Source: Methanomassiliicoccales archaeon (GTDB taxonomy: Archaea > Thermoplasmatota > Thermoplasmata > GCA-020350865). Taken from it: a stretch of DNA of 33,676 nt. Below are positions 1 to 33,676 of the stretch, one piece after another. The notes beneath the pieces are model-generated. The model was not told the origin of the DNA and made no database searches. It was given only the letters and a program-made list of their open reading frames with translations. The stretch is from contig CP070739.1 of assembly GCA_020347705.1 (NCBI GenBank), forward strand, positions 2,017,820 through 2,051,495, in the 5' to 3' direction. Both the position numbers and the translations under genes were made by a program. Position 1 is the first letter of the stretch. Every line of letters begins with the position of its first letter.

Positions 1-1
1 C

Positions 2-1225
2 GAGGTAGACTCACAAGGAATTTGGACCAACTTCTCGGTCAAATGGGTGGATCAAATCGGCACGTGCAATGTCACAGCGAGTTACTCAAGCGAGATCTTC
101 AACGTCACAGGTACATTCACAGTGTTACCTCCCACAGTCGATTACATTAGAATACTGGATGAGCACGATAACAATTTAACCTCGATAATCTTGGACATCG
201 GAGATTGGCAGCTCTGTTTTGTAAAAGGCTTCAACAGAACTGTAGGATCCTTAGGGAATGTCATCGTGTCTTGGCATCTTTCTGCAGGTATCGCCTCTCT
301 CAATCCCCAGCAGAACTACTACACCAATCTCACGGCCACAACCAACGGCTCAGCAACCCTTACGGCTACCTATAATTCAATCTCGAATTTCACACAGATC
401 ACAGTAAATCCCAGAATCTCGGTCCCAACAGGATTGGCCGTCACAGTAGTAGAGGGAGGAAACGCACTCAGAATCTCCTGGAATACAAATCCCGAGGCCA
501 ATCTCGCAGGATACAATATCTATCGCTCCCTGGCCCTGAGAGGAGAATACATAAGAATCAACGATGCGCTTCTCACCGCTGTATATTATGTCGACTCTGG
601 GTTGACAAACGGTGTCAGGTATTATTATTATGTAGTGGCAGTGGACACATCCCAGAGGCTCTCGGATCCCTCTGTAAAGGTCAGCGGTATCCCTGATATC
701 GACACTGATGGCGACGGGCTGCTCAATTACGAAGACGATGACGATGATGACGACGGCATTCTTGATGAAACAGAGATCTTCATGGGAACGAGTCCGATAA
801 ATAGCGATACAGATGGCGACGGAATCCCTGACGGGGAAGACTATTATCCCCTGGACACAGAGAAGTGGGAGGAGCCAGTAAAAGACAGCCTATCTTTAAT
901 CTGGTTATTGATTCCGATTTTCGCGATCGTCGTTCTGATACTCGTTGTCGCGCTCCTCAAAAGACGTAAAAAGAAAGAGGAGGTTCCGTTCTCACCACCT
1001 GTTGTGGAAAGGGAACTGCCTCCACCACCTCCCGGTTATATACCCAAAGGTGAAGCTGCTTCTTATGAGGAGGAGGTACCACCCCCACCCGAGGATGAGG
1101 ATGAACTTCCCCCGCCAGATGATGAGTTGACCCCTTTCGAGGATGAGGAGGAATTACCAGCTCCCGACGATGAGGATTTTCCGCCTCCAGATGATGAAGA
1201 GGAGCCCCCTCCTCCTGATGATTAA
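2..1225 (+). CDS. Surface-anchored protein with Ig-like, FN3 and calcium-binding repeats (5' truncated)
   Basis: The frame is open to the left edge, so the true start lies outside the window; 407 residues are visible. In order: beta-rich Ig-like sequence (about 1-138), a fibronectin type III domain (about 141-230, beginning VPTGLAV and containing the typical GYNIYRS strand), a thrombospondin type 3-like calcium-binding segment (about 234-281, with DTDGDGLLNYEDD and DTDGDGIPDGEDYYP), one transmembrane helix (about 295-316) followed by KRRKKK, and a cytoplasmic tail of about 85 residues very rich in Pro, Asp and Glu. The order implies an extracellular stalk anchored at its C-terminus with a short acidic tail inside. 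Many N-x-S/T sequons fit a glycosylated archaeal surface protein. It is followed 83 bases later by another secreted protein. The ligand is unknown. Confidence 0.85.
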   Translation, partial: EVDSQGIWTNFSVKWVDQIGTCNVTASYSSEIFNVTGTFTVLPPTVDYIRILDEHDNNLTSIILDIGDWQLCFVKGFNRTVGSLGNVIVSWHLSAGIASLNPQQNYYTNLTATTNGSATLTATYNSISNFTQITVNPRISVPTGLAVTVVEGGNALRISWNTNPEANLAGYNIYRSLALRGEYIRINDALLTAVYYVDSGLTNGVRYYYYVVAVDTSQRLSDPSVKVSGIPDIDTDGDGLLNYEDDDDDDDGILDETEIFMGTSPINSDTDGDGIPDGEDYYPLDTEKWEEPVKDSLSLIWLLIPIFAIVVLILVVALLKRRKKKEEVPFSPPVVERELPPPPPGYIPKGEAASYEEEVPPPPEDEDELPPPDDELTPFEDEEELPAPDDEDFPPPDDEEEPPPPDD

Positions 1226-1308
1226 CCTTTAGGTTCGTATTGCTTCATATTCCCAAACGAATAGTTAATATCTCCCTATTATCATTTATATATCAAAGGA
1301 GGTTGTGC

Positions 1309-4206
1309 ATGAAATTCGGAGTGGGCACGAAAAGGGGTATTATGACGAAGTTTACCCTTTTACTTTCGTTTCTCTTATTCTTTTCAATCCTAGACGTATT
1401 CTCCATGACGACTTATGATACCAATGAAGAGGAGCTTGTTACCGACTTTGATGAACCTCTTGACGATATGATCTTACCAAAGCTGCACGGAACGAAGGCA
1501 TCGGAGCCATATTGGACATCGCTTTCCGGCTCCTTTCCCAGCTCATTGCCCGATACTGACGATTATTTCAGCATAGATTTTGGTGATGTGAACAACGACG
1601 GTAAATTGGACATCGTCGCAGGGGCCGGGGAAAACGCAGTTCCAGGCGGGATACATTGCTGGGTCGGCGACGGTACTGGTGAATGGCAGGAGCAGTCCGA
1701 CGGACTTTCAACATCGGGGTGGTGCTCTGATGTGGAGGTGGATGATCTCAACAACGACGGCAAGCTGGATATCGCCTGCGACGGAAAGATTTACACGGGT
1801 AACGGAGGAAAAGACGGGAGTATGACCTGGACACAGCAGTCAAGTCCCGGTCCTTGGAACGGTGTGGCCTTGGGAGATATAAACGATGACGGAAACCTGG
1901 ATATAGCAACAGGACGTAATGATGGAGTAAAGGTTTGGACAGGTAACGGTGGGGCAGGAGGAGTCTTTGATTGGACACCCTCTTCCGGGGGTTTAATCAC
2001 CCAAGAGCAGTATTTCGGCGTGTATCTCGGCGATGTGAACAATGATGGCAAACTCGATATCGCAGCTGGGAGCAACAACGATACCGGCGTGAAGGTTTGG
2101 ACTGGTAACGGTGAGTCAGGAGCTTTAGCGCTCTGGACCGACGCGTTTACAGGAACAGGGCTGCCAACAACTGGATTCTATCGCCAGGTGTGCTTCGGTG
2201 ATGCCAATAACGATGGAAAGCTGGATCTTGCCGCAGCGAAGTCCCAAGGGGTTCAGTTCTGGAAAGGCAATGGTGGTGAAGGAGGATTCACGTGGACAGA
2301 GGAATCCGATGGTTTGACCGCATCCGGTAATTTCTATGGTTTGAGTTTCGGGGATGTGAACAACGACGGGAAATTGGACCTCATTGGCGCCGAGTATAAT
2401 GGTGATGGAGTACAGGTTTGGCTTGGAGATGGCGGTGAGGGAGACTCAATGAATTGGACTTCGGCGAGGGAAGGCCTACCTGGCAGTTCGAAGATCATAG
2501 ATCTGTGCCTGGGCGACGTCAACAACGACGGCAGGATTGATATAGGTGCCACCACAAGGACGCAGGGAGTTCAGGTCTGGGCCGGTAATTTGCCAGATCT
2601 GGCTATAACAGGCTGGGCATCCTACTCAACCGGTCTGCCCACAGGCTCAGGCTGGTACGATGTCATTTTCGGTGACATAGATCACGACGGTGATTTGGAC
2701 CTTGCCGCTGGAAGCAACCCCTCCACCAATCTGGGGATGAAGGTCTGGTTGGGGGACGGAAACGGAAACTGGGATGAAATCTCGGATCCGGATCTTCCAT
2801 CAAGCGGGGGCTACGATGGTTTGAGATTGATAGATGCCAATCACGACGGTGATTTGGATTTGATCGCCGGGAACAACGTTGATGGTGTGGGAAGCATCGA
2901 AGTGTATTTTGGCAACGGAAGCGGAGGTTTTGGACCTGCGACAAGACTGGGAGGCACAACAGATCGTATGGGTGGAGTGGAAGTTGCTGATATCAACAAT
3001 AACGGCAATATCGACATCGCATCCGGTTATTACTTTCCTGGTAACAAAGCTTACGTTTGGCTCGATGACGGAAGTGGAGCATGGAGTGACACACCAATAA
3101 ATCCTACACCAGATTTAGGCTATGATGACGTGGCATTCGGTGATGTGGATCACAACGGTACCATTGACCTGTTCGCAACCACACACATGAATGGATTCAG
3201 ATTTTGGCTTGGAGACGGAAACGGCAACTGGATCTTGCAGCCCCAAAATGGCCTGCCCACCGACAATTCAGGACTGGGAGCAAGTTTTGGTGATGTAAAT
3301 CATGACGGAAATCTGGATATCGCGGTTGGAGCATGGGCCACTGGACCTTTCGGTGTCCGAGTTTATACAAGCGATGGAGGGGCCGATGGAGAAGTGGATT
3401 GGACCAACTCCTCGGTGGGTCTACCCACTGCGGGAAGATATGCAGGTGTGGAACTAGGTGATATAAACAACGACGGTAACCTTGATATATTATCTGCGAA
3501 CTGCGGTGTAACCACCAACGGAATAAGCCTCTGCCTTGGCAACGGAGGTCAAGGCGGACCCATGGTTTGGACCGAGTCCGTGCTGCCTGATTTGCCGTCT
3601 TCTGGAACGTACTGGGGTGTCGCCTTTGGTGATGTGAACAATGACGGCATTTTGGATATTGCGATAACCTCGGGCAATGGAGTGGAGGTGTACATAACAC
3701 AAACCCGACCTTCGTACAGGATCAACCTCGAAGAAGGCTGGAACCTCATCTCTTTACCAATGATACAATCTGATACAAGTATCGCGGAAGTGTTCACCTC
3801 CATAGATGGAGAGTACAAGGCCGTGCAGTACTTCGATTCAAGGGATGCAAACGATCCCTGGAAGCATTATCATGTCCAAAAATTACCAATGAATGACTTG
3901 GCCGAGGTGAACCACACACAGGGGATTTGGATCCTCATCACAAAACCTGGAGGAACCACATTGACCGTCTTCGGAGATGAGATAAACACCACTCAGTCAA
4001 TCACGATTCGGCCCGGCTGGAACCTCGTTGGGTATCCTTCACTGGGTAATAAAAATAGAACCACGGCCCTGAACAACATCGATTTCGACACAGATGTGGA
4101 TTCGATCTGGACCTATGATGCCTCAGCGCAGCAATGGAAGGAGATCGGAGAACAGGATAACTTCGAGGTCTCAAAAGGTTATTGGGTTCGTTCCTTAAGG
4201 GATTAA
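1309..4206 (+). CDS. Secreted FG-GAP/VCBS double beta-propeller protein with C-terminal GWNL domain
   Basis: Start ATG 1309 is chosen because AGGAGG at 1297-1302 sits seven bases before it; an upstream in-frame TTG at 1240 has no such site. The N-terminus is a signal peptide (MTKFTLLLSFLLFFSILDV core). I count fourteen FG-GAP/VCBS-type repeats with DVNNDGKLDI-like calcium loops between about 1579 and 3680, which fits two seven-bladed propellers. Residues about 805-965 are a two-lobed domain (EGWNLISLP ... GWNLVGYPS ... GYW) also found in the genes at 4689 and 29123. The protein ends with TAA at 4204-4206, but the same frame continues as DIVWDVPL to TGA 4231-4233, matching the CVWEVPL end of the neighbouring paralogue. 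The stop therefore looks secondary. Likely role: cell-surface binding or adhesion; no enzymatic motif seen. Confidence 0.88.
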   Translation: MKFGVGTKRGIMTKFTLLLSFLLFFSILDVFSMTTYDTNEEELVTDFDEPLDDMILPKLHGTKASEPYWTSLSGSFPSSLPDTDDYFSIDFGDVNNDGKLDIVAGAGENAVPGGIHCWVGDGTGEWQEQSDGLSTSGWCSDVEVDDLNNDGKLDIACDGKIYTGNGGKDGSMTWTQQSSPGPWNGVALGDINDDGNLDIATGRNDGVKVWTGNGGAGGVFDWTPSSGGLITQEQYFGVYLGDVNNDGKLDIAAGSNNDTGVKVWTGNGESGALALWTDAFTGTGLPTTGFYRQVCFGDANNDGKLDLAAAKSQGVQFWKGNGGEGGFTWTEESDGLTASGNFYGLSFGDVNNDGKLDLIGAEYNGDGVQVWLGDGGEGDSMNWTSAREGLPGSSKIIDLCLGDVNNDGRIDIGATTRTQGVQVWAGNLPDLAITGWASYSTGLPTGSGWYDVIFGDIDHDGDLDLAAGSNPSTNLGMKVWLGDGNGNWDEISDPDLPSSGGYDGLRLIDANHDGDLDLIAGNNVDGVGSIEVYFGNGSGGFGPATRLGGTTDRMGGVEVADINNNGNIDIASGYYFPGNKAYVWLDDGSGAWSDTPINPTPDLGYDDVAFGDVDHNGTIDLFATTHMNGFRFWLGDGNGNWILQPQNGLPTDNSGLGASFGDVNHDGNLDIAVGAWATGPFGVRVYTSDGGADGEVDWTNSSVGLPTAGRYAGVELGDINNDGNLDILSANCGVTTNGISLCLGNGGQGGPMVWTESVLPDLPSSGTYWGVAFGDVNNDGILDIAITSGNGVEVYITQTRPSYRINLEEGWNLISLPMIQSDTSIAEVFTSIDGEYKAVQYFDSRDANDPWKHYHVQKLPMNDLAEVNHTQGIWILITKPGGTTLTVFGDEINTTQSITIRPGWNLVGYPSLGNKNRTTALNNIDFDTDVDSIWTYDASAQQWKEIGEQDNFEVSKGYWVRSLRD

Positions 4207-4233
4207 GATATCGTGTGGGATGTTCCGCTGTGA
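4207..4233 (+). other. In-frame continuation of the GWNL domain after the annotated stop
   Basis: Directly after TAA 4204-4206 the same frame reads DIVWDVPL and ends at TGA 4231-4233. The related proteins end CVWEVPL (stop at 7454) and CVWDVPL (remnant, stop at 4592). This shows the ancestral C-terminus, cut off by a nonsense codon or a local indel in the preceding gene. Confidence 0.7.
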
Positions 4234-4286
4234 TGCTGACACAATAGCAGTTCTAAATTGCATGCAAACACCGTCTGTTCCTTTCA

Positions 4287-4317
4287 ATCGGAACATATAA
4301 TATCAAATTGTTCTGAT
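4287..4317. repeat. Short inverted repeat in degraded intergenic region
   Basis: ATCGGAACA (4287-4295) and TGTTCTGAT (4309-4317) are inverted copies with one mismatch, separated by 13 bases. It sits directly before the ATPase remnant. It could be a hairpin or a rearrangement scar; nothing ties it to a named element. Confidence 0.35.
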
Positions 4318-4454
4318 ATATCGTAACACTTGAAGCAATGAAAGCCCTCAAGATAAAAGAGGGAATGATAATTACAGAGAAGGACGAAAGCACAGAGAAG
4401 ATTGGAAAAATGACTGTGCGCTATGTTCCGCTTTGGAAATATTTATTGTCCTAG
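4317..4454 (+). pseudogene. 3' remnant of an AAA ATPase gene (DUF4143-like C-terminus)
   Basis: From 4317 the frame reads YIVTLEAMKALKIKEGMIIT, then about 25 more residues ending VRYVPLWKYLLS and TAG at 4452-4454. This resembles the C-terminal end of archaeal AAA-type ATPases of the DUF4143/DUF234-like group, which commonly finish with a KIKEG..IT segment and a YVPLWKFLL-type end. A stop (TGA 4314) lies just upstream and no P-loop part is present, so only the last 45 or so codons survive. The family assignment is from memory of the motif; that this is a gene remnant is more secure. Confidence 0.5.
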
Positions 4455-4472
4455 AGAAGAATCTTTTTACTT

Positions 4473-4592
4473 ATCTTATACGATGCAGCCACAGGTACGT
4501 GGGACGAGATTGGGGAATTCGATAACTTCAGAATTGGTTTAGGCTACTGGTTTCATGTAAAAACAAAATGTGTGTGGGATGTGCCGCTTTAA
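4473..4592 (+). pseudogene. 3' remnant of a GWNL-domain surface protein gene
   Basis: The frame reads ILYDAATGTWDEIGEFDNF, then a segment with GLGYWFHVKTKCVWDVPL and TAA at 4590-4592. It matches the end of the second lobe of the GWNL domain in the protein ending at 7454 (YDAATKTWH ... GYWFHVKTECVWEVPL). No signal peptide, no first lobe and no start codon remain. It is a fossil of a fourth surface-protein gene, or the donor/acceptor scar of recombination between paralogues. Confidence 0.75.
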
Positions 4593-4601
4593 AAATCTCC
4601 A

Positions 4602-4610
4602 TTTTTTTTT
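4602..4610 (+). terminator. Oligo-T tract, possible transcription terminator
   Basis: Nine consecutive T follow ten bases after the stop of the surface-protein remnant. Oligo-T runs act as archaeal terminators. No stable hairpin precedes it. It may have belonged to the now-degraded gene. Confidence 0.35.
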
Positions 4611-4688
4611 AATCCAAAAATAGAAAAGCGTATAAGGAATAAGAGCAATGTATAAAATGACGCTAGTAATAGACGAAGGAGGGTTGGC

Positions 4689-7454
4689 ACGAAAAACAGG
4701 TTGACCTCATTTTGGATAGTATTCATCCTTGTAACCGGAGGATTTATCGGATTAATGAATTTTGGTACCGAGAACGTAAAAGGAGGAACTCCTGTAAGCG
4801 GACCTATATCGTCGGATAGGACATGGGATTTAACAGGTCATCCTTATTGGGTTGTAGGCGATGTAACTATAGAAGATGGTGTCACACTAACAATAGACCC
4901 CGGCGTCGAGGTGAAGTTCGACGGGTATTACAGCATATATGTCGATGGCACTCTCATGGCGATAGGTACGGAAACGAACAGAATCACCATAACAACAAAC
5001 TTATCGTTACCGTTTCCGTTTTATTGGCACAAAATTCAGATAAATTTAAATGGACAGGCTCACATAGAATACTGCAATATAACCTACTGCCTCACTGGCA
5101 TTTATCTTGGCTCGTCAAACAATACAATAGCGAACAATAGTATTTCATCAACCGACGAATATGGTCTTTACGTCATCAGTGCGCGGGACAATATAATAGC
5201 GTACAATAATATCTCAAACAACCGGAGAGTTGGTATTTATTTCGGCTCAGCGTCGAACAATACGATAATTGGAAATACAATATCATCGAATGATTGGCAT
5301 GGCATCCTTCTTGAATCGTCCTGGGACAACACAATAGCAAATAACAGCATATTCTCGAACTACGCCAATGGAATTGTTTTCTCCGGTTCATCGGACAATA
5401 CGATAATGAACAACAGCATCTTTGATAACCCGCACAGCATCGACTTCGAGAGTTCATCGAATAATGTGATAGCGAACAATAGTATCCTGAAAAACAAAGA
5501 AGGTATCCACCTTGAAACATCGTCAAACAACACAATAATGAACAACAACATCGCAAATGACGGTCGCGGCATTTACTTGCATCATTCATCGAACAACACG
5601 ATAACGACCAATAGCATCACGAATAACGGTCAGGGTATCCTTTTTTTTCAGTCGAACCCAAACAACATGATAATGAACAACAGTATCCTCGGAAATGCTC
5701 GTTTTGGATTTGATTCCGACGAATATGTAACTGCACAATTTAATTATTGGGGCACGACAGATCTGACTAAAATAGAGAGAATGGTATATAATGTAGACTA
5801 TTCAAATCCACTAAGCAAGGACCTCACAGGAATGGATTTGCAGTTCATTGGGGATGCTGTGTGGAGTGGCACAATCTATATAGACAACGGAACAATAATT
5901 AACGGCGATATAAAGGTAACTGAGGCCACTATAGTATTTAATCACTCAAAAGGACAAAACTTCATACAAGTGAACGGAAAAATGATTGTAGAAAACTCGA
6001 CACTTAAAAGCAACTACGGACTTTACACGGTACTTTATACAAATACCTCCATGGGATATATAAAAGACTCAGCGGTAATAGAACAAAGGGCGATATCATT
6101 GGAAGCAGATGGGCTGAATGTATCAGGTAACGAGTTATCCCAGGGTCGTTATGGCGTGGTCTGTGTGAACGGTGCATCGAAAAATTATATAGCGAACAAC
6201 AAATTCTTGGATAATAATTACGGTATCGTATTTTATTTATCGACAAATAATACCGCAGCCTATAACATCATAACCAGTAATTGGTATGGTGTATTCGGAG
6301 GATGGTCCTCATATAATTTGATAACGAAAAATAACATCCTTTCGAGGGATATAGGTATCCACTTTGACTCATCATCAAACAACATAATATCAAACAATAC
6401 CATTTGCTCAAGCGGAAGAGACGGCATAATTTTTACCTTGGCATCAAACAACACAATATCGAACAATATCATTTACCAGAACAACGGTAGTGGTATCACC
6501 TTTTGGTCACCATCGTCATATAACCTAATAACGAACAATAGCATATCCTCGAACAATGAGTATGGCCTCTATTTCTATAAATCTGATAGGAATAACATTA
6601 CCTATAACGATGTCTCTTCAAACAGCTTGGGCGGCGTCTACTTCCAGGATTCTTTTAACAACTCCATATTCCACAACAACTTCATCGACAATACATTTCA
6701 AGCATATGATTTAACAAACAACGGCAACCAATGGGATAATGGCTATCCTTCTGGAGGGAATTACTGGTCCGATTTTGACGAACCGAGCGAGAATGCATAT
6801 GACGATTTTATAGGATCAGATCAAATGGTGGAAGGAACCGATGGCATAGTTGATCTAGGTCCCCCGGTTGGCGGCAAGAATCCATATATTATTGATTCGG
6901 ATTCCCAGGATGAGTATCCATTGATAGATCCCATTGTTAATCGAATTTTACTCTATGAAGGCTGGAACCTGATTTCCATACCATTCATTCAGCCCGATAC
7001 AAATCTGGGGACTGTATTGTCCTCTATTAGAGATTCATATAACGCCGTGCAGTGGTTCGATATCACGGATACTTCGGATCCCTGGAAACACAACCATACT
7101 CAAAAGCCTCAATATATGAACGATCTATATGAACTCAACCATACCAGGGGCTTTTGGATTAACATAATTGAACCTGGTGGAGTGTTATTCAAATATTCTG
7201 GTACGCGGCCCACACTAAACCAATCCATCTCTTTACACCCGGGATGGAATTTGGTAGGCTACCCCTCCTTAAAAAGTTACAACAGAACCAAGGGATTGAA
7301 CAACATCTCCTTTTGGGACGACGTGGACTTCATACAATGGTACGATGCGGCTACAAAAACCTGGCATACGATGAACAAGAACGACTATTTTGTTCCCGGA
7401 AGAGGATATTGGTTCCACGTCAAAACCGAATGTGTGTGGGAAGTGCCGCTCTAA
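4689..7454 (+). CDS. Secreted NosD-like parallel beta-helix protein with C-terminal GWNL domain
   Basis: The signal peptide (KNRLTSFWIVFILVTGGFIG) is followed by many parallel beta-helix (PbH1/NosD/CASH) repeats of the form NTIxNNSIxxNxxxGI over about residues 120-370 and 490-700, a NGYPSGGNYWSDF segment typical of NosD-like surface proteins, and a two-lobed GWNL domain (about 752-921) ending CVWEVPL. Asn-rich turns supply dozens of N-glycosylation sequons. Start choice: AGGAGG at 4677-4682 is spaced exactly as in the preceding paralogue, but the aligned codon at 4689 is ACG rather than ATG. TTG at 4701 is the first conventional start but is 18 bases beyond the ribosome binding site and would shorten the basic n-region. 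Likely a glycosylated surface protein, perhaps carbohydrate-binding; no catalytic residues identified. Confidence 0.85.
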   Translation, partial: TKNRLTSFWIVFILVTGGFIGLMNFGTENVKGGTPVSGPISSDRTWDLTGHPYWVVGDVTIEDGVTLTIDPGVEVKFDGYYSIYVDGTLMAIGTETNRITITTNLSLPFPFYWHKIQINLNGQAHIEYCNITYCLTGIYLGSSNNTIANNSISSTDEYGLYVISARDNIIAYNNISNNRRVGIYFGSASNNTIIGNTISSNDWHGILLESSWDNTIANNSIFSNYANGIVFSGSSDNTIMNNSIFDNPHSIDFESSSNNVIANNSILKNKEGIHLETSSNNTIMNNNIANDGRGIYLHHSSNNTITTNSITNNGQGILFFQSNPNNMIMNNSILGNARFGFDSDEYVTAQFNYWGTTDLTKIERMVYNVDYSNPLSKDLTGMDLQFIGDAVWSGTIYIDNGTIINGDIKVTEATIVFNHSKGQNFIQVNGKMIVENSTLKSNYGLYTVLYTNTSMGYIKDSAVIEQRAISLEADGLNVSGNELSQGRYGVVCVNGASKNYIANNKFLDNNYGIVFYLSTNNTAAYNIITSNWYGVFGGWSSYNLITKNNILSRDIGIHFDSSSNNIISNNTICSSGRDGIIFTLASNNTISNNIIYQNNGSGITFWSPSSYNLITNNSISSNNEYGLYFYKSDRNNITYNDVSSNSLGGVYFQDSFNNSIFHNNFIDNTFQAYDLTNNGNQWDNGYPSGGNYWSDFDEPSENAYDDFIGSDQMVEGTDGIVDLGPPVGGKNPYIIDSDSQDEYPLIDPIVNRILLYEGWNLISIPFIQPDTNLGTVLSSIRDSYNAVQWFDITDTSDPWKHNHTQKPQYMNDLYELNHTRGFWINIIEPGGVLFKYSGTRPTLNQSISLHPGWNLVGYPSLKSYNRTKGLNNISFWDDVDFIQWYDAATKTWHTMNKNDYFVPGRGYWFHVKTECVWEVPL

Positions 7455-7480
7455 TCCCATGATTAAATTCTTTCTTCATA

Positions 7481-7960
7481 TTACCTCGTTGTGATGGGAA
7501 GGACAATGAAACCCACTACGACGAAGGCCACAAAAAGAAGAATTATCTCGAAAGTGATATCTTTTAATAATAAAAACACCCCAGCTATTATCGGGATTAA
7601 CCAGGCAGGTATGACTATACCCAAATTCCTTTTGAACCTGATCTTGAAATCCTTGGAATCCTTTTTTTTAAACAGCCTTGCTGTGATTCTCGCATAGCCG
7701 CTGGGACATTTTGTTGTGCCGTATTGGGGGCAGAATGCGCATATGAACCTCATGAACCCCAAAGTGGCCAGAACACAGTATAAAAGAAATATAACCGCAA
7801 ATACCACGCTCAGAAATGAAATGATAATCGCCCCGATTAGGTAAAATAAAATTGTCAGGAGGTTGTGTAGCATGATTTTAGCCCTGCTGAATCCCTTCTC
7901 TTTTTTGTATCCTCCGCAATATTTGGGCATTGCATTGTCTTTTGTGTTCAAGGTTTGCAT
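7481..7960 (-). CDS. Small membrane protein with conserved-looking Cys motif, coupled to radical SAM gene
   Basis: The ATG at 7960 shares its first base with the TGA of the upstream radical SAM gene (TGATG), and a GGGAGA ribosome binding site precedes it, so the two are translationally coupled. The 159-residue protein has two hydrophobic segments near residues 35-70, then a cytoplasm-sized loop with C-A-F-C-P-Q-Y-G and KCPSGYARI (three Cys that could ligate metal), a basic stretch (LFKKKDSKDFKIRFKRN) and two further hydrophobic helices near residues 110-155. I do not recognise a named family. The tight coupling suggests it works with the radical SAM protein, for example as membrane anchor or recipient of its product. 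This is inference from context only. Confidence 0.75.
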   Translation of the reverse strand: MQTLNTKDNAMPKYCGGYKKEKGFSRAKIMLHNLLTILFYLIGAIIISFLSVVFAVIFLLYCVLATLGFMRFICAFCPQYGTTKCPSGYARITARLFKKKDSKDFKIRFKRNLGIVIPAWLIPIIAGVFLLLKDITFEIILLFVAFVVVGFIVLPITTR

Positions 7961-8847
7961 CAGGCTCTCCCTTTTTGAAAATGATTCTTTGAACTCGAAT
8001 GGGTATTGGGTATCTCTCTCTTTCCCTCCAATCCAGGAATCCCGCATGCATCTGCCCGACACTGTTTGCAGGCTCTGAATATAGGAATTATGCTTTCACA
8101 AGATTCTCTTGCAGCGATGAGCTCATTGCATGTGGGTGCCCTTAAATTCCTGAACTCACCTAAAGGTATCAAGGGCATGATATTCAGGATATACGCACCG
8201 CGCCTTTGAACTTCATATGCGATATCCCTTACATGAGCCAAATTGATTCCGGGAATGAGAACAGTGTTGATTTTGATTAAAAACCCTAATTTTGAAGCCA
8301 ATTCCAAACCCTCAAGCTGCCTTGATACCAGAATCTCGGCCCCTTTAATGCCATTTACCTTTACTCCATCGATAAATGAAAATGACGATATTTTCGAAGC
8401 AATCTTGGGGCTTACCGCGTTTATCGTGACGGTTAAGGTCTTCACGTTCAATTTTCTAAGAACTTGTGCTTTTTCGAAAAGAAGCAGGCCATTGGTGCAC
8501 ACGCACAATTTCAGAAAAGGATAATTCTTAGAAATGATTTCAAGGGTTTCAAACGTCTCCTTATTAAATAATGGCTCACCAGGGCCAGAGATGCCGACAA
8601 CCTCTATACTTGGATCCTTCTCTAAAGCCGTCTTCACCGCAGATGCGGCATCCCCCGGATGCATCAGGGTGTAGGCCAGACCTGGTCGCGACGTATGAAA
8701 ATAAGATGAGACCTTTCTATCGCAAAATCTGCAGCCGATATTGCATTTCGGTACCACAGGAAGATGTATTCTTCCTATCTTGTTGTGAGCTTTCATATCG
8801 TAGCATGGATGGGATCGGGCAAGTATATCATAAGACGTGGTTGACAA
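7960..8847 (-). CDS. NifB-like radical SAM protein
   Basis: 295 residues. The N-terminal HPCYDMKAHNKIGRIHLPVV leads into the radical SAM cluster motif CNIGCRFC (about residues 35-42), followed by a SRPGLAYTLM segment, GISGPGEPL and CVCTNGLLL. All match NifB, which opens HPCY..EAH and carries the CNxxCxxC, SRPG and GPGxPL motifs. The C-terminal CKQCRADACG corresponds to the CRQCRADA motif of NifB. There is no NifX-like domain, so this is the short archaeal form. Start: TTG 8847, with GGAGA about seven bases upstream; the ATG at 8851 is out of frame. No nifHDK genes lie in the window, so the product may be a NifB-co-like cluster or an unrelated methylated cofactor. It is transcribed towards and overlaps the membrane protein gene. 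Confidence 0.85.
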   Translation of the reverse strand: MSTTSYDILARSHPCYDMKAHNKIGRIHLPVVPKCNIGCRFCDRKVSSYFHTSRPGLAYTLMHPGDAASAVKTALEKDPSIEVVGISGPGEPLFNKETFETLEIISKNYPFLKLCVCTNGLLLFEKAQVLRKLNVKTLTVTINAVSPKIASKISSFSFIDGVKVNGIKGAEILVSRQLEGLELASKLGFLIKINTVLIPGINLAHVRDIAYEVQRRGAYILNIMPLIPLGEFRNLRAPTCNELIAARESCESIIPIFRACKQCRADACGIPGLEGKREIPNTHSSSKNHFQKGRA

Positions 8848-8919
8848 GCATATTTCTCCATAATACTTCTTGCTCTATACATGATTTCGTTTATAACATT
8901 TGGCTTTTGAATGATCATA

Positions 8920-10230
8920 TCATTCTTTTTTTTTCTTTTCTTTTTCACTTCGATTTTTCAGGGCATTTACCGTCGCAACCACAAGAGTAACCGAAATAAC
9001 AACCACCACACCTGTTAAAAGCAGCATTCCACCTATATTCTCTCCATCCTCGGTTTGATTGTTGCCATCAGGTTCTGTATCATTCTCACCATCGTCCGCA
9101 AGGTAAGGGGAATAAAAAGCGTGGATGGAATTCGAAGAGGAGCCCACGATCATATAGCTGTCTGATATTGCGGCCGAGGATTTTATTTCGCCTCCGATAA
9201 CATAGGACCATATCAATTTACCACTTGTAGCATTCAGCGTGTAAAATATCCCGTCAGATGAGCCAACGAAGACCATACCGTGGGCGATTGAGGGGGAAGC
9301 ATCCACGATTTGGTTCGCTTCAAACTCCCATTGCTGCTGCCCTGTTTCTGCATCCAAGGCCCTCACCTTGTTATCCCTGCATCCAAAGTATATCATACCG
9401 TAGGCCGCTGTGGCCGTGGAAACTGTCACCCCGCCGAGAGAGATATTCCAGAGCGGATCACCGGTTGCAAGGTCTAAGCAGAACATTTGTTGCCCATGGT
9501 TTCCGAAATAGACCCTTTGCCTGTATATCGAAGGAGAGGCCACGATAAAGTCCCCAGAATCATATTCCCAGTTCACATCACCTGAGTTTGTATCGTAACT
9601 CCTTATAATGCCGTCGCATCCCCCGATTAGGGCCGTATCGTTCGATGCCGCTGCGGCAGCAAGAATATAGTTGCCTGTGTCGTAGCTCCATTCCATCTGT
9701 CCGCTGGATGCGTTTATCGCATAGAATACGCCGTCATACGATCCAAAAAGTACCTTCCCCTCCCAAAGCGTAGGTGAGGACTCGATTTCGGCCCCTGTGC
9801 TGAAGTTCCAAAGTTCATCTCTGGAATTTGTGCTGAGGGCATATAATCTACCATCATTGGAGCCTACATACACCATATCACCAGAAACCAGTGGAGAGGA
9901 TTTTACAGCTCCTTTTGTCTCGAATTTCCATGATAAATTTCCGGAATCCTTCTCCAAGGCATAAACCCATCCATCATCTGCACCGACATACACCAAGTCG
10001 TTCACAATCGCAGGCGAGGATATCACGGCCCCGGAGGTATTGTAGGTCCAAAGTACCTCAGTTTCATTGGACAGCAAGGATGGTGAAAAGCCAGTGTGCT
10101 GGGGATCGTAACAGAATCCAGGCCAATTCTCCTGTGCGTTCGAATGGGAAATCAAAAAACCGCCACATGAGAAGGATAGTATGGCGAAGACAGTAACATA
10201 TACATTGAAAGCGTGTATTCTGTCCTTCAT
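8920..10230 (-). CDS. Membrane-anchored PQQ-like beta-propeller protein
   Basis: Repeats of about 40 residues with the pattern SSPxxxxxxVYVGSxDGxxYAL and WxFxTGxxxxSS occur across about residues 50-385, the signature of PQQ/quinoprotein-type (BamB-like) propellers; I count about eight blades. The signal peptide begins MKDRIHAFNVYVTVFAILSF. A C-terminal helix (about 405-425, GMLLLTGVVVVISVTLVVAT) followed by a Lys/Glu-rich tail anchors it with the propeller outside. Start ATG 10230 is chosen over TTG 10254 because a TATA box (10254-10262) lies 27 bases upstream, fitting a leaderless message. No quinone-binding residues were verified; these proteins usually act in surface-protein assembly or scaffolding. 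Confidence 0.85.
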   Translation of the reverse strand: MKDRIHAFNVYVTVFAILSFSCGGFLISHSNAQENWPGFCYDPQHTGFSPSLLSNETEVLWTYNTSGAVISSPAIVNDLVYVGADDGWVYALEKDSGNLSWKFETKGAVKSSPLVSGDMVYVGSNDGRLYALSTNSRDELWNFSTGAEIESSPTLWEGKVLFGSYDGVFYAINASSGQMEWSYDTGNYILAAAAASNDTALIGGCDGIIRSYDTNSGDVNWEYDSGDFIVASPSIYRQRVYFGNHGQQMFCLDLATGDPLWNISLGGVTVSTATAAYGMIYFGCRDNKVRALDAETGQQQWEFEANQIVDASPSIAHGMVFVGSSDGIFYTLNATSGKLIWSYVIGGEIKSSAAISDSYMIVGSSSNSIHAFYSPYLADDGENDTEPDGNNQTEDGENIGGMLLLTGVVVVISVTLVVATVNALKNRSEKEKKKKE

Positions 10231-10253
10231 TGTGAATATGAATAGAGACAACA

Positions 10254-10262
10254 CTTATAAAA
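10254..10262 (-). promoter_or_regulatory. TATA box of the beta-propeller gene
   Basis: TTTTATAAG on the minus strand, centred about 27 bases before ATG 10230. The spacing places the transcription start at the start codon, so the message is probably leaderless. Confidence 0.6.
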
Positions 10263-10286
10263 CCCTTTCCCGCCATTTATTCGATC

Positions 10287-10322
10287 CCTTCACTGGGACC
10301 TTCACTGGGACCCTCACTGGGA
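10287..10322. repeat. Three tandem 12-bp repeats across the 3' end of the permease gene
   Basis: Three adjacent copies of (C)CTTCACTGGGA at 10287-10298, 10299-10310 and 10311-10322, the last with one change. On the minus strand the last copy holds the stop codon of the permease. Because the unit is 12 bases, each copy encodes Ser-Gln-stop in the same frame, giving three successive in-frame TGA codons. It looks like recent slippage duplication. Confidence 0.75.
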
Positions 10323-13300
10323 AAATCTTATAGCCCTCGTAACCGACATCTTAGAGGCCCTTAAAATCGGAACCAAGGCAGAGAACATGGCTATGACGTA
10401 GGATGTTGCGCAAATCGCAATCACATAGGCCCATGGCCATGAGGTTATGGCCAGATTCATTTTAACAAGATAAACACTGGAAGCGATTATTCCGGAAAGG
10501 GCACCCATGGCCACGGCGCAGAGAATAATATAGGAATTCTCCATGAACAATGCCTTCATGATGGTGCTTTTAGAAAAGCCTATGGCCCTGAGAATTCCGA
10601 TTTCCCTTCGACGCTCCAGCGCATTTCTCGAAGCTACGATACCGAAACCCAGGGTACCTATAATCAACCCAAACATCAGGATGACCTGGAAGATAAAGAT
10701 ATAGGTGTTTTCAATTAGTATGTTTTCCACGACCAAGGATTCCACACTGAAGGCGTCGAATCCGAAATCCCTCAAAGCGCTCTCCAATTCGCTTATCTGT
10801 GGCTTCAAATCACCTGCCAGGGATCTGAAAAGAAACAGTTGAAAACCGTCGCTTGAAGGGTACAGCACCTCGAAATTCTCATCCCATATGATGAGGCTCC
10901 CAGGGAATATCGAGTTGCCAGTGATCGCGACGATCTCCAGATGTATCGTTTCGCCGGTTTCATCGAGAACAGAAATCGTGGAGCCCAGATCCAATCCGAG
11001 AATCCATACGATGGTGTTATAATCGCCGATCGCGGGAATAACATCTTCTCCTTTGCTTTCTTTAAGAAGCTGCCAGGGATTATCACCATCCTCTGCCAAA
11101 TCCGTAAAAGAGACAAAAGCCAAGGTGTTGTTTTCAAAAAAGGATTCGTTGGCCCCGATAATCCGCGGGCTCGCAGCGCGATTGAGATTCGAGCAGGTGC
11201 CTCCCACATCACCTTTTGTCCTGAATTGCTCGACATACAGCTCATCGAATACATCGGAGTCTATATCACTTTCCAGTCTTGAATTCTTATCTTTGAGATC
11301 CGCGAATATAGGGTTCGTACTCTCACCCATTATATGATAGCCTCCCCCGCTCTCCGCAACAGCGGTATCTACATCGTAGACGGCCCCCTGGAGGTTAATG
11401 GTCAGGCTCACGAGAACGAACAATGTCAGTGAGAATAAAAACGCCATGAACATGGTTCTTTTTGGCTTCCTTGCAGCATTTTTTACTGCGAAAGGAAGTA
11501 TCCACCTTTTATCGCCGTGTTTTGGTATTGTCACCTGCTCTTCAGAAGAGACAATATCAACCTTTTTTAAGGTGTGGTAGAATATGAGTAAAAAACCACA
11601 TAGCAGCAAAAAGCCGGAGAGAAAGAACAGCTCGATTAGCAGTGATCTGTCAACATAATAAAATATCAGAAGAACAGCGTAGATTATTATGATTAAACCG
11701 GCCCAATTGTCAACGCGCTTTCCAAGTGAAACATGCACGAATTCCTTGAAAGACAATATCAAAAGGAGTGCTCCAAAACCTGCAGCCAGAAGACCGATTT
11801 CACCAAAAAATTCCATGCCAGATATGATGGGTAATAGAATTATTATCAAACCGAGCAGCAATAAAACTACGGGTAATATCATCACCTTTTTCTTAGCCCT
11901 TTCATGCGATATGGACCTCAGGGTCTCGATAACTGTTTTCCTACTTGCGATTCGAAGTGCGAGCATCATGGTAAAAACGGAAATTATGATGCCCAGACAA
12001 AAGCCTATGATGAGGCTATCCATTGTAAAATGGAACGTAACAGGTGAGCCTTCCACGATGGATTGCCAGAATGTGTTCATCCCCGAGATCAAGAAAGCAC
12101 CGAAGAGTAATCCCAATACAGTCCCGATGAACCCGCCGATGATGGAGAGGATGGTTCCTTCCAAAAGGAAAATATGGTTTATCGACACATTCTGAAAACC
12201 CAGGGCCTTTAATGTACCGATCTCTGTGGCTCTGTACTCGATTCGTAAAGTGATCAAAAGCATGATGAGCACCGCAGAAGCGATTATACAGGCCGCGCTG
12301 AAGGCAAGAAACATCCCAGTGAAAAGCTCTATTCCCGAAGCAGACTCAAGTGCATCGAGTTTGATGGTTTTTACGGTGATAGAAGCTTCTTTTCTTCCTG
12401 TGTTTTCGTTTAAGACCTTCTGTACCTCCTCTTTCAAAGTGCTGAGATTCGTGCCTGCACTGGGCATCAGTCTCACCTGGGTGATGCTACCGAGATCGTT
12501 TTCCCAGAGCTCTGATCCTGTCTTAAGGGCTATGAAGGCCTTGGGCGTGCCCTTGAACTTTTGCCAGTATTCCTCATCGTCCTCTGTGATTTTATTCAGA
12601 TCTATCGTAAAAGGTGGATCCCAATCAAATGCGCTGCTTATACCTTCGATACCAGGGAAGGACGGCATCAACATGCTGTCATTGGCCTTGCCCTCGATGT
12701 TCACGATGTTCTTTACTGTGAAATCCATATTTAGATCTTGAATATTGTAGAATTTGTCCAAGACGGAGTAGTTCATGGCCACTGTATCTCCGATATCGAC
12801 TTGGAGTTTTTCAGCAGTCCAGTTGTTGATTATAATCTCGTTAGGCGATGGAATTTCGGAAATTTTTTGCGAGGTCTCCGAAACAGTGAAGAGTCCGAAA
12901 TTTTCATCCAGAAGCGGATCGAAGGCGCATACTGTGGAATAAGGTACCGAGCGGTTCTCAAAAGAAAGCGAGTTCCAGAAATAGGTCGAAATAGGTGAGG
13001 ATTCGGATAATATGGTTACGGGAAGACCGCTGAGCAGTTCATAGTAACTGTACGAAAAGAAGATGTTCTCTGATTCCAATATAACATAGCCTTTTTCTGG
13101 GTTCTCTGTGAGCCGCAGTCCGGTATCCTTGTAGGTTAGAACATCATCCAGGGCCTTTCCAAGGAGATTGGTGACCTCATCGCAGGACCCTGCACCCTCC
13201 CTTTCATCTCCGGTGTTTGAAACGAGGATCATGTTCACACCATCTTGTGTTCCAAGCACCTTCTGCAGGCTTTCAATTTGCCAAAAAACGTTTTGAGGCG

Positions 13301-14015
13301 CTTGTCTCTGGGCATTCAGTTGGAATCTTCCCAGGGACTCTGGCCTCACTATGTCCTTCACCTTGAACTGTACCCTTAAGTTCGTATGCTCCTTTTCGCC
13401 GAGGAATATCGCTTCGAAGGCCCGGTCTGGATGTGAAAATGAAATATCGATGAAATCCCCCTTTTCCATGCCTATTTCAGAGGCAAGAATCTCGTTTACG
13501 TACACCTCATTGGGGCCGAGTTCGGGACCCAGTTCTGCATTATCAGCTGAAATCAGCGAGCCGAAATCCAAAAATGCTTCGTCGAACCCGATGATGTTGG
13601 CCTTTCTCGTTCTCGAGCCGGTTTCGGGATTTTCGGCGATTCCTTCCATGTGTATTAATGCGGCCATATGATCCGTAGATGCCGTGAGACTCTCATTTTC
13701 GGACAGTCCATCCAAGATGGAACCATTGAATAAACTATCCGCGGGTACTACCTCGTCAACCTCGCTCAGATTATCGTAGACAGCATCTGTGATGCTTTCG
13801 GAAAGGGAATCCCCAGCGATAAGAGAGCCGCAAATCACCATGGTGCTGATACATGCTGCACATATCAGGGCCATATTCATTTTTATCCGGCTTTTAAAGT
13901 TTCTTAATGCGATATCTATGGTGTGTGGCCTCATCATGCCCATAACAAGCATTATTACTACGATAACCAGAAAAAAAACCAAGGAGACCAGGGCACCTAA
14001 GCCGAGACCGCTCAT
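10314..14015 (-). CDS. Large FtsX/MacB-type ABC transporter permease with two FtsX domains
   Basis: 1233 residues. TM helices at about 7-27 and 48-68 flank a large extracellular MacB-like periplasmic-core region (about 70-555). A first FtsX domain occupies about 560-700, including RIEYRATEIGTLKALGF. Further helices lie at about 735-835, a second extracellular domain follows (about 880-1090), and a second FtsX domain about 1095-1233 contains RNALERRREIGILRAIGFS. The two '..EIGxLxAxGF' coupling motifs are the typical contact with an ABC ATPase. Such duplicated permeases serve lipoprotein release, peptide or lipid export. No ATPase gene lies next to it, so the partner must be elsewhere. A TATA box at 14038-14046 is 27 bases before ATG 14015, implying a leaderless transcript. 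Function specific to this protein is unknown. Confidence 0.88.
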   Translation of the reverse strand: MSGLGLGALVSLVFFLVIVVIMLVMGMMRPHTIDIALRNFKSRIKMNMALICAACISTMVICGSLIAGDSLSESITDAVYDNLSEVDEVVPADSLFNGSILDGLSENESLTASTDHMAALIHMEGIAENPETGSRTRKANIIGFDEAFLDFGSLISADNAELGPELGPNEVYVNEILASEIGMEKGDFIDISFSHPDRAFEAIFLGEKEHTNLRVQFKVKDIVRPESLGRFQLNAQRQAPQNVFWQIESLQKVLGTQDGVNMILVSNTGDEREGAGSCDEVTNLLGKALDDVLTYKDTGLRLTENPEKGYVILESENIFFSYSYYELLSGLPVTILSESSPISTYFWNSLSFENRSVPYSTVCAFDPLLDENFGLFTVSETSQKISEIPSPNEIIINNWTAEKLQVDIGDTVAMNYSVLDKFYNIQDLNMDFTVKNIVNIEGKANDSMLMPSFPGIEGISSAFDWDPPFTIDLNKITEDDEEYWQKFKGTPKAFIALKTGSELWENDLGSITQVRLMPSAGTNLSTLKEEVQKVLNENTGRKEASITVKTIKLDALESASGIELFTGMFLAFSAACIIASAVLIMLLITLRIEYRATEIGTLKALGFQNVSINHIFLLEGTILSIIGGFIGTVLGLLFGAFLISGMNTFWQSIVEGSPVTFHFTMDSLIIGFCLGIIISVFTMMLALRIASRKTVIETLRSISHERAKKKVMILPVVLLLLGLIIILLPIISGMEFFGEIGLLAAGFGALLLILSFKEFVHVSLGKRVDNWAGLIIIIYAVLLIFYYVDRSLLIELFFLSGFLLLCGFLLIFYHTLKKVDIVSSEEQVTIPKHGDKRWILPFAVKNAARKPKRTMFMAFLFSLTLFVLVSLTINLQGAVYDVDTAVAESGGGYHIMGESTNPIFADLKDKNSRLESDIDSDVFDELYVEQFRTKGDVGGTCSNLNRAASPRIIGANESFFENNTLAFVSFTDLAEDGDNPWQLLKESKGEDVIPAIGDYNTIVWILGLDLGSTISVLDETGETIHLEIVAITGNSIFPGSLIIWDENFEVLYPSSDGFQLFLFRSLAGDLKPQISELESALRDFGFDAFSVESLVVENILIENTYIFIFQVILMFGLIIGTLGFGIVASRNALERRREIGILRAIGFSKSTIMKALFMENSYIILCAVAMGALSGIIASSVYLVKMNLAITSWPWAYVIAICATSYVIAMFSALVPILRASKMSVTRAIRFSQ

Positions 14016-14037
14016 GGATTCTCTAAATGCCTAGGTT

Positions 14038-14046
14038 CTATATATT
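14038..14046 (-). promoter_or_regulatory. TATA box of the FtsX-type permease gene
   Basis: AATATATAG on the minus strand, centred 27 bases before ATG 14015. No ribosome binding site precedes that ATG, consistent with leaderless initiation. Confidence 0.6.
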
Positions 14047-14134
14047 TCCTTCGAGAAGAGATGAAGTTTATAATAATACAATATCCTTGACTTTTAAGGT
14101 AATAACACCGCTCTACTTTGATATCAGTTTCACA

Positions 14135-14668
14135 TTATCGTTTGAGTTTAAATTCCCATTCACACCACAGATTCTCTTCATGCTCATCAGGTGGGCAGAC
14201 ATTACATTCGACAACGATATTTTCAGAAAATTCTTTCGTAAAGTTTTTCAGATAGCCCCAACGCACCTCTTTGCAGGGGAACTCTTTTAGGCCTTTTTTT
14301 AATCGGGTTTTCTGGACTCTGCAGTTGGGATTCCTGAAAAGACCTCTTTTTTTCTCCACGATAATCTCCTTTTCTTCCAGGTCAAGTGACCATGATGTGA
14401 GCCTCAGCATATCCATTAAAGTTGGAATATCATCCCCTGTGATACCCAATGTGTCTTTCAGCCTTCTGGCCTCGATTTTCCCCATTACCTCCCACACATT
14501 TTTATCGATCTCGGTGGCGCCTTCTGTCCCATATTTTTCTTCGATTCCTAAAAAATATAAACCGTCCACGGTCCATAGATTCCGCATCTGCAGGAAAAAG
14601 TGTTCGATTAACTCATCCTTGCTCTTTTTCGATAATAATTCCTTATCCTCAATGCGACCTTTTCCCAT
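14135..14668 (-). CDS. DUF6125-like cytoplasmic protein
   Basis: 177 residues. GGTGG lies seven bases before ATG 14668. The opening region (FFLQMRNLWTVDGLYFLGIEE, then KYGTEGATEIDKNVWEVMGKIEARRLK) is what I recall of the DUF6125 family, related to the L-2-amino-thiazoline-4-carboxylic acid hydrolase fold. The second half carries Cys residues in NPNCRVQK, EFPCKEVRW, VECNVCPPDEH and LWCEWEF, which could bind a metal or an acyl/thiol group. No transmembrane segment or signal peptide. Biochemical function is not established. It lies between the permease and the NikR gene on the same strand, with a gap of more than 70 bases to nikR. Confidence 0.7.
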   Translation of the reverse strand: MGKGRIEDKELLSKKSKDELIEHFFLQMRNLWTVDGLYFLGIEEKYGTEGATEIDKNVWEVMGKIEARRLKDTLGITGDDIPTLMDMLRLTSWSLDLEEKEIIVEKKRGLFRNPNCRVQKTRLKKGLKEFPCKEVRWGYLKNFTKEFSENIVVECNVCPPDEHEENLWCEWEFKLKR

Positions 14669-14742
14669 ATTCGATCCACCTTTTAATTTGTTTCACTTTG
14701 ACATGATTTTATCTTTTTTCGACAATTTTACGAAAGTCATCC

Positions 14743-15135
14743 TCAGATATCGCATGCAGTGGTTATGAACTCCACCTGCTTTATGCCCTTTATCTCCCTG
14801 ATTCTTTTTGTCAGGCCTTTTAGACGCGCGCCTTCTCCTTTTGCTATGAATATCTCCAGGCAGTTGGAATCATCCAAATGCATGTGTATATTGGTTTGGA
14901 TCTCCTCGAATTTATGGTGAAGATGGGATATCTCGGATTTGGGCCTGTTTTTTTCGTACAACACGATGATAACGACGATATTTCCCTCTATGGCCTCATC
15001 CCAAACATCCTCCCTTACGATGTTTCTTATAGCGTCTCTTAAGGCCTCCGATCGTGTGGTGTAACCTTTTCTGTGGGACACTTCATCGAATCTCTCAAGC
15101 AGGTTTTCGTTCACCGACATACTGATTATCGTCAT
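14743..15135 (-). CDS. nikR: Nickel-responsive ribbon-helix-helix regulator, NikR family
   Basis: 130 residues from ATG 15135, preceded by GGTGG at good spacing; GTG at 15144 is an alternative start. The N-terminus is a CopG/RHH DNA-binding domain (MTIISMSVNENLLERFDEVS, then GYTTRSEALRDAIR). The C-terminal ACT-like domain keeps all four nickel ligands of E. coli NikR (His76, His87, His89, Cys95) at a constant offset of three: His73, His84, His86 and Cys92 (HLHHKF ... NIHMHLDDSNCLEIF). A tetrameric Ni(II)-dependent repressor is expected. It is divergent from the membrane protein at 15243, and three TTTATTAA direct repeats lie between them, so that gene and nikR itself are the likely targets. 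Confidence 0.88.
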   Translation of the reverse strand: MTIISMSVNENLLERFDEVSHRKGYTTRSEALRDAIRNIVREDVWDEAIEGNIVVIIVLYEKNRPKSEISHLHHKFEEIQTNIHMHLDDSNCLEIFIAKGEGARLKGLTKRIREIKGIKQVEFITTACDI

Positions 15136-15152
15136 ATCTACCACCCTAACAT

Positions 15153-15228
15153 TTTATTAAGAATATGATAAATAGTATATAAAATTTATTAAAATAATGG
15201 AAAATCTTTAATATAAATAATTTATTAA
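15153..15228. promoter_or_regulatory. Divergent promoter with three TTTATTAA direct repeats, candidate NikR operator
   Basis: TTTATTAA occurs at 15153-15160, 15185-15192 and 15221-15228. The plus-strand TATA box TATAAATA (15212-15219) is 28 bases before ATG 15243, and the third repeat follows it directly. The minus-strand box TTTATATACT (about 15185-15176) predicts a nikR start near 15153, at the first repeat. The positions suit repression of both genes. The site does not resemble the E. coli NikR operator, and the region is AT-rich, so chance repeats are possible. Confidence 0.5.
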
Positions 15229-15242
15229 GAGAATTAGATTCA

Positions 15243-15953
15243 ATGAACTTGAAGGATATCGCCCACGAATTCAAGCATCACTTTCCCTTCACGGTGTTCA
15301 GTGCAGCCGCAGGGATCATCATAGTATCTATAATCTTTGTTATCCTCACTTCAATGCCTTTGGCCTCTGAAGTGAATGAAACCGCGGATGGGGATGAACA
15401 TGAGCACGAAGAAGGATTTGCGGAATCGACACATCGTTTATTTCATGTATTTCATCCTATCCATTGCCTCTTCAGTGCCTCGGCCACAACGGCCATGTTT
15501 TGGAGATACGATAAAAGACTGTTAAAATCCATTCTTATTGGTCTTTTAGGGTCGCTGGCATTCTGCGGAATAAGCGATATATTCTTGCCGTTCATCGGGG
15601 GTTCGATAATCGGTTTGGAGATGGAGCTGCACATCTGTCTAGTGGATCATCCTCTCTCCGTAGTTCCCTTCGCTGTTTTTGGAGTCATTGCAGGTTTGAC
15701 AGCTGCGGAGGTATTTACCAAGAGATCATCCACCATCTTCTCCCATTCGGGTCATGTCTTTGTGAGCACAATGGCATCGATATTGTACCTGACCACTTTC
15801 GGATTCATGGACTGGATGGAGAATATGTTCATAGTCTTCATAATAGTGGTCCTGGCAGTATTGATACCATGCTGCACGAGCGATGTCATTTTTCCGTTGC
15901 TTCTCGTGGACAAAAAGGACAAGCATTTTTGTGGAGGGGAATGCGAGGAATAG
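15243..15953 (+). CDS. His/Cys-rich polytopic membrane protein, candidate metal permease
   Basis: 236 residues with about six hydrophobic segments (near 18-38, 78-95, 97-118, 130-155, 168-190 and 193-212). After the first helix comes an acidic His-rich extracellular loop (DGDEHEHEE), then HRLFHVFHPIHCLFSASATTAMFW and a second His/Cys segment (MELHICLVDHP). Near the C-terminus are CCTSD in a helix and HFCGGECEE at the end. Such clusters suit binding of Ni, Co, Zn or Cu. I do not recognise a named transporter family; it is not NikA-E, NikMQO/CbiMQO or a P-type ATPase. Divergent nikR and the shared promoter region suggest nickel-controlled expression. The message is probably leaderless (TATA box 28 bases before ATG). 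Import versus export cannot be told from sequence. Confidence 0.75.
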   Translation: MNLKDIAHEFKHHFPFTVFSAAAGIIIVSIIFVILTSMPLASEVNETADGDEHEHEEGFAESTHRLFHVFHPIHCLFSASATTAMFWRYDKRLLKSILIGLLGSLAFCGISDIFLPFIGGSIIGLEMELHICLVDHPLSVVPFAVFGVIAGLTAAEVFTKRSSTIFSHSGHVFVSTMASILYLTTFGFMDWMENMFIVFIIVVLAVLIPCCTSDVIFPLLLVDKKDKHFCGGECEE

Positions 15954-16000
15954 GGTCTGTTGGATACCGCATGGCCGTGTTCTTCTTTTCGAAGTGTTAT

Positions 16001-16459
16001 CTAAATCCCATCTTTTTTATCAAGAAATTCCAAATCCAGCTCAATTAAGAAATCCCTTGGAAATATGAAATTTACTTTTTTCTTTATCCTCATTTGCGTT
16101 AATCTTCGATTTGTGGTGACAAAATAATTACATTCTGAAGCGAAATATGCATTGATATGAGGTAGATCGTCTTCATCATCTACCAGTTCACGATACCTAT
16201 CACCTATGGCATCGATTTCTTCCTTTCTTACAATATTTAGCCCCTGCATCGTCCAAATCAAGGTACGCATCCATGAAGCTGTGTCCTTAGAATATCTTGA
16301 TTTGATGTTATGCATCACTTCCTTGAAAGTATGAAACGAGACAACGGGAATGAATAATCCTTCGTTTGCAGCTTCGATCACCAGTTCTGAGTTACTAATT
16401 TCTTCCTCTAAAAAAATCAAGAAGATATTTGTGTCGAGGTAGGCTTTTATCAACTCCAT
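16001..16459 (-). CDS. PIN-domain ribonuclease toxin (VapC-like)
   Basis: 152 residues. The N-terminal YLDTNIFLIF carries the first catalytic Asp (Asp9) of PIN nucleases; the C-terminal acidic cluster DDEDDLPHINAYFAS and the YFVTTNRRL strand correspond to the later metal-binding positions (the usual T-x-D is T-T-N here). It overlaps the upstream ribbon-helix-helix gene by ten bases (16450-16459), the classic antitoxin-toxin arrangement. Expected activity is Mg-dependent cleavage of a specific RNA, neutralised by the partner. The target is unknown. Confidence 0.85.
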   Translation of the reverse strand: MELIKAYLDTNIFLIFLEEEISNSELVIEAANEGLFIPVVSFHTFKEVMHNIKSRYSKDTASWMRTLIWTMQGLNIVRKEEIDAIGDRYRELVDDEDDLPHINAYFASECNYFVTTNRRLTQMRIKKKVNFIFPRDFLIELDLEFLDKKDGI

Positions 16460-16701
16460 ATCTCCTTGTAAACAGCCTTTCTGGATTTCTTGGCTGACTT
16501 GAGAAGTTGTGTATGTGAGATTTTCTTTTTCCTCTTCTTTTTAAGATCTGCAAGAATTCTTTTCGAAGTTTCATGAATTTGTAAGCGTATAGCACTCTTG
16601 ATAAAATCTGTGCGGCTTGTGAAATATCCATTCTCTATAACCTCATCGATGAATTTGTATTCCGCTTCAGGCAATCTGACATGAGATACTTTAGACGGCA
16701 T
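16450..16701 (-). CDS. Ribbon-helix-helix antitoxin (VapB-like)
   Basis: 83 residues from ATG 16701; GTG at 16710 is an alternative start and neither has a clear ribosome binding site. The N-terminal beta strand VSHVRLPEAEYKFIDEVIENG and the helix FTSRTDFIKSAIR fit the RHH/CopG fold. The second half is very basic (ILADLKKKRKKKISHTQLLKSAKKS) and probably wraps the toxin or DNA. It overlaps the PIN toxin gene by ten bases. A minus-strand TATA-like AATTATAAATAA lies about 30 bases upstream, with a perfect palindrome between it and the gene, suggesting autorepression. Confidence 0.83.
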   Translation of the reverse strand: MPSKVSHVRLPEAEYKFIDEVIENGYFTSRTDFIKSAIRLQIHETSKRILADLKKKRKKKISHTQLLKSAKKSRKAVYKEIWS

Positions 16702-16720
16702 GTTAATCACTTTGTATACT

Positions 16721-16735
16721 ATATGTGATACATAT
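16721..16735. promoter_or_regulatory. Palindrome upstream of the antitoxin gene, candidate autoregulatory operator
   Basis: ATATGT-GAT-ACATAT is a perfect 6-3-6 inverted repeat lying just downstream of the minus-strand TATA-like element and about 20 bases before the antitoxin start, where a bound RHH dimer would block initiation. Confidence 0.5.
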
Positions 16736-16766
16736 TATTTATAATTATTGTCAAAATATCCACCTT

Positions 16767-17216
16767 TCATTTCCTATCACATCTCGGCCTTCTCCCAGTT
16801 TTGCTATACTGTTTAAAATGTGCAAGCCATTTTGGATCCTGCGGGGCCTCCCGTACGAACTCCACGAACTTGTTCAATTGTTTCATGGTCTGCGAAGAGA
16901 CATGATGCTCGATTTGGCAGGCATCGATTTCTGCATCCTCTCTTTTTACTCCGATGATCTCAAGAAACTCGGCCAAGGTGTTATGCTTTTTCATCAGTTC
17001 TCTGGCCATTTTGTCCCCATCCTTCGTAAGAGTAACACCGCGGTACGGTACGTAATTTACCAGATTCCCATCCGCTAATTTTTGCAGCATCTCTGTAACA
17101 CTGGGGGGCGCCACACCCAATGTTAAGGCGAGATCGTTCGTATGCACATGGCCGTGCTTCTGCTGCAAGGCATAAATCACCTCTATATATTCCTCAGCGG
17201 TTTTTGATTTCATCAT
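16767..17216 (-). CDS. DtxR/MntR-family metal-dependent transcriptional regulator
   Basis: 149 residues from ATG 17216, seven bases after AGGAGG; longer starts up to 17264 lack this. An N-terminal winged helix (KTAEEYIEVIYAL through GVTLTKDGDKMA, about 1-70) precedes a dimerisation domain with metal ligands His78, Cys100, Glu103 and His104. The C-x-x-E-H set at DACQIEHH matches the iron-type DtxR site (Cys102-Glu105-His106). No SH3/FeoA domain, so it is the short form. It lies 63 bases downstream of the DtxR-FeoA fusion gene on the same strand, at the end of the feoB cluster. The palindromes upstream of feoB are the obvious candidate binding sites. Confidence 0.87.
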   Translation of the reverse strand: MMKSKTAEEYIEVIYALQQKHGHVHTNDLALTLGVAPPSVTEMLQKLADGNLVNYVPYRGVTLTKDGDKMARELMKKHNTLAEFLEIIGVKREDAEIDACQIEHHVSSQTMKQLNKFVEFVREAPQDPKWLAHFKQYSKTGRRPRCDRK

Positions 17217-17279
17217 GTTTTCCCTCCTTCTACCGGAAGAATTTGTCCTCTTTAGTCCTTTCATACCATGCGTCCCCCT

Positions 17280-17921
17280 TTATTCGGTTCGTACAAATAT
17301 GCTCGATGCGATTTCCTTGTCCACCGCAATTTGAGTCCTGCCAATCGAAAAAACGAAAGAAGGCGACTTTTGGATCAGAGTTATTTTGCGGCCGGGAAGT
17401 ATGCCCATGGCCATGAGCTTTTTTAGGGTATTGTGGTCTTCGGCCTGAATATAAATCACCTTCCCCTTTCCTCCGCGTTTGATTTCGCTTAAGGGATGAA
17501 TGACGCGACCTGCTTTCTGACGGCGTTCCCTGCAGCATCGCCCTTTTGGAATTCTGCGACCATGCGGGCATTCGCGAGGATGGCCCAGGAGAGTGCATAC
17601 ACCTTCCTCCACCTCTCCGGAGATGAGCAGATGCTCGAATCTACATGCAGGAGATTCCATTTTTTTCTTGCTCATGTGTATCAAATCATGAAAGAGCCGC
17701 TCCGCGAGTCTATGCCTTCTGATAACACCCTCTGCCACCTCTTTTCCCTTGGTGGTTAACCTGATACCATTTTTATCTTGTTTTATGAGATTCAGATCCT
17801 TTAACTCCTCAAACACGGTTTTTTCGTCGATTTTATCCCCTTTAAAATGGCTCTTCTCCTTTTCGATCTGTGAAATCCAAAGGCTCTCCAAAACTTCTTC
17901 TGCCTCCTCTGATATATTCAT
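17280..17921 (-). CDS. DtxR-like regulator fused to a C-terminal FeoA domain
   Basis: 213 residues. About 1-65 is a short winged-helix region; 66-110 is the metal-binding/dimerisation helix with C-x-x-E-H at Cys93, Glu96, His97 (PACRFEHLL); a GHPRECPHGRRIP motif at about 113-125 is typical of iron-dependent DtxR proteins that carry a third domain. About 140-213 is a FeoA/SH3-like domain (GGKGKVIYIQ, MGILPGRKITLIQ). It overlaps the zinc-ribbon gene by four bases (ATGA), so it is translated in the feoB operon. It may sense Fe(II) and also supply the FeoA function, since no separate feoA is present. An extra CC pair at 129-130 could add a metal ligand. Confidence 0.85.
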   Translation of the reverse strand: MNISEEAEEVLESLWISQIEKEKSHFKGDKIDEKTVFEELKDLNLIKQDKNGIRLTTKGKEVAEGVIRRHRLAERLFHDLIHMSKKKMESPACRFEHLLISGEVEEGVCTLLGHPRECPHGRRIPKGRCCRERRQKAGRVIHPLSEIKRGGKGKVIYIQAEDHNTLKKLMAMGILPGRKITLIQKSPSFVFSIGRTQIAVDKEIASSIFVRTE

Positions 17922-18124
17922 AAATTGGCCTCCTTTATTTTTCTCTTTCTCCTATCACGAAGTAACTTTATAAGCTTTGGTTCAGGAAGATGTTCATACC
18001 CGCAGTTGGGACAGCATAACTTTTCACATGACGATATTGGACATGAAGAGCAAGCGCTTTCGGCCTCCTTTTCAGAGAACTCAAACCCGCAGAATTGGCA
18101 TTTGTACGTTCGCACTTCGCTCAT
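17918..18124 (-). CDS. Small zinc-ribbon protein of the feo operon
   Basis: 68 residues. It starts at ATG 18124 inside the feoB stop (ATGA overlap at 18121-18124) and its own stop overlaps the next start in the same way (17918-17921). It has C-x2-C (KCQFCGF), then Cys25, Cys28, Cys33, Cys37 and a second knuckle CCPNCGY, followed by a basic tail (LRDRRKRKIKEANL). Two zinc or iron sites are likely. Bacterial feo operons often contain a small Cys-rich protein (FeoC or a FeoB-associated protein); this may be an archaeal counterpart, but homology is not shown. Confidence 0.8.
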   Translation of the reverse strand: MSEVRTYKCQFCGFEFSEKEAESACSSCPISSCEKLCCPNCGYEHLPEPKLIKLLRDRRKRKIKEANL

Positions 18125-20160
18125 ATCAATACCCCCAATGTGGTGAGTATGATATTGAGTAGGTAACCTACAAAAAAGGCGAAGGGAAAGATGAATGCGA
18201 TGATTCCAAGTGTGATCTTTTTTCCGCGCTCTTTGTACATCATCATCACCTGGGCGATGCATGGTATGAACAGGGTCAATGTGACCGCAGTAACGGTAAG
18301 CTGTGCTATACTGAGTGTGCCACTCATATCATAAAGACCTGCTGCACCGTAATCGCGTCTAAAGAAACCGTAGATGAAAACTGGGGCCGCGGAGCCGGGA
18401 AGACCAAGGGCACCCATGAGAGGCTCCAATCCCCGAACCAAAGAAGAGAACATACCGGTGATATCTCCGAGCCACAGTAAAACACTTGCGACTATGAATA
18501 GGGGCAAAACCTCCTTGAAGTACCAAATCATCCTCGTATAGGTTTTGACAAGCACATTGGACAGTTTGGGAACCCGAAGTGGAGGCAATTCCATGAAGAA
18601 CTGGGGTTTGCCCCCAGGAATCAAATTTGAGCCCAGCCAGCCTATGAAAAGCATCACAATGAAGATCACCAAAGCCCAAGTAAAAAGTGCGAGGACACTG
18701 ATGGATAGTACTCCGAATATAACGCCCAATTGGGCCGAGCATGGAATGGCCAAGGCCAAAAGAAGGGTGGCCAGAACCTGCTCCTTTTTTGTCTCCAGAG
18801 TGCGGGTGACCAAGGTCCCCATGGTGTCACATCCCAGTCCCAGGGTCATTGGTATCACAGCCCTGCCTGAAAGCCCGATTCGCTTGAAGATCCTATCGAT
18901 TAGTAGTGAGAGCCGTGGAAGGTATCCCGAGTCCTCGAGCAACGAGAATGCCAAAAAGAAAATCCCTACTATTGGAAAAATTATGGCAACAGCATATCTC
19001 AATCCCAAGGTTATGATTCCAAACTCACCGCCTATTAAACCCCGAGCCGGCTCCCATGGCACATGATCATTTAGAAAACCGTTTAGCGCAGGATTGATAT
19101 GGTCTTCGAAGATGTTTCCCTCTATGAAATCCACGAGCTCGCCTGCACCATTCACACCCACCAAGAAGTATAGTCCGAGGATCACCATTATCAGGATAGG
19201 AATACCTGTCGAAGGACGTATTAAGGCCCGATTGATTCGCTCTTTTAAGTCCATAGGTTTTTCGCCTTCGGAAATGACGGTTCGATCCACCAGCTTGTCG
19301 ATCTGTTTCTGCCTTGAATTTGTAATCACATAATCCAAAGGCCTTGCATACATTTCTGAAACATCGTCGATAATTTGATTAACTTTATCGAATACCTCAG
19401 GGTCCTTCTGTTTAACCAGGGATTCGATATCAGAATCCTTTTGAAGAAGCAAAAGGGCCACGGCCCTCTTTCGAATCGGGTATTGGCCCTGAAGTAAATT
19501 CTCTATCTTTAAAACCGTACTCTCGATCTCGGGTCCCAACCTCACGATATGTCCTGGTGCAAGTCCAACCTTGAGGGCTGTTGATATTACCTTTCTCAGC
19601 TCCTTTAGTCCCTCTTTCTTTGTGGCCGCGGTCATAACCACAGGTGTTCTCAGTGTTTCTTCCAATGCGTTTATATCGAACTCCATTCCTTCAGCTTGTG
19701 CCTCGTCGATCATGTTGAGAACCGTAATCACAGGCAGACCGGTTTCGATGAGCTGAAGGGAAAGATGCAGCATTCGATCGATGTTCTTCGCGTCTAGGAT
19801 GTTGATGACCAAACTCGGTTTCTCTGTGAGTAGAATCTCTCTTGCCACTCTTTCCTCTTCGGTTATAGGAAGTAGGGAGTACATCCCAGGCGTGTCTATG
19901 ATCTCAACCTTCTTTCCTGATATCTCTGTTCTTCCCCTATCCACGGCAACTGTGGTGCCCGGGTAATTTGAAACAACAACATAGGCCCCTGTGAGGTCGT
20001 TAAAAATCACGCTCTTTCCCACGTTTGGATAACCCACAAGAAGGATTTTGTGTGTCTCTTTTTCTTGGTCCTGCTCCACACCCTTATTTTCAATAGAAGA
20101 TTTGGCTTTTGATTTGTGAACCTTGCGGGACATGGTGTTCAGCCCTTTATTCCCCCTCAT
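18121..20160 (-). CDS. feoB: Ferrous iron transport protein B
   Basis: 679 residues, normal for FeoB. The cytosolic GTPase domain has G1 GYPNVGKS (about 43-50), the switch YPGTTV, G3 DTPGMYSL and G4 NMID. It is followed by the helical GDI-like region and a membrane domain with two Gate repeats and the FeoB C-terminal region (PMTLGLGCDTMGT, PGSAAPVFIYGFFRRDYGAAG, FIPCIAQ). It imports Fe(II). ATG 20160 has no ribosome binding site; ATG 20133 is an alternative and would trim nine residues from the variable N-terminus. It is the first gene of an operon with ATGA overlaps to the zinc-ribbon and DtxR-FeoA genes. Two DtxR-type palindromes between TATA box and start predict iron-dependent repression. 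Confidence 0.95.
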   Translation of the reverse strand: MRGNKGLNTMSRKVHKSKAKSSIENKGVEQDQEKETHKILLVGYPNVGKSVIFNDLTGAYVVVSNYPGTTVAVDRGRTEISGKKVEIIDTPGMYSLLPITEEERVAREILLTEKPSLVINILDAKNIDRMLHLSLQLIETGLPVITVLNMIDEAQAEGMEFDINALEETLRTPVVMTAATKKEGLKELRKVISTALKVGLAPGHIVRLGPEIESTVLKIENLLQGQYPIRKRAVALLLLQKDSDIESLVKQKDPEVFDKVNQIIDDVSEMYARPLDYVITNSRQKQIDKLVDRTVISEGEKPMDLKERINRALIRPSTGIPILIMVILGLYFLVGVNGAGELVDFIEGNIFEDHINPALNGFLNDHVPWEPARGLIGGEFGIITLGLRYAVAIIFPIVGIFFLAFSLLEDSGYLPRLSLLIDRIFKRIGLSGRAVIPMTLGLGCDTMGTLVTRTLETKKEQVLATLLLALAIPCSAQLGVIFGVLSISVLALFTWALVIFIVMLFIGWLGSNLIPGGKPQFFMELPPLRVPKLSNVLVKTYTRMIWYFKEVLPLFIVASVLLWLGDITGMFSSLVRGLEPLMGALGLPGSAAPVFIYGFFRRDYGAAGLYDMSGTLSIAQLTVTAVTLTLFIPCIAQVMMMYKERGKKITLGIIAFIFPFAFFVGYLLNIILTTLGVLI

Positions 20161-20167
20161 TCAATTT

Positions 20168-20214
20168 TTAGGTTTACCTAATCATATTTAGGTATGCCTA
20201 AATTTATATTTATA
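20168..20214 (-). promoter_or_regulatory. feoB promoter with two tandem DtxR-type operators
   Basis: TTAGGTTTACCTAA (20168-20181) and TTTAGGTATGCCTAAA (20187-20202) are perfect inverted repeats with centres 20 bases apart, about two helical turns. Both carry the TTAGG half-site of the bacterial DtxR/IdeR consensus. The minus-strand TATA box TATAAATATAAA lies at 20203-20214, placing the start near 20180, between the two operators. Iron-loaded DtxR-type repressor bound here would block initiation. Confidence 0.8.
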
Positions 20215-20267
20215 TTTTTTGGTTGCGGATACAGCTAACTAAAAGTTCCTAGAATAATCATAAACTT

Positions 20268-20774
20268 TTATAATCCTACTTCTTTTGATTTTTTCCACAT
20301 ATGATAGTAGATAAGAAGAATACCCCCTATAAAAAATACAAGGATCGAGATTAGAATAATGATTCGAATTGTCTCGATATTTTCAAGAAAAAATGTATTA
20401 ACCGGGTTCTCAGAAGAGGATGAATCGCTTCCACTTAATTCCCTTAGTTCCCTCAATGCCTCTGATGCTTCTGCTAATGCTTCCACTAACCGAGTTTGGA
20501 GATACATATATACCCAAAAATAGTCAGTAATAAATGTAAATATACCCATTAATAAAAATCTTTTTTCATAATCGGTTCGCTTCGAAATATGATATAGGAT
20601 GTAAAACATCATTGCATAACCACAAAGTATAGCCATAATTAAAATCTCAGGAGGCGGCAGTGACCAGGTTGTATAAATGAAACCCAAACCTAATATAATG
20701 AAACATAGCAGAAAAATTACCATAGCAATTTGTATCACGGGAGATATGGTAATTTGTTTTTTATCTTTAATAAT
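20268..20774 (-). CDS. Small four-helix membrane protein, unusual start
   Basis: About 168 residues. Hydrophobic helices lie at about 13-33, 45-63, 74-95 and 138-158, with an acidic Ser-rich segment between the last two (ALAEASEALRELRELSGSDSSSSE). Not recognised as a family. Start: the first conventional codon, GTG 20738, has no ribosome binding site, whereas AGGAGG at 20782-20787 stands eight bases before an in-frame ATT at 20774. The extension adds IIKDKKQITISP, a plausible cytoplasmic lead-in to helix 1. An ATT start is therefore proposed; a mutated ATG is the alternative. Confidence 0.65.
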   Translation of the reverse strand: MIKDKKQITISPVIQIAMVIFLLCFIILGLGFIYTTWSLPPPEILIMAILCGYAMMFYILYHISKRTDYEKRFLLMGIFTFITDYFWVYMYLQTRLVEALAEASEALRELRELSGSDSSSSENPVNTFFLENIETIRIIILISILVFFIGGILLIYYHMWKKSKEVGL

Positions 20775-20941
20775 ATGAAATCCTCCTCACGTTATCCAAT
20801 ATTGTACTTTTAGTTTAAAAAAGTTATGAATGGAGATATTGCTAACTTAAACTACACTCAAGCGAAGAGTATATAGGTGCGTATAATAATAAGTAGAATA
20901 ATAAGGGTTAACGGAAGTTCAAGAATCAGGAGGTGCATCGT

Positions 20942-21286
20942 ATTATAGATTGGAGGAACGAATTTGGGTTTTTATATCCAACCCTAACAAAAATATCAGT
21001 TTTTATATTGCTTTTATTTGTTACCATATTTTTAATGTTATTTACTCTCTTATTCTATCATAATCCATTAGCTATAATTACATTTATAATAGCCGCATTT
21101 TTTCTTTGGCCGCTAATGATTGCTAGTTTCTTTTCTGAGCTCACTGGCTTTTATTGTTTATTAGAAGTAATCGGTTTAATTTGTTCGGTGTTTTGGATAT
21201 ATTTTATTTCGTGTGTAATAGTCACAATTATTTCGAGTATTTACAACAATTATTTTCAAAAGAAGAATGCATTCCAGAATCATTAA
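20942..21286 (+). CDS. Small hydrophobic membrane protein, unusual start
   Basis: About 114 residues with three or four hydrophobic segments (near 17-40, 44-66 and 75-100) and a polar C-terminus (YNNYFQKKNAFQNH). Not recognised. The first conventional start, GTG 20933, overlaps the ribosome binding site AGGAGG (20928-20933) and so cannot be served by it. The in-frame ATT at 20942, nine bases on, is well placed. It is divergent from the membrane protein at 20268, so two neighbouring genes share this ATT pattern. AT-rich and Phe/Ile-rich composition makes the coding call less certain than for conserved genes. Confidence 0.55.
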   Translation: MIDWRNEFGFLYPTLTKISVFILLLFVTIFLMLFTLLFYHNPLAIITFIIAAFFLWPLMIASFFSELTGFYCLLEVIGLICSVFWIYFISCVIVTIISSIYNNYFQKKNAFQNH

Positions 21287-21554
21287 AATGAGGTTGGTTT
21301 TTTTACTACATCTATGAAATTGATGCATCCCCTCTTCTTTCTCTTTTGGTAAATTAATCCAGATACTGTTGATCTGAAAAATCTTACAAACAAAGGCCCC
21401 CCAACCCTCAACCTGAATAAGAAATTCCAAGCTAAAAAAGCCAGGAGGGAGGAGGTTGAAGGTTAGGGGATTGTACTATTAGAGCTCATAGTTTATATTT
21501 CTTTCTATTAAGGCCTGATGCCCTGTCAAGCGCTAATAAAAAAAATTTTCATTG
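21287..21554. other. Intergenic region without a convincing gene
   Basis: A strong AGGAGGGAGGAGG-like run near 21451-21463 is followed by TTG and only eight codons before TAG, so no real gene is evident on the plus strand. The minus-strand open frame across 21176-21430 has no supporting start and overlaps the membrane protein gene. I see no RNA gene here. Confidence 0.4.
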
Positions 21555-21728
21555 TTAGCTTTTTAGCATTTCCATGATCTCTGCTAACTTCTTTTCGATT
21601 CTTGCCAACCGACAATTTTGACAATTGCAATCCTTTAATGGGATCTCTTCTGTAATTTCTAACCCTCGCCCCGTACTTCCTTTTATCGTATATAATCTTT
21701 CCCAAATGGCCAGTACATCTAAAAGAAT
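21555..21728 (-). CDS. Small Cys-motif, coiled-coil protein without a standard start codon
   Basis: Up to 57 codons, ending at TAA (21557-21555). The frame reads ILLDVLAIWERLYTIKG, then a GRGLEITEEIPLKD segment, CNCQNC (a C-x-C-x2-C knuckle) and a charged amphipathic helix RLARIEKKLAEIMEMLKS. This looks like a genuine small protein rather than a chance frame. There is no in-frame ATG, GTG or TTG before the core; ATT 21728 follows a stop by one codon, and ATG 21718 is in another frame. A minus-strand TATATA at 21749-21744 predicts a transcript starting near 21720. It may be a 5'-frameshifted gene or use an unusual start. Confidence 0.45.
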   Translation of the reverse strand: MLLDVLAIWERLYTIKGSTGRGLEITEEIPLKDCNCQNCRLARIEKKLAEIMEMLKS

Positions 21729-21779
21729 CTCTTATTAAAAACCTATATACTAATAATTAATAATGTAATATTTATCAAA

Positions 21780-21854
21780 ATGAGGGAGTTGGGGGAGGTT
21801 TTTTTTAAATCTACCTCGAAGCCCGAATTATCAAAGCAGGTTTTTTATACATGA
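21780..21854 (+). CDS. Possible 24-residue leader peptide before the phosphoglycerate mutase gene
   Basis: ATG 21780 to TGA 21852-21854, encoding MRELGEVFFKSTSKPELSKQ plus four residues. It begins about 33 bases after TATATA (21744-21749), near the expected transcript start, and ends 12 bases before ATG 21867. No similarity recognised. It may be a leader peptide, a remnant or chance. Confidence 0.25.
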   Translation: MRELGEVFFKSTSKPELSKQVFYT

Positions 21855-21866
21855 GTAGGGTTCAGG

Positions 21867-23489
21867 ATGTTGATGAGCAGATCCGATCCCGATATGGTAA
21901 AGGCAATGCGATTTCCGTCCCTGGCCGAGGCCGTGAAAGATGCGTACAATCAAGGAGAAGAAGATGAACGCCTTGAGCCTATGGTTGTTGTGGACAAAGA
22001 AAGCTCTCCCCTGGGAAGGTTCCAGAAAGATGATTATGTAATATTCTACGACATCCGCGGTGAGCGGGAAATCGAGATCACAAGGAGCCTGACCGAGGAG
22101 GATTTTGATTCCTTCCCAGTAGTAAAAGGAGTGACCTTGAATTTCGTGACCATGATCGAGTACGACAAAAACCTCAATGCCAAGGTGGCTTACCCTCCGC
22201 AGGAGATGGTGACCGATACCTTGTGTCATGTGCTATCAGATAATAAAATAAAATTCATCAAGATCGTGGAATCTGAGAAGGCCTTCCACTTGACATATTT
22301 TTTCAACGGCAAGTCAAAAGAACCTCTCCCCAACGAAAAGAGGCTTATCGTACCTTCTCTTAGAGTTTCAAAACCAGAAGAAAGGCCAGAGATGAAGATA
22401 AGGGAGGTAACTCAGGCCATAAAAAATGAACTTAGAGGGAGAGACACTTCGATAATAATCGCAAACCTCGCCAATGTTGATGTCGTTGGTCATACTGAAT
22501 CTGAGGATGCGATAATAAAAGCGGTAGAGGCAGTAGATACCTCTCTAGGTGAAATTGTAAATGAGACTCAAAAGGAAGGAGTCACTACAATCGTGACAGC
22601 AGATCATGGTACCGTGGAAAAGTGGCTATATCCCGACGGGACAATCGATACGGGTCATACCAATAGCCAGGTTCCTTTCATTTTGATAGAGCCAGAAATA
22701 GATATTCAGAGAAATATTAGGCTCAGGGATAGCGGTGAATTGGCAGATGTTGCCCCAACCATCCTTGACATACTAGGCCTCAATAGGCCGGAGGCCATGA
22801 CAGGTGTAAGCCTTCTTGCAGATAATCCTTACAAGCATCCTAAAAAGAGGTTCCTGCTCCTGATCCTTGACGGCTGGGGCATTATCGATGAAGTTAAAGG
22901 CAATCTCATACACAAGGCAAACACACCCTCATTCGATTTTCTTTTAGATAAATTCCCGGCCATGAGACTCAAGGCCTCAGGGGAAGTGGTGGGCATGCCC
23001 AAAGGCAGCGTGGGCAACTCCGAAGTGGGTCATCTTCACATAGGAGCAGGAAGGAGGATTCCATCCGACAGATTGAGGATAGATAATGCCATTGAAAACG
23101 GTACCTTTTATGAAAATCCGTCATTTCTATGGGCCATGCACGGTGCAAAGAAAAATCGGGCCCTGCATCTTTTGGGCATCGTATCCTTTTACAGCTCCCA
23201 CGGCTCCATGGGACACCTTAAAGCCCTGTTGAAAATGGCCAAGGCCCAGGGACTCGATAAGGTCTACGTCCACTCTATTTTGGGTCGAAGGGGAGAGAAA
23301 AAAGAAAGCGGGGCCCGGTACATAGATGAAATAGAAAACTTCACCAAAAAACTTAACATCGGAAAGGTGGTATCAGTTATAGGAAGACACTGGGTACTTG
23401 ACAGGGAAGAGAACTGGGACAGGGTAGAAAAGGCCTACAGGTGCCTGGTTTTAGGCGACGCAAAAAAGGTGAAAATCCAAGAAGCCTGA
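21867..23489 (+). CDS. Circularly permuted cofactor-independent phosphoglycerate mutase
   Basis: The 540 residues hold essentially a complete 2,3-bisphosphoglycerate-independent phosphoglycerate mutase (3-phosphoglycerate to 2-phosphoglycerate, Mn-dependent) with its halves swapped. Residues about 1-315 match the usual C-terminal half: Arg64 and Arg67 (IRGER), Lys138 (ESEKAFH), Asp205 and His209 (NVDVVGH), Asp246-His247 (TADHG), His264 (GHTNS), then DVAPTILDILGL..PEAMTG. A short linker (NPYKHPKK) leads into the usual N-terminus: metal Asp335 (LILDGWGI), nucleophile Ser385 (GNSEVGH), His445, Arg507 and Arg513 (IGRHWVLDR), ending WDRVEKAYRCLVLGDAKK. These equal B. stearothermophilus Arg261, Arg264, Lys336, Asp403, His407, Asp444, His445, His462, Asp12, Ser62, His123, Arg185 and Arg191. 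Asp154 is replaced by Gly (LGRRGE for LDGRDT). Start ATG 21867; ATG 21873 is also possible. Upstream of a kinase gene by 11 bases. Confidence 0.88.
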   Translation: MLMSRSDPDMVKAMRFPSLAEAVKDAYNQGEEDERLEPMVVVDKESSPLGRFQKDDYVIFYDIRGEREIEITRSLTEEDFDSFPVVKGVTLNFVTMIEYDKNLNAKVAYPPQEMVTDTLCHVLSDNKIKFIKIVESEKAFHLTYFFNGKSKEPLPNEKRLIVPSLRVSKPEERPEMKIREVTQAIKNELRGRDTSIIIANLANVDVVGHTESEDAIIKAVEAVDTSLGEIVNETQKEGVTTIVTADHGTVEKWLYPDGTIDTGHTNSQVPFILIEPEIDIQRNIRLRDSGELADVAPTILDILGLNRPEAMTGVSLLADNPYKHPKKRFLLLILDGWGIIDEVKGNLIHKANTPSFDFLLDKFPAMRLKASGEVVGMPKGSVGNSEVGHLHIGAGRRIPSDRLRIDNAIENGTFYENPSFLWAMHGAKKNRALHLLGIVSFYSSHGSMGHLKALLKMAKAQGLDKVYVHSILGRRGEKKESGARYIDEIENFTKKLNIGKVVSVIGRHWVLDREENWDRVEKAYRCLVLGDAKKVKIQEA

Positions 23490-23500
23490 AGGTGAATAGA

Positions 23501-24577
23501 ATGACAAAAGGTATCATATCCGATTTAAATTTGCCAAAGGCCTATCCTGAGCCCACAAAGCAGGTAGAGCTTGTTCAGACCCATATATCCTACATTTTCA
23601 TCACGGATGACTTCGTCTATAAGATCAAAAAACCAGTGAATTTCGGTTTTTTGGATTTCTCAACCCTGGACAAGCGTTTGTACTACTGTCAAAAGGAAAT
23701 AGAACTGAACAAACGCCTTTCACCTGACATCTATCTCGATGTGGTTCCCATAACCGATGAAGGCGAAAAGCTAAAAGTTTCAGGAGAAGGGGAGGTCGTG
23801 GATTACGCTGTGAGGATGAAGAAAATCCCCATGGACAGGATCATGGTGACCCTGTTGGAACAAGGGAAACTGACTCCAGAGATGGTGAAGAAGGTATCTA
23901 AGAAGATCGCGGATTTCCATTCCGAGGCTGTCACGTCCTCTGCCATAGAGCAGTTCGGCACCATAAACGTCATCAAAACCAACACCGACGAGAATTTTGA
24001 GCAGACCAAGGAATATATCGGAAAGTCCATAACGCAGAATCAGTTCGATACCATAAAAAATTATACCAACACATTCTACAAATCCAAGAAAGAATTGATC
24101 AAAAAACGTATTTCTGACCACAGAATAAAGGACTGTCACGGCGATCTTCACATGCAGCATGTGTGTTTCGCAGACGACATAATCATTTTCGACTGTATCG
24201 AGTTCAACGAGAGATTTCGGTATTCTGACACGGCAGCGGACATAGCCTTCTTGGCAATGGATCTCGATTACAACGGTGCATTCGATTTATCGAAGGTTCT
24301 GATGGATGCTTACATTCAACACTCCGACGATCCCGGTGTTTTGGACATGCTCAACTTCTACAAGGTTTACCGCGCCTATGTGAGGGGCAAGGTCATAGGC
24401 TTCAAGCTGAACGACCCGCAGATACCTGCGGATGAAAAGAAGGCGGCCCAACAAACCGCGAAAAGGTACTTTTCCCTTGCCTTGGACTATGTGAAGGAGG
24501 AAAAGAGGGAGGAAAAGAAGGAAAAAAAGCAGGAGGAAAATAAGGAGGAAAACGTCCATGGAGAAGGAACCTCGTAG
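23501..24577 (+). CDS. Aminoglycoside phosphotransferase-like kinase (COG2187 type)
   Basis: 358 residues from ATG 23501, five bases after GGTGA and 11 bases after the mutase stop. The N-terminal part (LVQTHISYIFITDDFVYKIKKPVNFGFLDF, shown here across two strands of the N-lobe) is typical of COG2187; the kinase core has the Brenner-type HGDLH (DCHGDLHMQH), the metal-binding Asp in IIFDCIEF and the downstream YSDTAADIAFLAMDLDY. The C-terminus is a Lys/Glu-rich tail. In many bacteria this domain is fused to a COG0645 P-loop kinase in one polypeptide of roughly 500 residues; here the two are separate genes overlapping by 20 bases. Substrate unknown; a small-molecule hydroxyl group is expected. 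Probably co-transcribed with the mutase gene. Confidence 0.82.
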   Translation: MTKGIISDLNLPKAYPEPTKQVELVQTHISYIFITDDFVYKIKKPVNFGFLDFSTLDKRLYYCQKEIELNKRLSPDIYLDVVPITDEGEKLKVSGEGEVVDYAVRMKKIPMDRIMVTLLEQGKLTPEMVKKVSKKIADFHSEAVTSSAIEQFGTINVIKTNTDENFEQTKEYIGKSITQNQFDTIKNYTNTFYKSKKELIKKRISDHRIKDCHGDLHMQHVCFADDIIIFDCIEFNERFRYSDTAADIAFLAMDLDYNGAFDLSKVLMDAYIQHSDDPGVLDMLNFYKVYRAYVRGKVIGFKLNDPQIPADEKKAAQQTAKRYFSLALDYVKEEKREEKKEKKQEENKEENVHGEGTS

Positions 24578-25133
24578 CACTCCATTTTTGATCATCGCCT
24601 GCGGGCTCACAGGCACGGGAAAGAGCACGATACTAAACGAGGTGGCAAAGGAAAAAGACATCCTCATTCTCACTTCGGACATGATAAGAAAAGAGCTTGC
24701 AGGAATTTCACCTGCGGAGCACAGGTACGTGGAATTCGATTCTGGAATCTACTCGGAAGAATTCACGAAGAAGACCTATATTCACATGATAGAGGAGGGC
24801 AAAAAGCATATTCTGCAGGGCAGGTCCGTTATCCTGGACGCCTGTTTTCCAAAGAAATGGCAGAGAGAGAAGGCCAAAGAAGGTGCAAAGGAAGTCAACG
24901 CGCATTTTTTATGCGTACAATTCACCTGCCCGGAGGAGGAGGTTAGAGAGCGCCTTGAAAAGAGATTCGAGAGCAAAGAGGGTGTATCGGACGGAAGATG
25001 GGAGATATACCTCTCTCAAAAGGAGAGCTTCGAGGATGTAGATGAGTTTGACTCAGATTCCCATATGATCGTGGACACTTCCTTGTCAAAAGTAGATATA
25101 ATAAAAAAAATAATGGATAGGCTCAAGGCCTAG
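24558..25133 (+). CDS. P-loop kinase (COG0645 type), partner of the APH-like kinase
   Basis: 191 residues. The Walker A motif is GLTGTGKST (about 14-22), followed by [12 protein letters not shown], a Walker B-like [16 protein letters not shown], and an Arg-rich lid ([12 protein letters not shown]). This is the gluconokinase/zeta-toxin-like group usually found as the C-terminal half of COG2187-COG0645 fusions. AGGAGG lies ten bases before ATG 24558; the gene overlaps its upstream neighbour by 20 bases in the +1 frame. Its TAG shares the palindrome CTAG with the stop of the convergent ahcY gene. Substrate unknown. Confidence 0.82.
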
Positions 25134-26386
25134 GTCCCGGCCTTCCAGCTTTTCAAATACTCATCCTGCTCGGGCGTCAAAGTGTCTATTTTTATGTTCA
25201 TGGACTCCAACTTTAACCTGGCGACCTCCTTGTCTATATACTCGGGCACTGGGTGTACCTTGATTTTAAGGTTCTTTCCGTCAGTTTTTATGTATTCGGC
25301 CGTCAAGGCCTGATTGGCGAAGCTCATGTCCATCACACTGGCAGGATGCCCTTCGGCACATGCGAGGTTCACGAGCCTTCCCTCTCCAAGGAGGTAGATG
25401 CGTTTTCCGTTCTTCAATGTGAACTCCTCGATGAAGTCCCTGAGTTTGCGCTTTTGCGTGGTAAGAGACTCTAAGGCAGGAATATCCAGCTCCACGTTGA
25501 AATGCCCGGTGTTGGCCACTATAGCGCCATCCTTCATGGCCTCGAAATGCTCGCTTCTTATGACGTTCTTGTTCCCTGTGGCCGTAATGAATATATCCCC
25601 AATTTTGGCCGCCTCCGCAATGGGCATCACCCTGTATCCGTCCATCACGGCTTCAAGAGCCCGCAGGGGATCAACCTCCACGATGATGATATTGGCACCC
25701 ATACCCTTTGCCCTCATCGCGGTTCCTCTGCCGCACCATCCGTAGCCACCGACGACGAAGTTCTTACCAGCGATGAGCACGTTCGTGGCCCGCATGAACC
25801 CGTCGATTGAGCTCTGTCCAGTTCCATATCTATTGTCGAAGAAATGCTTGGTGTTGGCATCGTTCACAGCGATTATCGGGTATTTCAGCACACCGTCTCT
25901 TTCCATGCTCTTGAACCTGATAACACCTGTGGTGGTTTCCTCAGTTCCTGCTGTAACGCCATCTAAAAGCTCGGTTCTTTCGGAGTGCAGCGTGGAGACT
26001 AAATCACCTCCGTCATCCATGGTAGCATTCGGTTTGAAATCCAGCACCTTGTGGACATGCTCGTAGTAGGTCTTGTTGTCCTCACCTGTGCATGCGAAAA
26101 CAGGTATTTCATAGTCCTTGACAAGGGATGCGGCCACAGGGTCCTGTGTGCTGAGGGGATTTGAGGCGCACAAGGCAACGCCGGCTCCGCCGGCCTTTAG
26201 GGTTCTTACTAGATTCGCTGTCTCGGATGTGACGTGAAGGCAGGCACCTATCATCAATCCTTTCAATGGCTCTTTTTCACCGAACCTCTTTTTTATTAGG
26301 GAGAGAACAGGCATCTGTCTGTTTGCCCACTCTATCCTCAACTTTCCAGATTCTGCGAGATTAATATCGGCTATGTCATAATCCAT
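25130..26386 (-). CDS. ahcY: Adenosylhomocysteinase (S-adenosylhomocysteine hydrolase)
   Basis: 418 residues, the usual archaeal length, lacking the C-terminal Tyr-containing extension of many bacterial/eukaryotic forms. Conserved features: early [72 protein letters not shown], the NAD-binding [23 protein letters not shown] and the C-terminal [17 protein letters not shown]. It splits S-adenosylhomocysteine to adenosine and homocysteine, removing the inhibitor left by methyltransferases. ATG 26386 follows GGTGA. A TATA box (26419-26426) predicts a leader of about ten bases. Divergent from an Lrp-type regulator and convergent with the P-loop kinase. Confidence 0.96.
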
Positions 26387-26418
26387 CCTTTCACCGAAAC
26401 GTTCTAATGTATTGAGGA

Positions 26419-26502
26419 TTTATATATTTTTTCTTAAATTCTTTGTACATATTTTAGATATTTATTGATTATTATAGACAATGTCCGAAAAATTAATAAA
26501 TA
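26419..26502. promoter_or_regulatory. Divergent promoters of ahcY and the Lrp-type regulator
   Basis: Minus-strand TATATAAA at 26419-26426 serves ahcY (start near 26397). Plus-strand TTAATAAATA at 26493-26502 lies about 25 bases before ATG 26522, fitting a leaderless regulator message. I found no strong palindrome that would mark an operator. Confidence 0.5.
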
Positions 26503-26521
26503 TTATGAGCAATATCCCATT

Positions 26522-26962
26522 ATGAACCATGATTCACTCGATGCCCGGGACAGGAAGATAATCGCGGTTCTTGTTGATAATGCCCGGGCCAGTATAAGGG
26601 AGATCTCCAAGGCAACAGGGATAAGACCAAGCACCGTGCATCAAAGAATCAAGAGGCTGGTGGAAATAGGTGTAATAGAAAAATTCACGGTGAGGTTAAA
26701 CGACGAGCTGATAGGCGAGGGCTTTACCGGGTTCATGCTGATTGCGGGATCTACAGAACGCTACCTTGGCGACGAGATCATGAAAAACGAAAGAGTAAAA
26801 GGCATATACGGAATCACGGGAGAGTACGATCTGCTCATAAAAATGAAATTTCGGGACATGAAGGCCTTTAACGATTTTCTTCTGGATTTTAGGGAGAAAT
26901 ACAGTAAACATATCTTAAAAACACTGACTATGGTCCAGACCGTAAATTTAAAGGACCAATGA
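26522..26962 (+). CDS. Lrp/AsnC-family transcriptional regulator
   Basis: 146 residues from ATG 26522; upstream codons back to 26465 are open but lie over the promoter. The helix-turn-helix (LDARDRKIIAVLVDNARASI, then ISKATGIRPSTVHQRIKRLVEIGVI) is followed by the RAM ligand-binding domain (GFTGFMLIAGS, VKGIYGITGEYDLLIKMKFRDM, LTMVQTV). The GITGEYD segment is typical of Lrp effector sites. It likely binds an amino acid or related ligand and controls itself and perhaps divergent ahcY, 135 bases away. The ligand cannot be inferred. Confidence 0.88.
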   Translation: MNHDSLDARDRKIIAVLVDNARASIREISKATGIRPSTVHQRIKRLVEIGVIEKFTVRLNDELIGEGFTGFMLIAGSTERYLGDEIMKNERVKGIYGITGEYDLLIKMKFRDMKAFNDFLLDFREKYSKHILKTLTMVQTVNLKDQ

Positions 26963-27234
26963 ATCCGCAGGATTTATAGGGTATACAGCTCTTCTTGTAA
27001 AACAGCGGCATAAACAGATCGAAACCATCCTTTCTTGCCTCTCTTTTGACTAGTGTCGATTGTATCTGGGGCTCGATGTTGTACAATTTTACATACATAT
27101 TTCTCTCTCCGTCTCCGCCTACTATCCATGACATTATAAAATTCACCATTAGAATATCAAAGAAGATAATTATTAGGAAAACTAACCCTAATCCCGTCAG
27201 TAGGTTTTTAATAAAAAAGAATCCCCAAAAACAT
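26928..27234 (-). pseudogene. Possible frameshifted small membrane protein
   Basis: ATG 27234 follows the stop of the small gene at 27235 and reads MFLGILFY then stop. Removing one base of the six-A run at 27213-27218 (six T on this strand) joins it to the long frame IKNLLTGLGLVFLIIIFF, a membrane helix, then a second hydrophobic stretch (ILMVNFIMSWIVGG) and a polar domain containing YVKLYNIEPQ and CIPYKSCGFIG, ending at 26928 inside the antisense strand of the Lrp gene. About 101 residues if corrected. It could be a frameshift mutation, a sequencing indel or coincidence; ATG 27149 gives a shorter unshifted version. Confidence 0.35.
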
Positions 27235-27363
27235 TTACGTGGGATGCTTCTCCTGCCATCGCTTTCTTCCTTTTCTGAACTCCTTTGGGGTCAATATAAC
27301 GCTTGCATATTTTTTTGTGGATGTTATCTCTATGAAGTCCTCATATTTTCTTTTTCTGCTCAT
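27235..27363 (-). CDS. Small basic hypothetical protein
   Basis: 42 residues, ATG 27363 to TAA 27235: MSRKRKYEDFIEITSTKKYA, then SVILTPKEFRKGRKRWQEKHPT. Highly basic, with a beta-strand-like ITSTKKYASVIL centre, suggestive of a nucleic-acid-binding or regulatory peptide. Weak ribosome binding site. Its stop is adjacent to the next possible start (TAAATG). Confidence 0.4.
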   Translation of the reverse strand: MSRKRKYEDFIEITSTKKYASVILTPKEFRKGRKRWQEKHPT

Positions 27364-27491
27364 GATCTCAATCCTTTGATTATCAAATTTTTTATTCTCT
27401 TACAGCGTATTAAAACTCTCTCTCTAAATATCGATGATGATAATCGTTTAGCATAAAATTATTTTGACATGCCTTTGGTTGTGAGTCTTTT

Positions 27492-27857
27492 TCATTCATT
27501 TGAAACGAAGCTTCTCTGAAGAGGATCGAAGCACTTATTCTCACACAGGCATATTTCATTATGATGTTTGTACAGCGTTCTCATACCCCAATATCCGAAG
27601 GCGTAGAAAAGGGTATCATATGCGGTCTCATCGGATAAGGAGATGCTCATTTTGGAAAGAAGATCGTGTCTATACAACATCCTTGCGACCTTTGCTAAAA
27701 CTTCTTTCGTCTCATTGGATTCGAGATTCCCTTCCTTCCATGTTTTATACGGGCAGTTCGATTCATCAGAGCCCTTGATCATATTGATGATATAAGGCTC
27801 AACCTCGTTTTCAATCAGTCTAATCTTTTTCAATTTCTTCGCAGCAATAGCGGCCAT
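27492..27857 (-). CDS. Hypothetical protein with C-terminal Cys residues
   Basis: 121 residues from ATG 27857; a TATA-like TTATAA (27889-27894) lies about 34 bases upstream and there is no ribosome binding site, fitting a short or absent leader. A basic N-terminus (AAKKLKKIRLIENEVEPYI) is followed by a mostly helical region, a SNCPYKTW segment, ETKEVLAKVARMLYRHDLL and a C-terminal ICLCENKCFDP with C-x-C-x3-C. Family not recognised. It lies 52 bases downstream of the sirtuin gene on the same strand. Coding is supported by its length and composition only. Confidence 0.6.
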   Translation of the reverse strand: MAAIAAKKLKKIRLIENEVEPYIINMIKGSDESNCPYKTWKEGNLESNETKEVLAKVARMLYRHDLLSKMSISLSDETAYDTLFYAFGYWGMRTLYKHHNEICLCENKCFDPLQRSFVSNE

Positions 27858-27908
27858 AATAATCCAAGGCAATCATGTGTTTATGACCTTATAATCTTTA
27901 TGGGGTTA

Positions 27909-28676
27909 TTACTCGGACTTATCGTTATCCAATTCCTTTTTTACATTTGACCAAAGTTCGGGCAGAATCTCCCCTGCCATTCCAAAAAGAGAAACATCTG
28001 CAATGGTTGTAATCGGTGTGGATTCGAGATTCACTTCAATTATATAAGCATGGTTTTTCTTGGCTGCATACGGCAGGCTCGCTGCAGGGGCAACCAAGGC
28101 AGAGGTACCGACAACCATCATAACATCACATTCCTCGGCCAAGGTGAACGCCTCAGCCACCTCTTTTTTTGGCATAGGCTCCCCAAACCAAACCACATCA
28201 GGTCTTATCAAAGAACCGCATTCGCATTGTGGTGGGATGTGCCTTAATGGGACTTCGGTAAAACCGAAAATCCTTTCTTCATCTATGCACCTTGCCCTCC
28301 AAATATTACCGTGAAGTTCTATTAGATTTTTACATCCGGCCCTTTTATGAAGGCCGTCCACATTCTGGGTGATTACGGTGAATTTTGGATAAATATTCTC
28401 CATCTCTGCAATGGTTCTATGAGCCGGGTTTGGATTGGCTTTCATAATCAACTGCCTTCGCCAATCGTACCATTCCCACACCTTCCTTGGATCCTGCTGG
28501 AATGCATAAGGTGTGGCCATTTCCTCTACTCGATATTTTTTCCACATGCCATCTTTTCCTCTAAAGGTCGGTATACCGCTTTCTTTCGAGATGCCGGCAC
28601 CCGTGAGGATAGCGATATTTTTAAATTGGCTTAACCACCTGCAAGCTTCTTTAATTCTCTCCTCTTCAGTCATCAT
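27909..28676 (-). CDS. NAD-dependent protein deacylase, Sir2 family (class III-like)
   Basis: 255 residues. Sirtuin motifs in order: GAGISKESGIPTFRG (26-40), TQNVDGLH (103-110), catalytic His122 in ELHGN, RPDVVWFGEPMP (158-169), VGTSALVAPAASLP and IIEVN. Tyr70 and Arg73 (WEWYDWRR) match the YxxR pair that binds the acyl carboxylate in CobB and SIRT5, so desuccinylase/demalonylase activity is possible. The zinc site is unusual: Cys130, Cys151 and Cys153 are present, but the second Cys of the first pair is missing (RARCIDEE). Start ATG 28676, with another ATG immediately after it. It probably deacylates lysines of metabolic or chromatin proteins. Confidence 0.92.
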   Translation of the reverse strand: MMTEEERIKEACRWLSQFKNIAILTGAGISKESGIPTFRGKDGMWKKYRVEEMATPYAFQQDPRKVWEWYDWRRQLIMKANPNPAHRTIAEMENIYPKFTVITQNVDGLHKRAGCKNLIELHGNIWRARCIDEERIFGFTEVPLRHIPPQCECGSLIRPDVVWFGEPMPKKEVAEAFTLAEECDVMMVVGTSALVAPAASLPYAAKKNHAYIIEVNLESTPITTIADVSLFGMAGEILPELWSNVKKELDNDKSE

Positions 28677-28855
28677 TTTACTATATCACATAATACATGT
28701 TTTAACTTTTTGTAAAGATGAAAATGGAGTTCAACGAGAGTATAAAATAAATGTATTTTACAACTATAAAAATGTAATCTTTATACACATAATTTATATA
28801 CCTCAAACCACATAGCAATAACAAATTACAATCTGTTATAAAAGGAGGGTTTAAA

Positions 28856-29107
28856 ATGACAAGAACGAAAAAATCTAAAAAATCGGTCAAAAAGGGAAAA
28901 AAGAAGGCAATAGTGAAAAAAGAAAATCGATCCAAAGGTGTTAAAAGCCGTAAAAAAATCAATAAAGAAAATATGGCCTGGGAAGATAAAACATTGGTTT
29001 TATGCAACATATATACTGAGTGCAATAAACTCTTAAAAATCTTGGAACCAATGGCCGAGATTTATTCGGGATATGATGTTTGGGAAGGCAGTGAGATTAA
29101 AAAATAA
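28856..29107 (+). CDS. Small protein with Lys-rich N-terminal tail
   Basis: 83 residues. AGGAGG (28843-28848) stands eight bases before ATG 28856. The first 40 residues are extremely basic (MTRTKKSKKSVKKGKKKAIV and on to SRKKINKEN), like a histone H1-type tail. The rest (WEDKTLVLCNIYTECNKLLKILEPMAEIYSGYDVWEGSEI) may form a small helical domain. Not recognised. It ends 15 bases before the start of the giant surface protein and could be co-transcribed with it. The basic tail suggests nucleic acid or polyphosphate binding, by composition only. Confidence 0.65.
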   Translation: MTRTKKSKKSVKKGKKKAIVKKENRSKGVKSRKKINKENMAWEDKTLVLCNIYTECNKLLKILEPMAEIYSGYDVWEGSEIKK

Positions 29108-29122
29108 TATCGGGGTGATTCC

Positions 29123-32100
29123 TTGAAAGGGAAATTTCCATCTATTACGATTTGTGTTGTTTTAAGCGCTACGATGTTTGCTTCAGTGGATATTGGGTTT
29201 GAGGTTGTGGACAGGATTAAGGGGACTACGATTTATGTGCCCACAGATTATTCAACGATACAAGAGGCGATAGATGCAGCGAATGATGGGGATACTGTTT
29301 TTGTTAATAGTAAAGGAGGTCATTTTGGAAGTTATCGTGAGAATTTAATTATATCTAAGAGTATTGAATTAATAGGCGAGGATAGAGAAACCACGAGGAT
29401 TGAAGGTGATGCATATCGTTGGTATGGTAATCCAATTATCCGTATATTTGCAGATGATGTGACTATTTCAGATTTCTCACTTTTTTTGGGTGGTGATGGT
29501 ATAGTTACGGAGGGATGTAATACCAATATTTCTGATAACAAATTCTTTTGGAACCTCTTTAGTGGCATCACTCTTTGGTCATCTAACAATATCGTTACAG
29601 ACAATATCATTACAGGGGGTATAAATGGCATATTAATCGGCGGTTCAAGAGGAAACCAAATCACAAATAATATAATGGAAGGAAGTGGGATCTCCCTTTG
29701 GGGATCTCATCTTGAGGATTGGACCACTAATAATATCGACACTTCTAATACAGCAAATGGGAAGCCAATTTATTATTGGAAAAATAGGAATGGTGGGACT
29801 ATCCCTGGGGGGGCTGGTCAAGTAATACTTGCTAACTGTACAAATGTGAGGGTTGAAAATCAAGATCTTTCAGATGCAACTATTGGAGTTAAACTTGGTT
29901 TTTCATCAAATAATTATATACTCAATAATGATGTTTCAACCAATTGGTATGATATATGTGCCATTAATTCAAATAAAAACTACATAAATGATAATACAGC
30001 ATCAAATGGTATATATGGAATAAGACTATCAAATTCTCACGGGAATAATATTGCAGGCAATATAATTTCAGATAATTATGTTGAAGGTATTTATTATACA
30101 AACTCCCATGAAAATATAATAATGGATAATTATATTTCAAATAATGGGCATTTGCCTTGGCCGGAGGATTTTGGAGAGGAACCTTGGTTAGAGGGATCAT
30201 GGGGGAGAGAGGATGCGGGGATAACATTAGAAGGGTCTTCGAACAACTGGATTTATTATAACGAGCTCGTCGATAATATAATTCAGGCGCAAGATAATCG
30301 ACATGATAATCTTTGGGATAATGGGTATCCTTTTGGAGGTAATTACTGGTCTGATTATTATGGTGTCGACAACTTTAAAGGTCCAAACCAGGACATTCCC
30401 GGAAGTGATGGGATTGGGGATACTCCTTACGTAATCGACTCTAATTCTAGGGATAAATATCCATTGATGGGGCCTTATTCTCCTTCTCCTCCAGATTTGA
30501 GGTTATTTGATTGGGGTATAGATATTACGCCTCCAAGTCCTATTATTGATGGTATGACCATTACTGTTAACGCAACGGTCTACAGTTTTAGTATATCAGC
30601 ATCTAATATCGATGTTAAATTCTACAACGGAGACCCTGATACGAATAATGACCAAATCCCAGATCCAACTGCCCTGGAAATTGGAAGTGAGGTTATCGAT
30701 ATAACAAAAGATTCTTTATCAGTAGCATCGATACAGTGGATCCCTCCAACAATAGGTACATATGAAATATATATTTGGGTAGATCCATACAATAACATTC
30801 AGGAGGAAAATGATACAAATAATTTAAATTATAAAGGCTTTGTGATTATTCCTAGGGATTTATTTTTATCAAACTCGGATATCCAATTCACTCCTCCTAG
30901 TCCGGTAATTAATGACACTACAATAACAATCAATGCAACAATATTTTGTTCTGGTAGATCCATTTCAAATGTTGAAGTTAAATTTTACAATTGTGACCCT
31001 GATACAGAAGACGATATGATTCCCGATGGAGTTGCAGAGGAAATCGGAAATGTAACAATCGATATTATGAAAGATTCTTCAGCTTTCGCTATAATTCAAT
31101 GGATTCCTCCAACTGTAGAGATATATCAAATCTTTGTTTGGGTAGATCCGATGAATACAACGATTGAATTAAACGAAAGGAATAACTTAGCGACGAAAAC
31201 GCTATCCGTATTTAATTGGATTGATTCTTTTTACAATTTCACAAAGACAGAATCAAAACAATGTGTCGAGATTAACGATGGTGATGTTGTTCTTGATTTA
31301 CCCACTAAATTTGATTTCGATGCCTCAGACGAGGGATTCAGTCTTGAGAGTGACCAAATACATAGTCATATCTATTGGGATTCTAATAGCGGTAGGATCT
31401 ATTTTCGAGCTAACAATCACGATCCTAAAGATGAGATGTTTATAAAACCCCTCTCTAGAACCATTAACGAAAATAGTAGTAGTTGGACTTTAAGTGCGAG
31501 GTTTAGGATAACGGTCCAAGGAAAATGGCAGTATGCAATGCCCCTCTTCATCGCAAATTCAAATGTTGAGTCGATTCGATGTGACCCTAGTTCAATATAT
31601 TTTGGCTATGACTCAAATTCAAATACTATCCGTGCTAGATATAGGGATTCAAATGGCAATACCCGAATTTATATATCTCGTTCGGGGAACGTCAATATAG
31701 AATACCTTGTAAGAGTCTTATACGATAATATAACAAAGAATTTAAAACTTCAAATTCGAAATCAAAATGATGTTTTATTAAAAGAAGGTTCATACGTTAT
31801 AGGGACCAATCCCTTTGATGGTTTTACGTTTGGAAAAATAGGTGTTGGAACAGATGCCTATTGTGGTCATCCTGATCCTGTGTGCAGGGGATGGACGGAT
31901 GATATAATATATTTTCAAATTAATAACAAAAGCGGAAAGCTCATCTCAAAACCAATAACACTCCCATCTGACAAAGTGTGGTCTAAATTATATATAAATA
32001 AAACAGAGCCGTCAAACGCTTACATTAATGTAACCATTATTGATGCCGCCTCAGGTGAGCCGATACCTAATTTCAAAGATTTAACAGGTGACATAATTGA

Positions 32101-33676
32101 TCTTACAACCCTTGATCCAATTATATTCCCGTCAATAAAGCTAGTCGGTAATTTTACAGAAAGTGCTATGGCCTCTCCAAAACTCCATTTTTGGTCGATA
32201 AATTGGAAAGCCGTACCTTTTTCTATACCCCTTAAAAAAGGTTGGAATCTACTTTCAATTCCTCAAATTTTAACGGATAATCATCTTCAAACTGTATTGC
32301 AATCAATTGATGGATTTTATGATTCTGTGCAATGGTATGATGCTACTGACTTGAATGATCCTTGGAAACATTATCATACCTCAAAACCTCCTGATATGAA
32401 CGATCTAAATGAAATTAACCATAAAATGGGATTTTGGATAAATATTATTGAACCTAATGGAACAATTTTTAATGGTTGTGCTTTACCAACAAACAATCAA
32501 TTTATTTCTTTATACGAAGGATGGAATCTAGTCGGCTACCCGTCAACCTCGAACAGACTTAGAGACAGCGCCTTAAACAATTTGGAGTTTGGCATTGATA
32601 TTGATTTTATTTGGACATTCGATGCCTCAACACAAAAATGGAATGAAATAACAGAATCTGATTACTTTAAATTGGGCAAAGGCTATTGGATCCATGCCAA
32701 ATATGATTGTGAATGGCTTGTATTCTCGTCAATATTAAACTTGAATATGAATAGGTACTATTCTAGTATTCAAGAAGCCATAGATCATGCAAACTCTCAT
32801 GATACAATTAAAATCCCTCCGGGTACCTACAACGAAGAATTGACCATTATCAAACCCATTACACTCATAGGTGAAAACAATAAAACCACGATAATAAAAG
32901 GTAACTTAAATCCTACTATTGAAATCTCATCCCACAATGTCACCATTAGTAATCTCAACTTACCTAATGGACCTTACGGAGTTTATGTTACAGATTCCAA
33001 GGATATCACCATCACGAACAATGTGATAAGTGATCACAGGATCGGTATCTATGCTTACAATTCCTCGATAATAATTTCAAACAATACTATTTCGAACAAT
33101 CCGAAAGGAACAGGTGGAGCAGGCATAAGATTGATTGATTGCAAGGATTCGATAATCGAATATAATTCAATCAGAGACATCGTTTATAGCGTGTACTTGA
33201 TGGACTCCCATACTATTATTAAAAATAATTTGATTTCTCCAACCGATGGATACGATGATAGACTGGACAGTATTGGTATAGCATTGTATCATGGTTCAAA
33301 TGCAACTGTTATCAATAACACAATCAAGGGCGGGGATGTGGGAATCGGTATAGAATATTACTCTTTTCCACTGATCGAAGGAAATGCGATTTCTTGCTCA
33401 GAATATTACGGAGTTTTGATCAAGAATTTTGGCTCTCCAATTTTAAATAATAACGTTATCGAGTATTGCAAGGTGTATGGGATATTCTCTAACCATGGAA
33501 CTGAAGTATATATTACAAATAACACCATGATGAACAATGATATTTTGCTCTGTAATTCGACTATCAACAACCTGTGGTTAATCAACGGAAATGCGACCAC
33601 AATCAATAGCACAATGGTAGGTTATACTATTGACGGCGGAATCCTCATCGTTCAATGGTATTTGCATGTACGGGTC
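29123..33676 (+). CDS. Giant surface protein: NosD-like beta-helices, CARDB domains and internal GWNL domain (3' end outside window)
   Basis: One open frame from TTG 29123 (GGGGTGAT just upstream) to the last base, 1518 codons without a stop, so the gene continues beyond the window. Domains: signal peptide (KGKFPSITICVVLSATMFAS); a NosD-like beta-helix (about 38-450) opening IYVPTDYSTIQEAIDAANDG and closing NGYPFGGNYWSDYYG; two CARDB-type beta-sandwich domains (about 458-575 and 578-698, each with FYNxDPDT and QWIPPT.. .YxIxxWVDP); a beta-rich region of about 330 residues with a TDDIIYFQI segment suggesting a lectin-like fold; a two-lobed GWNL domain (about 1035-1196); and a second beta-helix from about 1205 (SIQEAIDHANSHDTIKI). 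N-glycosylation sequons abound. Base composition is clearly AT-richer than the metabolic genes. Probable surface or adhesion protein. Confidence 0.85.
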   Translation, partial: MKGKFPSITICVVLSATMFASVDIGFEVVDRIKGTTIYVPTDYSTIQEAIDAANDGDTVFVNSKGGHFGSYRENLIISKSIELIGEDRETTRIEGDAYRWYGNPIIRIFADDVTISDFSLFLGGDGIVTEGCNTNISDNKFFWNLFSGITLWSSNNIVTDNIITGGINGILIGGSRGNQITNNIMEGSGISLWGSHLEDWTTNNIDTSNTANGKPIYYWKNRNGGTIPGGAGQVILANCTNVRVENQDLSDATIGVKLGFSSNNYILNNDVSTNWYDICAINSNKNYINDNTASNGIYGIRLSNSHGNNIAGNIISDNYVEGIYYTNSHENIIMDNYISNNGHLPWPEDFGEEPWLEGSWGREDAGITLEGSSNNWIYYNELVDNIIQAQDNRHDNLWDNGYPFGGNYWSDYYGVDNFKGPNQDIPGSDGIGDTPYVIDSNSRDKYPLMGPYSPSPPDLRLFDWGIDITPPSPIIDGMTITVNATVYSFSISASNIDVKFYNGDPDTNNDQIPDPTALEIGSEVIDITKDSLSVASIQWIPPTIGTYEIYIWVDPYNNIQEENDTNNLNYKGFVIIPRDLFLSNSDIQFTPPSPVINDTTITINATIFCSGRSISNVEVKFYNCDPDTEDDMIPDGVAEEIGNVTIDIMKDSSAFAIIQWIPPTVEIYQIFVWVDPMNTTIELNERNNLATKTLSVFNWIDSFYNFTKTESKQCVEINDGDVVLDLPTKFDFDASDEGFSLESDQIHSHIYWDSNSGRIYFRANNHDPKDEMFIKPLSRTINENSSSWTLSARFRITVQGKWQYAMPLFIANSNVESIRCDPSSIYFGYDSNSNTIRARYRDSNGNTRIYISRSGNVNIEYLVRVLYDNITKNLKLQIRNQNDVLLKEGSYVIGTNPFDGFTFGKIGVGTDAYCGHPDPVCRGWTDDIIYFQINNKSGKLISKPITLPSDKVWSKLYINKTEPSNAYINVTIIDAASGEPIPNFKDLTGDIIDLTTLDPIIFPSIKLVGNFTESAMASPKLHFWSINWKAVPFSIPLKKGWNLLSIPQILTDNHLQTVLQSIDGFYDSVQWYDATDLNDPWKHYHTSKPPDMNDLNEINHKMGFWINIIEPNGTIFNGCALPTNNQFISLYEGWNLVGYPSTSNRLRDSALNNLEFGIDIDFIWTFDASTQKWNEITESDYFKLGKGYWIHAKYDCEWLVFSSILNLNMNRYYSSIQEAIDHANSHDTIKIPPGTYNEELTIIKPITLIGENNKTTIIKGNLNPTIEISSHNVTISNLNLPNGPYGVYVTDSKDITITNNVISDHRIGIYAYNSSIIISNNTISNNPKGTGGAGIRLIDCKDSIIEYNSIRDIVYSVYLMDSHTIIKNNLISPTDGYDDRLDSIGIALYHGSNATVINNTIKGGDVGIGIEYYSFPLIEGNAISCSEYYGVLIKNFGSPILNNNVIEYCKVYGIFSNHGTEVYITNNTMMNNDILLCNSTINNLWLINGNATTINSTMVGYTIDGGILIVQWYLHVRV

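Follow-up and report, generated by a model that had tools for sequence, protein, structure and literature searches.

A NikR-linked family of small six-helix membrane proteins as candidate transition-metal permeases

Within a 33,676-nucleotide stretch (the window) of the genome of a Methanomassiliicoccales archaeon (G000, 3.22 Mb, a single contig), a nikR gene lies head-to-head with, and 98 bp from, the gene for a membrane protein of an uncatalogued family, here called P1 (Table 1). The existence of this family, its conserved residues, its internal repeat, its head-to-head arrangement with nikR and a conserved element over the P1 TATA box are shown. Since an uncatalogued family, repeated pairing with metalloregulators and a conserved promoter site occur together, P1 is probably a new transporter of nickel or a related metal. 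We favour, by a modest margin, the full reading in which P1 represents a new family of metalloregulated transition-metal permeases whose NikR branch handles nickel, probably as an importer; substrate, direction and transport itself are inferred. Taken separately, each part of this reading is better supported: by inference, the family likely consists of divalent transition-metal permeases, nickel is the likely substrate in the NikR-linked branch, and import is the likely direction.

Table 1. Features of the window and loci referred to in the text; positions are those of the window unless a locus is named.
Feature	Position or loci	Strand	Details and basis
nikR	14743..15144	-	133 aa, GTG start (ATG at 15135 possible); Pfam, alignment, PDB relatives
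Extra TTATTAA half-site near nikR start	15154..15160	.	32 bp from left operator half-site
Putative NikR operator, TTATTAA-AATAATGGAAAATCT-TTAATAT	15186..15214	.	Half-sites 22 bp centre to centre
TATA-like box of P1, TATAAATA	15212..15219	+	About 27 bp before ATG; sequence
Extra TTATTAA copy downstream of TATA-like box	15222..15228	.	Position inconsistent in relatives
P1, six-helix putative metal permease	15243..15953	+	236 aa; ORF, family alignments, structure model
DtxR	16767-17264	-	Pfam
DtxR C-terminal/FeoA fusion	17280-17921	-	Pfam
FeoB	18121-20160	-	Pfam
nikR head-to-head with P1	window, L022, L023, L025, L027, L031, L034, L035, L088		
P1 homologues on viral-collection contigs	L085:5001-5600; L086:4998-5267		
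VDH/VEH-pair loci	L087:4302-4945, L097/L072:1042-1699, L058, L059, L063, L069, L071, L079, L081		

Searches of Pfam, NCBIfam, PHROGs and plasmids returned nothing for P1, nor did a profile search of PDB sequences up to E of 10; Pfam searches with 16 members returned noise only and no known family. A first-pass annotation, made from sequence alone, had described a divergent six-helix neighbour of nikR outside the known nickel transporter families. Both points held, the former by the open reading frame and an AlphaFold model with six long helices, the latter by the absence of any Pfam or NCBIfam family. The same annotation had proposed a metal permease, refutable by a clear match to a non-metal family; the profile searches matched no known family, metal or non-metal, and the permease reading is supported rather than refuted, with transport, metal and direction remaining inferences.

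Alignment of 53 members reveals identity throughout at H74, D112, H130, H168, H171, S175, P209, C210, D214 and P218, and in 52 of them at H13, H71, T82, C211 and S213; S78 and S111 are also among the invariant or near-invariant residues. Metal-binding residue types are kept in 52-53 of the 53. The five motifs originally quoted for the window protein (DGDEHEHEE, HPIHC, ELHIC, CCTSD and HFCGGECEE) are all present, and as conserved features they held only in part: DGDEHEHEE and HFCGGECEE are not conserved across the family, nor are the cysteines of HPIHC and ELHIC, and the invariant elements are HxxH, SD, H130, a further HxxH, and CCxSD. Many bacterial members carry His/Cys-rich tails of their own. 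The intramembrane motif is doubled, reading HxxHxxxS...SDxxxP in one copy and HxxHxxxS...CCxSDxxxP in the other. This reflects an internal repeat of residues 57-116 against 156-218, in which the H, H, S, S, D and P positions coincide. The repeat profile scores 21.5 versus 8.0 +/- 1.3 for column shuffles (none of 300 as high), and the reversed half scores 10.6. With HH-suite and a smaller alignment the repeat is weak, covering 11 columns of the SDxxxP part only at a probability of 12-22%. Since each unit has three helices, the copies are expected to lie antiparallel in the membrane, an arrangement we infer.

The neighbouring regulator is a bona fide NikR by sequence, with NikR_C (7e-17) and RHH_1 (2e-5) both over Pfam cut-offs and PDB relatives that include 2bj1. 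The claim that it retains all four nickel ligands also held, by alignment of the ligand columns (H, HxH and C), which we take to be those identified from the E. coli NikR structure; in an alignment of 21 NikRs these columns are intact in all nine P1-adjacent proteins. P1-linked NikR resembles known NikR (PDB 2bj1, 1q5v) in its RHH and NikR_C domains, its four ligand columns and the 22-bp spacing of its putative operator half-sites, but differs in its N-terminal beta-strand, its TTAWTAA half-sites and its new, apparently dedicated target. The strand reads I[IV]S[IVLM]S or nearly so in the nine P1-adjacent proteins (IISMS in the window), against mostly RFGVS, RVGVS or RAGVS in the NikRs of the same genomes that are not P1-linked. 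In the NikR class this strand makes DNA contact, so the P1-linked subtype is consistent with an altered half-site. The second, canonical NikR of G000 (L089; G000:C1:2190000-2201000) lies directly before hypB and hypF; hence the organism appears to mature a [NiFe] hydrogenase and to need nickel. In several P1-bearing genomes the canonical NikR adjoins a metal-type ABC transporter, as annotated by eye.

The intergenic region had been noted for three TTTATTAA repeats, and these are indeed present, at 15153, 15185 and 15221. The sequence matches at 7 places in the whole window, where 2.7 would be expected, which makes three copies within 76 bp unusual. As an operator, however, the triple direct repeat failed; it is replaced by an inverted pair, TTATTAA-N15-TTAATAT, built from the second copy and keeping its spacing in nikR/P1 loci. 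The pattern TTAWTAA-N15-TTAWTAA occurs with at most one mismatch in all nine nikR/P1 intergenic regions, whereas none of the upstream regions of nine P1 members lacking an adjacent nikR contains it (three or more mismatches each). When spacings of 0 to 35 were scanned, N15 was clearly best (summed mismatches 5, versus 9 for the next-best), and the next-best spacing, 33 bp, reuses half-sites in related loci. At L025 and L027 an equally good neighbouring pair was reported, the pair at the shared position also having one mismatch. An individual site is no more than moderately improbable (0 to 82 of 2000 shuffles), and six of the nine loci are closely related and weigh as about one; taken jointly, the window, L022, L023 and L027, which represent four divergent lineages, gave a sum that no shuffle set out of 500 attained, whichever of 23 spacings was tried. 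The strength of the operator evidence thus lies in the shared spacing and not in individual sites. An identical 22-bp centre-to-centre spacing separates the half-sites of the NikR operator of E. coli, GTATGA-N16-TCATAC (PMC7055735).

The right half-site (15208-15214) overlaps the TATA-like box of P1, and NikR is therefore expected to repress P1, an inference for which there are no binding or expression data. The short distance from this box to the P1 ATG makes a leaderless mRNA likely, again by inference. A genome-wide scan allowing one mismatch returned 17 operator matches versus 27 for a reversed control, so no wider NikR regulon can be claimed; by inference from this weak scan, the P1-linked NikR seems to be dedicated to its own divergent promoter. 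Two one-mismatch matches to the operator pattern also fall elsewhere in the window, at 20527-20555 (about 370 bp before the FeoB start) and at 21732-21763; such matches are at chance level genome-wide.

P1 is sparsely distributed: within its own phylum (Thermoplasmatota) it occurs in 16 of the 389 genomes, and 37 of 392 genomes of a Planctomycetota group centred on a Phycisphaerae MAG also have it. Among the 60 nearest genomes searched, 59 lack it, G000 itself being the exception, and G001, a genus-mate of G000, has none. The archaeal loci number 16, one of which (G166) is truncated just upstream of P1, leaving 15 readable upstream flanks; the 37 bacterial loci examined are L002 and L150-L185, with a partial match in G441 excluded. 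Two archaeal candidates were rejected. The G072 candidate (E=1.5e-4) proved to be another protein, of 102 aa, encoded next to a canonical NikR; its removal lowered the count of P1 genomes from 17 to 16, and a link between it and a P1 half-repeat is unsupported (hhalign probability 3.4%; hmmsearch E of 4e-5 to 0.3 for five sequences). A weak match in G077 was dropped, being absent on repeat search. In a viral collection, where a first scan had found none, a profile scan recovered two P1 homologues. One lies on a 458-kb contig with an adjoining Ku gene, and the other on a 5.3-kb contig whose remaining genes look phage-structural by eye.

The first-pass annotation had made its reading depend on co-occurrence with nikR elsewhere, and on this count too it is not refuted: nikR is immediately head-to-head with P1, with a shared putative operator, in nine of the 15 readable archaeal loci. 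At genome level co-occurrence is a weak argument because NikR_C is common (270 of the 389 phylum genomes, and 14 of the 16 P1-bearing archaeal ones, G226 and G281 having none); it is adjacency that carries weight. The remaining six readable archaeal loci and all 37 bacterial loci lack an adjacent NikR, and in some of these other metalloregulator families take its place beside P1. A DtxR-family gene lies directly upstream of P1 on the same strand in L026, and in L024 P1 and FeoB converge, a DtxR-like match lying on the far side of FeoB. A Fur-family gene lies directly downstream in six of the 37 bacterial loci, several of them overlapping or touching P1, and FUR was confirmed by Pfam in all four Fur-type neighbours tested. 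Three further bacterial loci (L151, L153 and L154) have an RHH-like protein upstream with a CxxC...C...H...CxxC tail; the one tested has no Pfam match and a weak NCBIfam RHH match, and this partner could conceivably be a new type of metalloregulator. In total, 19 of 53 cellular P1 loci adjoin a metalloregulator or likely metalloregulator. ZIP genes occur near two P1 loci, as separate genes. In the P1 tree, NikR-linked members fall in three separate places and Fur-linked members in one cluster, and well-supported branches force at least four changes of regulator label. Near the nikR/P1 pair of the window, iron-uptake genes occupy 16767..20160 on the minus strand. Also on that strand are overlapping RHH_8 and PIN_3 genes (16001-16459 and 16450-16710), likely a toxin-antitoxin pair.

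Fold comparison pointed to TRIC channels, although we do not claim membership, as the top structural rows are TRIC but there is no sequence match. AlphaFold was run twice on one four-sequence alignment, with either the window P1 or L085 as first sequence, giving pLDDT of 75.8 and 80.4 and pTM of 0.78 and 0.81; because the alignment is common to both, the two models are not independent. In VIA, TRIC chains fill the seven top-ranked rows for each model (Z 10.3-6.3 and 9.7-6.5; 2.9-4.0 A over 127-145 residues), the next rows having Z of 5.9 and 5.8. A Z of about 10 over some 135 residues falls short of the value of about 13 recommended by the tool for helical bundles, yet exceeds the other rows by a wide margin. 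For the first model Foldseek gave TRIC a probability of 0.97, though with E=1.0, and for the second TRIC was missing from the 50 rows displayed; on its own it found nothing at E<=0.001 for either. The TRIC family PF03458 matched neither P1 nor any of 16 members at E<=1, and was not found in 60 relatives.

TRIC proteins have seven helices, arranged as two inverted three-helix bundles plus TM7 (PMC5477506). P1 resembles TRIC / UPF0126 (PF03458) in having two three-helix units, their inverted orientation being inferred for P1, but it has six helices, of which 2-6 align with TRIC 1-5. Circular permutation, with P1 helix 1 replacing TRIC helix 6, is a possibility that we offer as a hypothesis only. 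Whereas TRIC carries K+ and its prokaryotic members have glycine-rich (GGG) kinks in TM2 and TM5, the matching P1 helices have no GGG; SD and CCxSD stand in its place, and the conserved helices are lined with His, Asp and Cys.

Known nickel/cobalt membrane carriers include NiCoT / NicO, HupE-UreJ and CbiM-NikM, some of them NikR-linked (PMC2667541). Intramembrane His and Asp residues occur in some nickel carriers. P1 matches neither PF03824 (NiCoT / NicO) nor PF01891 (CbiM/NikM), nor PF02535 (ZIP), nor HupE/UreJ in Pfam (noise only for 16 members), and unlike these nickel/cobalt carriers it has the doubled motif HxxHxxxS...SDxxxP. In the inspected archaeal loci no ATPase partner was seen next to P1. 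Among 18 genomes tested, CbiM occurs only in G000 and G001 and NicO in none; apart from G000, the P1-bearing archaeal genomes (15) and the Phycisphaerae MAG thus have neither, the background rate of absence being unmeasured. G000 carries CbiMNQO as well as P1, which counts against our reading.

During the survey another uncatalogued pair of membrane proteins, both small (about 102-113 aa, with a VDH/VEH motif), was observed beside canonical nikR, at eight of 30 NikR_C loci (seven divergent, one convergent) plus L087, with lar genes near some of these loci. Five proteins of this type that were tested showed no Pfam family above cut-off. The pair may be another nickel-linked membrane system, a tentative assignment, and is apparently unrelated to P1.

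We envision P1 as the founder of a group of small six-helix secondary permeases with a core of about 200 aa for divalent transition metals, the NikR-linked branch, window included, most likely comprising Ni(II) importers. The core would be a duplicated three-helix unit with HxxHxxxS on the second helix and SDxxxP on the third; from the placement of the motifs in both copies, we infer that a metal path runs through the centre, between the two halves, lined by four His, two Asp and the second copy's Cys pair. When nickel is sufficient, Ni-NikR bound at the putative operator would block the P1 TATA box and switch the permease off; under nickel scarcity NikR would dissociate and leaderless P1 mRNA would be made.

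Other readings must be weighed against this one. That the substrate of P1 is a different divalent metal (Fe, Mn, Zn or Co), the family being broad transition-metal permeases that NikR merely coordinates with nickel status, is a real possibility. It is supported by the Fur (6 loci), DtxR (1) and Cys-tailed RHH-like (3) neighbours of other members, by the iron genes near the window P1 and by FeoB beside L024; against it, the window and eight other loci have a dedicated NikR subtype with a full nickel site and a putative operator at the P1 promoter. An exporter or detoxification channel, activated by NikR or relieved at high nickel, seems improbable. H. pylori NikR is an activator as well as a repressor (PMC9860126), and exporters too can have His/Cys-rich tails, but an element over the P1 TATA box suits repression, and the other partners are of the Fur/DtxR type, not the CsoR/RcnR/ArsR type. 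The Fur and DtxR families are mostly uptake repressors.

We likewise consider it doubtful that P1 does not transport at all and instead uses a metal site as a sensor, chaperone or enzyme in the membrane. In favour of this, no transporter matches the sequence, transport assay data are lacking, and the invariant HxxH, SD and CC might form a catalytic metal site; yet the duplicated three-helix unit and helical architecture are typical of channels and carriers, TRIC came first in both fold comparisons, and no catalytic domain was found. A bolder proposal goes further than we would commit to and is clearly less likely than not: P1 proteins would be cross-domain selective transition-metal permeases with an inverted-repeat core resembling that of TRIC, perhaps circularly permuted. 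A path of His, Asp and Cys would stand where TRIC has its glycine-kinked K+ pore, and the family would supply nickel to archaea in which classical importers are missing. NikR, DtxR, Fur and an RHH-type Cys sensor would each have captured its control in succession.

The reading we prefer remains a metalloregulated permease family with a nickel-importing NikR branch. A permease under a metalloregulator is a known kind of system; it is the permease family that is new, and we found no description of it in the open-access literature searched. According to a survey of nickel use from 2009, 7 archaea and 62 bacteria use nickel without having a recognised nickel transporter, and archaea have only three nickel/cobalt transporter families (PMC2667541). 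Lying outside Pfam and accompanied by a recognisable NikR site, the P1 family is a testable candidate for part of this gap. The family also makes a compact, duplicated metal path available for study and, if our reading is true, would extend a channel-type fold to transition metals.

Follow-up and report, generated by a model that had tools for sequence, protein, structure and literature searches.

A circularly permuted family related to cofactor-independent phosphoglycerate mutase, with an exchanged substrate pocket

Background

Natural circular permutation of central-metabolism enzymes is rare, and a reading frame in a 33,676-nucleotide stretch of a Methanomassiliicoccales genome (hereafter the window) raises the question of whether it encodes such a permutant of cofactor-independent phosphoglycerate mutase (iPGM) and, if so, whether the protein still interconverts 3- and 2-phosphoglycerate (3PG and 2PG). 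The canonical enzyme follows a phosphoserine route in which the substrate is held electrostatically at the surface of the transferase domain (PMC5382265, PMC8113725).

Order of the reading frame

The frame encodes 540 residues from an ATG start and is single and intact, with no internal stop (Table 1). Residues 20–317 of its product aligned with residues 217–509 of the B. stearothermophilus iPGM (198 bits; phmmer against the PDB, 1ejj) and residues 326–532 with residues 3–210 (177 bits), and no reference residue was aligned twice across the two pieces. Pfam Metalloenzyme and iPGM_N each matched the frame in two pieces, with iPGM_N profile positions 133–217 preceding positions 1–142 along the host genome, and TIGR01307 matched the protein as two inverted pieces at 473 bits (cut-off 331). 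The full-length model NF003897 scored 359 bits, below its cut-off of 862, a score that may have been lowered by the permutation itself. The whole length of iPGM is covered by homology, but the canonical N-to-C order of the motifs is absent; collinearity with normal iPGM was looked for, and an order inverted at reference positions 210/217 was found instead.

The new termini fall at reference positions 210–217, inside the transferase domain as the preliminary description of this locus had proposed, in a loop that we infer to be surface-exposed and that the model's secondary structure places between two helices, RWDRVEKAY and LECIEDSY. The old C-terminus and the old N-terminus are separated by about eight residues in the window protein, and the distance from MTGxSL to LDGWG is 14–23 residues in nearly all permuted members. 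The permuted frame itself had been described correctly, but the true end of the protein (...GDAKKVKIQEA) lies a few residues past the one quoted.

Could a chimeric assembly, or frameshifted neighbouring genes, mimic such a permutation? We found no evidence in favour of this reading, to which we give virtually no credence: the linker is short and conserved in length, and single frames in the permuted order occur in independent assemblies of many phyla, which excludes an assembly error at the junction and equally the possibility that related genomes lack the order. As a single frame kept across independent genomes, the gene is a natural circular permutant within the iPGM family.

A leftover of a tandem duplication was also considered and rejected, as the pieces corresponding to 217–509 and 3–210 do not overlap and no second iPGM_N was found in the host genome.

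AlphaFold2, run with the family alignment, gave a model with a pLDDT of 88.5 and a pTM of 0.84. The block containing the linker (residues 321–330) has a mean pLDDT of 87, whereas confidence is very low for the first 14 residues and the active-site loop block 471–480 is less certain, at 66. Foldseek returned only iPGM structures at E ≤ 0.001 (probability 1.00, TMq 0.37–0.50), aligning about 300 of the 540 residues because the aligner is sequential and the protein permuted; this result supports a joined, whole fold, short of proof. In the predicted fold the native iPGM ends would be joined by the short linker within the phosphatase domain and the two-domain architecture would be preserved.

Table 1. 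Features of the permuted gene and its downstream neighbours, in window coordinates (residue numbers before an equals sign are those of the window protein, those after it are reference iPGM numbers)
Feature	Position	Strand	Basis
Complete circularly permuted iPGM-family ORF, 540 aa	21867..23489	+	ORF calling, Pfam, phmmer, TIGR01307
Residues 20–317 = iPGM 217–509: second part of transferase domain, then C-terminal part of phosphatase domain	21924..22817	+	phmmer to 1ejj
R64-G-E66-R67 = R261 / D263→E / R264; substrate arginines kept	22056..22067	+	Family alignment
K138 = K336, kept	22278..22280	+	Family alignment
D205, H209 = D403/H407 metal ligands, kept	22479..22493	+	Family alignment
D246-H247 = D444/H445 metal ligands, kept	22602..22607	+	Family alignment
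H264 = H462 metal ligand, kept	22656..22658	+	Family alignment
Linker from native C-terminus to native N-terminus, ~8 aa	22818..22841	+	phmmer, family comparison
Residues 326–532 = iPGM 3–210: N-terminal part of phosphatase domain, then first part of transferase domain	22842..23462	+	phmmer
D335 = D12 metal ligand (LDGWG), kept	22869..22871	+	Family alignment
S385 = S62 phosphoserine nucleophile (GNSEVGH), kept	23019..23021	+	Family alignment
SFYSSHGS loop 440–447 in place of S-D-G-G-V-H-S-H; H445 = H123, kept	23184..23207	+	Fixed in all permuted sequences
GRRGE 473–477 in place of D151-G-R-D154-T/V	23283..23297	+	82/82 permuted, 0/70 canonical
R507, R513 = R185/R191 substrate arginines, kept	23385..23405	+	Family alignment
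APH-like kinase, N-terminal half of split COG2187-type protein	23501..24577	+	Weak APH(3') match only
AAA_33/Zeta-like P-loop kinase, overlapping the APH-like gene	24558..25133	+	Domain match

Distribution and origin of the permuted family

Scanning 84,980 species genomes yielded 80 loci with relatives. When these were classified by motif order, a single locus (L082) was canonical and three (L069, L076 and L080) were fragments; the permuted gene or its fragments are carried by 79 further loci in independent genomes, and the remaining scanned loci are about 50–59% identical to the window protein and collinear with its permuted order. The taxa include Syntrophaceae and other Deltaproteobacteria (Desulfobacterota), Chloroflexota/Anaerolineae, Zixibacteria, Aminicenantes, candidate division B38, Eisenbacteria, Neomarinimicrobiota, Planctomycetota, Armatimonadetes, Chitinispirillaceae and Polyangiaceae. 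The permuted two-piece pattern recurred in all 40 genomes of a set drawn from the scan loci, and in G098 the two permuted pieces lie on separate contigs.

The permuted form is widespread, yet it is in the minority. About 12 of the 247 genomes sampled from the phylum of Syntrophaceae carry it, other matches there being mostly single-piece and canonical. From Chloroflexota 301 genomes were sampled, 150 of which had matches and two of which were permuted (one of them the genome at the centre of the sample); permuted matches scored at least 809 bits and canonical ones at most 295 bits per piece, with none between. The matches listed from plasmid and phage collections were all of the two-piece canonical type and at most 42% identical.

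We rotated 107 permuted rows (81 unique) to the canonical order and aligned them with 43 canonical iPGMs. The resulting tree groups every permuted sequence in a single clade (support 0.988) on a long stem branch (0.77).

The phylum to which the window's genome belongs is archaeal, and Rpb5, an archaeal/eukaryotic RNA polymerase subunit that among the controls was found in archaea only, was present in 12 of 12 relatives of the host. The host assembly is a single contig of 3.2 Mb rated 81% complete, and neither an archaeal SSU rRNA nor Rpb5 was matched in it, although Rpb5 is present in those 12 relatives; the assembly may therefore be incomplete.

The host is the only permuted genome among 243 of its phylum, in which 43 others had matches, nearly all of them full-length, single-piece and canonical. 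No iPGM_N match was obtained in any of 59 host relatives, one of them a congener, and the nearest permuted relatives of the window protein are bacterial (L003 from Aminicenantes at 59% identity, then L005, L006, L007 and L004). Given these three observations, the simplest account of the distribution is that the archaeon gained the permuted gene from bacteria.

Active site and rebuilt pocket

At the level of catalytic residues, the permuted and canonical groups have much in common. The metal ligands D12, D403, H407, D444, H445 and H462 (reference numbering), the nucleophile S62 and the residues H123, H339, R153, R261, R264 and K336 are invariant in both, and R185 and R191 are each kept in all permuted sequences but one. 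The residue pairs that had been picked out for their native spacing (R64/R67, D205/H209, D246/H247 and R507/R513) were correctly assigned and are invariant in a 46-sequence family alignment. The conserved set of metal ligands, serine and arginines argues that the phosphoserine step is kept.

At 17 positions of the rotated alignment the permuted and the canonical sequences are fixed for different residues, and most of these positions neighbour functional residues: positions 119, 122 and 124 adjoin H123, positions 151, 152 and 154 adjoin R153, position 263 lies between R261 and R264, positions 404 and 409 adjoin D403/H407, position 447 adjoins H445 and position 461 adjoins H462. Relative to the canonical enzyme the substitutions include D263E, M404V, N447T and A461G. 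In the numbering of the window protein, the permuted-type residues are F441, S444, G446, G473, R474, G476, E66, V206, E211, T249, W253, G263 and S267.

Two motifs summarise the exchange. All 82 permuted sequences have GRRGE and none of the 70 canonical ones does, whereas DGRD shows the reverse pattern (70 of 70 canonical, 0 of 82 permuted), and SF(F/Y)SSHG replaces the canonical S-D-G-G-V-H loop in every permuted sequence. In all 81 unique permuted sequences Asp151 and Asp154 are lost and Arg474 and Glu477 gained; the replacement of Asp154 by Gly noted earlier corresponds to Gly476 of the window protein. An intermediate, canonical in order but with a permuted-type pocket, was not seen among the 70 canonical sequences, which came from the samples of Desulfobacterota, the archaeal phylum and Chloroflexota and from other sources. 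Permutation is thus perfectly linked to the exchange of the pocket, which is our main new result.

Asp154 of the canonical enzyme reportedly takes part in substrate contact or in acid/base chemistry, according to the work on 1EJJ and 1O98. With both aspartates lost and an arginine and a glutamate gained, unchanged 3PG/2PG chemistry is hard to reconcile with the permuted pocket unless Glu477 replaces Asp154. A shift in mechanism or substrate, which the preliminary description had raised as a possibility, is the better-supported reading, as the pocket is rebuilt in every permuted sequence. From the residues that are kept and exchanged, the protein probably acts on a changed substrate, an acidic phospho-compound distinct from 3PG and 2PG, as a mutase or phosphotransferase or, with lower probability, as a phosphatase. 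In such a reaction Ser385 would accept the phosphoryl group from the substrate, the di-metal site and the serine maintaining the phosphoenzyme step, the arginines and lysine conserved in the transferase domain would hold the dephosphorylated moiety, and Glu477 is a candidate for the replacement acid/base. Since Lys336 and the full set of substrate arginines are retained, 3PG and 2PG may still bind.

Other phosphoglycerate mutases in the carrier genomes

A second, canonical phosphoglycerate mutase (PGM), whose presence had been proposed as a check, does exist in the host: a full-length ApgM (G000:C1:2291519-2292697) matched at 463 bits, with PRK04024 at 566 bits (cut-off 489). A dPGM was not matched in the host genome. 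Glycolysis in the host would be served by this separate ApgM. Another PGM candidate is present in 37–38 of the 40 permuted-gene genomes, with ApgM over its cut-off in 35 and a canonical iPGM in five, four of which overlap with the ApgM set; G089 has a canonical iPGM only, without ApgM, G073 has a broken ApgM match and histidine-phosphatase matches, and G087 has a histidine-phosphatase match. In two Thermoflexales MAGs (G090 and G093, with loci L060 and L065) neither ApgM nor canonical iPGM was found on the longer contigs that the search covered and the histidine-phosphatase matches were weak, so the permuted enzyme could be the sole PGM of these two genomes.

These data bear on whether the protein is after all a genuine PGM, with Glu477 and Arg474 standing in for Asp154 and Asp151, that acts as a redundant isoenzyme beside ApgM. 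Such a function would fit the retention of the metal ligands, S62, H123, R153, R261, R264 and K336 and, nearly so, of R185 and R191, the passing of the TIGR01307 equivalog cut-off and the two Thermoflexales genomes with no other clear PGM. Nevertheless, every canonical sequence examined has Asp151 and Asp154 and every permuted one has lost both, nearly all carrier genomes hold another candidate and the NF003897 cut-off was missed (with the reservation about permuted scores given above), and we regard this reading as rather unlikely. Co-occurrence by itself has no power to exclude PGM activity, since two PGM types per bacterium are common (PMC2964296). The view of the gene as a permuted version of a central glycolytic enzyme, taken in the preliminary description, and with it the label 'glycolytic iPGM', is doubtful because D151 and D154 are lost and the H123 loop is changed in 81 of 81 sequences and another PGM is nearly always present, ApgM in the host.

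The canonical iPGMs of Desulfobacterota include a further class of greater length (about 550 residues, 190–227 bits against iPGM_N). Its members include L088, L089 and L090, which are 35–38% identical to E. coli GpmM, and others such as those of G136, G241, G228 and G302 (L146–L149). Where a Desulfobacterota genome has a canonical iPGM beside the permuted gene, it is of this longer class.

Gene neighbourhoods

In the window the APH-like gene is probably co-transcribed with the permuted gene, its ATG at 23501 lying just past the stop at 23489, and the AAA_33/Zeta-like gene is its probable C-terminal partner. COG2187, to which type we presume this pair to belong, is usually one fused protein. 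In none of the other loci examined does the split pair adjoin the permuted gene. Elsewhere in the window, positions 1240–7454 and 29123–33676 encode very large, repeat-rich surface-type proteins (FG-GAP, NosD/right-handed beta-helix, CARDB), and at 17280–20160 FeoB adjoins an iron regulator with DtxR/FeoA domains.

In 31 loci (L010, L014, L029, L030, L036 and 26 others), all of them neighbourhoods of the Desulfobacterota type, a macro-domain gene of the O-acetyl-ADP-ribose deacetylase type lies 3' of the permuted gene. The gap has a median of about 4 nt and is usually at most 7 nt or an overlap, often of the stop codon, and the two genes are likely to be translationally coupled. The whole nlpD-pcm-permuted gene-macro block is syntenic in Desulfobacterota. 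Three other loci share a sulfotransferase: L054 (2953–8739) has the run cysD-cysNC-permuted gene-sulfotransferase, in L056 (4864–8710) the permuted gene is flanked by a sulfotransferase gene on one side and an inositol-monophosphatase/CysQ-type gene on the other, and in L040 (4680–5900) it follows the same sulfotransferase, the L054 copy being about 65% identical to those of the other two loci. This is a possible sulfation cluster; the three loci come from a single sampling project (Zod_Metabat), and one transfer may underlie them all. Since no neighbourhood common to all phyla was found among the permuted loci, and the Desulfobacterota block is syntenic as a whole, the neighbouring genes point to no particular substrate.

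In three Chloroflexota loci (L004, L007 and L027) a histidine-phosphatase gene lies 3' of the permuted gene, an association that would suit a phosphatase in which water hydrolyses the phosphoserine, return transfer having been uncoupled through the loss of the transferase-pocket acids D151 and D154 while the phosphatase machinery stayed intact. The transferase domain is, however, complete and strongly constrained, its arginines and a set of newly gained residues being invariant, which a plain phosphatase would not need, and we hold simple hydrolysis to be improbable. For the family as a whole, by a narrow margin, we favour a permuted iPGM with an exchanged substrate pocket that would act as a serine-phosphoenzyme mutase on another phosphorylated metabolite, spread over bacterial phyla and at least one archaeon and labelled 'phosphoglycerate mutase' in databases.

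Comparison with known systems

The permuted family is apparently undescribed: a search of 5.39 million open-access papers turned up no natural permutant of a phosphoglycerate mutase, and the term permutation is absent from a survey of PGMs in 702 genomes (PMC2964296). Since the permuted proteins pass the cut-off for 'phosphoglycerate mutase', metabolic reconstructions of uncultured bacteria probably place them in glycolysis. If their substrate is indeed another one, a phospho-metabolite reaction common to Syntrophales, Anaerolineae and others is absent from current maps. One fixed active-site change in all permuted and no unpermuted sequences also makes this a clean case in which to ask whether a switch of substrate or of domain motion was made possible by the permutation.

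The closest known system is iPGM (GpmI/GpmM; B. stearothermophilus 1EJJ and 1O98), which shares the metal ligands, Ser62, His123, the substrate arginines and lysine and full-length homology, at no more than 38% identity to the window protein in the fold-search alignments; the window protein differs in its permutation at 210/217 and in having GRRGE for DGRD and SF(F/Y)SSHG for the S-D-G-G-V-H loop. ApgM (TIGR00306), of the same alkaline phosphatase superfamily, matched weakly over the metal-binding C-terminal region (30.5 bits), and the host's own ApgM is a separate, full-length canonical gene. Phosphopentomutase-type mutases follow a phosphoenzyme logic, and phosphopentomutase and other mutases of the metalloenzyme superfamily likewise matched weakly in the metal-binding region (46 bits), but over only about 140 residues and far under the cut-off of 254. 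As in natural circular permutants generally, a short linker connects the native ends and the new ones are placed in a loop. The superfamily is thus a known one and its phosphoserine logic is probably unchanged, whereas the topology and the pocket are new.
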